A stretch of DNA of 64,000 bases from Nitrospiraceae bacterium (GCA_019637075.1 JAHBWI010000002.1:372001-436000); one strand, 5' to 3'. Positions 1-64,000 are shown, numbered from the stretch's first letter. A program made the numbers and translations. The notes: generated by a model from the sequence alone, not told the origin.

Positions 1-2594
1 GCATCGGAGCCAAGCTGGTGGGACACCTCTCCCAAGCACGCGTAGAGTACGGCCTGATTCCCCTCGGCGCCGTCGGCGTGGCGGTGATGTTGTCGAGTCT
101 GGGCTTGTTCGCACCGGGATTTCCCTCCACGCTGACCCTGATGGTTCTGCTCGGCACGGCCAGCGCGATGATCTTCGTGCCGTTGAACGCCTTGATCCAA
201 TGGCGCTCGCCCGCGGATCGCCGAGGTTCGGTCATCGCCTTCGAAAATACCTGCGTGTTCACCGGCATCATGCTGGGCTCGCTCGGCGCCGGCTCGCTCG
301 CTCAGGCCGGCCTCTCCACCACCGGAATCTTTCTCGCAACCGCAGCCTTCACGGTCCTCGGCACAGTCTGGGCAGTGTGGCTGCTTCCCGAAGCCCTGCT
401 CCGCACCCTGCTGGTGATCTTCACGAACTCCGTCTACCGCCTCAAGATCGTCGGCCACGAGCATGTTCCCAAAAACGGCGGTGCTTTGCTGGTCCCCAAC
501 CATGTGTCCTTCATCGACGGCCTGTTGCTAATCGCGAGCGTCGACCGTCCGATCCGCTTTGTCGTCGATGCACACTACGCCCAACATCCGCTGATGAAAC
601 CCTTCATGCAGGTGCTGGGGGTCATTCCCATCACAACGCACGGCGGACCGAGGGTGGTGCTGCGCGCATTGCGGGACGCCGGCTCCGCCATCGACAAGGG
701 CGAGATCGTCTGCATCTTCCCCGAGGGCCAGATCACACGGACCGGCACGTTGTTGCCGTTTCGCCGCGGGTTCGAGCGGATCATGAAAGGCAAGCAGGCA
801 CCGATCATCCCCGTGCACCTCGATCGCGTCTGGGGCAGTATCTTCAGCTTCAACCATGGCCGCTTTCTCTGGAAACGGCCTGAGCGGATTCCCTACCCGG
901 TGACGGTGTCCTACGGCGAGCCCCTGCCCGCGTCCACCCCCGCGCACGAGCTGCGCCACCACATTCGTACGTTGGGCGAAGCGGCCTGGCAACTCCGGCG
1001 TTCCGGCCGCCGCCCGCTCCACCGGCAGTTTGTGCGTGCGATGAGACGCTACCCGTTCCGCTTTGCGATGGCGGATCAGAACCGGCCGCACGTGTCGGCC
1101 ATTCAGGCCTTGATCGGCGCCATCGCCGTGGCCCGTGCGTTGGCCCCCCACTGGCGGAATCAGCGCCACGTCGGAGTCCTGCTGCCGCCGACGGTCGCCG
1201 GCGCATTGGTGAACATCGCCGCAGCGCTCTGCGGGAAGACGATCGTCAACTTGAACTACACCGTCGGAAAGGCCGGCCTGGAAGCCGCCGTCCGGCTGGC
1301 CGGACTGGAATCCGTCGTGACCAGCCGCGCATTCGTTGAAAAGGCCAAGCTCGAGCTGCCGTCGAGCCCCACAATCCTCTGGATGGAAGACATCGGCAAA
1401 ACCATCGGCTCATCGCAGAAACTCGTGGCGATGCTGTTGGCCCTGCTGGCTCCAAACCGGCTCATCGAACGCGCCTGCGGCCAAGAGCGGCCCACGAGCA
1501 CGGACGACCTGGCCACGATCATCTTCAGCAGCGGAAGCACCGGAGACCCCAAGGGCGTCATGCTCTCGCACTTCAGCATCGATGCCAACGCACAGGGGGC
1601 CACGCAACTGCTGCATCTCTACCAAGACGAACGGGTGCTCGGCATTCTGCCCTTCTTCCACTCGTTCGGCTATCTCGTGTTCTGGTTCGTCATGTTCAAC
1701 AACGCCGGCATGGTGTTTCATCCATCTCCGCTCGACGTCACGGCCATCGGAGAGCTGGTCCATCGCCACCGCGTGACCTTCCTCGTCACCACACCGACCT
1801 TCTTGCAGCTCTACATGCGGCGTTGCACCCCCGAGCAGTTCAGTTCGCTCCGCGTGGTGCTGACCGGTGCCGAGAAACTGCCGCTGCGGCTGAATCAAAC
1901 CTTCGAAGACCGCTTCGGCATCAGGCCCATCGAAGGCTACGGCGTCACCGAATGTGCACCGGTCATCGCCGTGAACAGCCCGGACTTTCGGGCGGCAGGA
2001 TTCTTCCAAACCGCCTCACGCCGCGGCACCGTCGGACAGCCGCTGCCGGGGATTGCCGTGCAAATCGTGGATCCCGAGACATTCAAGCCGCTCCCGCCCG
2101 GTACAGCCGGTATGCTCTTGGTAAAGGGCCCCAACGTCATGAACGGCTATCTGGGGCGCGAAGACCTCACCGCGCAGGTCATGCGGGACGGGTGGTACGT
2201 CACCGGCGACATCGCCTCCCTCGACGACGATGGATTCTTGTCGATCACGGATCGGCTGTCGCGCTTCTCCAAAATCGGAGGAGAGATGGTCCCGCACGGG
2301 CGTGTCGAGGAGGCCTTGCAAACCGCCGCGAACGCCGACATGCAGGTCTTTGCCGTCACCGGCCTGCCGGACGAGAAGAAGGGGGAGAGACTCGCGGTAC
2401 TCCACACGCTCGATGAAGCCAAGCTGCCCGAGATTCTCGAAAAAGTCGCCGCATCCGGCTTGCCGAATCTGTTCATTCCGTCACGGAACCATTTCGTGAA
2501 GGTCGAGGCGCTGCCCGTCCTGGGGACCGGCAAACTGGACCTACGCGCGCTCAAGCGCATCGCGACGGAACGATTGGGAGCGCGTGAAGCGTGA
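1..2594 (+). CDS. aas: MFS-PlsC-acyl-ACP synthetase fusion (Aas-like), 5' end missing
   Basis: Bifunctional lysophospholipid reacylation enzyme with a fused transporter part. The open frame runs in from the left edge (codons for IGAKL precede the first possible GTG at 18), so the N-terminal half of the MFS (LplT-like) domain lies outside the window. Counting from that GTG, residues 1-130 are the last hydrophobic MFS helices. PlsC acyltransferase follows, with the H-x4-D motif NHVSFID at about 161-167 and FPEG near 236. An AMP-binding acyl-ACP/acyl-CoA synthetase then fills residues 350-858, with the P-loop SSGSTGDPKG near 503 and GYGVTE near 637. By family knowledge it takes up lysophospholipid, activates a fatty acid and reacylates position 2 or 1. 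Three-domain fusions of this kind are common outside enterobacteria. Domain assignment is firm; substrate is inferred. Confidence 0.9.
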   Translation, partial: IGAKLVGHLSQARVEYGLIPLGAVGVAVMLSSLGLFAPGFPSTLTLMVLLGTASAMIFVPLNALIQWRSPADRRGSVIAFENTCVFTGIMLGSLGAGSLAQAGLSTTGIFLATAAFTVLGTVWAVWLLPEALLRTLLVIFTNSVYRLKIVGHEHVPKNGGALLVPNHVSFIDGLLLIASVDRPIRFVVDAHYAQHPLMKPFMQVLGVIPITTHGGPRVVLRALRDAGSAIDKGEIVCIFPEGQITRTGTLLPFRRGFERIMKGKQAPIIPVHLDRVWGSIFSFNHGRFLWKRPERIPYPVTVSYGEPLPASTPAHELRHHIRTLGEAAWQLRRSGRRPLHRQFVRAMRRYPFRFAMADQNRPHVSAIQALIGAIAVARALAPHWRNQRHVGVLLPPTVAGALVNIAAALCGKTIVNLNYTVGKAGLEAAVRLAGLESVVTSRAFVEKAKLELPSSPTILWMEDIGKTIGSSQKLVAMLLALLAPNRLIERACGQERPTSTDDLATIIFSSGSTGDPKGVMLSHFSIDANAQGATQLLHLYQDERVLGILPFFHSFGYLVFWFVMFNNAGMVFHPSPLDVTAIGELVHRHRVTFLVTTPTFLQLYMRRCTPEQFSSLRVVLTGAEKLPLRLNQTFEDRFGIRPIEGYGVTECAPVIAVNSPDFRAAGFFQTASRRGTVGQPLPGIAVQIVDPETFKPLPPGTAGMLLVKGPNVMNGYLGREDLTAQVMRDGWYVTGDIASLDDDGFLSITDRLSRFSKIGGEMVPHGRVEEALQTAANADMQVFAVTGLPDEKKGERLAVLHTLDEAKLPEILEKVAASGLPNLFIPSRNHFVKVEALPVLGTGKLDLRALKRIATERLGAREA

Positions 2595-2624
2595 CGCATA
2601 GGCAGGGCAAGGGAGCATACGGCA

Positions 2625-2712
2625 TATAGCCTATGGCGAATGGCACAGACTCTCTTCGGAGCGAGGAATCCATCTGCTCTTGCCCATGCCATACGCATGA
2701 GCCATAAGCTAT
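2625..2712. repeat. Imperfect inverted repeat after aas
   Basis: The 134-base gap between aas and the amidohydrolase gene carries ATAGCCTATGGC at 2625-2636 and its near reverse complement GCCATAAGCTAT at 2701-2712 (11 of 12 paired), with more partial matches of CATACG type nearby. It could fold as a long-loop hairpin or be the remnant of a small intergenic repeat. No T-run follows, so a rho-independent terminator is not supported. Confidence 0.3.
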
Positions 2713-2728
2713 TCGCTCTCATTCCATA

Positions 2729-3715
2729 ATGCTTAGCACGGCAAAGCAACTGATCGACTGCCACGTCCACCTGGCGGCGTTGCCGGAGCGCGGCAACGGC
2801 TGCTTCATTTCCCCGAAACTCCTCAAGAGTCCGCTCTTTCGGTTTCTGCTCTGGAAACAGGATCTCTCCCCGACCGATCCGGCTGAGGCCAACAGGAGAT
2901 ATATCGACCATCTCGCGACGGAACTCAGGGCCTCGGCCCATGTCGGCAAGGCCGTGCTGCTCGGCATGGACGGGTTCTACGACCAGACCGGCCTGCTGAA
3001 TCGGCAACACACCGAGTTCCTCGTCAGCAACGACTACGTCTTCCGCCAAACCAACGCGTACCCAGACCTATTCTTGGCCGGGCCATCGATCAACCCGCAG
3101 CGGGAGGACGCCGTCGATGAAGTCCATCGTTGCGCGGACGCCGGCGCGGTGCTCGTGAAGGTCCTGCCGAACGCCCAGCATTTCAACCCTGCCGACCCTA
3201 AGTACCGTTCGTTTTATCGGGCACTGGCCGATCGCCGACTGCCGCTCCTCAGCCATGTCGGGTTCGAGTTCAGCTTGATCGGGAAGGATCAATCCGTAGG
3301 TGAACCGGACCGGCTGCGGCTCGCTTTGGATGAAGGCGTCACGGTCATCGCGGCCCATGCCTGCAGTTACGGCCTGATGCTCTACGAAAAATTCCTTCCG
3401 ACCCTGCACGAATTCGCCGCACACTACCCGAACTTTTATGCCGATATTTCTGCGCTGACGCTGCCGAACCGCATGAAGATGTTGCTCCATCTTCGCCGCT
3501 GTCCGGATCTCCATGGCCGGCTGCTCTTCGGTACGGACTATCCGCTCTCGGTCTTTCATCTCGCCGCCTGGGGGCGTGTCGGACTGAGGGCCTTGTCGAA
3601 GATCGTGCAGACCGACAACCGGTTTGATCGGCAGGTAATGCTCTGCCGGGCGCTCGGGGTGAATTTTATCTCGATTGGGGATATGCTGACGCGGCCGACC
3701 GCGCCAACAGCGTAA
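2729..3715 (+). CDS. Amidohydrolase-family (TIM-barrel) metal-dependent hydrolase
   Basis: 328-residue single-domain protein of the amidohydrolase-2 type. The sequence opens with the metal-binding pattern DCHVHL near residues 10-15, has SHVGFE near 179, AAHACS near 210 and ends the barrel with FGTDYPLS near 272, matching the HxH, H, H and D ligand pattern of the superfamily. No signal peptide or membrane segment is seen, so it is probably cytoplasmic. Family members hydrolyse or decarboxylate small carboxylates and lactones; nothing here fixes the substrate. ATG start at 2729; no clear ribosome binding site. It ends seven bases before the ECF sigma gene and may share its transcript. Confidence 0.8.
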   Translation: MLSTAKQLIDCHVHLAALPERGNGCFISPKLLKSPLFRFLLWKQDLSPTDPAEANRRYIDHLATELRASAHVGKAVLLGMDGFYDQTGLLNRQHTEFLVSNDYVFRQTNAYPDLFLAGPSINPQREDAVDEVHRCADAGAVLVKVLPNAQHFNPADPKYRSFYRALADRRLPLLSHVGFEFSLIGKDQSVGEPDRLRLALDEGVTVIAAHACSYGLMLYEKFLPTLHEFAAHYPNFYADISALTLPNRMKMLLHLRRCPDLHGRLLFGTDYPLSVFHLAAWGRVGLRALSKIVQTDNRFDRQVMLCRALGVNFISIGDMLTRPTAPTA

Positions 3716-3721
3716 TCATCC

Positions 3722-4237
3722 ATGGATCGAGACCACATCCTCAGCCGCTTGCGTGAAAGGATTCTCGCATTTGCGACATCACGTCTTTCGAGGGACCTCG
3801 CGGAGGACCTGACGCAGGAGGTGCTGATCGTCCTGCAGGAGAAATACGGCTCCGTGCGGGAGCTGACCGAATTGGTTCCACTCTCGTTCCAGATTCTCCG
3901 CTTCAAGATGTTGGATGAACACCGAAAGAGTCTCCGTCGCGGATTGTATAATCAGGAAAGCATCGAAGCGCTGCCGCTGGCCGACCCGGCGGACGATCCG
4001 GCCTCGCAACTCGACCAGAAGCAGCGAGTGGATCGGCTTGTCTCCGCGATCGCGCAACTTGGGGAACGGTGCCGGGAACTCTTCCGTTGGAAACTGGAAG
4101 GCAAGACCTTCCCCGAGATCCAACGGCTGATGAACCAAACCTCGATCAACACGATCTATACTTGGGATCTCCGTTGCCGAAAACAGTTATTGGATCTCAT
4201 GGGCGGGACATGGGACGCCCCCGGGATCAGGCGATGA
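3722..4237 (+). CDS. ECF-type RNA polymerase sigma factor
   Basis: 171-residue sigma-70 family protein. Region 2 is seen in the first 70 residues (SRDLAEDLTQEVLIVLQEKY, then FQILRFKMLDEHRK, the region 2.3-2.4 equivalent) and region 4 in the last 70 (RCRELFRWKLEGKTFPEI followed by a helix-turn-helix around NQTSINTIYTWDLRCRKQL). Length and two-domain build fit the ECF group. The downstream gene, 46 bases away, encodes a membrane-anchored protein suited to be its anti-sigma partner. The preceding amidohydrolase gene is only a few bases upstream, so no room exists for a dedicated promoter directly before this gene. Confidence 0.88.
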   Translation: MDRDHILSRLRERILAFATSRLSRDLAEDLTQEVLIVLQEKYGSVRELTELVPLSFQILRFKMLDEHRKSLRRGLYNQESIEALPLADPADDPASQLDQKQRVDRLVSAIAQLGERCRELFRWKLEGKTFPEIQRLMNQTSINTIYTWDLRCRKQLLDLMGGTWDAPGIRR

Positions 4238-4283
4238 CCGAGTCTTTCGAACCACGAGATACGCTTTACGCGGGACGTTACCG

Positions 4284-5702
4284 ATGACCGACCACGATCT
4301 CGACAAGTTGCTGGGCGGTTTCGCTGCCGACACGCTGACGCCGGAGGAGCGGCGCAAACTCTATCAAGCCGCCATCGATGACCAGCAACTGTTCAACGCG
4401 CTGGCCGACGAACAGGCACTGAAGGAACTATTGATCGATCCGGCAGTGCGTCAACGACTACTGGAGACGCTTCGCCGGCCCGCTCCCGATGAAAGGCGTA
4501 GCGGGCTCTCCTGGTTGGATTGGTTCCGAAGACCGGCGGGGCTGGCCTTCGCTGGCGGACTCGCCGCAGCCCTGTTCACATTGGTGTTCGGCACCAGAAT
4601 TTTCGAAGAAGGGCTCAAACAGTCGTCCCAGCCGGCTGCCACCGAGGAGGCACGGCCGACCGCGCTTCCAAGCTCGCCGCCACCGGCGAAGCAAGCGGCC
4701 CCTGAACCGGAACAAGCCCTACCTGGCCTCGCCAAGGGCAAGGCTGCCGCCGTCAAACCGGAGCCGAGACAAGAATTGCCGCGCGAGAAACCGCGCAAAC
4801 GCGAGCGGACTCAGTCCACGCCACGCGCCGAGCCACCGCAAGCGATCACACCGACACCTCCTCAATCGGTGGCTGGATCGTCGGCGGAGCGGTCGACGCA
4901 GGACCTGGCCGCGCTGAAGTCCACGGCCGACCGCGCATCGGACTCGGCTACTGAATTGAAAGAGACGGCGCCGGCAGGCAACGCCACCTTGCAACCATCG
5001 GCCGCGGCCCCGGCACCATCTTCAGGTGCTCCTGCTTCCCCCTCGATAGCCGGCGCTCCGCCTCGTCCCTCCTCGCTCCTCGCCGCTGCCGCACCCGCGC
5101 AGAGCGCTCGGGCCCTGTTCTACAGCGGGCAGCCCAGCGAGTCCGATCGTAGCGAGCATGAGCGGAAAGCATCCAAGAGCCAGGGATTCTTCGGCTTGGG
5201 CAGGTCTGCCGCCAAACCTGAAATGCTCCCGCCGCTCGGTCTCCGATACAGCATCATGACGATCGAAACTGACGGCAGGCAGAAAGAGGTGGATCTGTCG
5301 ACGGCGCAGCCCCTTCGAGGCCCCATACGATTGACCGTCGAAGCGAATCAGGCGGCCTATATTCAGGTTTGGAAAGCCGTCGGCGATGCAGATCCGCAAT
5401 TGCTGCTCCCTGATAAGGAAACGGGCAAGATTTCGCTCAAACTTGCCTCGGAACAGCGTGAGCAGGTGGCGCTGTCGGTAGAATCAACTCCTATCAGGCT
5501 GACGATTCGCCTGTCGCGCGTACCGTTCGGACCGATCACCAGACAGGAAGCCGTCTTGCTCGGTCGCCTCGCAACCGACCAACTGACCGAAGCCGTCAGC
5601 CAAGCCGGACCATCCGGCTCGCAGGAAACGGCAACCTATGTCGTCAATCAGGATTCTTCTCCAACTGCGCAGCTTCGGGTCGAAATTCAACTCACCCACT
5701 GA
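4284..5702 (+). CDS. Membrane-anchored probable anti-sigma factor with long proline/alanine-rich linker
   Basis: 472 residues. The N-terminal about 75 residues (DKLLGGFAADTLTPEERR) resemble the short cytoplasmic helical domain of anti-sigma factors, without a visible zinc HxxxCxxC motif. One transmembrane helix follows at about 87-107 (LAFAGGLAAALFTLVFG). Residues about 110-300 are a low-complexity Pro/Ala/Ser/Lys segment that would span the periplasm. The C-terminal about 150 residues form a folded beta-rich region (ending RVEIQLTH) resembling DUF4384-like domains by eye only. Placement right after the ECF sigma gene supports the anti-sigma role; the periplasmic domain would be the signal input. 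That function is inference, not family proof. Confidence 0.65.
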   Translation: MTDHDLDKLLGGFAADTLTPEERRKLYQAAIDDQQLFNALADEQALKELLIDPAVRQRLLETLRRPAPDERRSGLSWLDWFRRPAGLAFAGGLAAALFTLVFGTRIFEEGLKQSSQPAATEEARPTALPSSPPPAKQAAPEPEQALPGLAKGKAAAVKPEPRQELPREKPRKRERTQSTPRAEPPQAITPTPPQSVAGSSAERSTQDLAALKSTADRASDSATELKETAPAGNATLQPSAAAPAPSSGAPASPSIAGAPPRPSSLLAAAAPAQSARALFYSGQPSESDRSEHERKASKSQGFFGLGRSAAKPEMLPPLGLRYSIMTIETDGRQKEVDLSTAQPLRGPIRLTVEANQAAYIQVWKAVGDADPQLLLPDKETGKISLKLASEQREQVALSVESTPIRLTIRLSRVPFGPITRQEAVLLGRLATDQLTEAVSQAGPSGSQETATYVVNQDSSPTAQLRVEIQLTH

Positions 5703-5800
5703 CTTCCGGCTCCTAGCGAACCGGGGGACCGGCCAGCTGGAGTTGCCGCCGCGCACGGCTCAGGCGCCCCTGCTATCAGCGCGTTCATTTCCGTGTTAGC

Positions 5801-6612
5801 ATGTCGCCAGACGGGCAACCTGCGCCTATGTTCAGGCCAGTTCCTCACGTCGCTCGCTTTCGCTGGATTCCCTACCACCCCATCACGGCGGTCGTCCTCA
5901 CTCTCGCGTTGGTCGTCACCGTCGTCCCGCTCTCCTCAGCCTCGAGCGGGAGCACCTGCTGGTGCGCGGCCTGGTGGCCGACCAGGCACTTCAAACGGAA
6001 CAGATCCCGTCTCTGTGACAATCCCGCCAAGACCTGATCGTCACCACGCTGCTCGTGTTTCTAATCAGCGCGATCGGCATCGCCGTGGTCATCACTCTGC
6101 TTCATTATGAGAACACCCGCCGAACCCTCGAAGAGGTGAAGGGCCTGGCACGCAATATTCTTCAGAGCATTCCGACCGGAATCCTGACCTTGAACGGACA
6201 GGAGATCATCACGGCGGTCAATCCGGCGGCCGAATCGGTCTTGAAACGACCTTCGGCCGCACTGCAGGACCATCGGCACATCACGCACAACGATATGCCC
6301 GCGGAATGCCGCCGGCTCTCCGCCATTCTGGACACCTTACAAAAGTTCGCCGGGCCAGACTCAATGGGTCGCCATGAGATTCACCTGCAGGACCTCATCG
6401 AGCACATTGCCTCCCCCATGAGAATCGAGGCGGACGCGCGTGGGATCACGATCGAGCAATCGGTCGATGGGGACCTTCCGCTCGTCATGGGAGACGAAAC
6501 CCAGATCAGTCAGGTGTTGGCGAACGTCATCGTGAATGCCTTCCACGCGATGCCGCAGGGCGGGCGATGTCGAATCAGCGCCTGCGAGCGCAGGCGGGAA
6601 GGGATATCCTAG
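5801..6612 (+). pseudogene. Decayed ZraS-like sensor histidine kinase
   Basis: Pieces of one kinase lie in different frames. The first membrane helix (ITAVVLTLALVVTVV) is read in frame 2 from ATG 5801. A shift near 5930-5940 moves to frame 1 (SLEREHLLVRGLVAD), which then hits an in-frame TGA at 6016-6018. After it comes the second helix (LLVFLISAIGIAVVITLL), a PAS start (GLARNILQSIPTGILTLNG) and, after an internal loss near 6295, a fragment of the HATPase domain (DETQISQVLANVIVNAFHAMPQGG). Most of the periplasmic domain, the phospho-accepting His region and the end of the ATPase domain are missing. It cannot make a working kinase. Confidence 0.75.
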
Positions 6613-6618
6613 GGCGGA

Positions 6619-7311
6619 TCAGGGCGGCGCGGTGATGTCGGTGCGGTTCCAGGTAAGGAAAAACAATACCGTGTACTGGTTGTAGAACGTGCGTCCCACC
6701 ATCGTGGCGGACGAGCCGAGAAACTCGCCCGTGCGGTTGTCGTAGACATCCAGATGCAGCCTGGCATAGCCGCTCTGGTTCTGCTGCTTATAGAGCGTCA
6801 ACTCGGGCAAGGCAAAAGGGATCAGTACGCTCTGGACCGGCGGCATCCCGAAAAAGGTGATGCCTTGCATCGTCCCGAAGGACTCCGCCATCACACGAAC
6901 CAAGTAGGGCGACTCCATGTCGTGAGCCCGCACCCGGTAGCCCTGCCGCCCCAGCTCAGCCGCAACCGTATCGCGAATGTAGAGAATGTCCCGTGACGGG
7001 CTGTTGACGGACCCCAAGTCGGAGTTCGTCATGCGAAGACGGGATCGATCGCTTTCCAGCCCTGTTGCATCCACCTCGATGTTGACACCCGCCGGCACCT
7101 GCAGGCTCATGTTGGCAACAGCATGGGTCACGGCTTGGGTCAGCAGCACCTGCTCGACCGCCGTCCTGGGCGTGCGCGAGAGTTCCTGCTCCAGCGAGCA
7201 ACCGACCGACAACATCAAGAACACGAACAGGCCCGGCCTGATCTTGCCCGTAGAATGACTCCACCACATACGCATCAAATCTATGCTAATCGTCCGCATG
7301 CGCTGATGCAA
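6619..7311 (-). CDS. Probable outer-envelope lipoprotein (DUF6655-like)
   Basis: Up to 230 residues. A hydrophobic stretch FVFLMLSVGC gives a lipobox-type cleavage site near residue 38, followed by TPRTAVEQVLLTQAV, a pattern I associate with the uncharacterised DUF6655 lipoproteins. The rest is a compact mixed region with no catalytic motif that I recognise. The true start may be an internal Met (MRMWW, about residue 13), giving a more normal signal peptide. It is transcribed toward the kinase remnant, ending six bases from it. Function unknown; envelope location is the supported part. Confidence 0.65.
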   Translation of the reverse strand: MHQRMRTISIDLMRMWWSHSTGKIRPGLFVFLMLSVGCSLEQELSRTPRTAVEQVLLTQAVTHAVANMSLQVPAGVNIEVDATGLESDRSRLRMTNSDLGSVNSPSRDILYIRDTVAAELGRQGYRVRAHDMESPYLVRVMAESFGTMQGITFFGMPPVQSVLIPFALPELTLYKQQNQSGYARLHLDVYDNRTGEFLGSSATMVGRTFYNQYTVLFFLTWNRTDITAPP

Positions 7312-7427
7312 CAGGCAGGCATGGCCTCTACGAGAAGGATGTCTGAGGAGACGAGTTTGAGCATGCTTCCTAAGAGGCCGAGCGCGGTGCCTGGTGGAGG
7401 ATGAACGGCAAGGTCTGATAGCCCAGA

Positions 7428-7527
7428 ATGTTCAAAAAGGCCGTCCTGAGAGTCCGCAGGCGCACCCTCTGGGGTACGGTGAGGATATTTTCAAGCCGAG
7501 AACGATGCTGGCGGCCTTTTTCAACAT
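7428..7527. repeat. Interspersed intergenic element with terminal inverted repeats
   Basis: About 100 bases bounded by ATGTTCAAAAAGGCCGTC (7428-7445) and GGCGGCCTTTTTCAACAT (7510-7527), which are reverse complements at 16 of 18 positions. The body contains CGCAGGCG-type sequence and AGAACGATGCTGGCGG before the right end. From memory, the same 'GTTCAAAAAGGCC...GGCCTTTTTCAAC' arrangement recurs between genes in Nitrospira genomes, so this is likely one copy of a genus-wide repeat. It sits between two minus-strand genes and could fold into a long hairpin that ends transcription. It encodes nothing. Confidence 0.55.
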
Positions 7528-7531
7528 CGTG

Positions 7532-7933
7532 CTAAAGCAGTTCGCCCACGAGCCACGGCGAGAAGGGCGGCGCACCCTTGTAGGTGCAATCGCCGGACAT
7601 CGGAGAGGTCAACCAGGCAAGGACATGGTAGGACTGACCTTCGACGTAGATGTTGCAGACGGCCAGGTCACCGGAACGCACTTCCAGAGAATCCTCACCG
7701 CAATGGGGAATGAGCCGGAAGCGAGACCCGCCGGGCGCGAGACTTCCCAGGTTGATCGGTTGCGAGCACGCATAGAGGACGAGATCTTGAATCTCCTCCT
7801 GCCCGCGGTTCTCGACTCGCACCGTAGAATGTTTCAGCCAGACCAGATTCGGGGCGCAGAGGAGCAGAATGATTCCCACCCCTAGGACAAGACGTGTGAG
7901 AACCGGGCGCCGGCCGGACGTCGACGGAGCCAT
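7532..7933 (-). CDS. Hypothetical single-pass membrane or exported protein
   Basis: 133 residues of unknown function. One hydrophobic helix lies at about 13-32 (LVLGVGIILLLCAPNLVWL), followed by a beta-rich outside domain (STVRVENRGQEEIQDLVLY...) with four cysteines that could form disulfides. No known motif recognised. Its start codon overlaps the stop of the upstream 84-residue membrane protein by a base, which indicates translational coupling of the two. Repeat element 7428-7527 follows its stop at once. Confidence 0.55.
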   Translation of the reverse strand: MAPSTSGRRPVLTRLVLGVGIILLLCAPNLVWLKHSTVRVENRGQEEIQDLVLYACSQPINLGSLAPGGSRFRLIPHCGEDSLEVRSGDLAVCNIYVEGQSYHVLAWLTSPMSGDCTYKGAPPFSPWLVGELL

Positions 7934-8187
7934 CAGGCGGGACCGGGTCGTTCAGACTGGCGTGCGTTCAGGCCTGACAGCCGACGGACCAGCAGGCCCA
8001 AGATCGATTCCACCACGAGCAGCATCGCCAAGGCGAGCGAGGAAACGATCCGCAGCTTGCCCGCTTGCTCCGCCGTCGGCAAGAGCTCAAACGAACCGTA
8101 GGCAAGGCCCAGCACTGCCAGCACAATTCCAAGTCCCGCAAGCGCCATCAGCGACCGCAGGAAACCGATTGTGACGCTACCGATCAT
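7933..8187 (-). CDS. Hypothetical two-helix membrane protein
   Basis: 84 residues with two hydrophobic helices (about 10-32, LMALAGLGIVLAVLGLAYG, and 46-66, IVSSLALAMLLVVESILGLL). No motif recognised. Its stop overlaps the start of the next minus-strand gene, so the pair probably forms one small operon and may act as a membrane complex. The reading frame is supported by its hydrophobic pattern and by the coupling, not by a known family. Confidence 0.5.
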   Translation of the reverse strand: MIGSVTIGFLRSLMALAGLGIVLAVLGLAYGSFELLPTAEQAGKLRIVSSLALAMLLVVESILGLLVRRLSGLNARQSERPGPA

Positions 8188-8274
8188 CGCAAGCGTTCCA
8201 TGTCACGAACTCAAATTTGCCTCACCCTACCTGGCCTCTCTCGCGGGATCAAGTGCCGATGCCGAAATGTGCGA

Positions 8275-8302
8275 CGGGGTACGGCAATGACGCCGTACCC
8301 CG
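8275..8302 (-). terminator. Perfect 11-bp hairpin after the secreted-protein gene
   Basis: CGGGGTACGGC (8275-8285) and GCCGTACCCCG (8292-8302) pair perfectly around a six-base loop, 20 bases downstream of the stop of the minus-strand gene at 8323. No T-run follows on the minus strand, so it may act as a transcript-stabilising or rho-assisted end rather than a classical intrinsic terminator. Confidence 0.5.
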
Positions 8303-8322
8303 CACGAGTCTGGCGCGCTCTC

Positions 8323-9369
8323 TCACTCTTCGATGCTGATGATCGGGCAGTTCACGACCACCCCGATCGAGCCCCAGGCCTTGCCCTCAGGCCCTGAGAT
8401 CTGGCCGGCGTAGGCCTTCTTCTCAACTTCGTTGAAATCCTTCAGCGTGACGGAGTTCGACGCCGGCATCGCCACCTGTGCCCACACCGTCGCATGCACG
8501 TCCCACATCGGGCTGTAGGCCAGCGCACGGGGACCGGCTGGGATCTCCTGCACGATGTTCAACGGATCTCCCTCGCCCATTAGCGCGGAGCTGAGTCCCT
8601 GCCGCTGGGGATTCATCTTGCCCGTCGGCCCGTTCACGACAGGGGCCAGCCCGGTTAAGGCGGAACTCGGTTCGTTGGACCCCTTGTTCGGCAGCGCTTT
8701 GAGGTTCGGGGTATAGTTCGCGGCCTCGATTGCGGCGACGGCTGGATCGGATGCGTTGAAGGACGTATAGTGCACCCGACGTCCTTCGAAGAATCCATCC
8801 GTCATCTTGAACGTCGCTGCCTTCTTCTCGAGATCGATGCGGATCAGCCGGTCGTGCGTCCCGCTGTTGTTCTTGATCTGAGGCGCGTTCAGCACAACCC
8901 CGTTCGGAAGTTCGATCAGCGGCGTATAGAGCGCCTCACCAATGGCACCTGGCTTGGCTTCCTTGGGAGGAAAGCCGGTCTCGCTCGGGATCACGACCCG
9001 ATCCGGCGCAAAATCCACACTGCCCAAGAATTGAACCTTTCCGTTGACCATCCCCACCTTCTGCACGGCGAGCGTGCCCTTGCCGTTCGCCATCTTGGGG
9101 CTATAGTGCACGCCCCGCGTCTCCGCATCGGCCTTGTCCGATGACTCCGTCACGACAAACCACACGCGCTCGCCGTTGCGCTGGCCTTCGAAAATCGGCA
9201 GTGTCACTTCGGTGTAGTCTGCGTTTTCGATGGCGCTCTTGAGCAGCAGGCGGTGTCCCTTCTTGCTCCCCGTGCTGTCCGCATTGGCGGAAACCGCCAG
9301 CGACAACAACGCGACACCGGCCGCCGCCATTACGCTCCACGTTTTAGCCTGAGGCATCTGCTTGTCCAT
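8323..9369 (-). CDS. Secreted protein of unknown function
   Basis: 348 residues with a clear N-terminal signal peptide (hydrophobic VMAAAGVALLSLAVSANA, cleavage after about residue 31). The mature part is rich in short beta-type segments such as VTLPIFEGQRNGERVWFVV and GVHYSPKMANGK and ends with CPIISIEE; a single cysteine lies near the end. It looks like an exported substrate-free beta protein of a family I cannot name with certainty. The start is backed by a good ribosome binding site (AGGAGAGG, minus strand, just before the ATG at 9369). An inverted repeat 22 bases upstream (9391-9408) may be an operator, and a strong hairpin follows the gene. It appears monocistronic. Confidence 0.7.
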   Translation of the reverse strand: MDKQMPQAKTWSVMAAAGVALLSLAVSANADSTGSKKGHRLLLKSAIENADYTEVTLPIFEGQRNGERVWFVVTESSDKADAETRGVHYSPKMANGKGTLAVQKVGMVNGKVQFLGSVDFAPDRVVIPSETGFPPKEAKPGAIGEALYTPLIELPNGVVLNAPQIKNNSGTHDRLIRIDLEKKAATFKMTDGFFEGRRVHYTSFNASDPAVAAIEAANYTPNLKALPNKGSNEPSSALTGLAPVVNGPTGKMNPQRQGLSSALMGEGDPLNIVQEIPAGPRALAYSPMWDVHATVWAQVAMPASNSVTLKDFNEVEKKAYAGQISGPEGKAWGSIGVVVNCPIISIEE

Positions 9370-9390
9370 GATTCCTCTCCTGAAGTGGTG

Positions 9391-9408
9391 AAGTGGACCA
9401 TTCCACTT
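9391..9408. promoter_or_regulatory. Inverted repeat AAGTGG-N6-CCACTT upstream of the secreted-protein gene
   Basis: Perfect six-base arms around ACCATT, located 22-39 bases before the ATG of the gene ending at 8323, with a further direct copy of GAAGTGG at 9382-9388. Spacing and symmetry suit a dimeric regulator binding in the leader or promoter region, but no regulator is identified. Confidence 0.3.
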
Positions 9409-9506
9409 TCTAGAGAGGAGTCGGAGAAGGGGGGAGGATCTTACGGGGAGGCTTAACCATTAGCTGAGTAGAGGAGGCTCAAGCCGCCACCTTTTAGTAC
9501 CACCAC

Positions 9507-9521
9507 CGTATCATCGATACG
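9507..9521. promoter_or_regulatory. Palindrome CGTATC-ATC-GATACG in divergent spacer
   Basis: Six-base perfect arms with a three-base centre in the roughly 240-base spacer between the minus-strand secreted-protein gene and the plus-strand sigma-54 activator. It may be an operator shared by both. Nothing else in this spacer is recognisable apart from the small hairpin GGGAAAG-N7-CTTTCCC at 9577-9597 just before the activator start. Confidence 0.25.
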
Positions 9522-9612
9522 CTTCCTACCACTTAAAATGCCTTGTCAGCTCTTCCCCCACCTTGCTGCCTTCTAAGGGAAAGTGCTAGGCTTTCCCCGC
9601 TACGAGGCCCCT

Positions 9613-11961
9613 ATGACATCCCCCGTTGCCGGCTCAGAGCAAGACCCGCTCCACTCCGCGCTCGAAGCCCTCCGACACAGCGAAGAATTTGCGACCCGTC
9701 TCATCGAAGCCAGCCGCGACTGCATCAAGGTGCTCGACCTCGAAGGACGCCTCATCTCCATGAACGCCCATGGGATGGCGGCGCTGGAGATCTGCGACTT
9801 CGGGTCGGTGGCCGGCTCATCTTGGACGGATTTCTGGGAAGGCGATGACAGAAGAAATGCCGATGCCGCCGTGGAGGCCGCGAAACGGGGCCTGGTTGGG
9901 CACTTTGCCGGCTTCTTTGCGACGGCCCAAACAAAGACACCGAAATGGTGGGACGTGACCGTCAGCCCCATTCTCGGGAAGGATGGGCAGCCGGAACAGC
10001 TGCTCGCCGTCTCGCGCGACGTGACGGACCTCAAACAGGCGGAACAGGTCCTGCGCGACTCCCATGCCGTGCTGGAACGGGAAGTGGCCGACCGTCGCCA
10101 CGACCTGGCGAAGACGAGCGCGGCGCTCAGGCAGCTCGTCGAGGGGGTCGAAGCGAAGATCGGCGAGCAGTTCTTTCCTGCCCTCGTCCAACAGTTGGCC
10201 GAAGTGCTCAACGTGAGCTATGCGTTTGTGTCCGAGTTCTGCGCCGACCGCACCAAGGTAAAGACGCTGGCCTTCTGGGCGGATACGCGTTTCGAGCCGA
10301 ACTTCGAGTACGCCATCGCCCACACGCCCTGTGAAATCGTCCTGGCAGGCGAACTCTACCATTGCGCGGAAAAGGTGGCCGATCAATTCCCGCTCCATCG
10401 CAAAGAATTGGAAGAGATCCAGGTCGAAAGCTACCTGGCGATTCCGGTAACAAGCGCGACCGGACAGGTGCTGGGCCATCTCGCGGTGATGGACCGCAAA
10501 CGCATGGAACTGGCCCAGCTCGATCTTTCCATCTTCAAGGTGTTCGGGGCCCGCGCCGGCGCCGAGTTGGAACGGCTGCAGATGGAGCGCCGCCTCGTAG
10601 AGAACGAAGCCAAGCTTAGAGATCTGTTCGAGGAGGCCCCGATCGCCTATGTGAACGAGGGGCTGGACTCGAAATTCATCCAGGCCAACAAGACCGCGCT
10701 TCAGACCCTCGGCATCACGGCGGAGCAAGTCGAAGGCACCTATGGATTTTCGTTCATCCCCAATACGCCCGAGGCGCAACGGCGCCTGAAGGAGGCGTTC
10801 GAGTCGATCGGCAAAGGGATCGACACCAGCGGGGTCGTGCTCGAACTGCGCCGCAAAGACAACGGCAAGCCGCTTTGGATCAAATGGTGGTCGCGGCCTG
10901 ACCCAGGCGGCACCTACACGCGGACCATGTTCCTCGACATCACCGAGCAGGTCTTGATGGAGCAGGAAAAGGCGCGGCTTGAAGCGAAAAACCTCTACCT
11001 GCAGGAGGAGATCAAGACCGAACACAATTTCGAGGAGATCATCGGCAGCTCCTCTGCAATCCGCAAAGTCTTCCAATCAGTCGAAAAAGTGGCCGCCACG
11101 GACACGACCGTCCTCGTCACCGGAGAGACCGGCACCGGCAAGGAACTCATCGCCCGAGCGATCCACCACCTGAGCCCACGGAAGGACGGCATGCTCGTGA
11201 AGGTCAACTGCGCGGCGATCCCGGCGGGCTTGATCGAAAGCGAGCTGTTCGGCCACGAAAAGGGCGCATTCACCGGCGCCTTGATGCGAAAGATCGGCCG
11301 GTTTGAACTCGCCGACCGGGCGACATTGTTTCTCGACGAAGTGGGGGAAATCCCCTTGGACCTGCAGACGAAACTGCTGCGGGTCCTGCAGGAAGGCGAG
11401 TTCGAGCGGCTGGGCAGCACCAGGACGATCAAGGTGAACGTGCGGGTCATCGCGGCGACCAACCGCGATCTGGAGCAGGAGGTGCGGGCGGGACGGTTCC
11501 GTTCCGACCTTTTCTACCGCCTCAAGGTCTTCCCCATTCACTTGCCGCCGCTGCGGGAACGGGCTCAGGACATTCCGCTGCTGGTCAAATACTTCGTCAA
11601 GAAGTACTCGGCTTCGATGGGCAAACGCATTGAGTCCGTCCCGGGAGGAGCGATCGAGCGGCTGAAGAGCTACGCCTGGCTCGGCAACATCCGCGAACTC
11701 GAACATGTCATTGAACGGGCCATGATCCTCAGCCAGGCACCCGAATTGGATCTAGGCGACTGGATACCCAAGGGATCGGAACAACCCCACCCCGACCAGT
11801 TCGCGACCTTGGAGGAACGGGAACGGGCGCATATTCTTGGCGTCCTGACCCACACCAACTGGCGCGTCAGCGGCGACAAGGGTGCAGCCGCCATTCTCGG
11901 CCTCAAACCCACCACCCTCGAAGCCCGTATGAAGAAGCTGGGCATCACCAGACCAGCCTAA
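9613..11961 (+). CDS. Sigma-54-dependent transcriptional activator with PAS-GAF-PAS input
   Basis: About 782 residues. Order: N-terminal PAS (about 25-140, ending in a coiled coil [13 protein letters not shown]-type), GAF domain (about 175-335), second PAS (about 340-450), AAA+ domain of the NtrC/FhlA class, and a C-terminal Fis-type helix-turn-helix ([21 protein letters not shown]). The AAA+ part shows Walker A GETGTGKE near 506, the sigma-54 contact loop GAFTGA near 551 and Walker B DEVGEIPL near 576. It opens promoters bound by sigma-54 RNA polymerase in response to a ligand or redox signal sensed by PAS/GAF, and lacks a receiver domain. I place the start at ATG 9613 (MTSPVAG) rather than the GTG at 9583, which lies inside a hairpin. 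Targets unknown. Confidence 0.9.
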
Positions 11962-12044
11962 CTCCCATTTCAGCCATTCGACAGCCGGTCACTCGAGCCC
12001 GCCTCATGCGGCGCGGGCGATCCGACCGCCGAGGCCGATCCATG

Positions 12045-12072
12045 TAACCTTTCCCCCCCGGCGCCCGACTAA
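12045..12072 (+). promoter_or_regulatory. ECF-type autoregulatory promoter
   Basis: TAACC at 12045-12049 followed by 16 bases and CGACTAA at 12066-12072 matches the AACC-N16-CGwC layout typical of ECF sigma promoters. It stands directly before the ECF sigma gene that starts at 12087 (or 12189), as expected for self-activation of the sigma/anti-sigma/efflux operon. The predicted transcription start would fall near 12078-12080. Confidence 0.55.
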
Positions 12073-12086
12073 GGGAAGGAGGCGAT

Positions 12087-12797
12087 ATGGCGCATCTGCT
12101 TGTGGTCGCGGCACTACCCCAGAGTGGTATCATGGGCGACAGTTCGCTCCGACTGCATGCCCTGACCGGCCTGGGACGCTGCCAGACGATGCCCCATGAC
12201 AAGCCAACGATTCGGACCGCCGATTCGGACGATAGGAATCTCGTTCGATTAGTCCTCGGCGGCGACAGCGAGCGCTACGCAGATCTCATTGCGCGGCATC
12301 AGGCTTCCGTGGTTCGCATCGTCGCCCGCCGCATTCCGTCGGACCGGGTCGAGGAGGTCGCGCACGACGTGTTCGTGAGGGCCTTTTTGGGCTTGGCGCA
12401 ATATTCCGGGTCCATCCCGTTGGACCACTGGCTGGCCGGGATTGCCGTTCGCACCTGCTATGACTATTGGCGTGCGCACAAACGGGACGCGCTGCCGGTC
12501 AGCGCGCTCACGGAGGATCACCAGCGGTGGATCGAACAGGTGCTCGTTACGGAATCCAAGGCAGCCTTCGAGGAGCAGGTTCGGAGGAGAGAGGCGTCGG
12601 AGGTGCTGCACTGGGCCATGGACCAGTTGTCTCCGGAGAACCGCGCGGTGCTGCAGTTGGTCTATCTCGAAGGCCGCACGGTGCGCGAGGCCGCCACACT
12701 CTTGGGTTGGAGCCTCATCAACGTAAAAGTCAGGGCCCATCGGGCCCGCAAGGCATTACACACGATCTTGACCACCGGAACACGAGGACTGCGATGA
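12087..12797 (+). CDS. ECF-type RNA polymerase sigma factor of the efflux operon
   Basis: Up to 236 residues. Region 2 (RYADLIARHQASVVRIVARR, then VEEVAHDVFVRAFLGLAQY and HWLAGIAVRTCYDYWR) and region 4 (LSPENRAVLQLVYLEGRTVREAATLLGWSLINVKVRAHRAR) are both clear. Two starts are possible: ATG 12087 has AAGGAGG four bases upstream, but that site would lie at the very 5' end of the transcript from the ECF-type promoter; ATG 12189 (MPHDKP) gives the usual ECF length but has no good ribosome binding site. Its stop overlaps the next gene (ATGA), so sigma and anti-sigma are translationally coupled. It likely drives its own operon including the MdtABC-type pump. Confidence 0.88.
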   Translation: MAHLLVVAALPQSGIMGDSSLRLHALTGLGRCQTMPHDKPTIRTADSDDRNLVRLVLGGDSERYADLIARHQASVVRIVARRIPSDRVEEVAHDVFVRAFLGLAQYSGSIPLDHWLAGIAVRTCYDYWRAHKRDALPVSALTEDHQRWIEQVLVTESKAAFEEQVRRREASEVLHWAMDQLSPENRAVLQLVYLEGRTVREAATLLGWSLINVKVRAHRARKALHTILTTGTRGLR

Positions 12798-13114
12798 CTG
12801 ACCGAACAGACGAGGCCCTTCGAAAACTCGAACATGCGTTGAGCGAGACCGCCCGCCTCCAAACGGAAGTCCCTCCGCCTGATCTGAACGTCGCGCCGTT
12901 GGTCATGCAAACGCTCCGCCGTTCCGCCCTACGCCCTGCCGACTGGACCGCCTCGGCAGGGCTCGATCAGTTGGTCTGGCGAACCGCGACGATCGCCGCA
13001 GCAGTGGTGTTGGTTATTACGATTCTGATGGCCGGTGTCCGCGGCAGCTCGCCGCTCGGCCCGACCACTCTGTTGGCTGAAGACTTCGAATCGTCTCCGC
13101 TATTCGGGGAATGA
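12794..13114 (+). CDS. Small single-pass membrane anti-sigma candidate
   Basis: 106 residues. The cytoplasmic N-terminal about 60 residues (helical, EALRKLEHALSETARLQ) precede one transmembrane helix at about 63-83 (VWRTATIAAAVVLVITILMAG) and a short outside tail ending EDFESSPLFGE. The start ATG overlaps the sigma-factor stop by four bases. Size, topology and coupling are those of a membrane anti-sigma factor that releases its sigma on an envelope or metal signal; no zinc-finger motif is present. Gene is too small and diverged for a family call by eye. Confidence 0.7.
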   Translation: MTDRTDEALRKLEHALSETARLQTEVPPPDLNVAPLVMQTLRRSALRPADWTASAGLDQLVWRTATIAAAVVLVITILMAGVRGSSPLGPTTLLAEDFESSPLFGE

Positions 13115-13169
13115 GTACCAGGATGGACGCAATGGGCCTCGGGCTTTTTCACCATCCTGAGGAGGGAGT

Positions 13170-13589
13170 ATGATGTCGCGACCGAAACTCTGGGCCGGCC
13201 TCCTGATCCTCTTCGGCGCCGGGGCCCTCACCGGAGCCCTGGCCATGTCCTGGTATCTCGGGGCGGACAGGCAACCACGGCAGGACCATGGACCCGCCGC
13301 CCGGCAAGAACGGATCATGAAGCGGCTCACGCAGGAGCTTGCACTCACGGCACAGCAGCAGCAGGAGATCGAACGGATCGTGACCCGTGCCCACGTCAAG
13401 ATCCTCGAGCTGCGATTTTCCCATCAAGATGACATCGAACAGATCCTCGCGGGAGGCATGGAGGACATGAAACCGCTCCTGTCCCAGCCCCAGCGGGATG
13501 GATTGAACAGGCTGTACGGAGAACTCCAGGAACGCTGGCAAACATCGCGGGAGTTTCTGAAGCTGAAGAAAGACAGTCTGAACCGTTAG
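13170..13589 (+). CDS. Periplasmic heavy-metal/stress sensor (CnrR/Spy-like)
   Basis: 139 residues with an N-terminal anchor helix at about 7-28 (LWAGLLILFGAGALTGALAM) and an all-helical periplasmic domain containing the LTxxQ-type motif LALTAQQQQEIERIV, as in CpxP/Spy and in CnrR/ZraP metal sensors. Strong ribosome binding site GAGGAGGGAG six bases before the ATG. Position between the anti-sigma gene and the RND pump genes suggests it is the periplasmic signal receptor, as CnrX is in the Cupriavidus CnrYXH system, where a periplasmic metal sensor, membrane anti-sigma and ECF sigma control a CnrCBA pump. The metal or stress is not shown by the sequence. Confidence 0.7.
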   Translation: MMSRPKLWAGLLILFGAGALTGALAMSWYLGADRQPRQDHGPAARQERIMKRLTQELALTAQQQQEIERIVTRAHVKILELRFSHQDDIEQILAGGMEDMKPLLSQPQRDGLNRLYGELQERWQTSREFLKLKKDSLNR

Positions 13590-13624
13590 ACGAGACAGAG
13601 CACCGGTAGTATATAAAGGACACC

Positions 13625-14863
13625 ATGGCTGAATCTCAGAGTTTTGCAAAGACGGTCACACGCGGTCTGTTTGCCCTCGCCGTCGCCGGTCTGCTTGCCC
13701 TCGGTGGCTATGCGTTGTTGGCGAAATCGGGTGAAGAACCATCCCGCGCGAGCCCATCACCCGGCGGCCCTCGCCCCATGCCGGTGTTGACGGCCTCGGC
13801 CAAGACCGGCGACATCGGGATCTACCTCAACGGCTTGGGCTCCGTCGTGCCGATCAATACGGTCAACGTGAAAAGCCGCGTCGACGGCCAATTGATGAGC
13901 GTGCTGTTCCAGGAAGGCCAACTGGTGCAGAAAGGGGACTTGCTTGCCCAAATTGATCCCCGCCCGTTCGAGGTTCAGCTCATCCAGGCGGAAGGGCAAA
14001 TGGCGCGCGACCAGGCGCAGTTGAAAAACGCCCGCCTCGATTTCGAACGGTACAAGGGCCTCGTGGACCAGGGGTTCATCCCCAAGCAGCAGTTGGACAC
14101 ACAGGAAGCAATGGTCCGGCAGATGGAGGGCATCGTGAAGGCCGACCAGGGCCAGATCGACAATGCCAAACTCCAACTCGTCTACAGCCGCATCACCGCT
14201 CCGATCAGCGGGCGCGTCGGGCTCCGTCTCGTCGACCAAGGCAACATGGTGCGAGCGAACGACGCCAACGGCTTGCTCGTCATCACGCAGCTCACCCCGA
14301 TCAGCGTGGTGTTCACGATCCCAGAGGACAACCTCCCCGCCGTCATGGAACGGCTTCGGTCCGGCAAAGAACTGAGCGTGGACGCCTACGACCGCGAACA
14401 AAAGAAGAAGCTCGCTTCCGGCAACCTGCTCACGGTGGACAACCAGATCGATCCCAATACCGGCACCGTCCGGTTGAAGGCCCTGTTCCCGAACGATGAC
14501 GGCACGCTCTTTCCGAATCAGTTCGTGAACGCGCGCCTGCTGCTGGAAACCAAGCATGGGGCCACCCTCGTTCCTTCCGCCGCCGTCCAACGGGGTTCGA
14601 AGGGCACCTTCGTGTACGTCGTCAAAGACGATCAAACCGTCGCGGTTCGGCCCGTCGTCATCGGCGCCTCCCACGCTGAGGACACGGCGATCACCTCCGG
14701 TATCGCGCCGAACGAAGTCGTCGTGGTGGACGGCACGGAGAAATTGCGCGAGGGCAGCAAAGTCGACGTCAGGAACGAGCGCGAAGGCGCGAAACAGCCG
14801 GAAGGCGCCCCGGGCGCAGCGGCGCCGACAGGTGAAAAGCGCCAGCGAGGCCCCCGTCCGTGA
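13625..14863 (+). CDS. mdtA: RND efflux periplasmic adaptor (MdtA-like)
   Basis: 412-residue membrane fusion protein. N-terminal anchor helix at about 15-33 ([18 protein letters not shown]), then biotinyl-lipoyl half-motif ([26 protein letters not shown]), an alpha hairpin (about 110-175), the second lipoyl half ([20 protein letters not shown]) and beta-barrel domain, and a basic Pro/Gly tail. It bridges the inner-membrane pumps encoded by the next two genes with an outer-membrane channel; no TolC-type gene is in this operon. Start ATG 13625 has AAAGGA upstream; the stop overlaps the next gene's GTG by four bases. Confidence 0.92.
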
Positions 14864-17800
14864 ACCCATCCCGTCTGTTCATCATGCGGCCGGTGGCGAC
14901 GGCCCTGACGATGATCGCCATCTTGCTGGCAGGGCTATTGGCCTACCGCCAACTGCCGGTGTCGGCCCTGCCGCAGATCGACTATCCGACGATTCAGGTC
15001 GTCACGTTCTATCCCGGCGCAAGCCCCGACGTGATGGCATCATCCGTCACCGCGCCGCTCGAACGCCAATTCGGCCAAATGCCCGGCCTGAACCAGATGA
15101 CCTCGACAAGTTCGAGCGGGGCATCGGTCGTCACGCTGCAATTCACGCTCGAGGTCAGTCTCGATGTGGCGGAGCAACAGGTCCAAGCCGCCATCAATGC
15201 CGCCTCGAACTTTCTCCCCCGCGACCTGCCCAATCCACCGATTTATAACAAGGTCAATCCAGCGGACGCGCCGATCCTGACGCTCGCCTTGACCTCCTCG
15301 ACGCTGCCCCTCTCCCAGGTCCAGGACCTGGCCGAGACCCGTTTCGCGCAAAAGATTTCTCAGTTGTCCGGCGTGGGGCTCGTCAGCCTGAGCGGTGGCC
15401 AACGACCGGCCGTCCGCATTCGCGCCAATCCACGCGCCCTCTCCGCCTACGGCCTGACGCTCGAAGACCTGCGCATGGCGGTCGCCGCCGCCAACGTGAA
15501 CCAGGCTAAAGGGGCGTTCGACGGGCCACGGCGCGCCTCGATCATCAACGCCACCGACCAGTTGCTCACGAGCCGCGACTACCGACCGCTGATCGTGGCC
15601 TATCGCAACGGCGCCCCGGTCCACCTGTCCGACGTCGCAGAAGTCCAGGACGACGTGGAGAACGCCAGGCAGGCGGCCTGGATGAACCAAGAGCCGGCCG
15701 TCATCGTGAACATCCAGCGCCAACCGGGCGCGAACGTGATCGAGGTGGCCGACCGGATCAAGAAGCTGTTGCCGCAACTCCAAAGTACCCTGCCCTCCGC
15801 CGTACAGGTCACGGTCCTGACCGACCGCACCGTTTCCATCAGGGCCTCCGTGCGCGACGTGCAGTTCGAACTCATGCTGGCCGTGGCGCTCGTGATTCTG
15901 GTGATCTTCCTGTTCCTCCGCACGTTGAGCGCGACCGTCATTCCCGCCGCCGCGGTCCCCCTCTCCCTCATCGGCACCTTCGGCGCCATGTACCTCATGG
16001 GATTCAGCCTCAACAACCTGACGTTGATGGCCCTCACGATCTCGACGGGCTTCGTCGTCGACGACGCGATCGTCATGATCGAAAACATCTCGCGCTACAT
16101 CGAGCGGGGCGCGTCGCCGCTCCAAGCGGCCCTCACCGGCTCCAAGCAGATCGCGTTTACGATCCTATCCCTCTCGATCTCGCTGATCGCGGTCTTGATT
16201 CCGCTGCTGTTCATGGGCGATGTGGTGGGTCGGCTGTTCTGGGAATTCGCCGTGACCTTGAGCGTCACGATCGTCGTTTCAGCCATCGTCTCGCTCACCC
16301 TCACGCCGATGATGTGCGCCAGGCTGCTCCGGCACCGTCCTGAAGCTCAGCAGGGGCCGTTCTACCGGGCCTCGCAGCGGCTCTTCGACCGTGCCATTGC
16401 AGCTTACGGGAAGAGTTTGCGCTGGGTGTTGGCTCATCAGTCCGCCACGCTGATCGTCGCGATCGGCACCGTAGCCTTGACCGTCATGCTCTACATCGCG
16501 ATTCCCAAGGGCTTCTTCCCCCAGCAAGATACGGGCGTCATTTTGGGCATTTCGGAAGCGGCCCAGTCGATCTCCTTCAGCGCGATGGCCGAGCGGCAAC
16601 AGGCCCTGGCGGCCGAGCTGTTGGGGGATCAGGCCGTCGCCAGCATCTCCTCGTTCATCGGCGTGGACGGCACCAACACCACCCTGAACAGCGGACGCAT
16701 CCAGATCACGCTGAAACCCTTTGCCGAGCGGCGTATCAGCTCAGCCGACCTCATTCCGCGGCTTCAGGCGCGAGTGGCCGAAGTCCAGGGCATCTCCCTC
16801 TACCTGCAACCGATGCAGGACCTGACGGTCGAAGACCGCGTCAGCCGCACGCAGTACCAGTACACGCTGGAGGACGCGGATCCGGAAGAGCTGCGGCGCT
16901 GGGCCCCGAAACTGCTGGAAGAACTCCAGGCGCTCCCGCAGCTCCGCGACGTCGGCAGCGATCAGCAGGACGAAGGATTGGCCTCATTGCTCGTCATCGA
17001 CCGCAGCACGGCTTCGCGTCTCGGCATCACGCCGCAATTGATCGTGGATACGTTGTACGACGCCTTCGGTCAGCGGCAGGTCTCGACGATGTTTACCCAA
17101 CTCAACCAGTACCGCGTGGTGCTCGAACTGCTGCCGGAATTTCAAAGCGGCCCGCAGGCCTTGCAGTTCCTGGACATTCGCGCCTCCAACGGCGGCCAGG
17201 TGCCGTTGAACGTGTTCACGCAGTTCTCCGAGACGACGACACCCTTGGCGATCACCAGGCAGGGACAGTTCCCCGCCGTCACCCTTTCATTCAACCTCGC
17301 GCCCGACGCCTCGCTCGGTGAAGCCGTCGCCGCGATCGAGCGAACCGCTTCCGCCATCAATCTGCCGCCCAGCATCCGTGGCAGTTTCCAAGGCTCCGCG
17401 CAAGCGTTTCAATCTTCGCTGACGAACGAAACCTGGCTGATCCTGGCCGCGCTGGTCACGGTCTACATCGTGCTCGGCATCCTCTACGAAAGCTACATTC
17501 ATCCGCTGACCATCCTGTCAACGCTGCCGTCCGCCGGAGTCGGTGCCCTGCTCGCTCTCATGCTGTTCCGGATCGAATTCAGCATCATCGCGCTCATCGG
17601 CATTATCCTGCTGATCGGCATCGTGAAGAAGAACGCAATCATGATGATCGACTTCGCGCTGGACGCGGAACGGAACGAAGGCAAGAAGCCGGCGGATGCG
17701 ATCTATGAGGCCTGTCTGCTCCGATTCAGACCGATCATGATGACGACGATGGCGGCGCTCCTCGGCGCGCTGCCCTTGGCCATGGGGTCGGGAGTCGGCT

Positions 17801-17976
17801 CGGAGCTGCGGCACCCGCTCGGCATTTCCATCGTCGGAGGTCTCGTCCTGAGTCAGCTGCTGACGCTCTACACCACCCCGGTCGTCTACCTGGCCTTCGA
17901 TCGATTGGCCCGCCGCCTGCGCGCCCGCCCCGCCTCGGCTCAGCACAGCGAGGCCTGGCCGACGGAGCCGGCATGA
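14860..17976 (+). CDS. mdtB: RND multidrug efflux transporter, MdtB-like
   Basis: 1038-residue inner-membrane proton antiporter of the HAE-1 class. Full-length architecture: TM1 near 10-30, large periplasmic loop, TM2-6 with the proton-relay pair in [11 protein letters not shown] (TM4), second large loop starting after GFFPQQDTG, and TM7-12 ending [20 protein letters not shown] start at 14860 overlaps the adaptor stop; its own stop overlaps the next pump gene's ATG. Pairing of two unequal RND proteins with one adaptor is the MdtABC arrangement, in which B and C form heterotrimers exporting bile salts, novobiocin and other amphiphiles in Escherichia coli; here the substrate is not known. Confidence 0.93.
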
Positions 17977-20900
17977 ACATTTCCGAAACCTGCATCCGCC
18001 GTCCGGTCGCCACGACCCTGGTGACGTTCGCCGTCACCCTGATCGGAGTCATCGCATTTCAGTTCCTTCCCGTCGCCTCGCTCCCGCAGGTCGAATTCCC
18101 GACCATTCTCGTCTCCGCGACCCTGCCCGGCGGCAGTCCGGAAACGATGGCTTCATCCGTGGCCGGTCCGCTGGAACATCAGTTCGCACGGATCGCCGGC
18201 GTTACCGAAATGACCTCGACCAGCATGCTCGGGTCCACCAGCATCACGCTGCAGTTCGAGCTCAGCCGCGACATCGACGGCGCCGCGCGCGATGTGCAGG
18301 GAGCCATCTCGGCGGCTCGCGGGGACCTGCCGGCCAATCTCCCGAACAATCCCACGTACCGAAAGATCAACCCGGCGGACGCGCCGATCCTGATTCTGTC
18401 CCTGACCTCGGACATCGTGAGCCGAGGCCACCTCTACGACGTCGCATCGAGCATCCTCCAGCAGAAGCTGTCCCAGGTCGAAGGCGTCGGACAGGTCACC
18501 ATCGGCGGCGGATCGCTCCCGGCCGTGCGGATCGACCTGAATCCGACCGCCCTCAACAAGTACGGGATCGGGCTGGGCGATGTCCGCCGAATGCTCTCCG
18601 CCACCAACGTGAACCGTCCCAAGGGGCAACTGAGCGATGGAACCAGGACCTGGGAGATCCGTACCAACGACCAACTGCACGAGGCGGACGACTACCTGCC
18701 ATTGATCATCAGCTACCGCCAAGGTCGGGCCGTGCGTCTCTCCGACGTGGCCACCGTCGAACGCTCGGTCGAAGACCTCCGCACGACCGGCACGGCCAAC
18801 GGCGTTCCGGCGGTGCTGATCATGATCAACCGCGAGCCTGGCGCGAATATCATCGCCACGGTCGACCGGCTGAAGGCCCTGCTTCCCCAATTGTCCGCCT
18901 CGATTCCCGGCAGCATGAACCTCTCCGTCGTCGTCGACCGTACCCCCGTGATTCGCGCCTCGCTGCACGACGTCGAGCGGACGCTGGCCATTTCGGTCGG
19001 GCTCGTCATCCTCGTCGTGTTCCTGTTTCTCCGGGACATTCGCGCCACGCTGATCCCGTCCGTCGCCGTGCCGGTGTCCCTGATCAGCACCTTCGGCGTG
19101 ATGTACCTGCTCGACTACAGCCTCGACAACCTGTCGCTCATGGCCCTGACCATCGCGACCGGCTTCGTGGTCGATGACGCCATCGTGGTGCTGGAGAACA
19201 TCAGCCGGTACCGTGAGGAAGGCATGCCGCCCTTTCAGGCCGCGCTGCGGGGAGCCCGTGAAATCACCTTCACCGTCCTCTCCATGACGATCTCGCTCGT
19301 CGCGGTCTTCCTGCCGATCCTGTTCATGGGCGGGATGATGGGGCGATTGTTCCGGGAGTTCGCGGTCACGCTGTCCGTGGCGATTCTCATCTCGCTGGTC
19401 ATATCCCTGACCACGACGCCGATGATGTGCGCCAGGGTGCTGGCAAACGAGAAGGGACGGTCGCACGGCCGTTTGTACCGGATGAGCGAAGGCATCTTCG
19501 TCGGCATGCGGGCCGGCTATGCGCGCAGTCTCGGATGGGTCCTACGGCATCCGCGCAGCATGCTGACGCTCACGCTCGCAACCATGGCGGTCAGCGTCTA
19601 CCTCTACACCATCGTGCCCAAGGGCTTCTTTCCCCAACAGGACACGGGGCGCATGTTCGGCAACATCCAAGCCGCGCAGGACATCTCGTTCCAGGCCATG
19701 CGGCAAAAACTGTTGGAGGTGGTCGACATCATCCGCAGCGACCCGGCCGTCGACACGGTCACCGGCTTCAGCGGCGGCGGGACGAGCGGCAATACCAACT
19801 CAGGCCGCATGTTCATCGGGTTGAAGCCGCTCGACGAGCGGCAGATGAGCGTGGATCAAGTGATTGCGCGGCTGCGGCCCAAACTGGCGAAGGTGCCGGG
19901 CGCCCCCACGGTCCTGCAGGCCATTCAAGATTTGCGCATCGGCGGCCGCGCCAGCAGCGCGCAGTACCAATACACGTTGCAGAGCGTAGACTTGGAGGAG
20001 TTGAACACCTGGGCGGCCAAGGTCGAGCGAAAGCTGCGGACGGTGCCTGAAATCGCGGATGTCACCAGCGATCTGCAAGACAAGGGACTGCAGTCTTTGG
20101 TGGTATTCGACCGTCTGACCGCTTCCCGCCTCGGGGTCAGCCCGCAACTGATCGACGATACGCTTTACGATGCCTTCGGCCAGCGGCAGGTGTCCATTCT
20201 CTATACTCCGCTCAACCAGTACCACGTCGTGATGGAGGTTGCGCCGCAATACTGGCAAGACCCGGCTACGCTCCGCGATATCTATGTGCGCTCGACGAAC
20301 GGCGCGGAAGTTCCGTTGAGCGCGGTCGCCCACTACGAGCCGAAGCATACGCTGCTGATGGTCAACCACCAGGGCCAGTCCCCCAGCGTAACGCTCTCCT
20401 TCAACATGGCGCCGGGGATGTCACTGGGCGCCGCGGTGGAAGCGATCGACAAGGCCTTGAGCGAGCTCAACCTGCCGGCCGGCATCCGCGGTAGCTTCCA
20501 AGGAACCGCCAAGGCCTTTCAGGCCTCGACCGACAACCAGCCGCTGCTCATCCTCGCCGCGATGCTGACCATGTACATCGTCTTGGGCATTCTCTATGAA
20601 AGCTATGTCCATCCATTGACGATCCTTTCCACCTTGCCGTCGGCCGGCGTCGGGGCCCTCCTCGCGCTGCTGCTTTTCAAAACCGAACTGAGCATGATTG
20701 CGCTGATCGGTATTATGCTTCTGATCGGTATCGTGAAGAAAAACGCGATCATGATGATCGACTTCGCGTTGGAGGCGGAACGCACCGAAGGCAGGTCCCC
20801 GGAACAGGCGATTCTCGAAGCCTGCCTGCTCCGCTTTCGGCCGATCATGATGACCACGCTCGCGGCGCTGTTCGGCGCCTTACCCCTGGCTCTCGGCACC

Positions 20901-21077
20901 GGCGTCGGCTCCGAGCTGCGCCGCCCGCTCGGCATCACCATCGTGGGGGGACTCTTGGTAAGCCAGCTCCTGACCCTCTACACCACCCCCGTCGTGTACC
21001 TCTACCTCGACCGGCTTCGGCTTCGGATGCTTCGACTCTTCGGAAAGCCGGCGGACGTCCGTCCACTCCCCCAGTAA
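17973..21077 (+). CDS. mdtC: RND multidrug efflux transporter, MdtC-like
   Basis: 1034-residue partner of the preceding pump and clearly homologous to it along the whole length (shared [34 protein letters not shown]-type blocks), so the pair arose by ancient duplication. Proton-relay aspartates are intact in [17 protein letters not shown] overlap with the upstream gene shows tight coupling. The operon ends after this gene; the convergent membrane-protein gene begins its stop 56 bases on. Confidence 0.93.
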
Positions 21078-21133
21078 CCTAACCGTCTGCAGGCAACTCA
21101 GCGAACACTTGCCTAAGATCTTTGCGGACCCAT

Positions 21134-21808
21134 CTAGGAATCTCCACACCGATTCTTATCTGGATGGTTTTGGACAATGTCTTCGGCTTTTCCAATGTCC
21201 GGGCCCCACAAGTCCAGCTCTTTTCGCTTCATCGTTACGTCTGTATTGTGCAGCCAGACGTTAACGCCTTGCGATACACCAAGCGCTACGCCGAAGCCCC
21301 CTAAAACGACGATTCCGCGAAGAACCTCTGGACTATGCATGTTGTTACTTGCCACACCCAGACCGAGCAGGATTAAAAACATCCAAGCTCCGATGACAGC
21401 CGAATACACGAGACCCGAGGCCAACGGTTCGCTCACAAAACGTGAGAGACCAGTGGGAGCCTTCCCCACAGTCCTCAGTCCAAGGGGTCGGTGAGTGAAC
21501 TGACCTTCGACATGCATCTGCTTTTCCAAGAAGGCTCCGAACACAATCAGATGCGTACAGCGCCGAATGCCATAAATCTCAAAGATGAAGAGGCCGAGCG
21601 TAACGAATAGTCCAAACAGTCCGATCGGCAAGAACGCTTCTTTCGGGACATCCTGCGGGGTTGGATTACGAATCAGAAGGAAGATGCCGGTCCCACTTAC
21701 CAAGGGCAGGAACCCCAAGAGCTTTCCGCGAAAGTCATCAATGGCTCGATAACTGGCGCACAGCTCCTTGTACACGGTCCGGAGGTTTTCGCTGTCTTCC
21801 ATTGACAC
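21134..21808 (-). CDS. Hypothetical four-helix membrane protein
   Basis: 224 residues, no known motif. Helices at about 31-47 (LLGFLPLVSGTGIFLLI), 62-80 (FLPIGLFGLFVTLGLFIFEI), 131-152 (GLVYSAVIGAWMFLILLGLGV) and 165-182 (GIVVLGGFGVALGVSQGV). The N-terminus is charged and helical (SENLRTVYKELCASYRAIDDFRGK), a pattern common in small membrane proteins of defence or signalling islands, but nothing proves that. The gene and its upstream spacer look less GC-rich than the neighbours, which suggests it was acquired separately from the efflux operon. Confidence 0.6.
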   Translation of the reverse strand: MSMEDSENLRTVYKELCASYRAIDDFRGKLLGFLPLVSGTGIFLLIRNPTPQDVPKEAFLPIGLFGLFVTLGLFIFEIYGIRRCTHLIVFGAFLEKQMHVEGQFTHRPLGLRTVGKAPTGLSRFVSEPLASGLVYSAVIGAWMFLILLGLGVASNNMHSPEVLRGIVVLGGFGVALGVSQGVNVWLHNTDVTMKRKELDLWGPDIGKAEDIVQNHPDKNRCGDS

Positions 21809-22429
21809 ACCTCATGGTCGAACGGGTGTTCGAAGCGATGCCGAGCCTATAAATTGGATCGAGACAAGCAGCCTTTTAATCCTGTTCCTGTGTTGGAGCC
21901 TGGTCCTGACAATCATCTGCTTCACTGCCTGTTCAAGAATTGCACATTGTCAGCCATTTTGCATCCATCTAAGTAGTGGCCCAACGGTGCCTGAATCTCA
22001 ACAATCGGTCAAGGTCATTAATTACGTGTATTTACATTTCGTAAAACCGCGCCCGTTTCATTTGGGCTGTGGCAGACTGAGACATAGCTTTTCACGGCAA
22101 ACCAACAGGTACACGGGCGGGGCGATAGCTGGAAGGAAATCCCCGGATGAATCAACCAGACGCCGGATTCAGCGACCTATTGGCTTAGTCATGTTGTTTT
22201 AGTCTTCCCTCGATTGCTCTCAACATTCCCAACATGTCGTGACCGTCCCAATAGATTGGGAATTTCTGTTGTGAATCGTCGCTCATCCTCGCGTGCTTTT
22301 CGCTTCCACTCATCTTCTAACTCCTGACGCACCCACATCTTTTTTTCATTCGCCTCATCCGCTGACTCGCGTGGCATCGCCGTTGCTGAATCACCAGGCA
22401 TCGCTGACACGAAAACCTGAGGCAAGACG
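21809..22429. other. AT-richer spacer, mostly without recognisable genes
   Basis: About 620 bases between the membrane-protein gene and the STAS gene. Composition is visibly more AT-rich than the flanks. It presumably holds the promoter of the minus-strand membrane protein and of the plus-strand STAS-ECF cluster, but I cannot place either. The right part carries two overlapping short minus-strand frames described separately. No tRNA, riboswitch or insertion-sequence end was recognised. Confidence 0.5.
22185..22401 (-). other. Possible small gene or gene remnant in two frames
   Basis: On the minus strand one frame (ATG at 22401, stop 22189) gives about 70 mostly charged residues (KKMWVRQELEDEWKRKAREDE). 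A second frame starting at ATG 22286 and stopping at 22185 gives 33 residues with more protein-like composition (KFPIYWDGHDMLGMLRAIEG). Reading the first frame up to about 22285 and then the second yields a plausible small acidic/basic protein broken by a one-base shift. Neither frame is backed by a clear ribosome binding site. Treat as uncertain. Confidence 0.25.
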
Positions 22430-22699
22430 ATGTTGAAGATTACAACGCTGCAGGAAACGGCCTCGCAGGTATTGCTGAAACTGGACGGCAAGATTACGGC
22501 GCAGTGGGCTTCGCTGCTCGACGGCGAATGCCGAGCCCACTTGCGTCAACGCCGGGCCGTGCGCTTGGACTGCACCGGCGTGGATTTTGTGGATGCCAAG
22601 GGCATCGAGGTCCTGCGGAGCCTCCCCCTCGGCACAGTCACCCTCATCGGCACACCCGCGTTTGTGGCGGAGTTGCTGGACATCGGAGGTCGCTCATGA
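22430..22699 (+). CDS. STAS-domain protein (anti-sigma-factor antagonist-like)
   Basis: 89 residues covering a minimal STAS fold: beta start MLKITTLQETASQVLLKLDGKI, then LDCTGVDFVDAKGIEVLRSLPLGTVTLIG. The usual phospho-acceptor Ser/Thr after the D-x-S/T-G core is replaced (VDAKGIE), so control by SpoIIAB-type phosphorylation is doubtful. Its stop overlaps the ATG of the ECF sigma gene, so the two are made together. In Bacillus-type switches STAS proteins bind anti-sigma kinases; here it may act on the zinc anti-sigma two genes downstream or on the sigma factor itself, which is inference. Confidence 0.75.
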   Translation: MLKITTLQETASQVLLKLDGKITAQWASLLDGECRAHLRQRRAVRLDCTGVDFVDAKGIEVLRSLPLGTVTLIGTPAFVAELLDIGGRS

Positions 22700-23415
22700 A
22701 CTCGATCGGCTCAATCGTCACGAACCCTGTCGCCCCTTCACCCGGTTTAGCTCAACAGTCCGATGATCTGACGGACCGGCAGCCTCCGCGGCTCTCCCAT
22801 ACGGAAAGCCAGATGCTGAGCAGGCTGCGGCAGGGTGATGAAGTTGCATTCGATACGCTCGTGACGAAGCATCACGCGTCGCTGGTCCGCATGGCGCTGA
22901 ACCACGTGGCGGACCGGGACACGGCCGAGGAGGTGGTGCAGGAGACCTGGATGACGGTGATCCAAAGCCTGGATCGATTCGAAGGCCGGTCGTCCCTGCG
23001 GACCTGGATGTTCGGCATCCTGATCCACAAAGCCAAGGACCGAGGCATCCGCGAGAAACGGCACAGCACGTTTTCTTCTTTCCAATCCCCTGACAACGGC
23101 GATGAAGAAGCAATCGATCCCTCACGATTCCACTCATCCGGCGAATGGGCCGGCCATTGGGCCTTCCCTCCGCAACCCTGGGACGACCAGACTCCGGAAA
23201 AACTACTCGCCAACCGGCAAGCCGTGGACGCCATGCAGCAGGCGATCAACTCGCTTCCCTCCATGCTGCGCGAGGTGCTGGTCCTCCGCGACGTCGAAGG
23301 CGTGGATTCCAAGGATGTCTGCAAGCTGCTCAAGATCACTGAGACGAACCTGTATGTGCGTCTCCATCGCGCAAGAGAACGGGTCAGGCAGGCGGTGGAA
23401 ATGGCCATGGCCTAG
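22696..23415 (+). CDS. ECF-type RNA polymerase sigma factor coupled to STAS protein
   Basis: 239 residues. Region 2 is clear (GDEVAFDTLVTKHHASLVRMAL, AEEVVQETWMTVIQSLDRFEGRSSLRTWMFGILIHKAKDR) and so is region 4 (LPSMLREVLVLRDVEGVDSKDVCKLLKITETNLYVRLHRARERVR). The extended linker between them, with WAGHWAFPPQPWDD, is typical of a sigma subgroup found next to zinc-binding anti-sigma factors. Start ATG 22696 overlaps the STAS stop (ATGA); a longer upstream in-frame extension is read through the STAS gene and is not real. Downstream comes the matching zf-HC2 anti-sigma gene after a 136-base gap. Confidence 0.9.
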   Translation: MNSIGSIVTNPVAPSPGLAQQSDDLTDRQPPRLSHTESQMLSRLRQGDEVAFDTLVTKHHASLVRMALNHVADRDTAEEVVQETWMTVIQSLDRFEGRSSLRTWMFGILIHKAKDRGIREKRHSTFSSFQSPDNGDEEAIDPSRFHSSGEWAGHWAFPPQPWDDQTPEKLLANRQAVDAMQQAINSLPSMLREVLVLRDVEGVDSKDVCKLLKITETNLYVRLHRARERVRQAVEMAMA

Positions 23416-23551
23416 AGGGAACGACGGCCTAAGGGTCAATGCCACAGGCAGGAGGAGGTTTCTCAACCGTAAACTCGGGCTGGTAACTTGCGATTGTAAG
23501 AACGGACGGAACCCATCGACCCATCGGTATGTCCCATTGGAGATTGCACCG

Positions 23552-23881
23552 ATGACACCGAATGGCTTGAGGCCCCCTGAGGATGACATCACCTGCCGCG
23601 AAGTGGCAGCCTGGACCTCGACCTATATCGACGCCCACTTGCATGAACCGGCAAAAGTCCGGATGGCCTTGCATCTCGCCGCCTGTGCCGGCTGCAGGAC
23701 CTATGTGGAACAGATCGCGGCCGTGCGGGATGCCCTCCGGAAACTCCCAAGTCCCGGCCTCACCCAGGCTCGACTCTCACAGCTTCGGGAAGAATATCGA
23801 CATAAGGAAATCAAAGCTTCGGCTAAGGTTGAGGATGGATCATGTGGATACGACGACGCAGCTTCTCGATCTCGATCGTAG
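23552..23881 (+). CDS. Zinc-finger (zf-HC2-type) anti-sigma factor
   Basis: About 109 residues without membrane helix. The zinc motif is DITCREVAAW followed by HLAACAGCRTYVEQ, that is C...H-x3-C-x2-C as in ZAS-domain anti-sigma factors such as RsrA/ChrR type. It would bind the ECF sigma encoded just upstream in the cytoplasm and release it on zinc loss or thiol oxidation, or by STAS-protein competition. ATG 23552 is the first sensible start. The end of the gene overlaps the start of the broken lipoprotein gene by 40 bases. Confidence 0.8.
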   Translation: MTPNGLRPPEDDITCREVAAWTSTYIDAHLHEPAKVRMALHLAACAGCRTYVEQIAAVRDALRKLPSPGLTQARLSQLREEYRHKEIKASAKVEDGSCGYDDAASRSRS

Positions 23882-25064
23882 CACTATTCTCACTGCTTTT
23901 GACCGGATGCCTGTCGCCCATCGCTATGCACAGGGCTGTGCTGGAATATGATCGAACCGTGAGTTACGTCGAGGCCGATCTGCTACTCTTGAACATCGCT
24001 CGGGCGCGCCACCACAGGCCGGTGCATTTCACCGCCGTGTCCAGTGTGGCCGCCGCGTTCGATTTTCGCACCAGCGCCGGCATCACCGGCGGCATAGGAC
24101 GGGCTCCGAGGCGGCTGAGCGAGCCATCACGTTGGAATACTCCGCCAGCGTGGCTGAAAATCCGACGATCACGATTGTCCCGATCGCCGGCGAGGAATTC
24201 ACCAAACGCATTCTCCGGCCATTGGATGAGTCTCATGTCGATTGCCTGGTCCGACAGGGATTCGACCTGAGCATGGTCCTGCGCCTCGTCGCGCGCGGTC
24301 TGGCAATCGAGGGGGATGAGGGCTCTACCCTCCTTTCCAACAGTCCCTCCCATGAAGCTGAGTACAGGGAGTTCAGGCGCCGTGTCCTGCATCTGGCTTC
24401 TCTCGACTTTCAAAAACGGCTCAGGATTACGCCCATTACATTTGAGGAAGCCTATCCGGTCGCTCTCGACCGTGCCTTGACGCCGGCTGAAGTCGTGGCG
24501 GCATTCCAGCACGGTTATCGCTGGACGGCAGGGGAAGCCCAGCAACCGACGCGGATGACCCGCAAGGTGACAGGGCGCTTTGCGATCACCAACTACGACT
24601 TGAACCGATTGAGCAACGACGAACGGCGGCAGTTGAACGAAATGGTCGAACGGTTGCCTCCCGATCGTCACTTCGTCGACGTCCGTCCGGAGCATCCGGG
24701 AGGAGATTATCCTCTGCGCGGATTCATTCTGTTGCGCAGTTTCAACTCCACTATTTCGTTTGTCGCCCGAGGCATCGGAGAAGAGCGCGGCTACCCCGTG
24801 GACAAGGACCCCAGAACCGGCCCGGTCCCGAGGAATCCTGCGCGGGTGCTGGAGATCGAGGAATCGTCGGCTCGGTTGTCCGAGGCGGAGTTTTCCGTCG
24901 AATTCGAGGGGAAACACTATGCCATCAGGAAGTTCCCCATCAGCGAAGGGATGGTTCCGAGTTGGAACTAAGAAGCCTTCGCGGTATTGTCCAACCTGTT
25001 TCAAATGACCGTGACGGACGTCTCCAACGTGAGGACGCCGATTATCTCGATTCCGAAAGGCTAG
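23842..25064 (+). pseudogene. Broken lipoprotein gene (one frameshift, one premature stop)
   Basis: The N-terminal part (ATG 23842, frame 1) has a lipoprotein signal ISIVALFSLLLTGC and a conserved-looking segment EYDRTVSYVEADLLLLNIARARHHRPVHFTAVSSVAAAFDF. Near 24095 the coding signal moves to the third frame, continuing ITLEYSASVAENPTITIVPIAGEEFTKRILRPLDE up to a TAA at 24969-24971. The same frame then continues with sensible protein (EAFAVLSNLFQMTVTDVSN, PIISIPKG) to a TAG at 25062. So one indel and one nonsense change disrupt what would be a protein of about 405 residues. An intact relative would be an outer-membrane lipoprotein of unknown function. Confidence 0.75.
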
Positions 25065-25070
25065 AAACGG

Positions 25071-26087
25071 GTGATTCCTGTGACCATGCCTGCCCTGTCT
25101 CGGAGACGTGTACTTGAGCATACCGTCTGGTGCATATTGGCCATTGTCCTGTCTCCCGAGACAGCCTTGCCCGCACTCCTCGAATCCCTCTTCAGCCGTC
25201 CCCCTTCCAAGCTGACCCCAGCCATTACGCCGAATGATCAATTTTATGTCACGTCGTACCGTAGCCCCCCGGCAATTCGCATCCATGAATGGTCCTTGAG
25301 GGTCGACGGTCTGGTACGGACACCCCTTACACTTCCATACAATGACCTGCTGGCCAGACCGCGCGTCTCGCAGATCGTGACGTTGGAGTGTGTCGGGAAC
25401 ACCGTCGGAGGGGAATTCATCGGGACGGCTGAGTGGAGCGGGATTCCGGTACGAACCCTCTTGGAGGAGGCCGGTGCCGACCCAGCGGCCTACGATGTAA
25501 TCATTCGGGCTGCCGATGGCTATTCGGACAGCATCCCGCTCAAGCGGGCGCTTGCCGGCGACGTCCTCCTTGCTCACCACATGAACGGGCTCCCCCTTCC
25601 ACAAGCGCACGGCTTTCCCATCCGCCTTATCGTGCCAGGCTGTTACGGGATGAAGAGCGTGCAGTGGTTGACCAGCATCGAGGTCGCGGCGACGGACTAT
25701 AAAGGGTACTATGCCCAGAAGGGTTGGACCGACGATGCGACCGTGAAGACGACCTCACGCATCGATCGCCCCGGCCACGGCGAAACACTTGCCGGCCGCA
25801 GCCACCGGATCGAGGGATTGGCCTTCTCAGGAACCAGAGGCATCCAGCTGGTGGAAATCAGCACGGATGCGGGCGAAACCTGGCAGTCGGCGGAATTGCA
25901 CCAGCCGCAATCACCGGCCAGTTGGATCTTCTGGTATTACGACTGGATGGCGCGAACCAGCGGCCGTCACACCCTGCTCGTTCGAGCGACGGATGGCACC
26001 GGACGGATCCAAACTTCCATCGAGCAGGACCCCGACCCCGACGGCGCGACGGGATTGCATGAGATTACGGTGACGGTGGAACGATGA
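25071..26087 (+). CDS. Sulfite-oxidase-family molybdopterin oxidoreductase
   Basis: Up to 338 residues from GTG 25071; ATG 25086 (MPALSRRRVLEHTVW) is equally likely. The N-terminus has an SRRRVLE motif and hydrophobic stretch, so export by the Tat route is probable. The molybdopterin domain shows TLECVGN with the molybdenum-binding cysteine at about 107, GIPVRTLLEEAGA, and HGFPIRLIVPGCYGMKSVQWLTSIEV. The C-terminal about 100 residues form the Mo-co dimerisation domain (IEGLAFSGTRGIQLVEISTDAGETW). Family members oxidise sulfite or reduce oxidised methionine; the two-domain build favours sulfite dehydrogenase type. No cytochrome gene is adjacent. Start lies seven bases after the lipoprotein remnant. 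Confidence 0.85.
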   Translation: MIPVTMPALSRRRVLEHTVWCILAIVLSPETALPALLESLFSRPPSKLTPAITPNDQFYVTSYRSPPAIRIHEWSLRVDGLVRTPLTLPYNDLLARPRVSQIVTLECVGNTVGGEFIGTAEWSGIPVRTLLEEAGADPAAYDVIIRAADGYSDSIPLKRALAGDVLLAHHMNGLPLPQAHGFPIRLIVPGCYGMKSVQWLTSIEVAATDYKGYYAQKGWTDDATVKTTSRIDRPGHGETLAGRSHRIEGLAFSGTRGIQLVEISTDAGETWQSAELHQPQSPASWIFWYYDWMARTSGRHTLLVRATDGTGRIQTSIEQDPDPDGATGLHEITVTVER

Positions 26088-26165
26088 GGCAGCTTTTTTC
26101 GCTACTGACTTGTCCTCCCCCTCACATTCCCGCGCAACTCCTGCAGTAGATTTCCTCCCGCCGGC

Positions 26166-27509
26166 TCATCGCTTCAGGACGCATTTGTCGTAGAGGTGCT
26201 TGAGGCGGCCGGTGGGATCATAGCGCTGCTTGAGCGCTCGATAGGCCGGCTCGTTGTACAGTCGCCCGAACTCTTCCCTAGAATAATAGGAATTCGAATA
26301 CAACGACTTGCGGCCATCCAGGTCTCGCACTTTGGCTTCGACCATGCGATTGTAATATCCATCTTCTCGGTCGCTGGGCACGACGTCCCAGAACCCGAAA
26401 TTCACGTAAAGCCGGGCGGGGTCCATGGGGTAAAGCGGATAGGTGATGGAAGGGTCCAGCGTCGCGACCGGGCAAATCCAGACCGGCCTGATGCCGATGT
26501 TCGATTCAAGGAAACCGGCGAACTCGGCCGCATGCTCGATCGGAATTTCCACATCCTGGATGACCGGCTCCTGACGCCCCTCCATCAATTGCAGCAATGT
26601 CTGGGCTGACCGAGATCGGTGAATCGCCTGCCAGAGCTTCCAATAGACCGCGGAGCGAAGCCGCTTTCGCCCCCACAGCCGGCGCATCCACGCATGCTGC
26701 AAGAGGAAATGTTTGGAGCACCAAAACCAGTCGGTATCCCAGCGCCACAGATAATCCTGCGTGGTGAGGAAATCGGTCGATTTGGCTCGGATGGACTGGT
26801 AGTAGATGTCCAGGTAGGTGTAGTCGCTGGGCCGGTCCGCCCGATCGACGAATCGTCCCGTGGTTGCGTAAAGCTCGCCGCCGTCGAACATCGTCCCATC
26901 GACAAAGTCCACGCCACCGCTGCGGCACAACTCCGACAGGTGCCGGAAGTATTCGACGGGATCGGCAACGCGCCGGTGCGTCAACTGGACGAAGGGTTTG
27001 ACAGGGATGAGGGCGATCCTCGCTCGCAGCGCATACCCCAGCGTACCGTATGAATTGGGAAATCCAAGAAAGAGGTCGCGATATTCGTTCTGTCTCGTCG
27101 CCGTGATAACACGGCCGTCGGCGAGCAGGATATCCAATTCCGACATGGTTTCATGGACGAAGCCATACCGGAACGAAGAGGACTCGATGCCGATACCGGC
27201 GATGGCTCCTCCCACGGTAATGGTCTTGAGCTGCGGCACGACTGCGGGCATCAAGTTGAAGGGGAGCGTCTGGGCCACGACATCTTCGTAGGTCGCCAGG
27301 CCCTCGACGTCGGCGTAGCATCCTTCCCGATCGATGTGGAGAACGTGATTGAACGCTCGCAGATCAAGCCGTTGAACCTTGGTCTGTTCGCGGTGCCGAA
27401 AGAGGTTGGAGGATTCTTTGTGAAGGGCTAGCGGCTTGGTGGACGAGGCCGACGCGCAGGCCTTGGAAGCGTGCTCGCGCTTTTCAAGGTAGGTCTCGGT
27501 GAGCGTCAT
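26166..27509 (-). CDS. FAD-linked oxidoreductase, likely fatty-acyl methylene reductase (TmsA/DHCR24-like)
   Basis: 447 residues of the VAO/PCMH flavoprotein fold. The FAD-binding part runs from about residue 55 (GCYADVEGLATYEDVV) through LKTITVGGAIAGIGIESSSFRYG near 95-117 and ELDILLADGRVI; the C-terminal cap includes DRADRPSDYTYLDIYYQS and VNFGFWDVVPS. The pattern resembles delta-24 sterol reductases and the actinobacterial TmsA/BfaA reductase, which reduces a 10-methylene acyl chain made by a Cfa-like methyltransferase to a methyl branch. It is the last gene of a minus-strand operon, six bases after that methyltransferase gene, itself after a desaturase. The assignment to methyl-branched lipid synthesis rests on this context and is an inference. 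Confidence 0.75.
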   Translation of the reverse strand: MTLTETYLEKREHASKACASASSTKPLALHKESSNLFRHREQTKVQRLDLRAFNHVLHIDREGCYADVEGLATYEDVVAQTLPFNLMPAVVPQLKTITVGGAIAGIGIESSSFRYGFVHETMSELDILLADGRVITATRQNEYRDLFLGFPNSYGTLGYALRARIALIPVKPFVQLTHRRVADPVEYFRHLSELCRSGGVDFVDGTMFDGGELYATTGRFVDRADRPSDYTYLDIYYQSIRAKSTDFLTTQDYLWRWDTDWFWCSKHFLLQHAWMRRLWGRKRLRSAVYWKLWQAIHRSRSAQTLLQLMEGRQEPVIQDVEIPIEHAAEFAGFLESNIGIRPVWICPVATLDPSITYPLYPMDPARLYVNFGFWDVVPSDREDGYYNRMVEAKVRDLDGRKSLYSNSYYSREEFGRLYNEPAYRALKQRYDPTGRLKHLYDKCVLKR

Positions 27510-27515
27510 GGTCTG

Positions 27516-28631
27516 CTACCGAATCGACTCGTAGCCCCCCAACACACCGTGCCTGGACAGCACGAGCTGCCACAGATGAACTCTTCTTGCCCGAAAGGCG
27601 CCGGCCAATGACAGCAGATAGTAGCGCCAAGCCCGGTTGAACCGTTCGTCGATCAGAGGGGGCAGCGCCTCGTGGTGGCGGTCGATGTTCTCCTGCCAAC
27701 CCATGAGCGTCTTGTCATAGTCCGGCCCGAAGTTGTGCCAATCTTCCAGCACGAGCAGGCCGTCCATGGCCGCGCCCAGCTGCGCGGTGGACGGAAGCAT
27801 CCCGCCGGGGAAGATGTACTTGTCGAACCAAGGATCTGCGGTGGAGACCGACGCATTGTTGCCGATCGTGTGCAGCAGAAACAGCCCGTGTTCCTTCAAG
27901 GAACGATAGGCCACTTCCATCAGCCTGCGGTAATTCTTGTAGCCCACATGCTCACAGAGGCCGATGGCGGCCACCTTGTCGAACTCCCCTGTGGCCTCAC
28001 GATAGTCTCCCTGAATGACTTCGACGGGCAATCCCGCACACCAGCGGCGGGCAAACGCCACCTGCTTGTCCGAAATATTGTAGGCCACGACCGAACAGCC
28101 ATAGTGCAAAGCCGCATAACGGGCAAACCCACCCCACCCGCAACCCAATTCCAGCACCCGATCTCCCGGCTTCAGTTGCAACTTTCGGCAGATCAGGTCC
28201 AACTTGTGTTCCTGGGCTTCATCCAAGCTGGAAGCGCGCTTCCAGTAGGCGCAGGTATATTGCATGGTGGGGCCCAGCATCGCACGATAGAACTCTTCGT
28301 CCAGGTCGTAATGCTGCTCAGCGACTCTCCTCGAGAGCCGCCTGTTCTGCATATTGAAGAACTTCGCCTTGAGCGCATTCAGGATCAGGTTCTTGTCCAG
28401 AATCGCTTCGTCTAACTGCACCTGATGGACCTTGTCAAAAAACTCATCCAACTGGGCGGCGTCCCACCAGCCTTCCATGTAAGACTCGCCGAGCCCCAAC
28501 GAGCCGTCTGAGAGTACCCGGTCATAAAACGCATCATTGTGAACTCGGATGTCTCCCGGCTCATCCCCTCCGACGTGAACATGGGCACGGTTGAGAAGCT
28601 GCAGCACCGCTTGCTTGTGATCCATCGCCAA
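27516..28631 (-). CDS. cfa: Cyclopropane-fatty-acyl-phospholipid synthase family methyltransferase
   Basis: 371 residues, close to Escherichia coli Cfa along its whole length: N-terminal domain with VLSDGSLGLGESYMEGWWD, then the SAM-binding core VLELGCGWGGFARYAA, CEHVGYKNY, LLHTIGNN, DKYIFPGGMLPS, EDWHNFGPDYDKTL and AGAFRARRVHLWQ. Residues known to hold bicarbonate in Cfa (Cys in GCGWGG, Glu/His in EHVG, His in HTIG and a late Tyr) appear present. It transfers a methylene from SAM to a cis double bond. Alone this would give cyclopropane lipids; with the adjacent FAD reductase it may give methyl branches instead. It follows the desaturase gene after 54 bases in the same operon. Confidence 0.88.
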   Translation of the reverse strand: MAMDHKQAVLQLLNRAHVHVGGDEPGDIRVHNDAFYDRVLSDGSLGLGESYMEGWWDAAQLDEFFDKVHQVQLDEAILDKNLILNALKAKFFNMQNRRLSRRVAEQHYDLDEEFYRAMLGPTMQYTCAYWKRASSLDEAQEHKLDLICRKLQLKPGDRVLELGCGWGGFARYAALHYGCSVVAYNISDKQVAFARRWCAGLPVEVIQGDYREATGEFDKVAAIGLCEHVGYKNYRRLMEVAYRSLKEHGLFLLHTIGNNASVSTADPWFDKYIFPGGMLPSTAQLGAAMDGLLVLEDWHNFGPDYDKTLMGWQENIDRHHEALPPLIDERFNRAWRYYLLSLAGAFRARRVHLWQLVLSRHGVLGGYESIR

Positions 28632-28685
28632 GCCGTCCTTTCCCCCCGGAGGGATCGAACATGACGCGCTGTCAATGGTCGCGGC

Positions 28686-29543
28686 TTAATTTCGAAGGCT
28701 ACTGGCCGCGATCGTCTGCTGTTTGACGGATTCAGGGGGCATCCGGAGGTCCCAGACCACCCCCGTCCATGATAACGCCCGCAAAATGTAATAGGACAGG
28801 TCCACCTCCCACCAAAACCACCCCTGGTTGACCGCCAGCTGATAGTGATGGTGGTTGTTGTGCCACCCTTCCCCACAGCACAAGATGGCGAGAAGCGCGC
28901 TATTGCGGCTGTCGTCGCCCGAGTTATAACGCACGCGGCCGATCAGGTGGGAAAGGGAATTGATGAAGAAGGTGCCGTGATACAGGGCGGTGGTGGAGAT
29001 GAAAAATCCCCAGATGAGACCCGGCATGCCCCAGAGCCCGTACATGAGGGCGGCATACAGGAACGGCGGCACGACATAGAAGCGGTTCAGCCACATCAGT
29101 TCCGGATAGCGCGCCAAATCCTTCACGAGATGGAACTGCGTCGCCGTCGAACTGGGGTTGAGAATCCAACCCACATGGGAATACCAAAACCCCTGCTGCG
29201 CCGGTGAATGGAGATCCCGCTGCCGATCGGAATGACGATGGTGATGCCGGTGATGGGCGGCCCACCAGAGCACGCCCTTCTGCGCGCTCGTCATGGCCAG
29301 ACAGGCCAGGAGGAATTGGAACACACGCCCGGTCTTATAGGAACGATGGGAAAAATACCGGTGGTACCCGGCGGTGACCCCGACCATTCGGATGTAGTAA
29401 CTGACTACCGCCAACAGCACCCACTCCCACGTGACGCCCGTGAACAGGGCACCGAGACACATGAGGTGAATCGCCAGAAACGGCAGGTTGTCCCATTGTT
29501 GCAGGGCACTCTTGGTTGATGGCTTGAGATTGTCTTCAGTCAT
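28686..29543 (-). CDS. Acyl-CoA/acyl-lipid fatty-acid desaturase
   Basis: 285-residue membrane di-iron desaturase of the DesC/delta-9 class. Three histidine boxes are visible: HRYFSH at 61-66, HHRHHHRHSD near 97-106 and EGWHNNHHHY near 229-238. Four membrane segments flank them (FLAIHLMCLGALFTG, WVLLAVVSYYIRMVG, VFQFLLACLAM, FLYAALMYGLWGMPGL). It introduces one cis double bond using O2 and reduced ferredoxin or cytochrome b5; position is not readable from sequence. The start ATG overlaps the cobB stop by four bases. The product double bond is the natural substrate for the Cfa-like enzyme encoded next. Confidence 0.9.
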   Translation of the reverse strand: MTEDNLKPSTKSALQQWDNLPFLAIHLMCLGALFTGVTWEWVLLAVVSYYIRMVGVTAGYHRYFSHRSYKTGRVFQFLLACLAMTSAQKGVLWWAAHHRHHHRHSDRQRDLHSPAQQGFWYSHVGWILNPSSTATQFHLVKDLARYPELMWLNRFYVVPPFLYAALMYGLWGMPGLIWGFFISTTALYHGTFFINSLSHLIGRVRYNSGDDSRNSALLAILCCGEGWHNNHHHYQLAVNQGWFWWEVDLSYYILRALSWTGVVWDLRMPPESVKQQTIAASSLRN

Positions 29544-30921
29544 GCGTCACACTGTCCTGCACGCCCCTACCAGCAGACTGCAGTAGCTCGCTGATCATCG
29601 ACGGCTGGCTCCCAAAGTGAAGGTGTGTATATCCGGCCAACGTATTTTTCGTGACAAGCCCATCCGTCCCTTTGCGCTCACCCCTGGCATCGGCGACCTG
29701 ATAGGCATAGGCCAATGCCCCGGTCGGTTCCAGGACGGAATAGTGAAATTCGTGTCCGCGCGCAACCGTCCCCGCTTCTCCCAGAATGCATGGGCGGGAC
29801 AACTCAAGCCGACGATAGCCCAGCGTCAGTCCCGTCTTTCGCATGACCGCCAGGGCCGGAAAGACCCCCGCCATCTCATGCACCCGCCCTTCGAAATCGC
29901 GAATACCGTCCGTCAAGTACATCATTCCTCCACATTCAGCGAATATCGTCCCGCCCCGTTCGGAAAAGGCCGCAACAGTCCGGCGCATGCTGCGATTTTC
30001 CGAGAGGGCCGCGGCATGCAATTCAGGGTAACCCCCGCCAAGATATAGCATGTCTACGTGGGGTAACGCTGCATCCAAAATAGGAGAAAAATAGACGAGT
30101 TCGCCCCCCTGTGACTCAAGCAACTGCAGATTGTCCGCGTAATAAAAGCAGAAGGCGGGATCACGTGCAACACCAATCCGCACTGTTCGGCTGGGAGTCG
30201 GTTGCACGGGGGACGGATGGGGCCTCTCGATGGGAGCGGCCGTAGCTGCCACGCGCTCCAACAGGTCAAGATCGACCGTCGCCTCGGCAGATGCGCCCAA
30301 CCGGCGATACAGTTCGCACCAACTCCCCTCGCCGGCCCCGACCAATCCCAGGTGACGTTCAGAAATGACCACCTCATCCTGCCGAAGGTACCCCACGGCA
30401 GGGATGCTCATCCGCTGCTCGACCGCGTTCTTGAGCAACCGGTAGTGGCCTGGGCTGTTGACACGGTTGAAGAGGACCCCGGCGATGGCGAGGTCCGGAT
30501 CGAACCGCGCGAACCCCTCAACAAGGGCGGCCGCAGACCTGGCCATCGCCCCCCCGTCCACCACCAGCAGCACCGGCGCACCCAACTGCTTGGCCAGTTC
30601 GGCAGTGCTTCCCTCATCGTTCGTTGAACCGATGCCGTCGAATAAGCCCATCATCCCTTCAATAAGCGCGAGGTCCGCCCCCATCGACGCATGGGTAAGG
30701 ATGGCCCTATTCATCTCCGCATCGAGCATCCACCCATCCAAGTTCCTCGACGGGCGACCGGTTACCGCCGTGTGGTGGGCGGGATCGATGAAATCCGGCC
30801 CAGCCTTGAATGGCTGTACCACCCGCCCCTTGGCGGCCAACGCGGAGAGCAGCGCCAAAGTCACCGTGGTTTTGCCGACGCTGCTCCCGGTGCCGGCGAT
30901 AACGAGACGCGGGATCCTCAT
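29536..30921 (-). CDS. cobB: Cobyrinate a,c-diamide synthase
   Basis: About 461 residues from ATG 30921 (MRIPRLVIAG), the start that gives normal CobB/CbiA length; a longer frame reaches 31026. N-terminal P-loop GTGSSVGKTTVTLALL and DTBS-like fold (GPDFIDPAHH, LIEGMMGLFDG), C-terminal class-I glutamine amidotransferase domain with YLGGGYPELH and nucleophile Cys in FAECGGMMYL, closing His near THLHFGSQP. It amidates cobyrinate at a and c using Gln and ATP in cobalamin synthesis. No other cobalamin genes lie nearby, and no B12 riboswitch was recognised upstream. Overlap with the desaturase gene puts it first in a lipid operon, an odd partner. Confidence 0.92.
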   Translation of the reverse strand: MRIPRLVIAGTGSSVGKTTVTLALLSALAAKGRVVQPFKAGPDFIDPAHHTAVTGRPSRNLDGWMLDAEMNRAILTHASMGADLALIEGMMGLFDGIGSTNDEGSTAELAKQLGAPVLLVVDGGAMARSAAALVEGFARFDPDLAIAGVLFNRVNSPGHYRLLKNAVEQRMSIPAVGYLRQDEVVISERHLGLVGAGEGSWCELYRRLGASAEATVDLDLLERVAATAAPIERPHPSPVQPTPSRTVRIGVARDPAFCFYYADNLQLLESQGGELVYFSPILDAALPHVDMLYLGGGYPELHAAALSENRSMRRTVAAFSERGGTIFAECGGMMYLTDGIRDFEGRVHEMAGVFPALAVMRKTGLTLGYRRLELSRPCILGEAGTVARGHEFHYSVLEPTGALAYAYQVADARGERKGTDGLVTKNTLAGYTHLHFGSQPSMISELLQSAGRGVQDSVTHD

Positions 30922-31245
30922 GGACAGATCCAGACTGCGAATATCAACTGAGATACCCATACGACTAGCTGAACAACCGTTCCATATAGAGGAGGCTTCG
31001 TACCGTTGCTGAGCCAGGCTCTTCACACGGCCGGCAAGTCGACCATTTCACCCCTCCGACGCCTCCGACTCATGCAGGCGGATCCGATCCGTATAGCATG
31101 GTTTTGGTGTCCGTAACACTCCGATTTTTCTCGGCCTTTCCAGCCCGTCAGATCGCTGCAATGGAGCCACCCCTCGTCTGGTTGATCAGCATCGATCCGC
31201 GATCATCACGAGCGGTTCGGGAGGCACACGCATAGCGATTGCACT

Positions 31246-31261
31246 CGTGACCTGGGTCACA
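31246..31261. promoter_or_regulatory. CRP/FNR-family-like palindrome
   Basis: CGTGA-CCTGGG-TCACA (31246-31261) differs from the classical TGTGA-N6-TCACA site by one base and contains the symmetric GTGACC/GGTCAC arms. It lies about 325 bases before the cobB start and about 270 before the sigma-28 promoter, so it could control either direction. No matching regulator gene is in the window. Confidence 0.35.
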
Positions 31262-31528
31262 GACCGCGGGATATCGATCCGTCAGATGGGCGGTACCATT
31301 GCGCCTTAGCTTCTAGACATTCGCCACACCCTTCACGTGACTCCGTCAGACTGTTCGATCGGTCAGGCATCGCAATCCCCCGCAGGCAGCGGTCGTTGCC
31401 ATATTCCCCACGACAACGCCTCTTGTTTGTCATCCGTATCCCGACAGATGGCGACGATATCAAGAAACGCCGTCAGCCGCATACTTCCGTACCACTACCA
31501 GATCTATTACGACGTACGTATTGGCCGA

Positions 31529-31555
31529 TAAAGTTTTAGGGACCTCTTCCGATAA
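31529..31555 (+). promoter_or_regulatory. Sigma-28 (FliA) promoter of the chemotaxis operon
   Basis: TAAAGTTT at 31529-31536, an 11-base spacer and TCCGATAA at 31548-31555 match the enterobacterial FliA consensus TAAAGTTT-N11-GCCGATAA at 15 of 16 positions with exact spacing. The start of transcription would be near 31562, about 48 bases before the first chemotaxis gene. This ties the whole che operon to late flagellar gene expression. Confidence 0.75.
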
Positions 31556-31609
31556 GACTCAGGCACCTCACGCGTTGCGGGAGGACCAGGATGCTCACCA
31601 GGAATCACC

Positions 31610-32791
31610 ATGATGTCGAATCAGTCGCTCGATAAGATACTGCCGCTTGGTTCAAGCGTAATCGGGACAGCACTGCTGTTGACTCACGGCGGCTTGCACT
31701 GGCCCGTTATGCTTTCCGGTGCCGTGATGGTCGCACTCGGCTCGGCCACCGGCTGGAAACTCTCCGCCGATCATGCCGCGGCCATTGCGGCGATCGAGCA
31801 ACAGCGCACGGCGCTGTCGGCCGAGGATCGCGCAACCGCCACGCAGGAACTCCGCACCGGCTTGCACGCCTTGACCTCGCAAGTCCTGTCTGTCTGGAGC
31901 CAGCACATCGAGGGCTCGCGCAAGCGCATGGAGGATGCCTTCGTGGCGCTCACCTCGAGGTTCTCGGAGATCGTCAACCGGCTCAACGACGCGGTGACTG
32001 CCTCGCAGAAAGCGGTCGGTGCGGGAACCACCAACGGGTCCGCCAATGGAATGGTGACCATGCTGGCGAGCAGCGAACGCCGGCTCAACACGATCGTGTC
32101 GGCGCTGAATGAAGCACGGCAGGACAAGGAACACCTGCTCACGGAATCCAGAAAGATGGTAAAGGTCGTCGAAGAACTGAAGCTGATGGCGGAAGAAGTG
32201 GAGAGCATCGCCGACCAGACGAATTTGCTCGCGCTGAATGCCGCGATCGAGTCGGCGCGGGCCGGAGAGGCCGGCCGAGGGTTTGCCGTCGTCGCCGACG
32301 AAGTCCGCAAACTCTCGACCCGTGCGGGTGAAAACGGAAAACGCATGAACAGCAAGGTTCAAGTGATCAACAGTGCCATCTTGTCGTCGACGACGATGGT
32401 GGAAACCTCAGTGCAGCGGGACTCCCGCTCGCTCGAATTCTCGATGGGGAAGATCCGCGAGGTGCTGGACGAGTTCGGTTCCGCCGCCAAGGGCCTCGAG
32501 GACTCGATGGGGCTGCTGCAGCGAGAGAGCCAAAGCATCACATTGGAGGTGTCGGAAGCCTTGGTCCAACTGCAGGTGCAGGATCGAGTCAATCAGATCC
32601 TCATGCACGTCCAAAGCAACATCGACCAACTCTGTGGAAAACTGGTGACGCTCGAGGGAGCCCTGCGAGCGTCGGATGTGGCCGCGCTCGCACAGGCGCT
32701 GAAGAGTTCGTACACGATGGAAGAAGAACACAGCAGGCACGGGTCAGGCCAGGCGGCGCAGAATAAATCGGCGGAAATCACTTTTTTCTAG
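31610..32791 (+). CDS. Methyl-accepting chemotaxis-like protein without periplasmic sensor
   Basis: 393 residues. Two short N-terminal membrane segments (about 12-28 and 33-48) are joined by only a few residues, so there is no periplasmic ligand domain. A long coiled coil follows and then the conserved signalling hairpin tip [40 protein letters not shown] near 196-235, which contacts CheA and CheW. The C-terminal part includes [22 protein letters not shown], a tail seen in receptors encoded inside che operons. First gene of the operon behind the sigma-28 promoter. It may sense membrane or internal state rather than an external ligand. Confidence 0.85.
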
Positions 32792-32799
32792 GGGGAATC

Positions 32800-33168
32800 A
32801 TGGCCAAGACCATTCTCATAGTCGACGACTCGGCATCACTTCGACAGGTCGTATCGATCGCGCTTAAGGGGGCCGGCTATGACATCATCGAGGGCGCGGA
32901 CGGCAAGGATGCCTTGTCCAAACTCACGGGGCAGAAGGTGCACCTGATCATCAGCGACGTCAACATGCCAAATATGGACGGCATCACCTTCGTCAAAGAA
33001 GTCAAGAAGCTGCCCAATTATAAGTTCACCCCGATCATCATGTTGACCACGGAATCGCAGGAGTCGAAGAAGGCCGAAGGGCAGGAAGCCGGCGTGAAGG
33101 CTTGGGTGGTCAAGCCGTTCAAGCCTGAAACCATGCTGATGGCGGTCTCCAAATTGATTCTCCCCTAG
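32800..33168 (+). CDS. cheY: Single-domain chemotaxis response regulator
   Basis: 122-residue receiver domain. Acidic pocket at VDDS (residues 9-10), phospho-acceptor Asp53 in ISDVNMPNMDG, Thr/Ser switch in IIMLTTES and the conserved Lys in WVVKPFKPE. No output domain, so it acts by binding the flagellar switch or as phosphate sink. It lies nine bases after the MCP gene and upstream of cheA, its probable kinase. Confidence 0.92.
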   Translation: MAKTILIVDDSASLRQVVSIALKGAGYDIIEGADGKDALSKLTGQKVHLIISDVNMPNMDGITFVKEVKKLPNYKFTPIIMLTTESQESKKAEGQEAGVKAWVVKPFKPETMLMAVSKLILP

Positions 33169-33195
33169 CCACTGGCCGTACGCGAGGAACCGACC

Positions 33196-33495
33196 ATGGA
33201 ACTGCGTGAAGACACCGCTGGAACCGTTCACCGCCTGCACATCGCGGGGGAGCTGACGATTTACTCCGCACTTGAACTGAAACCCCGCCTGTTGGGGGCC
33301 CTGGCGCAGAAAAGCGCGCTGGAGATCCACGCGGGGAACGTCACGGAAGTCGATACGGCCGGCATCCAGCTGCTGCTGCTGGCCAAGCGCGAAGCGGCGG
33401 GAGCAGGAAAACAGCTCAGTCTCATGACACCCAGTCAGTCCCTGCGCGAAGCCCTGGGGCAATGCTTCCTCAACGAACAACTGGACCATCTTTAG
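33196..33495 (+). CDS. STAS-domain protein of the chemotaxis operon
   Basis: 99 residues forming a STAS fold: GTVHRLHIAGELTIYSALELKPRLLGAL, then LEIHAGNVTEVDTAGIQLLLLAKREA. The acceptor-type position is Thr in VDTAGIQ, so phosphorylation is possible. Small STAS proteins between cheY and cheA are found in several proteobacterial che operons; their role in receptor or CheA control is not settled. Neighbours are cheY (27 bases upstream) and cheA (21 bases downstream). Confidence 0.85.
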   Translation: MELREDTAGTVHRLHIAGELTIYSALELKPRLLGALAQKSALEIHAGNVTEVDTAGIQLLLLAKREAAGAGKQLSLMTPSQSLREALGQCFLNEQLDHL

Positions 33496-33516
33496 CGCAC
33501 ACATGACGGATCACCT

Positions 33517-35763
33517 ATGAATTTGGATGCTGCGGTACAAACGTTCCTGGCGGAAAGTCGTGAACTGCTCGATAGTATGGAGGAGCAACTTCTCCATCTG
33601 GAATCCAACCCCGGAGCGGACGGCGACATCAACGCCATTTTCCGGGCCGCCCATACGATCAAGGGCTCGGCCGGACTGTTCGGCTTCGATGACATCGTCC
33701 GATTCACCCACAAGGTGGAAAACCTCCTCGACCGGCTGAGGGACAAGCAGATGGGCCTTGATGCCGACTGCATCGCCCTGCTTCTGGCAAGCTGCGACCA
33801 TACCCGTACGTTGATCGAAAATATCGCCGGCAACGAACCCTTGAGCGCCGATGCGAAGGCCACCTGGAGCACGCTCTCGGCTCGCCTGGACGTACACCTG
33901 GGACTCTCACCGTCCTCTCAACCGGACCACGCGATGCCGGATACCACGGCCCTCGCCACATCGAGCCCCGAGGAGGCGGAATCGGAACGGAACACAGCCG
34001 ACTATGCTTGGCATCTCTCGCTGCGGTTCACCCGCGATGTGCTGCGCAACGGCATGGATCCGCTTTCCTTCATCCGCTATCTCCGCACTATCGGCGACGT
34101 GCTGCATGTCACCACGATTGCCGACGCGATCCCCACTGCCGAAGACATGGATGCGGAGAGCTGCTACCTCGGCTTTGAGATCAGGCTGCGCACCCAAGCA
34201 GACAAGACGACCATCGAAAACGTGTTTGAGTTCGTCAAGGATGACTGCAGCCTGCGCATACTCCCCCCGCGGAGCAAACATTCGGAATACATCAAGCTCA
34301 TTCAGGAATTGCCGGAAGACACGATGCGACTGGGTGAAATTCTGGTCAAGAGCGGCGCCCTGACTCGGGCGGAACTGGAGCGAAGCCTACGCGCACAGCA
34401 CGGAGACGATCACGCGAATGTGCTGGACACCGCTCCGCCAGGCAGCACCCAACTCGGCAACCATTTGGTGAGGGAAGGCGTCGTGAACTCCACGGTGGTC
34501 CATGCCGCGTTGGACAAACAACAACTGGTCAAGGAACACAAATCCCAGGAAAGCCGATTCATCCGCGTCGAAGCGGAGAAACTCGATCAACTCATCAACT
34601 TGGTGGGCGAATTGGTGATCGCCGGCGCCGGCACACACCTGCTGGCCAAACGGAGCGGAGAAGGCGACGTCTTGGAATCGGCCTCGACCGTCTGCCGGCT
34701 CTTGGAAGAGGTCCGAAACCATGCCCTCGGATTGCGCATGGTGCAGATCGGTGCCACCTTCCAGCGGTTCCAACGGGTCGTGCGCGACGTCAGCCAGGAA
34801 CTCGGCAAGGAGATCGAGCTGGTCATCACCGGCGGGGATACCGAACTCGATAAATCCGTCGTGGAGCGCATCGGCGATCCGTTGATGCACCTCGTGCGCA
34901 ATTCAATGGACCATGGGATCGAACCGCGCGAAGTCCGGCTCCAACGGGGGAAAACCGCCAAGGCCCGCATCACCCTGAACGCCTACCATGACTCCGGCAG
35001 CATCGTTATCGAAGTGACCGACGACGGCGGCGGCTTGAATCGCGAGCGGATCCTCAAGAAGGCTCGCGAACGTGGGCTGATCGGCGACTCGCAGGTCCTC
35101 AGCGATCGCGAGACCCACAATCTCATTTTCGAACCGGGCTTCTCGACCGCGCAGCAGATCTCCAACTTGTCCGGACGCGGCGTCGGCATGGACGTGGTGA
35201 AACGGAACATCGAAGCGTTGCGGGGCACCGTCGACCTGATCAGCAAGGAGTCCGTCGGCACCACCGTGCAGATTCGCCTCCCGCTCACACTGGCGATCAT
35301 CGACGGCTTCCTGGTCGGCGTCGGGCACAATCGCTATGTGATTCCTCTCGATCTGGTCCTCGAATGCGTTGAACTGCCTCACTCCGAACGTCAGGCGTCG
35401 GCCCGAGAAGGCCACATCAGCCTGCGCGGTCAGGTGTTGCCATACCTGCGGCTCCGCCAGCTGTTCGACCTCGGGGGAGAGGCAGGCCTCCGCGAGAATA
35501 TCGTGGTGGTGCAATACGGCGGGCAGAAGATCGGCCTGGTGGTCGACTCGCTGCTCGGAGAATTCCAAACCGTCATCAAACCCTTGGGCAAGCTGTTTGC
35601 CCAACTCAAGGGCTTCGGAGGTTTCACGATCTTGGGAAGCGGCGAAGTCGCGCTGATCCTCGACGTGCCGGCCCTGATTCATTCCGTCGTGCGAGCAGAA
35701 AGCAATTCCGCCGTCGGGGCCGTGGGCCCTTCGGCGGACACCGAGTATCAACAAGCAGCGTGA
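33517..35763 (+). CDS. cheA: Chemotaxis histidine kinase CheA
   Basis: 748 residues. P1 phosphotransfer domain with the phospho-accepting His46 in [14 protein letters not shown]; a variable middle region; P3 dimerisation ([19 protein letters not shown] near 348-366); P4 ATPase with [22 protein letters not shown]-type [13 protein letters not shown] and [18 protein letters not shown]; and the P5 CheW-like coupling domain to the end. The middle region has two short repeats, [21 protein letters not shown] and [21 protein letters not shown], resembling MshEN-type modules. It phosphorylates CheY and CheB in response to the MCPs encoded around it. Start ATG 33517, preceded by a weak binding site. 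Confidence 0.95.
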
Positions 35764-35788
35764 GCTGTACTTCTACAGGAGGCGGGTC

Positions 35789-37459
35789 ATGGGCAAGCAG
35801 ATGACATTGGCGATGCGGTTGGGGCTGGGCTTCGGAGCCATACTGGTTCTGATGCTGGTGGCCAGTGGTATCGGCATCATGAACCTCAGCGCATTCAACG
35901 AGCAGATGACGAAAATCGTCTACTGGGGCGTGCCCAAGATCGTGCTCGTCAACAATACGATCAAGAACACCTTGGACAACGGCCGATCCGTCCGCAGCAT
36001 CGCCCTGGCCACCAGCCAGGATGAGGTTGAGATGCTCTTCAAGAAGATGACGGCCAACCGGCAGAAAAACGGAGAGAACCTCGACAAGTTGGAGAAGATG
36101 TTGTCGTTGCCGCGAGGCCGTGAGCTCTACAAGGACATCATGGACAAACGCAACTTCCTGGGCACCAAATACGCAGAAACGGAAAAGCTGATCAAGGCCA
36201 ATGACCGGACCAAGCTGGCGGCATATATCAAGACGGATTTCTCTCCCGCCAACAACGCCTTCTGGGAATCTTTGGAAGCCATGGCCAAGTTCCAGCAAGA
36301 GGTCATGGACCAGCAGGCCAAACAGACCGAAGTCGACTATCAGAATGCCCGTACGATGTTGATCGGCGCCACGGTGCTCGCACTCTTCCTGGGCGCCGCC
36401 ATGGCACTCTTGATCACGCGCTCGATCCTGAAGGATTTGGGCGGCGAGCCAGCGTACGCCAGGGATTGCGTCAAGCGGATCGCAGAGGGTGACCTCACGA
36501 TCGACATTGCCGTGAACGAATCCCACAAGGCCAGCCTGCTGACCGAGTTGAAAGCGATGGTGGGGAGTTTGACCCAGGTCATCTCGCAGATCCGGCAGTC
36601 AGCCGATGCGCTGGCCGGGGCTTCCGAGGAAGTCAGCGCCACGGCACAGTCCTTGAGCCAAGGCTCCAGCGAGCAGGCCTCGAGCGTGGAAGAATCCTCC
36701 GCCTCCATCGAGCAGATGACGGCCTCCATCAACCAGAACAGCGAACATGCCAAGGTCACCAACAACATGGCGACCCAATCCTCAAAAGAAGCGGCCGACG
36801 GCGGGCAGGCGGTACAGGAGACCGTGACGGCGATGAAGCAGATCGCCAGCAAGATCGGTATCATCGACGATATCGCCTACCAGACCAACCTTCTGGCTTT
36901 GAACGCCGCCATCGAAGCCGCGCGGGCCGGGGCCCACGGCAAGGGCTTTGCGGTCGTCGCGGCCGAAGTGCGGAAACTGGCTGAGCGTAGCCAGGTCGCG
37001 GCGCAAGAGATCGGCAGCCTCGCGGGCAACAGCGTCGGCATGGCCGAACGCGCGGGCCAATTGCTTCAGGAGATGGTGCCGGCGATCCAGAAGACATCGG
37101 ACCTCGTCCAGGAAATCGCCTCGGCTTCCAGCGAGCAGGCGTCGGGCGTCTCGCAAATCAACACGGCCATGACGCAGCTCAGCCAGACCACCCAACAAAA
37201 CGCATCGGCCTCGGAACAATTGGCGGCAACGTCGGAGGAGATGAGCGGCCAGGCCCAACAGCTCCAGCAAGCCATCGCCTTCTTCAAGGTCGGCATGCAG
37301 GAGTCCATGCCCCCTGCCCACGCAGTGGGTAAGGACAAGCACCGCTCGACCGTCAAGCCGACGGGCCGGAAGGAATCGGCCCCGCCGCCCACATCGGCCT
37401 CCGCTGCATCCAACGAGGTCATCGGGCAACCAGATCCTGCCCAATTCGTGCGGTTCTAG
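35789..37459 (+). CDS. Methyl-accepting chemotaxis protein (first of a near-identical pair)
   Basis: 556 residues. TM1 at about 10-30 ([19 protein letters not shown]), a helical periplasmic domain of about 160 residues, TM2 at about 190-210 ([19 protein letters not shown]), HAMP starting [19 protein letters not shown], then the signalling domain with [43 protein letters not shown]. It ends with a flexible basic tail. Ribosome binding site AGGAGG before the ATG. The 3' half is nearly identical to that of the MCP gene at 38073, while the sensor domains differ, so the two receive different signals but couple identically. Confidence 0.92.
36574..37286 (+). repeat. Direct repeat, copy 1: MCP signalling region
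   Basis: This 713-base stretch aligns without gaps to 38873-39585 at a constant offset of 2299 bases. Long blocks, for example about 36600-36765 and 36838-37010, are identical at the DNA level apart from scattered changes, with one more diverged patch near 36769-36838. Flanking sensor-coding DNA is unrelated. Confidence 0.85.
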
Positions 37460-37468
37460 GAGGACGCC

Positions 37469-38017
37469 ATGGGAAACACCCTACAGAGGCCGGAAACGGC
37501 CGAACAGGACCAAACGGCGGAAGAACAGCACCAGTACCTCACGTTTCTATTGGCCAAGGAAACCTTCGCGATCGGTATTCTTCGCGTGAAGGAAATCATC
37601 GAATTCGGAGCCTTGACCGCCGTGCCGATGATGCCCGCCTGTGTGCGCGGCGTCATCAACCTGCGTGGGCGAGTCGTTCCCGTGGTCGATCTGGCCGTTC
37701 GATTCGGACGGCCGTTGACCGAGCCGGGACGACGGACCTGCATCGTGATCGTGGAAGTCTCGTCCGAAGGCGACCATCGGGATATCGGGATCATCGTCGA
37801 CGCGGTGAACCAGGTGATCGAAATTCTCCCTGCGGATATCGAGCCCGCGCCTGCGTTCGGCGCCAACCTGCGCGGCGAATTCATCCAAAGCATGGGGAGG
37901 GTCGATGGTCGATTCGTCATCATTCTCGAAATCGGCCGCGTGCTCTCGATCGACGAAATGGCACAGGTAGTCACCTCCACTCCCGAGGCCCCAACCAGCG
38001 GCATCGCCAAGACGTAG
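37469..38017 (+). CDS. cheW: Chemotaxis coupling protein CheW
   Basis: 182 residues: a flexible N-terminus (about 1-25) and the CheW fold YLTFLLAKETFAIGILRVKEIIEFGALTAVPMMPACVRGVINLRGRVVPVVDLAVRFG, a textbook pattern. It links MCP signalling tips to CheA P5. It lies nine bases after the first full MCP gene and 55 before the second, placing adaptor and receptors in one transcript. The ATG has AGGAGG upstream. Confidence 0.94.
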   Translation: MGNTLQRPETAEQDQTAEEQHQYLTFLLAKETFAIGILRVKEIIEFGALTAVPMMPACVRGVINLRGRVVPVVDLAVRFGRPLTEPGRRTCIVIVEVSSEGDHRDIGIIVDAVNQVIEILPADIEPAPAFGANLRGEFIQSMGRVDGRFVIILEIGRVLSIDEMAQVVTSTPEAPTSGIAKT

Positions 38018-38072
38018 TCGGCCCCCGACACCGACGGCCCGAAGACTACAGAGTGGTGGAAGCCTGCGCTGA

Positions 38073-39707
38073 ATGGGAGACACCGTGAGCATACTGAAAG
38101 ACATGCCGATTCGCCTCAAACTCTTGCTGTTGGTGGGCATCGCCGCCCTGCTGTTACTCCTGGTCGGCGGGATCGGCCTGTACAATCAACAGACCGTGCT
38201 GGGAGCGCTGCAAGGGGTCTATCACGACCGTGTCGTGCCGTTACGCGACCTCAAACGAATTGCCGATGCCTATGCCGTCGATATCGTCGATACCACCCAC
38301 AAGGTCCGCAATCATGGTCTGTCCTGGAGCGAGGGGCGGGACCATGTCCGGCAAGCTCGAGAATCAATCGCGCAAACATGGCACGCCTACCTCGCCACGA
38401 CTTTGGTAGAAGAGGAGCGCCTGTTTGCAGATCGTGCAACCGGTCTGATGGACAAGGCCGAGCCGGCGCTGAACCGGCTTCAGCACATCGTGGACGCGCA
38501 GAATGCCTCGGCGCTGGACGCATTTGCGGTGGGAGAGCTCTACCAGACCATCGACCCGCTCTCCGACCTCTTTGCCCAACTGATTGACCTCCAATTGAGG
38601 GTCGCCAAGCAGGACTACGATCGATCGGAAGCGACAACAGCCCAGGCTCGCTGGCTCGCGATCGGGTCGATCGCTGCAGGGGTCTGCCTGCTCATTCTTT
38701 TCGCCTGGAGCATCATCTCCAACTTACTCGCAGAGCTCGGGGGAGAGCCGGCCTATGCGGCGGCTTGCGTCAAACGCATTGCGGAGGGCGATTTGACCGT
38801 CGAGATCCGGACACAGGGCCACGATCAAGGCAGCCTCCTACTGGCCTTGAAAACCATGGCCGGTAACCTGAGCCAGGTCATCTCGCAGGTTCGGCAGTCG
38901 GCCGATGCGCTGGCCGGGGCTTCCGAGGAAGTCAGCGCCACGGCACAGTCCTTGAGCCAAGGCTCCAGCGAGCAGGCCTCGAGCGTGGAAGAATCCTCCG
39001 CCTCCATCGAGCAGATGACGGCCTCCATCAACCAGAACAGCGAACATGCCAAGGTCACCAACAGGATGGCGACCCAAGCCTCCAAGGAAGCGACCGATGG
39101 GGGCCAGGCCGTTCAGGACACCGTCATCGCCATGAAGCAGATCGCCAGCAAGATCGGTATCATCGACGATATCGCCTACCAGACCAACCTTCTGGCTTTG
39201 AACGCCGCCATCGAAGCCGCGCGGGCCGGGGCCCACGGCAAGGGCTTTGCGGTCGTCGCGGCCGAAGTGCGGAAACTGGCTGAGCGTAGCCAGGTCGCGG
39301 CGCACGAGATCGGCAGCCTCGCCGGCGACAGCGTCGGCATGGCCGAACGCGCGGGCCAATTGCTTCAGGAGATGGTGCCGGCGATCCAGAAGACATCGGA
39401 CCTCGTCCAGGAAATCGCCTCGGCTTCCAGCGAGCAGGCGTCGAGCGTCTCGCAAATCAACACGGCCATGACGCAGCTCAGCCAGACCACCCAACAAAAC
39501 GCATCGGCCTCGGAACAATTGGCGGCAACGTCGGAGGAGATGAGCGGTCAGGCCCAACAACTCCGGCAAGCCATCGCCTTCTTCAGCACCACTCGGCATA
39601 GGTCCGGCTCCGCCTCGCCAGCTACGCATACGCGACTGCATCAAAGAGGCCTGAATACATTGGACCGAAACGAACCAGCGCCGTCGCACAACCTAGCGGC
39701 TGCATAA
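38073..39707 (+). CDS. Methyl-accepting chemotaxis protein (second of the pair)
   Basis: 544 residues. TM1 at about 16-34 ([19 protein letters not shown]), a 4-helix-bundle periplasmic domain (about 40-185) of the kind with MCP_TM-type start [21 protein letters not shown]2 near 190-212 ([21 protein letters not shown]), HAMP beginning [19 protein letters not shown] and the signalling domain shared with the MCP at 35789. Start may be ATG 38073 or GTG 38085 (VSILKDM). The tail after the repeat end is unrelated to the other copy. Confidence 0.92.
38873..39585 (+). repeat. Direct repeat, copy 2: MCP signalling region
   Basis: Partner of 36574-37286 (see there). Amino-acid differences are few: for instance [10 protein letters not shown] versus [10 protein letters not shown] and QASGVSQ versus QASSVSQ. 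The ungapped alignment and silent-site identity indicate recent duplication or gene conversion. Confidence 0.85.
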
Positions 39708-39762
39708 CATAAAGGAACGGACCGGTTGAGCCAAGAGCGATGCCGGCGTCATCGATATAATC

Positions 39763-40596
39763 ATGCACCTCGTCGAACCCGATAGCCAATCCGCCGAGAT
39801 TCCCCTCTCCGAGAAGGAATTTCAGTCGTTCCGGGATTTCGTCTATCAAACGGCCGGTATCAGTTTGTCCCCCACGAAGAAGGCGCTGGTCTCCGGTCGA
39901 CTCCTCAAGCGCCTGCGCCACTACCAGCTGACGTCCTATCGCGACTATTTCCACCTGATGACGAGCGGCGAACAACCCAAAGAACTGCAAACCGCGCTCG
40001 ACCTGCTCACGACCAACGAGACGTATTTTTTCCGGGAACCGCAACACTTCGAGTACCTTCGGACGTCCATCCTGCCGGCTTGCAAGCCCGGCGAACTGGT
40101 CCGCATCTGGAGCGCCGCCTGCTCGAGCGGCGAGGAGCCGTACACATTGGCCATGGTTCTTGCCGACACGCTTGGGACAAGGTCGTGGGAGCTGCTCGCA
40201 TCGGACATCAGTTCGCGCGTCTTGGCCAAAGCCCAGACCGGTCATTACAGCATGGAGCGGGCTGAGCGCATTCCTCAGCAGTACTTGAAGGCCTATTGCC
40301 TGAAGGGGATCGGACCGCAGCACGGGACCTTCCTCATCGACCAGGCGCTCCGCAACAAAATCCAGTTCACCTCGATCAATCTCAACGCCACGTTGCCGCA
40401 GATCGGCCCCTTCGACGTGATCTTCCTGCGCAACGTCCTGATCTATTTCAACATGGAGACGAAGCAGCAGGTGGTCGCGCGGCTCCTGAACGTGTTGAAG
40501 CCGAACGGACACTTCATCGTCAGCCACTCGGAGACCCTGCACGGGGTGACCGATCAACTCAAGGCGGTTCGCTCATCCATTTACCGTAAGGCTTGA
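39763..40596 (+). CDS. cheR: Chemotaxis glutamate methyltransferase CheR
   Basis: 277 residues. N-terminal helical domain (EFQSFRDFVYQTAGISL) and SAM-binding domain with NETYFFREPQHFEYL, WSAACSSGEEPYTLAM, LASDISSRVLAKAQTG, FDVIFLRNVLIYF and HFIVSHSETL. It methylates receptor glutamates and with CheB and CheD provides adaptation. It precedes cheD by three bases. ATG 39763 has no strong binding site; the frame upstream is short. Confidence 0.95.
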   Translation: MHLVEPDSQSAEIPLSEKEFQSFRDFVYQTAGISLSPTKKALVSGRLLKRLRHYQLTSYRDYFHLMTSGEQPKELQTALDLLTTNETYFFREPQHFEYLRTSILPACKPGELVRIWSAACSSGEEPYTLAMVLADTLGTRSWELLASDISSRVLAKAQTGHYSMERAERIPQQYLKAYCLKGIGPQHGTFLIDQALRNKIQFTSINLNATLPQIGPFDVIFLRNVLIYFNMETKQQVVARLLNVLKPNGHFIVSHSETLHGVTDQLKAVRSSIYRKA

Positions 40597-40599
40597 GCC

Positions 40600-41121
40600 A
40601 TGGCGCAGCCTGCCAACGTCGTTGAGGTGTTTCTACAGCCGGGCGACTTTCACTTCGGCCATGCGAACACCCGTATCAAAACGATCCTCGGCTCTTGCGT
40701 GGCGATCACGATGTGGCACCCGATGCTGCGCGTCGGAGGGATGTGCCACTACCTCTTGCCGACTCGGGAGAAAGGCGGGGCCAGCGAACGGGACGGCCGT
40801 TACGGCAACGAAGCCCTGCAATTGTTCCAATACGAGATGGGGCGGCGCGCCACCAAGATTCACGAATACGAAGTGAAGGTGTTCGGCGGCGGCAACATGT
40901 TTCCCTCGCTCGGAAAGAAGGGGACGGCGCTGGAAATCGGAACCCGCAACATCGAATTGGCCCGCAAAGCGCTGGTGGAGTTAGGCGCCACCGTAACCGC
41001 GCAACACGTGGGAGATGCCGGCCATCGGCACATCATTTTCGATGTCTGGAGCGGGGACGTCTGGGTCAAGCATCAACGGCTCGTCGGCCTCAGGCCACAG
41101 GACGGCAAAGGACCGGTGTAG
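40600..41121 (+). CDS. cheD: Chemoreceptor glutamine deamidase CheD
   Basis: 173 residues with the catalytic Cys33 in [12 protein letters not shown], His50 in GMCHYLLP and Thr28 in IKTILG, matching the CheD triad. Rest: KVFGGGNMF and [12 protein letters not shown]. It deamidates receptor glutamines to methylatable glutamates; in organisms with CheC it is also an adaptation partner, but no cheC is seen here. The stop is one base before the cheB start. Confidence 0.94.
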
Positions 41122-41122
41122 A

Positions 41123-42190
41123 ATGAAACCTATCAACGTGCTAGTCGTCGACGACTCCGCCACAGTCCGGCAAGTGATGTCGGACCTACTCAAGAAGGAC
41201 CCGGAAATTCGGGTGATCGGGGCGGCCTCCGACCCCATCTTCGCGATGGAACACATGAAGAAGCAGTGGCCGGACGTCATCACGCTCGATGTGGAAATGC
41301 CCCGTATGGACGGCATCTCGTTCCTCAGACATCTCATGTCGACGCACCCCACCCCTGTCGTGCTTTGTTCTTCGCTCACGGAAAAGGCTACGGAAACCAC
41401 CATGCAAGCGCTATCGGCCGGCGCGGTGAGCATTATCACGAAACCCAAGATGGGCGTGAAGGCGTTTCTGGAGGAATCGGCCGCTCAGCTGGTGGATGCG
41501 GTCAAAGCCGCAGCTCGGGCGAACATGAAATGCGTGAAGACCGTCACCGTGCCGCCGCCGACCGTGACGCAGAAGTTGACCGCGGATGTGATCCTCACCG
41601 CCAGCACCAGCGCCATGGCCGCCACGACCGACCGGATCGTCGCCATCGGCACCTCGACCGGCGGCACCCAAGCACTCGAAGCCGTGCTGACCAGACTGCC
41701 GCGGGTCTGCCCCGGCATTGTCATCGTCCAGCACATGCCGGAAAAGTTCACGGCGGCGTTCGCCGAACGGTTGAACAGCATTTGCCAGATAGAAGTACTC
41801 GAAGCGAAAACCGGAGACCGCGTCATTCCCGGACGGGCCCTCGTCGCCCCAGGGGGGCGGCACATGATGCTCAAACGGAGCGGCGCGCAGTACCACGTCG
41901 AAGTCGTGGACGGCCCGCTGGTGAACCGTCACCGCCCCTCGGTGGACGTCCTCTTCCGCTCGACCGCCAAGTTCGCCGGCCGTAATGCGCTCGGCATCAT
42001 CATGACCGGTATGGGCGATGACGGCGCCGCGGGCTTGTTGGAGATGCGCCGCGCGGGCGCGAGGACCTTGGGACAGAACGAGTCCACCTGCATCGTCTAC
42101 GGCATGCCGAAAGAAGCGATGAAACGCGGGGCGACGGAACGGGAAATCGCGCTGGACGCCGTGCCACAGGAGATCCTGGCGTTCGGCTAG
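41123..42190 (+). CDS. cheB: Chemotaxis protein-glutamate methylesterase CheB
   Basis: 355 residues from ATG 41123 ([12 protein letters not shown]); a longer in-frame extension runs through cheD and is not used. N-terminal receiver with Asp56 in [12 protein letters not shown], linker, and C-terminal esterase domain with catalytic Ser in [10 protein letters not shown], His in [10 protein letters not shown] and Asp in [11 protein letters not shown]. It demethylates MCPs after phosphorylation by CheA. Last gene of the operon; the protease gene faces it 80 bases away. Confidence 0.95.
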
Positions 42191-42271
42191 TCTCGGAACC
42201 GTCAGCCGATCCGGCAACCTTCCGTCCTCGCGTCACATTCCCGAGCAATCAGTCTCCGCCCTTCAAGCTGC

Positions 42272-43510
42272 TTACCGTGCCCTGGTTGCATCGAGGTACT
42301 TCGTGAGAAACGCACCCCACCCAGTCTTTTTCACGAAATCCAGTTTGGCATACAAGGGCGAGACCGCCCGAGTCGGAAAGTAGATCGCCAAGCCATGCGA
42401 GCCCTTCATGGGCGAACCGTAATAGCCTGCCGCCATCACGAATTTCGACTGCCCCTCTACCGCTGCGATCACGCGGCCGCAAGCTTGCTTCACGGCCGAA
42501 GGAACCGCTGCCCCTTTCAGCAAACGGCACAGATCCACCAGATCAACGTTGTCCTGCACCTCGTACTCTTGAACTCGGTTGCGCGCATCGACGACGGCCG
42601 CACGTGCAGCCTTGTCGGCAACGGCTCCCTTGAGCGCCGATGCCAAGGCCTTGCACTCCCCTGCCAGAACGGAAGCCTTCGACAGATCGATCGCCGATTG
42701 CGTCACCGCCTCATCCGACCCTTTGTACGATGCCAGGTACTGTTTCACGATGAGCTGAGCCAATGCCGGAGGATCCATGTCAGGAGTGCTCGAGAGGGCT
42801 TTCAATATCTTGTCATAGGGCCAGCCATCAACGGGCTCGGTTTGTTCGGAACCGACCGTGTACTGCACGCTGTCCCGCAGTTGAAAGCTGACTTCGGCCA
42901 TGCTCATCAAGCAGGCGTCCATTCCAAGGATGTCGATTTTCCGACCCAGGCGCTTCTTTCCTGCAGCCACGACTTTCTTCATCTCGAGGTTGTCGAGAAA
43001 GTCCTTGGCATTGTCGTCGAGGAGGATCGCCCGCGAAACCTTCCCGTTCCGTGCGGACAATTTGGCAGCGCCCACTACGGACGTTCTGAACAGCGCGTGC
43101 CGAATTTGCCGTGGGCGGCCACGCCTGACCCCACGAGCCCGCTCGCCCGCATAGATATCGGTGTCATCCCAGCCCTGTCCGTGGTTCCAGAGCACCAAGA
43201 GGTAGTGATCCGCCGGATAGCTCCCGACCGCCCAGTCGATGAAATCGATCAGCGTTGCCGGGTCACCCGTGTCGGTTTCGCCCAACGTCTCGACCGCATC
43301 GGCTTCCATCGTGGTACCTTTGCGGAGACAGTATCGCGTCGTGTCCTGACCTGCGCCGGCTCGATCAAACTGCGCCACCACGTTCACACCTGAGGTCGTC
43401 CCAACCTTCTTCATCTCCTTGAGATCATCCACCCCGTTCTCATCCAGATTGTTGTCGCCTGCGAGATACACCATGACGGTCCAGGACTTCTTCGCATCAG
43501 GCATCGTCAC
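42272..43510 (-). CDS. Clostripain-family (C11) cysteine protease
   Basis: 412 residues with the clan CD caspase-like fold: opening WTVMVYLAGDNNLDENG, catalytic His110 in VLWNHGQGW and catalytic Cys200 in LGMDACLMSMAEV, then SEQTEPVDGWPYD. C11 proteases usually cleave after Arg. No signal peptide is visible, so it may stay in the cytoplasm, or the export signal is unusual. It lacks the long propeptide-linker of clostripain and is a single chain. Possible roles are peptide processing or cell-death-like control; neither is shown. Monocistronic, convergent with cheB. Confidence 0.85.
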   Translation of the reverse strand: MTMPDAKKSWTVMVYLAGDNNLDENGVDDLKEMKKVGTTSGVNVVAQFDRAGAGQDTTRYCLRKGTTMEADAVETLGETDTGDPATLIDFIDWAVGSYPADHYLLVLWNHGQGWDDTDIYAGERARGVRRGRPRQIRHALFRTSVVGAAKLSARNGKVSRAILLDDNAKDFLDNLEMKKVVAAGKKRLGRKIDILGMDACLMSMAEVSFQLRDSVQYTVGSEQTEPVDGWPYDKILKALSSTPDMDPPALAQLIVKQYLASYKGSDEAVTQSAIDLSKASVLAGECKALASALKGAVADKAARAAVVDARNRVQEYEVQDNVDLVDLCRLLKGAAVPSAVKQACGRVIAAVEGQSKFVMAAGYYGSPMKGSHGLAIYFPTRAVSPLYAKLDFVKKTGWGAFLTKYLDATRAR

Positions 43511-43769
43511 ACCTCCATGTTCGGCACCATCTATTCAGGGCCGTTCGCGCGCAAGGAACATGGCCCCACGGTGCCTGAAGCGCACACGGCCGTCAATCCA
43601 TTTAAATCCACGTATTGATGATGCAGGGCGGCGACAAGACTGAGAAGAAAACAGTAGGACGAGGGGCTCGATCATGCTCGCGGATGATCAGCGCCCCTCA
43701 CAGGCGGTGGGAGAGAAAAAGTGAACCAGCGGCATGCAACACAAGGAAGCACCGCATCGGGTCTGTTAT

Positions 43770-44441
43770 TCAATAGATGCTTTTGGTCAACTCACCGAAT
43801 TTTTGGCTCTCGTTCCCGGCAGTATCGACGGCGGAGACCGCAAAATAGTACGTGCGGCCCAATTGAAGATTCGCGACCGTGTAGGTCGTGACATTGCCGA
43901 CGGAGATCGGCGCACCATAGACGCCGGAAGTTGTCCCGACGTACAACCGATAACCGGCCAGATCAATCTCTGCGTTGGGGGCCCACGAGAGGGTCGCAAC
44001 AGTCCCGCTTGATGTCGTGAGCGCTGCGCTCACAGGCGAGACCGTCAACGTCACTGGAATGGAAATTGTTCCTTCCTTGCTGATCGAAACGGTGACCACC
44101 GCGGAATAGGTACCGGCGGCCAGGCCGGTTTGGTTCACCTGCACGCTAATCCAGCTGCTTCCGTACAGCACTCCGGAAGCCGGAGAAATGCTCAGCCATG
44201 AGGCATTGTCCCCACCTCTTCAGCCAGTACTGCGCCTCGTGCTTTTGGAAATAACTGTGCTCTGAGCCGCGGGGCTCGGCCCGCCCTGAATCGCCGAGAA
44301 ACTGAGACCCGAAGGACTCGCGTCGACAGCCCAACTAGTGGGAGCAGGCACAAGCCCCATCAACCCCATCACGGCACATCCCAACAGCAGCTGTCGAAGC
44401 GTGGCGGCACCTCCATTCCTTGCTGTGGATAACATGAGCAA
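43770..44441 (-). pseudogene. BACON/fibronectin type III secreted protein interrupted by a stop
   Basis: One minus-strand frame of 224 codons is split by TGA at 44220-44222. Before it lie a signal peptide (LLLGCAVMGLMGLVPAPTSWA) and the start of a BACON-like repeat (SGLSFSAIQGGPSPAAQ). After it the frame goes on directly with DNASWLSISPASGVLYGSSWISVQVNQTGLAAGTYSAVVTV and a fibronectin-III domain (LSWAPNAEIDLAGYRLYVGTTSG, YYFAVSAVDTAGNES). The residues next to the stop do not fit the repeat well, so a pair of small indels may be involved. The downstream piece alone would have no export signal. Confidence 0.7.
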
Positions 44442-44911
44442 CCGGAATACCAGAGACCTGCCCCAGAAGATCGGAGATCATTAACTTTTCCAACCGCTTA
44501 GTCCTTGTTCCATCCAGGAATAGTAGTCCCCATGCCCGCCTGTGTACGGTTGACCGTTCAGTGACAGCAGTTTCTGTTCTCCCTGGGGCAGGTCCTCACG
44601 CCCATTTGCGCATAACAGGCAAGAACCGACAGGTATCCGCTCGAGCATTACAGGCCTGCATGGTCATGTGCACCACAACCCCGGGCGGACCCAATATGTT
44701 TCTGCAAGCTAGGAGAAAAGAGTGTGGCGCGCGACTCGACGCTGCCACAAAACGCACCGCAGCATGATTCAGCCACGGCCTTCGAAAGAGATTGAGAGGA
44801 GAGAAAGAACCTCGCTCAGGAAGAGCCCCCTGAGACAGTTACAAGCTGGTGCAGAGCGCTCCCTAGGTGTATTCCGTAGAGCCTTAGCTTCCGCACCTGT
44901 GTACAGAGAGA
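44442..44911. other. Gene-free spacer
   Basis: About 470 bases between the broken fibronectin gene and tRNA-Lys. I see no convincing gene; frames at 44561-44767 and 44722-44976 are shadows, the latter running into the tRNA. A hairpin CTCAGG-N8-CCTGAG at 44815-44834 lies downstream of tRNA-Lys on its strand and may end that transcript. Confidence 0.5.
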
Positions 44912-44987
44912 TGGTGAGTCGGCTGGGATTCGAACCCAGGACCCTCGCCTTAAAAGGGCGATGCTCTACCGACTGAGCTACCGACTC
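44912..44987 (-). tRNA. tRNA-Lys (anticodon TTT)
   Basis: 76 bases on the minus strand. Acceptor stem GAGTCGG/CCGACTC, D arm with AGCTCAGTCGGTAGAGC, anticodon loop CTTTTAA giving anticodon TTT, T loop TTCGAAT, discriminator A and an encoded CCA end. It lies 112 bases downstream of purA on the same strand. Confidence 0.96.
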
Positions 44988-45099
44988 ACCTGAGGCTAGA
45001 CTATCTAGCGCTACCTGACTGGAGCCATTGATCGACCCCGCCGACGGCGCCAATCTTACCACTGCGAAGTTGAGATTGACGAGGGGGCGGAGGAGAGAT

Positions 45100-46431
<1,332 letters not shown>

Positions 46432-46439
46432 TCAGCCCG

Positions 46440-46477
46440 AAAAAAAACAGCCCTGACCTCTCACTGATCAGAGCTGT
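46440..46477 (-). terminator. Intrinsic terminator in the purA leader
   Basis: Read on the minus strand, ACAGCTCTGA pairs with TCAGGGCTGT (ten pairs, one G-U) around an 11-base loop, followed at once by eight T residues. It begins only a few bases after the predicted start of transcription and ends about 30 bases before the purA ATG, so it is a candidate attenuator. CTGATCAG inside the hairpin could form a competing structure. Confidence 0.7.
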
Positions 46478-46486
46478 GGGGGCATC

Positions 46487-46515
46487 ATGGTATGGGGAGC
46501 CCCTTTGTTTGTCAA
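46487..46515 (-). promoter_or_regulatory. Sigma-70 promoter for purA
   Basis: On the minus strand TTGACA (46510-46515) is followed by a 17-base spacer and TACCAT (46487-46492). The -35 is perfect and spacing ideal. Predicted start of transcription near 46480, immediately upstream of the leader hairpin. Confidence 0.65.
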
Positions 46516-46735
46516 GCAAGCTTTTCAGGCAACGATCACGGTCCAGCCCCTCACCAAGCAGCACTCTCTTCCTGCTCTCGATTCCAAGGAGCAGCCCCGG
46601 TGAGATTCAGTATTTTACCCCACACAGCCGGCTCCTATGAGGCGTTCACTGCGCGCAACGCAGCGGGCACATTCTGATCGTGCGCGCTCTGCAAGCAAGG
46701 AAGTCGCATGGGGACCGGACTATCCCACCCTTTTC

Positions 46736-46765
46736 TTGACGGACAAAATCCCGCCGTGCTACATT
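46736..46765 (+). promoter_or_regulatory. Sigma-70 promoter for tRNA-Ala
   Basis: TTGACG at 46736-46741, an 18-base spacer and TACATT at 46760-46765. It lies about 70 bases before tRNA-Ala on the same strand. Confidence 0.55.
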
Positions 46766-46833
46766 GCACAATTACGTTCACTCCGTTTTGTTTTTTTCCT
46801 TTTGCATTTGATCAGTTGGATTGTGTCTGGAGT

Positions 46834-46909
46834 GGGGCTGTAGCGCAGTTGGGAGCGCGCGTGAATGGCATTCACGAGGTCGCCGGTTCAATCCCGGCCA
46901 GCTCCACCA
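46834..46909 (+). tRNA. tRNA-Ala (anticodon GGC)
   Basis: 76 bases. Acceptor stem GGGGCTG/CAGCTCC with one G-T pair, anticodon loop ATGGCAT giving GGC, T arm GCCGG-TTCAATC-CCGGC, discriminator A and an encoded CCA. A small CAACC-TTC-GGTTG hairpin follows at 46913-46925. Confidence 0.96.
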
Positions 46910-47088
46910 ACCCAACCTTCGGTTGACCCGAGCGATTCACCGTCGTAGCGAGAATCCGTGCTCAGGCGATACGCGGCGCCGGTGTCAGCTGTCAGAGACT
47001 CGTAACAACGCTCCGCGGAGTACCACCTCGATCAGGTTGAAGCGACACCTGCGCAACGGCACCGTGTCACACCTCCTAACATCGCACC

Positions 47089-48927
47089 ATGCTGCAACTC
47101 GAATCCGTCCATAAACAGTTCTCGACCAAGGTCTTGCTCGAAGGGGCCACGGCCCACCTCCGCCCCGGCACACGCGTGGGGCTCGTGGGACCGAACGGCG
47201 TCGGAAAAACCACGCTGTTCCGCATGATCCTAGGGGAAGACTCCCCCGATAAGGGCAACATCCGGAAACGGCCGCGGCTGCGGGTGGGGTATCTGCCCCA
47301 GGAACTCGAGACCATTGTGGGCAAGACGGTGCTGGACGCCGTCCATCGGGACATCTACCCCGAGCACGAGGCCGAACGCATTCTGATGGGCCTGGGCTTT
47401 TCGGTTGCCGATTTCTCACGCCCCATCGAGAACCTCTCGGGCGGCTATCGCATGCGCGTAGCGTTGGCGCACTTGCTGCTTTCGAATCCCGACGTGCTGA
47501 TGCTCGACGAGCCGACCAACCACCTCGACAAGCCCACCCAGCGCTGGTTCGAGCGGTTCCTGCTCGACTCGAACCTCACGCTGTTGGTCATCAGCCACGA
47601 CACCAAGTTTTTGGACCAGATCGCCACGCATATCTGGGAAATCCGCGACCGCACGATCCAGGAATTCCGCGGAAACTACACGAAGTTTCAGGAACTGCGC
47701 GCCGCGCGCGATGCGCAGGTCGAATCGGCGGCCAATCGGCAGGCCAAAGAGGTGGCTCGCGTCCAGAATTTCATCGACCGCTTCCGCTACCAGGCCAACA
47801 AGGCTCGGCAGGTGCAGTCGCGCATCAAACAGCTTGAGAAGGTCAAACTGATCGAGCGGCAACGAGACAGCAAACGTGTGCGCTTCAAGTTCCCCCTGCC
47901 GGCTGCCAGCGGTCGCCATGTCCTCGACTTGAAGGGCGTCGCGAAAGCCTATGGGGAAAAAGTAATTTATCGGCACCTGGACTTCTCCGTCGAGCGGGGC
48001 CAGCGGATCGCCCTGGTCGGTGAAAACGGTGCGGGTAAGAGTACGCTACTGAAGATGCTGGCCGGGGTTCTCCCTTTCGACAAGGGCACAAGACACGTCG
48101 GCCACGGCGCGACGCTCCATTACTTCGCCCAACATCAGGCGGAATCCCTGAACCCCGAGGACACGATTCTCGAATCCTTGGCGGAAGTGTCGGCGACGGC
48201 GGAGACGAACTTTCTGCGCGGCATTGCCGGCGCATTCCTCTTTTCGGGAGAAGATCAAAAAAAGCCAATCAAGGCCCTGAGCGGCGGCGAGCGGAACCGA
48301 GTGGCACTGGCCCGTATGCTGGTGGAACCGGCCAATACGCTTCTGCTCGATGAGCCCACGAACCACCTGGACCCCGCCTCCGTCGACATGCTCACGGACG
48401 CGCTCACAGATTTTCCCGGCACGATCATCTTCATTTCGCACGATCCGACCTTCCTGACACGGGTCGCGACCCGTGTGGTTGAGATCGACGACGGGCAGGC
48501 CAAGAACTTCTTCGGCGATTATGAATACTTCCTGTGGAAGAAGGCCCAGGAGTTCGAGTCGATTAAGGAAAACACCGAGGAACTTGCCGCCGCAGCCAAG
48601 GGTGCGGGACCGACCAAGGCCATGGCTTCGCAAACTCAGCAGCAGAAGCCCTCCGGCGGCGAACGCCGCGAGTTGACCAAAACCCAGGCCCGCCTGGAGA
48701 AGCAGGTCTCACGCGCCGAGGGAGAAATCGCCGAGTTGGAAAGCAAGCTCAAGGGCCGGGAACAGGAATTGGCGGACCCGGTGCTGTACCAAGATTTTCC
48801 GCGCTGGAACGCACTCCATGTGGAACAGGAGCAATGGAAGCGCGATCTCGAACGCATGAACGCGCGATGGGAATCACTGTCTGCGGAATTGGAGGAAGTC
48901 AGGGGGAAATTGGCCCAGACAGGTTAA
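47089..48927 (+). CDS. ABC-F family ATPase (ribosome-associated, Uup/YheS type)
   Basis: 612 residues with two nucleotide-binding domains and no membrane segment. First NBD: GPNGVGKTT, LSGGYRMRVALA, LMLDEPTNHLD. The linker of about 80 charged residues (KEVARVQNFIDRFRYQANKARQVQSRIKQLEK) matches the ABC-F P-site tRNA-interaction motif. Second NBD: GENGAGKST, LSGGERNRVALARML, LLLDEPTNHLD. The C-terminal coiled coil (EKQVSRAEGEIAELESKLKG) is as in Uup and YheS. These proteins rescue or tune stalled ribosomes. The stop overlaps the convergent PilZ gene by four bases. Confidence 0.92.
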   Translation: MLQLESVHKQFSTKVLLEGATAHLRPGTRVGLVGPNGVGKTTLFRMILGEDSPDKGNIRKRPRLRVGYLPQELETIVGKTVLDAVHRDIYPEHEAERILMGLGFSVADFSRPIENLSGGYRMRVALAHLLLSNPDVLMLDEPTNHLDKPTQRWFERFLLDSNLTLLVISHDTKFLDQIATHIWEIRDRTIQEFRGNYTKFQELRAARDAQVESAANRQAKEVARVQNFIDRFRYQANKARQVQSRIKQLEKVKLIERQRDSKRVRFKFPLPAASGRHVLDLKGVAKAYGEKVIYRHLDFSVERGQRIALVGENGAGKSTLLKMLAGVLPFDKGTRHVGHGATLHYFAQHQAESLNPEDTILESLAEVSATAETNFLRGIAGAFLFSGEDQKKPIKALSGGERNRVALARMLVEPANTLLLDEPTNHLDPASVDMLTDALTDFPGTIIFISHDPTFLTRVATRVVEIDDGQAKNFFGDYEYFLWKKAQEFESIKENTEELAAAAKGAGPTKAMASQTQQQKPSGGERRELTKTQARLEKQVSRAEGEIAELESKLKGREQELADPVLYQDFPRWNALHVEQEQWKRDLERMNARWESLSAELEEVRGKLAQTG

Positions 48928-49298
48928 ACCGTCGACTTCAGCGTCTCTTCCAGATAGTAGTACAGCCAGCGGTTCGTCTCTTTCGTCACCAGATCGTCCC
49001 AGACTACCCCGAGTAGAAATCCCTTTTCCCAGGGCTTGACCCAGGCCACAGTCGCGCCGAGCTTCTCCTGTTGCTCGACCTTGTCCGGATCCAGAAAGGC
49101 CAGAGAGACGGTGATTTTCTCCCCGACCGGCAACTTTTCCTTCGAATGGAGGCCCGCGCCGATCTTGTTGACGTTGTCGAGGACGGCCGTGAACCCCTTG
49201 GTCCCGCTCTTGGGAATCACCAAAGCCGACCCTACCAGCGTCGCTCGTACGAACTTGCGCCGCTCGTTGGCACTTTCTGCCGAGGAGGGTTTACTCAT
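48924..49298 (-). CDS. PilZ-domain protein
   Basis: 124 residues from ATG 49298 (MSKPSSAESANERRKFVRA), chosen because GAGAGAGG lies eight bases upstream; a longer frame begins at 49358. The RxxxR-type c-di-GMP pattern ERRKFVRA is near residues 12-19, followed by a beta barrel with LDNVNKIGAGL (the D/N-x-S-x-x-G position has N-K-I-G, so nucleotide binding may be weakened). It could tune motility or surface traits. Convergent with the ABC-F gene and 76 bases from rarA. Confidence 0.75.
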   Translation of the reverse strand: MSKPSSAESANERRKFVRATLVGSALVIPKSGTKGFTAVLDNVNKIGAGLHSKEKLPVGEKITVSLAFLDPDKVEQQEKLGATVAWVKPWEKGFLLGVVWDDLVTKETNRWLYYYLEETLKSTV

Positions 49299-49373
49299 TC
49301 CATAGCCTCTCTCGTAAGTATAAAGATTTACACCGGTTTGTCCATACCCTTTCTTCAAGAAAATGAGGGAAAT

Positions 49374-50666
49374 TTAGGTGTTTTTCGGACGGTAGTACCG
49401 CCGGTTCTTGAGTTGGTCCGGCAGGTGCTGTTGGTCCCCGGAAGCCGTGGGGTCGTCGTGCACGTACCGATAGCCTTTGCCATAGCCCCAACCCTGCATC
49501 AGCGAGGTGACGGCATTCCGCAGGTGAAGCGGCACCCCCAGATTCCCATGCTTCCGCGCGTCCTCGCGAGCCTCCATCAGACCGACGTAGGAGGCGTTGT
49601 CCTTGGGGCGTGAGGCCAAGTAGGTGGTTCCATGGGCCAGGTTGATCTGGGCTTCAGGTAAGCCGACGAATTCAACGGCCTGGGCCACGGCATTGGCGAC
49701 GACCAGTGCCATGGGATCCGCATTTCCAATATCCTCCGATGCAAAAATCACCATTCGACGGGCAATGAACCTGGGCGTCTCCCCCCCTTCGAGCATGCGA
49801 GCCAGCCAGTAGAGCGCGCCGTTGGGATCCGAATCACGCAGACTCTTGATGTACGCGGAGATGAGGTTGTAATGCTCCTCCCCGGTCTTGTCGTATCGGA
49901 GGGACTTCCTGATCAGCGCCGCCTCTAACCCGTCCGCATCGATGGTTCGCGTGCCGTCCTGTGCGACCGCTGCCTGGCCGGCCACGAATTCCAATGCCGT
50001 CAGGAGGCTGCGTGCATCGCCGTTCGCAAATGCGACCAGCCTGCGACGAGCCTCGGGCTCGATGCTGATCTTGAGCCGCCCCAGTCCCCGCTCCGCATCG
50101 CGGAGCACGCGTTCCAGAATCTGATCGAGCGCCTCGTCCGTGAGCGGATTCAGGACAATCACAATCGAGCGGGATAGCAGCGGACTGATGACCTCGAACG
50201 AGGGATTCTCCGTGGTTGCCCCGATGAGCACCACGGTCCCACGCTCGACATGCGGGAGAAAGGCATCCTGTTGCGCCTTGTTGAAGCGATGGATTTCGTC
50301 GACGAACAAAATCGTCGAACGCCCCATGGCCCGCCGATGCTCGGCGGCCTTGATAATCTCGCGTAGCTCCGGAATGCCGCCTGTCACGGCAGAGAAGGGC
50401 ACGAACTCGGACTTGGTATGGCAGGCGACGAGGCTGGCGAGCGTCGTTTTCCCGCAGCCAGGCGGTCCCCAGAATATGACGGAAGAGAGCTCGTCCCGCT
50501 CGATGGCCTGCCTGAGCGGCCGGCCCAACCCGATGATGTCGTCCTGCCCCACTAGGTCGTCAAAGGTGCGAGGACGCATCCGTTCCGCCAACGGCACCTT
50601 GGCCGGTCGTGACTCTCCAACGGGGAGGCTGAACAGATCGCCGGTCGACTCGCGGGACGGCCCCAT
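49374..50666 (-). CDS. rarA: Replication-associated recombination AAA+ ATPase
   Basis: About 430 residues from ATG 50666 (MGPSRESTGDL), which has GAGGTG six bases upstream; the open frame reaches 50810. AAA+ clamp-loader-like core: MRPRTFDDLVGQDDIIG, Walker A GPPGCGKTT, Walker B FVDEIHRF, sensor ATTENPSFEV, then the MgsA C-terminal domain (RYDKTGEEHYNLISAYIKSLR, HLRNAVTSLMQGWGYGKGYRYVHD). It works at stalled replication forks with SSB and recombination proteins. Divergent from the hydrolase gene. Confidence 0.94.
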   Translation of the reverse strand: MGPSRESTGDLFSLPVGESRPAKVPLAERMRPRTFDDLVGQDDIIGLGRPLRQAIERDELSSVIFWGPPGCGKTTLASLVACHTKSEFVPFSAVTGGIPELREIIKAAEHRRAMGRSTILFVDEIHRFNKAQQDAFLPHVERGTVVLIGATTENPSFEVISPLLSRSIVIVLNPLTDEALDQILERVLRDAERGLGRLKISIEPEARRRLVAFANGDARSLLTALEFVAGQAAVAQDGTRTIDADGLEAALIRKSLRYDKTGEEHYNLISAYIKSLRDSDPNGALYWLARMLEGGETPRFIARRMVIFASEDIGNADPMALVVANAVAQAVEFVGLPEAQINLAHGTTYLASRPKDNASYVGLMEAREDARKHGNLGVPLHLRNAVTSLMQGWGYGKGYRYVHDDPTASGDQQHLPDQLKNRRYYRPKNT

Positions 50667-50812
50667 GCGGACACCTCGGTAAAGATGCATTCTATACGCC
50701 GAACCGGAAACACCGCAAACGCGGGTAACGAGATTTGAGATTGGGCTCCCGGCTTGATTCCCCGCGCCGAGGATGCTACGAGGACCATTCGTGTCATTCT
50801 TGGGAGACAACC

Positions 50813-51607
50813 ATGCACTTCGATCATCAAGGCATTCGACTTGGCTATGAGGACCAGGGCGCGGGACTTCCGTTGGTGTTTCTGCACGCGTTCCCGGTCA
50901 ATCGCACGATGTGGCGGGATCAGATAACCGACCTATCGTCGCAGTTTAGGACCATCGCCATCGATCTCCGCGGCCATGGGGAATCGGACGCCCCGCTCTG
51001 GTCGTATTCGCTCGACGACTATGCCGATGACGTCCGAGCCCTGCTCGACCGCCTGCAGATTCCACAAGCGGTATTGATCGGACTCTCAATGGGGGGCTAC
51101 GTCGGCTTCGCCTTTTGCCGGAAATATCCGCAACGCGTGAAGGGGCTCGTACTCTGCGACACCCGAGCTCAAGCCGACAGTCCCGAGGGGAGAGCCGGGC
51201 GCTTCAACCTGGCACAAGCGGCCAGTAAGCAGGGAGCCGCCGCAGTAGCAGACATGATGGTGCCCAAACTGCTGGGGGCTACATCAATTCAGACAAGATC
51301 CGAGGTGGTGGAGCGCGTGCGCCGGATGGTCCTCTCCAATCCGGTGAACGGCATCGTAGTGGACCTCATGGCCATGGCGGCAAGACCGGATTCGACTCCC
51401 CTGCTTGGGACCATCGCTTCACCGACGCTCGTGATCATCGGTGACGAAGACCATACGACACCGCTGGCTGATGCAACGCTGATGGCAGAGAGGATACCCG
51501 GGGCCAAGCTGGCGATCATTCCCGGAGCCGGACACTTGAGCAACGTCGAACAGCCGACAACGTTTAACCGGGTCCTGCGCGAATTCCTTCAATCCCTGGC
51601 AGGGTGA
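50813..51607 (+). CDS. Alpha/beta hydrolase
   Basis: 264 residues from ATG 50813 (MHFDHQGIRLGYEDQG), with GGGAG upstream; the frame is open from 50735. Features: oxyanion region LVFLHAFPVNRTMW, IDLRGHGESDAP, nucleophile elbow GLSMGG with Ser, Asp in IIGDEDHTTP and His in GAGHLSNVEQP. It resembles 3-oxoadipate enol-lactonases and related esterases, but no aromatic-degradation genes are near, so the substrate is open. Confidence 0.88.
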   Translation: MHFDHQGIRLGYEDQGAGLPLVFLHAFPVNRTMWRDQITDLSSQFRTIAIDLRGHGESDAPLWSYSLDDYADDVRALLDRLQIPQAVLIGLSMGGYVGFAFCRKYPQRVKGLVLCDTRAQADSPEGRAGRFNLAQAASKQGAAAVADMMVPKLLGATSIQTRSEVVERVRRMVLSNPVNGIVVDLMAMAARPDSTPLLGTIASPTLVIIGDEDHTTPLADATLMAERIPGAKLAIIPGAGHLSNVEQPTTFNRVLREFLQSLAG

Positions 51608-51731
51608 AACCTCCAGGTTGCGCACGCAAACCGATTCAGGGATGGATCATGGCAGCAGGGAACGCGCGAGCGAAACCTCGGTCCGGCAGGATGGAATGCG
51701 GATATGACAGGTGGGTTTCCGAGGCGAGCAT

Positions 51732-52376
51732 TTAGTCGGAGTCGCCGACGCTGCCTCGACGGATCAGCTTCAAGAATTCCAAGCGGGTCTGTTGCTGGCT
51801 GCGAAAGGCACCGAGCATCGAACTGCTGACGGCCACCGTATTTTGCTTCTCCACGCCTCGCATCATCATACATAGGTGCCTGGCTTCGACCACGACACCC
51901 ACCCCGTGCGCGTTGAGTTTCGACTTGAGCGTTTCAGCGATTTGAACGGTCAGCCGCTCCTGCACTTGGAGTCGTCTGGCAAACACATCGACGATGCGCG
52001 GAATCTTGCTGAGCCCGACGACCTTCTTATTGGGCAAATAGCCAACGTGGACCTTCCCGAAGAACGGCAACAGGTGATGTTCGCACATGCTGAAGAAATC
52101 GATATCCTTCACGATAACCATCTCGTCATACTCGATGGGAAACAGCGCACCGTTTAGGAGATGATCGATGTCTCGGTGATAGCCCTGCGTCATGAAGGCC
52201 AGCGCCTTGGCAACGCGTTCCGGGGTCTTGAGTAGCCCGTTCCGCCCAGGCTTTTCACCGAGAGCCAGCAGCATTTCCGTCACGAGGGACTGGAGCACGT
52301 CGATATCCGGCGGGCGCCCACTGCCGTTGACATCCTCGACCGACTTCCGCCGCCCGCCCCTCGACTGCTTAGCCAT
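51732..52376 (-). CDS. folE: GTP cyclohydrolase I
   Basis: 214 residues with the zinc and active-site set: Cys98, His100-101 in [21 protein letters not shown], then [23 protein letters not shown] and the second zinc Cys in [11 protein letters not shown]. It turns GTP into dihydroneopterin triphosphate for folate or biopterin. Its start overlaps the PTPS gene end by eight bases, so the two act in sequence. Confidence 0.95.
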
Positions 52377-52821
52377 GCTCCGCCTTCCTGGTCATCGCCG
52401 TTCCGGTCGACGGCCCCGAATACTCAAAATAATTGTCCCTCGTTTCGATTACGCCGACCTTCTCAAGCCGACCTTCGGGAATCTCTTTCACGAGCAAATC
52501 CCAAATCAGGAGCACCAGGTTTTCTCCGGTGGTGGTCCGTTCGGCAAACTCCGGATCGAGGTTCAAATCGTGATGATCGAAACGCCGCACAATGGCCCGT
52601 TCCACCACCGCATCAAGGTGCCCGACGTCAATCCCGCGATGTGTGGCTGGATCGATGGGACCAATGACCGTCACATAGACGACGTAGTTGTGCCCGTGCC
52701 CGTTGGGATTGTTGCACTTCCCGAACGCAGCCCAGTTTTCTTCCGCCGTAAGTTGCTCGGTATGAAGCCGATGCGCGGCGCAAAATCGGTAGCGGCGGGT
52801 GATGGAAGCCTGTGCTGTCAT
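52369..52821 (-). CDS. 6-pyruvoyl-tetrahydropterin synthase-family enzyme (PTPS-II pattern)
   Basis: 150 residues. Zinc ligands His17 (FCAAHRL) and His42/His44 in NGHGHNY; the catalytic cysteine is Cys36 in the C-x5-HGH arrangement [10 protein letters not shown], the spacing of animal-type PTPS-II rather than bacterial QueD (C-x3-HGH) or PTPS-III (Glu). Also DHHDLN and PTTGENL-type [13 protein letters not shown]. The substrate would be the FolE product, giving 6-pyruvoyl-tetrahydropterin for tetrahydrobiopterin, or a related pterin. No queuosine genes are adjacent. The call between QueD and PTPS-II rests on the motif spacing. Confidence 0.85.
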
Positions 52822-52934
52822 CGAAATCGGATTGGTGGTTTTCTCAAAACGAACAAGCCGGGAAAGGCCCCTCTGGACCCCTTCCCGGCCTGTGCTCTTA
52901 TCTCACGAGGGAACGCGGCTCGATCAGGCTCACG

Positions 52935-53255
52935 TTACGCACTGAATGAGCTGCCGCATCCGCAAGTGGTCTTCGCTTGGGGATTCTTGATCGAGAACCC
53001 GGATCCTTGCAGGCTGTCGACGTAATCGACTTCGGCGCCCTGCAGCAACGGCGCACTCTGCGAATCCATGATGACCTTCACTTCGCCCTTCTCAATGACG
53101 GTGTCGTCATCGGCCATCTTGGACTCGAACGCCATGCCGTATTGATAGCCGTGGCAGCCGCCGCCACGAACGTAAATCCGCAGCCCGACCACATCTTTTT
53201 CTTCGGCCATGAGTTCCCGTATCTTCTGCTCGGCCACTTGAGTAATCGTAATCAT
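52935..53255 (-). CDS. erpA: A-type iron-sulfur carrier
   Basis: 106 residues with the three conserved cysteines of the HesB/IscA fold, Cys34 in RGGGCHGYQYGM and Cys98/Cys100 in TTCGCGSSF. It carries or inserts Fe-S clusters into apoproteins. Position after a ferredoxin gene and nuoF, both cluster proteins, fits delivery to them. erpA is a best-fit name; IscA is possible. Confidence 0.9.
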   Translation of the reverse strand: MITITQVAEQKIRELMAEEKDVVGLRIYVRGGGCHGYQYGMAFESKMADDDTVIEKGEVKVIMDSQSAPLLQGAEVDYVDSLQGSGFSIKNPQAKTTCGCGSSFSA

Positions 53256-53317
53256 CGTATCTCCTCCTCCAGTCTACGTGTTCGGCACGTTGAGTTAGTC
53301 TACCACCTCTTCCGGCC

Positions 53318-53674
53318 TTACGGAAGCCCGACTTCCTTTTTCCCGGCCTCGCCCGGCGCAGCCGTGGTCGGCTCCGCCCACTTGGTCTCCGGAACTCGGA
53401 CGACCACATCGCCCAACACCCTCGCCTGACAACCGAGCCGATGCCAGGGCTCCGACAGCGCCTCGCGGTCCAACAGGTCTTGCTCGTCGAAATCGATCTC
53501 GGACAGATTCTCTCCGCCGATCTGAACTTCGACCCGACAGGTCGTGCAAGACGCATTGCCGCCGCAGTCGTGGTTCAGCGGAAAGCCCAGAGCTTTTGCC
53601 GCATCCAACAACGTGAGGTTCGCGTCCACCTCGCCGCATTTCCCCTGCGAATGCAAGAAACTCACACGCGGCAT
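53318..53674 (-). CDS. Adrenodoxin-type 2Fe-2S ferredoxin
   Basis: 118 residues. Cluster cysteines 37, 43, 46 and 82 in HDCGGNASCTTCRVEV and RLGCQARV, the C-x5-C-x2-C-x35-C pattern. It starts nine bases after the nuoF stop, so it may be the electron partner of that NADH-binding subunit, or serve Fe-S assembly with the following erpA. The Ala/Pro/Glu tail of about 15 residues is extra to the fold. Confidence 0.9.
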   Translation of the reverse strand: MPRVSFLHSQGKCGEVDANLTLLDAAKALGFPLNHDCGGNASCTTCRVEVQIGGENLSEIDFDEQDLLDREALSEPWHRLGCQARVLGDVVVRVPETKWAEPTTAAPGEAGKKEVGLP

Positions 53675-53683
53675 CCGATACCT

Positions 53684-54985
53684 CTACGCGTTGGCGCCCG
53701 CTTCAGCTTTCGCCGGCTGATAGGGACAGCGTTGCAGGCGGATATGCTCTTCGAATTCATGCCGGAACAACTTCAGGCTGCTCTGCACCAGCACCGCCGC
53801 GCCGGTTACCAGCGTGCAATAGCCGGTTCCCTTGACGAAGCCGCAGAGCTGCAACAGAGACTCCAGGTCTTTTTCGGTCCCCTGCCCGCGCTCGATCTTA
53901 TCCATGATCGTCGCCAGGTTGAGCGTGCCCATTCGGCAAGGCGGACATTGCCCGCAACTTTCGCCTTTGAAGAAGTTCGAAAACTTAAGGGTAGCCGCGA
54001 CCATGCAGGTCGCATCGTCGATGACGATCGTACCGGCTGACCCTAATCCGGTTCCGGCCTTCTTGAGGGAATCGAAGTCCATCGGCAGGTCAAGCTGATC
54101 GGCGGTCACCATCGAGAAGGCGGGCCCTCCCGGAAAGACTGCCTTGATCTTACGTCCATTCGGCACGCCGCCACCCGCCTGCTCGATCAAGTCCTTAATC
54201 GTGACTCCCATCGGCATTTCATATACGCCGGGGCGATTCACCGCACCGCTGAGCGAGAACAACATCGTGCCGGGGCACTTTTCCGTGCCCACCTGCGTAA
54301 ACCAGGCTGCGCCGTTTCGCAGGATCTTCGGGATATTGCACAACGTCTCGACGTTGTTCACCAAAGTGGGTTTGCCGTACAGGCCGAAGTCGGTCGGGTA
54401 GAACGGGGGCTTCTGGCGAGGCATCGCAGGACGACCCTGCATCGATTCCAGCATCGCCGTCTCTTCACCAGCCACGTAGCTGCCGTGCCCGGAAAACACT
54501 TCCAGGTCCAGATCGATCCCAGTCCCGAGGATATCTTTCCCGAGCAACCCGCGCTCTCGGGCCTGTTGAATGGCCTTGCGGAGGTTGGCTTCCTCCGACT
54601 CATATTCATGATTGACGTATATGTAGGAGGCCTTGGCGTTGACGGTGCGGGACGCGATCAGACAACCTTCGATCAGTTGGTGCGGAATATACTTCAACAG
54701 TTCACGGTCCTTGAACGTTCCCGGCTCGTGCTCGCCGGCGTTGCAGACGAAGTACCGTTCCTTCACACGGTGGTTGAGCACCTTGTCCCACTTCGTTCCG
54801 GTGGGAAACCCGGCGCCGCCACGCCCCCGCAGGCCGGCCTTCTTGATTTCGCCGACGATGTCTTCCGGCGTCAGTTCTTTCAAACACTTCCGCCAGGCCT
54901 CATAGCCGCCCGCCTTCAAATAGGGCTCGATGTCCCAGGGTGCCCCGTCAAGCTTCTGCAATACCCGTGGTTGAGGTAGGGTCAC
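53684..54985 (-). CDS. nuoF: NADH-binding flavoprotein subunit, NuoF family
   Basis: 433 residues. NADH site GLRGRGGAGFPTGTKWDKV, FMN site CNAGEHEPGTFKDRELL (a variant of the usual NADEGEPGTFKDR), SLBB region, and the 4Fe-4S motif ESCGQCPPCRMGT with a fourth Cys later in the C-terminus. The last part (YCTLVTGAAVLVQSSLKLFRHEFEEHI) differs from the classical TICALGDAAAWP stretch. No nuoE or nuoG lies beside it; instead a 2Fe-2S ferredoxin gene follows after nine bases. It may belong to complex I encoded elsewhere, or form a small NADH:ferredoxin module. Confidence 0.92.
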   Translation of the reverse strand: MTLPQPRVLQKLDGAPWDIEPYLKAGGYEAWRKCLKELTPEDIVGEIKKAGLRGRGGAGFPTGTKWDKVLNHRVKERYFVCNAGEHEPGTFKDRELLKYIPHQLIEGCLIASRTVNAKASYIYVNHEYESEEANLRKAIQQARERGLLGKDILGTGIDLDLEVFSGHGSYVAGEETAMLESMQGRPAMPRQKPPFYPTDFGLYGKPTLVNNVETLCNIPKILRNGAAWFTQVGTEKCPGTMLFSLSGAVNRPGVYEMPMGVTIKDLIEQAGGGVPNGRKIKAVFPGGPAFSMVTADQLDLPMDFDSLKKAGTGLGSAGTIVIDDATCMVAATLKFSNFFKGESCGQCPPCRMGTLNLATIMDKIERGQGTEKDLESLLQLCGFVKGTGYCTLVTGAAVLVQSSLKLFRHEFEEHIRLQRCPYQPAKAEAGANA

Positions 54986-55185
54986 GATAGGTTCCCTTTC
55001 GGGGGCAACACCCCCAGGTTAACAGGCGCTTACTATAAGGCGGCCCGCCGGAAGCCGTCAAGCCAAGTAGGCGAGATTAGGGCTGAATCTCAAAGAGTTA
55101 GGCCTGATAGACCTAGCTGATATCGGCCCAAAGACTCGTGTGGTCAGTCGCCTCGCACCACAGGGTCACGCCAGCCCAAAATGAC

Positions 55186-55221
55186 CGAGGCGGTCCCCCT
55201 TCAGTCTGGGAGACCGCCTCG
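55186..55221 (-). terminator. Hairpin terminator after the PuuD-like gene
   Basis: CGAGGCGGTC (55186-55195) and GACCGCCTCG (55212-55221) pair perfectly, 22 bases downstream of the minus-strand stop at 55244; on that strand ATTTT follows after a few bases. A moderate intrinsic terminator. The rest of the 54986-55243 gap shows nothing else. Confidence 0.6.
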
Positions 55222-55243
55222 AGCCGAATTCGGGATCTGATGT

Positions 55244-55831
55244 TTACTTGAAGTGGCTGCCAGCTCCCATGAAAAACAACATGGGAATGGACAACAGGAA
55301 GTTGATGCGCGAGGCGATCAACGCAGTTTTGCCCCACTGTGCCATTTCGGCCGGTGCCGGGGTACCTTGGGCTGCTGCCGAGACAGCGGCAATGATCTTC
55401 TTCTGATTCGGCCAAATCACGCCGTGCACATTCCCCATCATGATGATACCGAGCAGCCCGCCGATCCCCAACGCAATTGCCCCCGTTCCCCCCTTCGCAT
55501 AGAGATAGAAGTAGAGGATGATCCCGGCCAGAACCGTCACGGTGGCCCCGTGGCGGAACCAGTTCAACGCCGCCGGCATCAGCTTCGGGATGACGATGTT
55601 CTTCGTCGGTCCATCCAGACTCTTCAGGAAACCGGCATTGATCAGGTTGAAGAAATAGAGCAACCCGATCCACGTGATGCCGGCGAGGAAGTGGACCCAG
55701 CGGACGATCATGCCAAGCCAATCCACGTCACCGGCCCCTACGCCGCCCATACCCAGGAACACCAGTATCAATACGACAGCAAGCGCGAACCCCGCGCCCA
55801 TTGTCTGCATCGGATCTTCGAGAAATTTCAT
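55244..55831 (-). CDS. Urate-oxidase-N (PuuD-like) membrane protein, membrane domain only
   Basis: 195 residues with about five hydrophobic helices (AGFALAVVLILVFLGMGGV, WLGMIVRWVHFLAGITWIG, ATVTVLAGIILYFYLYA, IALGIGGLLGIIMMG, INFLLSIPMLFFMG). RWVHFLAGITWIGLLYFFN and GNVHGVIWPNQKKII match the membrane part of bacterial urate hydroxylase PuuD, whose C-terminal cytochrome c domain is absent here. Conserved histidines in the helices could bind haem. Function is not established; such short versions are common in Nitrospira by recollection. Confidence 0.75.
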   Translation of the reverse strand: MKFLEDPMQTMGAGFALAVVLILVFLGMGGVGAGDVDWLGMIVRWVHFLAGITWIGLLYFFNLINAGFLKSLDGPTKNIVIPKLMPAALNWFRHGATVTVLAGIILYFYLYAKGGTGAIALGIGGLLGIIMMGNVHGVIWPNQKKIIAAVSAAAQGTPAPAEMAQWGKTALIASRINFLLSIPMLFFMGAGSHFK

Positions 55832-55957
55832 GGCTCTCCCCCAACTCTATTGGTTTATTGCGTAACCGCGTTGTCTACTGTAGCCCCGACGAGCTTGTCA
55901 AGCGAGCCGCCCGAGCTTCGCGGTCAGGATGTTGAAAATGGCGGTGGGCAATTCCCG

Positions 55958-56899
55958 CTAAGCCTTCAGCAAGCGATCCACTACGGCGCACAGGTCCCGC
56001 ACCGCACCCGCCGAAGTCTCCAGCGCCTTCCGCTCTTCGGCCGTCAGGTCATATTCCATGATCGCCTCGCCGCCCTTCCGCCCGAGACGGACCGGTACGC
56101 CGACGATAACATCTTTCAATCCATATTCTCCCTCACACAGCATTGCGCAGGGGAGGACGCGCTTTTGGTCCTTCATGATCGCCTCAACCATATCCACGGC
56201 CGAAGCGGAGGGCGCATAAAACGCGCTGCCGGTCTTGAGCAGTCCGACGATTTCGGCGCCCCCGTCCTGGGTACGCTTGATCAAGGCCTGCAGTCGCTCC
56301 GCAGACAGTCGCTCCGTGATCGGCTTGCCCGCAACGGTTGTCTGGCGGACCAAGGGCACCATCGTATCGCCATGGCCCCCCAACACCATCGCTTCGACGT
56401 CGGTTCCCGGCACGTTCAATTCCTCAGCAACGAAGGACCGCAACCGAGCCGAATCCAACACTCCGGCCATGCCGAGCACACGGGACTTGGGCAGCCCGCT
56501 GATTTGTCTCGCCACATGCACCATCGCATCCAGCGGGTTGGTGACCAGGATGAGGATGACATCGGGAGAGCGCGACACCAACTCGCGGACCACTGACTGC
56601 ACGATCTTGGCGTTGGTGGCCAGCAGCTCGTCACGACTCATGCCGGGCTTGCGAGGGATACCAGAGGTGATCACCGCCACCGACGAGCCGGCTGTTTCAT
56701 CATAGCCGTTGGTGCCGACGACGCGGGTGCTGTAGCCACAAACCGGACCGGCTTGGGTGATGTCCAACGCCTTCCCCTGCGGCACCCCCGGGACGATGTC
56801 GACCAGGACGACCTCATACGCGTTCTTCTCCGCCAGCCGCTGAGCAGCCGTTCCGCCTACATTGCCCGCACCTACTACCGTAATCTTCGGTCGTCCCAT
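55958..56899 (-). CDS. mdh: Malate dehydrogenase (lactate-dehydrogenase-like type)
   Basis: About 313 residues from ATG 56899 ([16 protein letters not shown]), with GAGGTGG just upstream; the open frame reaches 56929. NAD-binding [11 protein letters not shown] and acidic VDI loop, substrate arginines in [14 protein letters not shown], catalytic Asp/His in [21 protein letters not shown] and [10 protein letters not shown]. It interconverts malate and oxaloacetate; in a reductive TCA organism the direction would be to malate. The VIDI-type loop favours NAD over NADP. Confidence 0.94.
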
Positions 56900-56968
56900 C
56901 ATCCCACCTCGTGAAACGTGAAGCGCCAAACGTGAAGCGTGTCGACGAGACGCCTCACTGGCACGCCC

Positions 56969-57379
56969 TTACGTGTGATCGTGTCCCGTCCAGCCGCCGA
57001 CCTTAAAATTGATCGTGCAGACGAAGTTCTCTCCATCGTAGAAATTCACTTTGATCTTCTTCTTCCCGTACGTCCTTGCCAGAAACTCCTCCGGCGTATC
57101 CACCAGCTCCTGGAACCCCCCGGGCGGGTAATCACCCAACTCGTGGAACACCACGATCATCCCGCTTTTGACTTCCTGGAGAATCTTGGCCGTGCAGCGC
57201 GGATAGATCTCCCAGAACTTGGCGTCAATCTCCTCACGCGTCGGTTCCGGCCGCTCCTCACCCGGCTTGGTATCGCGATTGGCGAACTTCGCCTGGCGCC
57301 GGACGTAGGGGTACTGATGCCCGGTAAACAATTTGTACAGCCACGGCGGTACGGTCGGTTTGTCCACTTGCTTCTCCAT
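56969..57379 (-). CDS. Conserved hypothetical protein next to the VWA gene
   Basis: 136 residues from ATG 57379 (MEKQVDKPTVPPWLYKLF); GAGAG upstream. Cytoplasmic, no membrane helix and few cysteines (two). Regions that look conserved: LFTGHQYPYVRRQAKFANRDTKPGEERPEPTREEIDAKFWEIYPR and VVFHELGDYPPGGFQEL. It follows the NorD/CbbO-like gene by 49 bases in the same direction and precedes mdh. It could be an accessory of the AAA+/VWA system; no family known to me. Confidence 0.6.
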   Translation of the reverse strand: MEKQVDKPTVPPWLYKLFTGHQYPYVRRQAKFANRDTKPGEERPEPTREEIDAKFWEIYPRCTAKILQEVKSGMIVVFHELGDYPPGGFQELVDTPEEFLARTYGKKKIKVNFYDGENFVCTINFKVGGWTGHDHT

Positions 57380-57427
57380 ATCGATCTCTCGCACCCACGA
57401 TCTCGAGCAGTGCGCCATTCGGAATCC

Positions 57428-60400
57428 CTACGCGGTGAGCCGATGGTAAATCCTCGGCAGCTTCTCCGGCAAGCCCTCCAGCCTGTCGATCACCACGAAG
57501 CGTACATCTCCGTACATCCGCCGGACATAGGGGTCTGCCTCGCGATCCACCGTAATGCACACCGGCTCGATGCCCTGGGCGCGCGCTTCCCGGAGGGCCA
57601 TCCTGGTATCTTCGAGCGAATACTCGTCCTTGTATCCGTCGTCCAACGGCCGACCGTCACTGAGGACGATCAGCAGCCTCGTCCTGGCCTGGCGCGCCAG
57701 CAGCTTGTGAGCGGCGTGGCGAATGGCGGCCCCGTCCCGGTTTTGGTGGAGCGGTGCGATGCCCCCCAACTTCGCACCGGCGCGCCCGGTCACGGCCTCA
57801 TCGAAGTCTTTGATGACGATGAAGTCCACCTGGCGGCGCCCTTGCCCGGAGTAGCCGTAGACGGCAAACTGGTCGCCGATCGCCGTCAGCGCCTCGCAGA
57901 GTACCACAAGGCCCTGCTTTTCCACATCGATCACCCGCCACCCCTGCTCGATCTGGCGGCTCGTCGACCCGCTGAGATCGACCAGAAACGCCACCGCCAC
58001 GTCCCGTTCGCGTTTCTCGCGGCGAACATAGACACGATCGGAAGGTTCCATCCCCGCCGCAAGATCGGCCACCCGTCCCACAGCCGCGTCCATGTCCAGT
58101 TCTTCGCCATCGGCTTGTCCCGGCACACGCCGAAGCCCTGGCGGACGAAGACTTTCAAAGTAGCGTCGCAGAATTCCAACGACCCCGCGTTGATCGGCCA
58201 AGGTCTGTTCGACGAAATCGGATGAGCCTTCCTCCGCCTCCCGTTCAATAACGTGGCACCAGTTCAGGCGATAATCTTGGATCGCCGCATCCCATTCCCG
58301 ATACCGAACCACATGGGACCCGGCCGGCGCCTGGTCATCTGAGCGGGGCCGTTCCCCTTCCAGGGCCAGCACCTCTTCCACCAACGAAGGCTGTCGGCGC
58401 CCCGGCGCCAACTGCTCGTTCGAAACCTGCTGCGACCGCGCAGTCCCTGCGCCGGACGGCCCGCCGCCCGACGCCCCGGCCAACCCACCCCCACTCTCCG
58501 CATCCCCCTGGGATCCGGACGTGGCAGGCTGTGGAGCCGAGTCGCTGCGGTCGCGCACGAGATCAGGATCCATTGCGCCGCGGTAGTCCCAATTCTCCAT
58601 CGGCCTGTAGGTGTCCGACAGGTCCTCGGCTGCTCGCGGCGCGGGCAGAGACTCATTCCGATCGTCGGACTCGGCTTCGCCCTGAATCATCTCGACCCGC
58701 CGTGCCAAGAGGCGATCCATTTCCTCATATAGACGATTCGCCAATCGCACTGCCGACTCGGCCGTCGCCGACGGACTGTAGATCTCCTGAAACAATGACC
58801 ACAATTGCTCGACCTCGGCCTTGACCGGCTCCGGCACCGCGACTGCCTCAGGTCCGCTCGTCGAGAGGAGCAGCAGCTGATCGACCACCATTTCCCGCAC
58901 CGTGACTCCGTGAGAAAACGACCGTGTGGCCACGGCATCCTTCGCCACGGCGGCAAGGTCGCGCGCAAGACCCGGATATTCCTGCCGCAAGAGGAACTCG
59001 ACCCGCGCGTCCTCCACGACCGTCCAGAGATCCTTGATCAATCCCGGCTGAGGATAACGGGAGAACAATTCGCCAAGGCGCAGGCAGGACCCGGTTGTCG
59101 GCTTGGCATATCGCCCAGCAAGTGTCTGGGCCAATTCTTCCAACACCGCCGTGGAGAGATCGAAGCTGCCGAATTCGAGATGACCTGCCTCATGGGCTGC
59201 CATCACCATGTAGAGGCGGACATTCTCGTCGTATGTTTCATACCGGCGGACCAGAGACGGCAGTCCGATCCCATGGCCATCGTCCGTAATCGTGGCCCTG
59301 GTAAGCTGCGTCGCGGGCTCCAGTGATTCCGGGACTTCCTGGATGCGAACATCTCTGCCGCAGAGGGCCTCGACAAACAGCTTCACCCGTCGGGCCACCT
59401 GGCGCAGCGGTACCCCGCTCAAGGCCTGCGAAACCGCACCCAACGCCTTTTCCGTCTCAACGGCAAAGTAGGCGCGCCCCGCTTCGTTGCTGTATTCAAG
59501 CACTTCCATCCCAGCGGAAAACCAGGCCTGGAATTTGTCTCGCGCCCCTGGTGCGTCTCCGATCAAGGCCACCAATTCCGGGCTGCGGCGCATATACGCC
59601 AAAGTGGCGTCGGCATCCCGTTCTGCAACCAAGACGCCATACCGCAGGACATCCTGGCGCCACTCAGTCGTAGGAAGACGTCGGATGATCGCCGGAGCCT
59701 CGGCCAGAATGGCAATTCCGGCTTCGGGCGACTGTTGCGCCGCCTGCGCGCTCAAACGAATGACTGCTGGTCGCACCGAGGGCTCAGGGATATCAGCTAG
59801 GATGGCGGGACTCGTCCGGAAATATTCCAGCACCCCAAGATAGTCCGGCTTGCCCAAACTGTTCTGGGTGATCAACTTCAAACCCAGGGCTGCCCAGGAG
59901 CGCACCTCCTCGACTGGGAGCACGGGAGCGATCGCCGCAAGCTGCCGGACATACTCGACCGCAAGCGTAAAATCCGTTTCGGCCAGCTCGGAGGCAACTG
60001 CCATCCAGGTCGGCCAGGCCTCGGGCGGGAGCACCGTAACCAACTCGGGGGAGACACGAAAAAATTCCCAGGCCACATTGGCATCGTGGTCGGCCAATTC
60101 CAGCGCAGCTGCCAGCACCGTCGGCCGCGCCGCTTGATCCATCACCCCCAGCAGCACAGGACTTTCTTTGAAATAGCGCAGGGCCACCGCTCCCGATGAT
60201 CCGGCAAGCGCGACCCCGAAATCGATCCATGCCAGGGCCTCGCGCAACACACCGCGGCGCTGCAATTCCGGGAGCGCGGCAACCGCGCCCCTGGCAGCCT
60301 TCGGGGCATCCTCGGCCAACTCGTCCAACAGCAGGGACAGCCCTTCGAGCGTATCGGGACGTGGGGCCACCCGTGCGATTTCCTGCACGAGGCCGTCCGC

Positions 60401-60463
60401 CGCCGACCCGAGGTCATCGGCCAGTTGCGCGCGAAGTCGTTGCTGTACGGCTAGGGAGGCCAT
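57428..60463 (-). CDS. Large VWA-domain protein (NorD/CbbO-like AAA+ partner)
   Basis: 1011 residues. The N-terminal about 370 residues are helical repeats (alternating LELADHDANVAWEFFRVSPELV-type units). A middle region has HEAGHLEFGSF near 405, a zinc-hydrolase-like HExxH variant also seen in this family, and an acidic low-complexity stretch (about 640-740). The C-terminal 220 residues form a von Willebrand A domain with MIDAS motif FLVDLSGSTS, the later Thr/Asp near GRAGAKLGGIAP and LLIVLSDGRPLDDGY. NorD and CbbO work with NorQ/CbbQ AAA+ ATPases to mature or reactivate enzymes (NO reductase, Rubisco). The partner-type ATPase gene is at the right edge, same strand. Client is unknown. Confidence 0.85.
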   Translation of the reverse strand: MASLAVQQRLRAQLADDLGSAADGLVQEIARVAPRPDTLEGLSLLLDELAEDAPKAARGAVAALPELQRRGVLREALAWIDFGVALAGSSGAVALRYFKESPVLLGVMDQAARPTVLAAALELADHDANVAWEFFRVSPELVTVLPPEAWPTWMAVASELAETDFTLAVEYVRQLAAIAPVLPVEEVRSWAALGLKLITQNSLGKPDYLGVLEYFRTSPAILADIPEPSVRPAVIRLSAQAAQQSPEAGIAILAEAPAIIRRLPTTEWRQDVLRYGVLVAERDADATLAYMRRSPELVALIGDAPGARDKFQAWFSAGMEVLEYSNEAGRAYFAVETEKALGAVSQALSGVPLRQVARRVKLFVEALCGRDVRIQEVPESLEPATQLTRATITDDGHGIGLPSLVRRYETYDENVRLYMVMAAHEAGHLEFGSFDLSTAVLEELAQTLAGRYAKPTTGSCLRLGELFSRYPQPGLIKDLWTVVEDARVEFLLRQEYPGLARDLAAVAKDAVATRSFSHGVTVREMVVDQLLLLSTSGPEAVAVPEPVKAEVEQLWSLFQEIYSPSATAESAVRLANRLYEEMDRLLARRVEMIQGEAESDDRNESLPAPRAAEDLSDTYRPMENWDYRGAMDPDLVRDRSDSAPQPATSGSQGDAESGGGLAGASGGGPSGAGTARSQQVSNEQLAPGRRQPSLVEEVLALEGERPRSDDQAPAGSHVVRYREWDAAIQDYRLNWCHVIEREAEEGSSDFVEQTLADQRGVVGILRRYFESLRPPGLRRVPGQADGEELDMDAAVGRVADLAAGMEPSDRVYVRREKRERDVAVAFLVDLSGSTSRQIEQGWRVIDVEKQGLVVLCEALTAIGDQFAVYGYSGQGRRQVDFIVIKDFDEAVTGRAGAKLGGIAPLHQNRDGAAIRHAAHKLLARQARTRLLIVLSDGRPLDDGYKDEYSLEDTRMALREARAQGIEPVCITVDREADPYVRRMYGDVRFVVIDRLEGLPEKLPRIYHRLTA

Positions 60464-60605
60464 GCGTCGATTGAGCCGGATTTAGTGGAAGTTGTGGATT
60501 GTAAAGGACGCAATTTCGCTTGTAAACTGTGCGCCCAGGTGCCGGCCGGTTTCCCCGTCCGCACCGGCCGCCGAGTCACAGCGCCGAATTCCCAAGGAGC
60601 CGCCG

Positions 60606-61055
60606 ATGGCCGAACCCAGCAAAGAATCGCTCGAGAAGATGTGGAAATACGTGAAGGGCTTCGCCGAAAAGAGCGGCACCGCCATGCATCCCAACCCTGC
60701 GGTAAGCGAGGCCGTCGTCAAGGGCCTGGCCGCTCATATCGATGAGCTAGGCAAGCCGCTCTGTCCCTGTAATTTCTATCCCGACAAACAGGCCGAAGCG
60801 AAGCTGCGCCGCTGGATGTGCGCGTGCGATGAAATGCAAATTTACAAGTACTGCCACTGTCTGTTGTTTGTTCGTGAGGACGGCATGCCGATCACCGAGT
60901 ACCTTCCGGAAGATCATGAAGGGCGCCAGTGCTACGGACTGATCACCGACCCGACACCGGACAAGGGACGGGCACTCCGCCACAAGGCCCCCTTGCCGAT
61001 GGCTCCGCAGGCCTCGTCACCCGGCGACGGAACAGACCAATCCGAGAAATCGTGA
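60606..61055 (+). CDS. Ferredoxin:thioredoxin reductase catalytic-chain protein
   Basis: 149 residues from ATG 60606, chosen for AAGGAG six bases upstream. Cysteines lie at 53/55 (CPC), 72/74 (CAC) and 83/85 (CHC), spaced C-P-C-x16-C-x-C-x8-C-H-C exactly as in FTR catalytic chains, which hold a 4Fe-4S cluster next to a redox disulfide. A short disordered C-tail follows. FTR passes electrons from ferredoxin to thioredoxins; the variable chain is not encoded next to it. It stands divergent from the VWA gene. Confidence 0.88.
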   Translation: MAEPSKESLEKMWKYVKGFAEKSGTAMHPNPAVSEAVVKGLAAHIDELGKPLCPCNFYPDKQAEAKLRRWMCACDEMQIYKYCHCLLFVREDGMPITEYLPEDHEGRQCYGLITDPTPDKGRALRHKAPLPMAPQASSPGDGTDQSEKS

Positions 61056-61062
61056 CGGGAGC

Positions 61063-62307
61063 GTGACGACGCCGCTGACAGTTCGGCGCGGCTCTGCGTG
61101 GCTCCGCTCCTCACTCCTTCTACTGTTGCTCGGTCTACCGGGCTGCCTGCAGACCATGACGCCCGTGCGGCCGGACCTCCTACCGGTCACCTCACACGAA
61201 GCCCAGCAGCTCTCGAGTCACGTCCACTCCCTCGCCAGTCCGACTCTGGAAGGACGGCAACCCGGCACGACCGGCAATCTTCTGGCGGCAGCCTATATCG
61301 AGCAACAGTTTCAAGCCGTCGGCGTAAAAGTTTTTCCCTCTCTCGGCAGTTACCGCCAACCCATCGGGCCCGAAATCGGCGACAATGTCGTGGGCATGCT
61401 TCCGGCATCCGACGCTTCACCCAACGGCCGATGGATCGTGCTCGGCGCCCATTTCGATCACCTCGGCAAGGGGTTCCTCGGCGCAGACGACAATGCCTCA
61501 GCCCTAGCGATCCTCATCGAAACCGCTCGGCGCATCGCGGCCCTCACTCACATCTCGGTCGCCGTGCTGGCCTTCAACAGCGAGGAACCGCCTTATTTCA
61601 ACACCCCGCGGATGGGGTCCGAGTGGTTTGTTCAACACCTACCGCCGGAAATCGGCGACACCACCCGCATTCAGGCCGCCATCATCATGGACCTGATGGG
61701 GGGAGTCCAATGGGAGCCGCTGAAGGACACCGTCTTCGCCATCGGGGCGGAAAAAAGCCCGACCCTCTACCGGCGACTGAAGGAATCCTTACCTCGGAAC
61801 TTGGCGCTCAGAGTGTTTCCGGTTGGGATTCACCTTGTGGAGGAGATTCCCGGACGAGGCCACGAAAGCTTCAGCGACTACCACGTCTTCCGCAACCGCC
61901 AGGTGCCGTTCTTGTTTCTGTCGACCGCCCGCACCCCTCGCTATCACACGACGGAAGACCGCGCGGACACGCTCCATTACGAACGGATGGCGGCGACGGT
62001 CGACTGGCTGATCCGGCTCCTGGCCGCAATGGACCTGGACGATGCCCCTTACCGGTTCGATCCGAATGGTCTCGAATTTGCGGATGAGATCGCGACTTTC
62101 CGGTCGATCCTTACGGACGCGACGAACCCACGCAGCCTGATTCCCGGGACCTCACGCTGGTCACTCTGGAAGTTGAACGAAGAGCGGGAATGGCTTCATT
62201 CACCCGACGCCCTAACGCCATCGAGCGAGAATCAGGAACGGCTGGAACGGATTTCGGTCAGGTTTCAGTGCCTATTCGCCGACTATTCAGGCTGCTTTAC
62301 CTTCTAG
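61063..62307 (+). CDS. M28-family metallopeptidase lipoprotein
   Basis: 414 residues from GTG 61063. N-terminal signal with lipobox LLLGLPGC, so probably lipid-anchored in the periplasm. Peptidase M28 metal ligands are visible: His/Asp in LGAHFDHLG and ADDNAS, catalytic Glu pair in FNSEEPPYF, Asp in AAIIMDLMGG, His near RYHTTED. Family members are aminopeptidases or glutaminyl-cyclase-like. Seven bases after the FTR gene, perhaps co-transcribed without functional link. Confidence 0.85.
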   Translation: MTTPLTVRRGSAWLRSSLLLLLLGLPGCLQTMTPVRPDLLPVTSHEAQQLSSHVHSLASPTLEGRQPGTTGNLLAAAYIEQQFQAVGVKVFPSLGSYRQPIGPEIGDNVVGMLPASDASPNGRWIVLGAHFDHLGKGFLGADDNASALAILIETARRIAALTHISVAVLAFNSEEPPYFNTPRMGSEWFVQHLPPEIGDTTRIQAAIIMDLMGGVQWEPLKDTVFAIGAEKSPTLYRRLKESLPRNLALRVFPVGIHLVEEIPGRGHESFSDYHVFRNRQVPFLFLSTARTPRYHTTEDRADTLHYERMAATVDWLIRLLAAMDLDDAPYRFDPNGLEFADEIATFRSILTDATNPRSLIPGTSRWSLWKLNEEREWLHSPDALTPSSENQERLERISVRFQCLFADYSGCFTF

Positions 62308-62339
62308 CTGCGACATACAGGTAGGAATCGAATCATGAA

Positions 62340-62780
62340 CTATTGCCAACCGACCGTCTCGTAGCCCCTCTCCTTGAGACACCGTTCAATGAACTGGGTA
62401 TAGTCCGGTTGCGGATCGACCGGCTTATACGCCCCGGCAAAGAAACCGAGAACCCCGCCCACGACCCCTCCTGCCGCAGCCCCAATTGCCACACCGCCGG
62501 GGCCACCGACTATTCCGCTCGACGCCCCCACGCCGGCTCCACCCAGGAGGCCAATGACGGCGCCGGCGGCGGCGTTGCTGCTTCGATTGGTGCCGTGACG
62601 CAGCCCGGCCTGCTCGGCCTTGTAGCGGCAGAGATCCACTTCCCGTTCAGCCTGATCCTTCCCCTGCAAGAGCAGTTGCTGATTGGACTTCAAGACCGGT
62701 TCAGGGCCGGCGCAGCCGATGAGGCTGCAGAACGTCATTACGAACACAAGCCCGGTTCTGCGATTGGCTGCATGCATCAT
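62340..62780 (-). CDS. Glycine-zipper lipoprotein
   Basis: About 146 residues from ATG 62780 (MMHAANRRTG). Signal peptide LVFVMTFCSLIGC gives a lipobox. The core is a glycine-rich zipper, GAVIGLLGGAGVGASSGIVGGPGGVAIGAAAGGVVGGVLGFF, as in Slp/Rick_17kDa-type envelope lipoproteins, and the end has PVDPQPDYTQFIERCLKERGYE. It likely packs in or under the outer membrane. Convergent with the peptidase gene. Confidence 0.75.
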   Translation of the reverse strand: MMHAANRRTGLVFVMTFCSLIGCAGPEPVLKSNQQLLLQGKDQAEREVDLCRYKAEQAGLRHGTNRSSNAAAGAVIGLLGGAGVGASSGIVGGPGGVAIGAAAGGVVGGVLGFFAGAYKPVDPQPDYTQFIERCLKERGYETVGWQ

Positions 62781-62916
62781 CACGTCAGGCCTCTTTCTCT
62801 CCCTGCGGTACGACCTCAAGCACGCTACTGCCTCCGATCGACCCACCGTCCGGCTCCCCCGCTCAGGCCCTTGGTTCCGCAACAACATGAACCGGCCGAG
62901 CACAGTTCGGTTGCTA

Positions 62917-63252
62917 TCACGACTCCAACAACAGATCTCGAAGTTGTTCAGCGGTCACGCCGCGGATCATGAGGCGCTTCTGGCGACTTCCGGCACCGGC
63001 CACCAACTCGACGGCCCCAAGTGGAACCCGACAACGCTGAGCGAGAAAGCGGCGCAGTTCGTCGTTGGCCGCCCCGTCGCTGGGCGGTGCCGCCACGCGA
63101 ATTTTCACGGCATCGCCATGTAGACCGACGCAACCGGTGGATGAGGCCCGGGGCTGCACGTGCACGGAGAGCAGCACGCCCTGAGCCGTGTCCCGCATGA
63201 CATTGACGGATGAAGACGTAGGCTTAGGAGTAGGCAAACTGGATGGCTTCAC
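62917..63252 (-). CDS. DUF167 (YggU-type) protein
   Basis: 111 residues, GTG start at 63252, or ATG at 63198 (MRDTAQG). Conserved features of the YggU family: VHVQPRASSTG, DAVKIRVAAPPSDGAANDELRRFLA, VPLGAVELVAGAGSRQKRLMI. Cytoplasmic; function unknown. It lies about 104 bases after the CbbQ-type gene in the same direction. Confidence 0.88.
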   Translation of the reverse strand: MKPSSLPTPKPTSSSVNVMRDTAQGVLLSVHVQPRASSTGCVGLHGDAVKIRVAAPPSDGAANDELRRFLAQRCRVPLGAVELVAGAGSRQKRLMIRGVTAEQLRDLLLES

Positions 63253-63356
63253 ACGATTCCCGCCGGATGGCGATCCAGAATCGACCGTTCAACAGGCCCA
63301 ATCCCTGTCGGAGCCCTGCCCGGCCATGGTGCACGTTGCCCATTGAACACGTTTGA

Positions 63357-64000
63357 CTAGAATACGGCCTTTACGACCTCGAGGATGCTTCGCAACATGT
63401 CGGGATCATCGGTGATCGGTCTGGCAAGAGCCACGTCGCAGGCCTGATCCGGCGGCACCCCCTGCCTGATCAAGGTCCCGGCATAGATCAGCAGCCGCGT
63501 GCTGACGCCTTCCTCCAAGCCATGGTTCTTGAGGTTCCGGATCTTTCCCGCGACCTTGACCAGCCGCTGCGCGACATCCGCGCCAACGCCGGCCTCATGC
63601 GCCACGACGCGGGCCTCCACGTCCGGAGCCGGATAATCGAACTCGATCGCCATGAACCGCTGTTTGGTACTTTGCTTGAGGTCCTTCAAGATGCTTTGAT
63701 AGCCGGGATTGTACGAGATCACTAGCATGAAATCGTCCACCGCTTCGACAACCTGTCCCTTCTTCTCGATCGGCAAGAGTCGTCGATCATCGCTCAGGGG
63801 GTGGATGATCACGGTCGTGTCTTTTCTCGCTTCGACAATCTCGTCGAGGTATACGATCGCGCCCTGTTTGACCCCCAGCGTCAGAGGTCCGTCCATCCAG
63901 ACCGTCTCCTGCCCCTTCAAAAGATAGCGTCCGACCAGGTCGGAGGCCGTGAGATCTTCGTGGCAGGCCACCGTGATCAGCGGACGTCCCAAGCGGAACG
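63357..64000 (-). CDS. CbbQ/NorQ/GvpN-type AAA+ ATPase, 5' end outside window
   Basis: 214 residues are visible and the frame runs off the right edge. Seen: [25 protein letters not shown] (between Walker A, which is outside, and Walker B), [34 protein letters not shown] (Walker B), [13 protein letters not shown] (sensor 1), [14 protein letters not shown] (arginine-finger region) and the C-terminal helical part. The best match is CbbQ/NorQ of the MoxR group. It works as a hexamer with a VWA protein, most likely that at 57428. No Rubisco or NO-reductase gene is in the window. Confidence 0.88.

Follow-up and report, generated by a model that had tools for sequence, protein, structure and literature searches.

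A Nitrospira gene module that joins a BfaA-family FAD oxidoreductase to an E. coli Cfa-type methyltransferase and a desaturase probably makes methyl-branched fatty acids

Three adjacent genes in a 64,000-nucleotide stretch of DNA from a Nitrospiraceae bacterium (the whole of which we refer to as the window) raise the question of whether Nitrospira possess a dedicated route to methyl-branched fatty acids and, if so, whether that route is the source of 11-methylhexadecanoic acid (11-methyl-16:0), the lipid marker of N. moscoviensis and its relatives. The locus contains the following features:

28686-29543, minus strand: membrane fatty-acid desaturase, the first gene of the module (285 aa; PF00487, 61 bits)
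27516-28631, minus strand: SAM-dependent methyltransferase assigned to the E. coli Cfa type (371 aa; PF02353, 249 bits; NF008686)
27951-27956, minus strand: codons for Cys226-Glu227 of the methyltransferase, placed by alignment and solved structures
26166-27509, minus strand: FAD oxidoreductase assigned to the BfaA/TmsA family (447 aa; PF01565, 51 bits)
27162-27236, minus strand: conserved FAD-domain stretch PQLKTITVGGAIAGIGIESSSFRYG, residues 92-116 of the FAD protein, taken from the family alignment
29536-31026, minus strand: cobB-like cobyrinate a,c-diamide synthase (NF002204, 502.7 bits), upstream of the desaturase

The ORF coordinates confirm the arrangement given in a preliminary description of this locus, with all three module genes on the minus strand in the transcriptional order desaturase, methyltransferase, FAD oxidoreductase, separated by gaps of 54 and 6 bases. 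The methyltransferase start is a TTG; with an alternative ATG two codons on, the first gap becomes 60 bases. The desaturase carries three histidine boxes, HRYFSH (residue 61), HHRHHH (residue 97) and HNNHHH (residue 228). We also noticed that the start of its gene overlaps the end of the cobB-like gene by 8 bases, a detail that had gone unmentioned. The cobB-like gene is probably co-transcribed with the desaturase at this locus; however, cobB did not lie beside the module in any of six other genomes examined, and we therefore regard it as local context outside the conserved module.

The preliminary description took the FAD gene to be of the TmsA/BfaA type, and full-length identity, tree placement and gene context all bear this out. 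The FAD protein is 44.2-51.6% identical, over 90-94% of the length, to actinobacterial FAD proteins encoded beside BfaB-type methyltransferases (Nonomuraea, 51.6%; Tsukamurella, 45.7%; Nocardia, 44.2%), and further full-length relatives at 44-52% identity occur in Prescottella and Variovorax. In our tree it falls inside the BfaA/TmsA family and not with an unrelated oxidase group, which had been named beforehand as a finding that would speak against the assignment; we used the unrooted grouping only, because rooting with distant FAD proteins failed (the distant outgroup gave a branch length of 10). At 69 of the 80 named loci of the family a methyltransferase of the Cfa superfamily is encoded on the same strand no more than 600 bases away, and the remaining named loci are mostly those of Gammaproteobacteria with the FAD gene alone. 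The sole Pfam family of the protein is FAD_binding_4 (PF01565). Its solved relatives by sequence, cytokinin dehydrogenases and DprE1, match across the FAD domain only, and its AlphaFold model (pLDDT 90.1) has a two-domain VAO-type fold throughout that matches DprE1 with a Z score of about 29-29.9 (3.0 Å over 363 residues). Residues G100, G101, A102, G105, I108, E109, S112 and G116 are invariant in 40 members of the family. Some motifs of the protein presumably resemble those of DHCR24, a likeness that we treat as a lead only; no solved DHCR24 appeared among its matches by sequence or by fold. On the evidence of sequence we assign the FAD protein to the BfaA/TmsA family, as a predicted methylene-fatty-acid reductase.

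Members of this family are known from the synthesis of 10-methylstearic (tuberculostearic) acid by BfaAB (TmsAB). Expression of bfaA and bfaB in E. coli yields 10-methylstearic acid, whereas bfaB alone yields a product assigned as a methylene acid (PMC5660069); BfaA is reported to use NADPH, and BfaB acts on Delta9, Delta10 and Delta11 chains (PMC7791843). In Mycobacterium chlorophenolicum a polyketide-cyclase-like gene lies upstream of bfaA-bfaB (PMC5660069), an arrangement matched by the Tsukamurella locus, where the order is SRPBCC, FAD, methyltransferase, adjoining a gene of the Rv3717 family. The Nitrospira operon likewise sets a reductase of this family (44-52% identity) beside a methyltransferase of the Cfa superfamily and would use the same two-step chemistry. 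It differs in that the methyltransferase gene precedes the reductase gene, in that a dedicated desaturase heads the operon and, above all, in the methyltransferase itself.

That enzyme had been thought to be the counterpart of TmsB/BfaB, and here the preliminary description did not hold. The window methyltransferase is 32-36% identical to BfaB-type proteins and mostly 44-53% identical to lone Cfas; it scores 522.6 bits against NF008686, the NCBI Cfa equivalog (cut-off 400), and 378 bits against E. coli Cfa (6bqc). The methyltransferase tree groups it with the E. coli-type Cfas (support 99), in a different clade from BfaB. By these comparisons it is of the E. coli-Cfa type and not a BfaB/TmsB. 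More broadly, the reductase-linked methyltransferases form three separate groups of the tree: type I, the actinobacterial BfaB (37 rows, support 100); type II, from Proteobacteria (19 rows, support 94); and type III, from Nitrospira, Acidobacteriota, Myxococcota, Verrucomicrobiota and some bins labelled as candidate phyla. Within type III, the main clade (23 rows, support 99) has as its sister group the lone Cfas, those of E. coli and Burkholderia among them; two Patescibacteria-labelled rows branch just outside it. The FAD gene precedes the methyltransferase gene in type I, and the order is mostly the reverse in types II and III.

The methyltransferase might then be an ordinary cyclopropane synthase, with the FAD enzyme acting elsewhere or modifying another lipid. 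On sequence grounds the product could be a cyclopropane, because the enzyme is closest to true Cfas, passes the NF008686 cut-off and has a whole bicarbonate site: in the alignment C127, E227, H254, I256 and Y305, corresponding to Cys139, Glu239, His266, Ile268 and Tyr317 of E. coli Cfa, are all present. These residues are conserved in all of types I, II and III. We nevertheless consider this reading unlikely, since the type III enzymes form a clade of their own, adjacent to FAD genes and apart from the lone Cfas, and since the pairing of methyltransferase with BfaA-family reductase is tight (median gap 8 bases) and recurs in other phyla. In nearly all Nitrospira carriers, unlike in the case of E. 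coli-type Cfa, the reductase stands alongside.

A further difference lies in the residue that precedes the catalytic Glu. Among the 11 lone E. coli-type Cfas in our alignment, nine have Phe here, as do the Cfa structures 7qos and 5z9o and those of CmaA1, MmaA2 and UmaA, whereas the window methyltransferase has Cys226 in its place and none of the 25 type III proteins has Phe (Cys in 22, Met in two and Thr in one). Type I has Thr throughout (37/37) and type II has Leu (19/19). Loss of Phe in three clades amounts to at most about three independent events. We treat Phe at this position as an empirical feature rather than an established criterion for cyclopropane synthases, and the pattern of its loss as an observation on aligned proteins, no proof of product. 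Beyond the E. coli-type clade the pattern is less consistent: of four lone CfaB-type proteins two have Ala and two Phe at this site, and the residue is Val in the Leptolyngbya Cfa and Ile in that of Vibrio tritonius. The change from Phe to Cys offers a one-residue handle on the choice between cyclopropane and methylene products.

The distribution of the three genes among genomes shows that they travel together. Among 175 Nitrospiraceae genomes, 27 have an orthologue of the FAD gene (about 60-67% identical along most of the protein) and 26 have an orthologue of the methyltransferase gene (69-78% identity, with other Cfa homologues mostly at 33-44%). Both occur together in 25 genomes, 23 of which also have the desaturase, so that the triplet, which the preliminary description had suggested seeking in all Nitrospira genomes, is found in 23 of the 175 Nitrospiraceae genomes and is absent from the others. 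Carriers of all three genes include N. japonica NJ1 (G045) and strain KM1 (G047), whereas ND1 (G039) and the genome tentatively taken as N. defluvii (G016) are not carriers of the operon. The desaturase orthologues are 66-77% identical and lie upstream of the methyltransferase gene in nearly all Nitrospira copies, and nearly all intact loci retain the order desaturase, methyltransferase, FAD oxidoreductase. Hypergeometric values for this co-occurrence ignore shared ancestry and are not taken as proof. Even so, co-occurrence in 23-25 genomes and conserved order agree with the earlier view of the three genes as one unit, and they form a single module beyond what chance would give. No FAD orthologue was found beyond Nitrospiraceae among the sampled members of the order (27 of 236 genomes in total, all Nitrospiraceae) or among sampled members elsewhere in the phylum. 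Among the matches listed from a scan of named genomes there was no cultured Nitrospira, and we gave this absence no weight.

We consider it likely, by analogy with BfaAB, that the three genes constitute one operon for the synthesis of a saturated fatty acid with a mid-chain methyl branch. The desaturase would place a cis double bond in a membrane acyl chain; the methyltransferase would add a methyl group from SAM to this cis alkene, and the resulting cation would be deprotonated to an exo-methylene; and the BfaA-type FAD enzyme would reduce the methylene to the methyl branch. The gene families, their linkage and their co-inheritance are read directly from the genomes, and the chemistry is modelled on that of BfaAB. 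One reductase family occurs with methyltransferases of three different kinds, for which a methylene intermediate common to all is the best explanation, and the host genome, which has one FAD gene of the BfaA kind and four desaturases, has no full Cfa other than that of the operon. Counting against the pathway are two carriers that are missing the desaturase (G062 and G121) and four genomes (G053, G090, G091 and G161) with the desaturase and without the FAD and methyltransferase genes. The substrate probably differs from 18:1 cis-9. Thus the pathway of desaturation, methylene formation and reduction in one operon, as first described, stands with respect to gene families and linkage, with a methyltransferase of another type than the one supposed.

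A different outcome also has precedent: the methylated unsaturated acid could be turned into some other end product, for instance a furan fatty acid or one with an allylic methyl group. The Rhodobacter enzymes UfaM and UfaD, likewise a methyltransferase acting on an unsaturated chain and a redox flavoprotein, produce 11-methyl unsaturated acids as intermediates in furan fatty acid synthesis (PMC7380195), and for this reason a Cfa-type enzyme beside a redox enzyme is not by itself proof of reduction. UfaD, however, is described as a relative of phytoene dehydrogenases and desaturases, whereas the operon FAD protein has only the FAD_binding_4 domain and belongs with the BfaA family, and no phytoene-desaturase-like UfaD gene is present among the ORFs of the operon. 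An end product of this kind is, in our judgement, highly improbable.

Comparison with other known systems places the proposed route to a saturated methyl branch among several variants. TmpBA of Marinobacter, Thiohalospira and Desulfobacter, which is associated with 10-methylene- and 10-methylpalmitate, has the same order of a Cfa-type methyltransferase followed by a flavoprotein, but TmpA is geranylgeranyl-reductase-like and inactive in E. coli (PMC7791843), and the Nitrospira flavoprotein is instead of the BfaA kind. The type II loci of Proteobacteria (Variovorax, Zeimonas) share with Nitrospira both the reductase family (about 51% identity) and the gene order, but their methyltransferase belongs to another clade and no such desaturase lies alongside. 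The bfa papers, both in the open-access literature, cover BfaA with BfaB as well as the non-homologous TmpA; they do not report a BfaA-family reductase with a type II methyltransferase and do not mention Nitrospira (PMC5660069, PMC7791843). Relative to these systems, the Nitrospira operon stands out in pairing a BfaA-type reductase with a methyltransferase of the E. coli Cfa type and in having its own desaturase. It would carry a pathway of the tuberculostearic-acid kind to nitrifying bacteria and several other phyla, and it predicts which Nitrospira strains should have mid-chain methyl-branched lipids.

Whether the operon explains the Nitrospira lipid marker is a separate matter. Consistent with the preliminary description, N. 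moscoviensis does contain 11-methyl-16:0, which exceeds 20% in this species and in Ca. N. bockiana and Ca. N. calida (PMC3660363). The operon encodes enzymes of the right kind for such an acid, and Nitrospira species, three of which have 11-methyl-16:0 as a major acid, make 16:1 cis-7 and cis-11 (PMC3660363). An 11-methyl acid could come from either a Delta11 or a Delta10 alkene methylated at C11, and the position at which the desaturase acts is therefore unreadable from the marker. However, the N. moscoviensis genome (G054) contains no BfaA-family protein and no close orthologue of the methyltransferase, and the desaturase is represented only by a 50% paralogue. With all three orthologues absent, the operon does not account for the marker in that species, and other genes must do so. 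Ca. N. defluvii is not listed as containing the acid, which amounts to 2.3% in one Ecomares 2.1 culture and 0.8% in N. marina Nb-295 (PMC3660363); no sampled genome of the order outside Nitrospiraceae had a reductase of this family. The carriers identified at strain level, NJ1 and KM1, have no lipid profile that we could find; the open-access literature yielded no fatty-acid profile for any known operon-carrying strain (none is given where the isolation of N. japonica is described; PMC4070959), nor any species with a known profile in which the triplet goes with cyclopropane acids alone, a case that the preliminary description had named as counter-evidence. We therefore judge it very unlikely that the operon is the enzymatic source of the marker in N. 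moscoviensis and its relatives: the pathway reading holds and the marker claim does not.

These observations can be drawn together in a tentative and rather speculative model, in which BfaA-type reductases became associated with Cfa-superfamily methyltransferases on at least three independent occasions, each methyltransferase making a methylene in place of a cyclopropane, with loss of Phe as part of the switch; the Nitrospira module would have become self-contained through its own desaturase, and the 11-methyl-16:0 of N. moscoviensis would be made by different enzymes. The N. moscoviensis genome encodes two further Cfa homologues, in which the catalytic Glu is preceded by Cys and by Val, respectively, and one of the two sits in a cluster of the order desaturase, CMAS, Cfa at about G054:C1 4,143,676-4,147,030. 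A Cfa at least 47% identical to that of the cluster occurs in just 10 genomes, which do not overlap with the 27 that carry the operon, numbers too few for the lack of overlap to be significant. We regard the cluster as a lead to the true source of the marker in N. moscoviensis. That the marker comes there from genes other than the operon matters for the use of 11-methyl-16:0 as a biomarker.

N. moscoviensis carries a cluster, distinct from the window operon, in which a fatty-acid desaturase (354 aa), a CMAS-like methyltransferase (301 aa) and a Cfa (432 aa) lie together and from which a BfaA-type gene is absent. Cys precedes the catalytic Glu in this Cfa, and the cluster is a candidate source of the 11-methyl-16:0 of this species. 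Its position and those of further loci of note are as follows.

L161:5674-9029 (G054, contig C1), N. moscoviensis, desaturase, CMAS-like methyltransferase and Cfa
L177:1428-4125, Streptomyces virginiae plasmid, desaturase, redox protein and Cfa
L186:1889-5256, P. aeruginosa plasmid pKLC102, Cfa-like protein and fatty acid desaturase
L037:971-6667, Prescottella plasmid, two bfaAB copies, inverted
Window 25071-26087, + strand, molybdopterin oxidoreductase

The S. virginiae trio again combines desaturase, redox protein and Cfa; its Cfa is of the E. coli type (50% to the window's methyltransferase), and its redox partner, unlike that of the window operon, belongs to the nitroreductase/quinone-reductase family. 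On pKLC102, the desaturase adjoins, in opposite orientation, a 672-aa protein that is Cfa-like in part.

Among actinobacterial loci, three Amycolatopsis genomes (L090, L091, L101) encode a desaturase, about 31% identical to the window's, some 600-700 bases after the BfaA-BfaB pair. Both Prescottella copies lie inside a duplicated stretch; in each copy the FAD match is broken into several segments, as is the methyltransferase match of one copy. In Gammaproteobacteria, the BfaA-family gene has no adjoining Cfa-type methyltransferase at L076, L078, L081, L083, L085, L086, L089, L107 or L126. Cfa-BfaA pairs are also present at L074, L075, L104 and L122, whose bins carry the labels Magasanikbacteria, Woesearchaeota and Patescibacteria; these pairs reflect either mis-binned contigs or lateral transfer.

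Within the window, the molybdopterin oxidoreductase gene converges on the operon's 3' end; its product is kin to sulfite dehydrogenases, with SoxC/SorA model scores below cut-offs.
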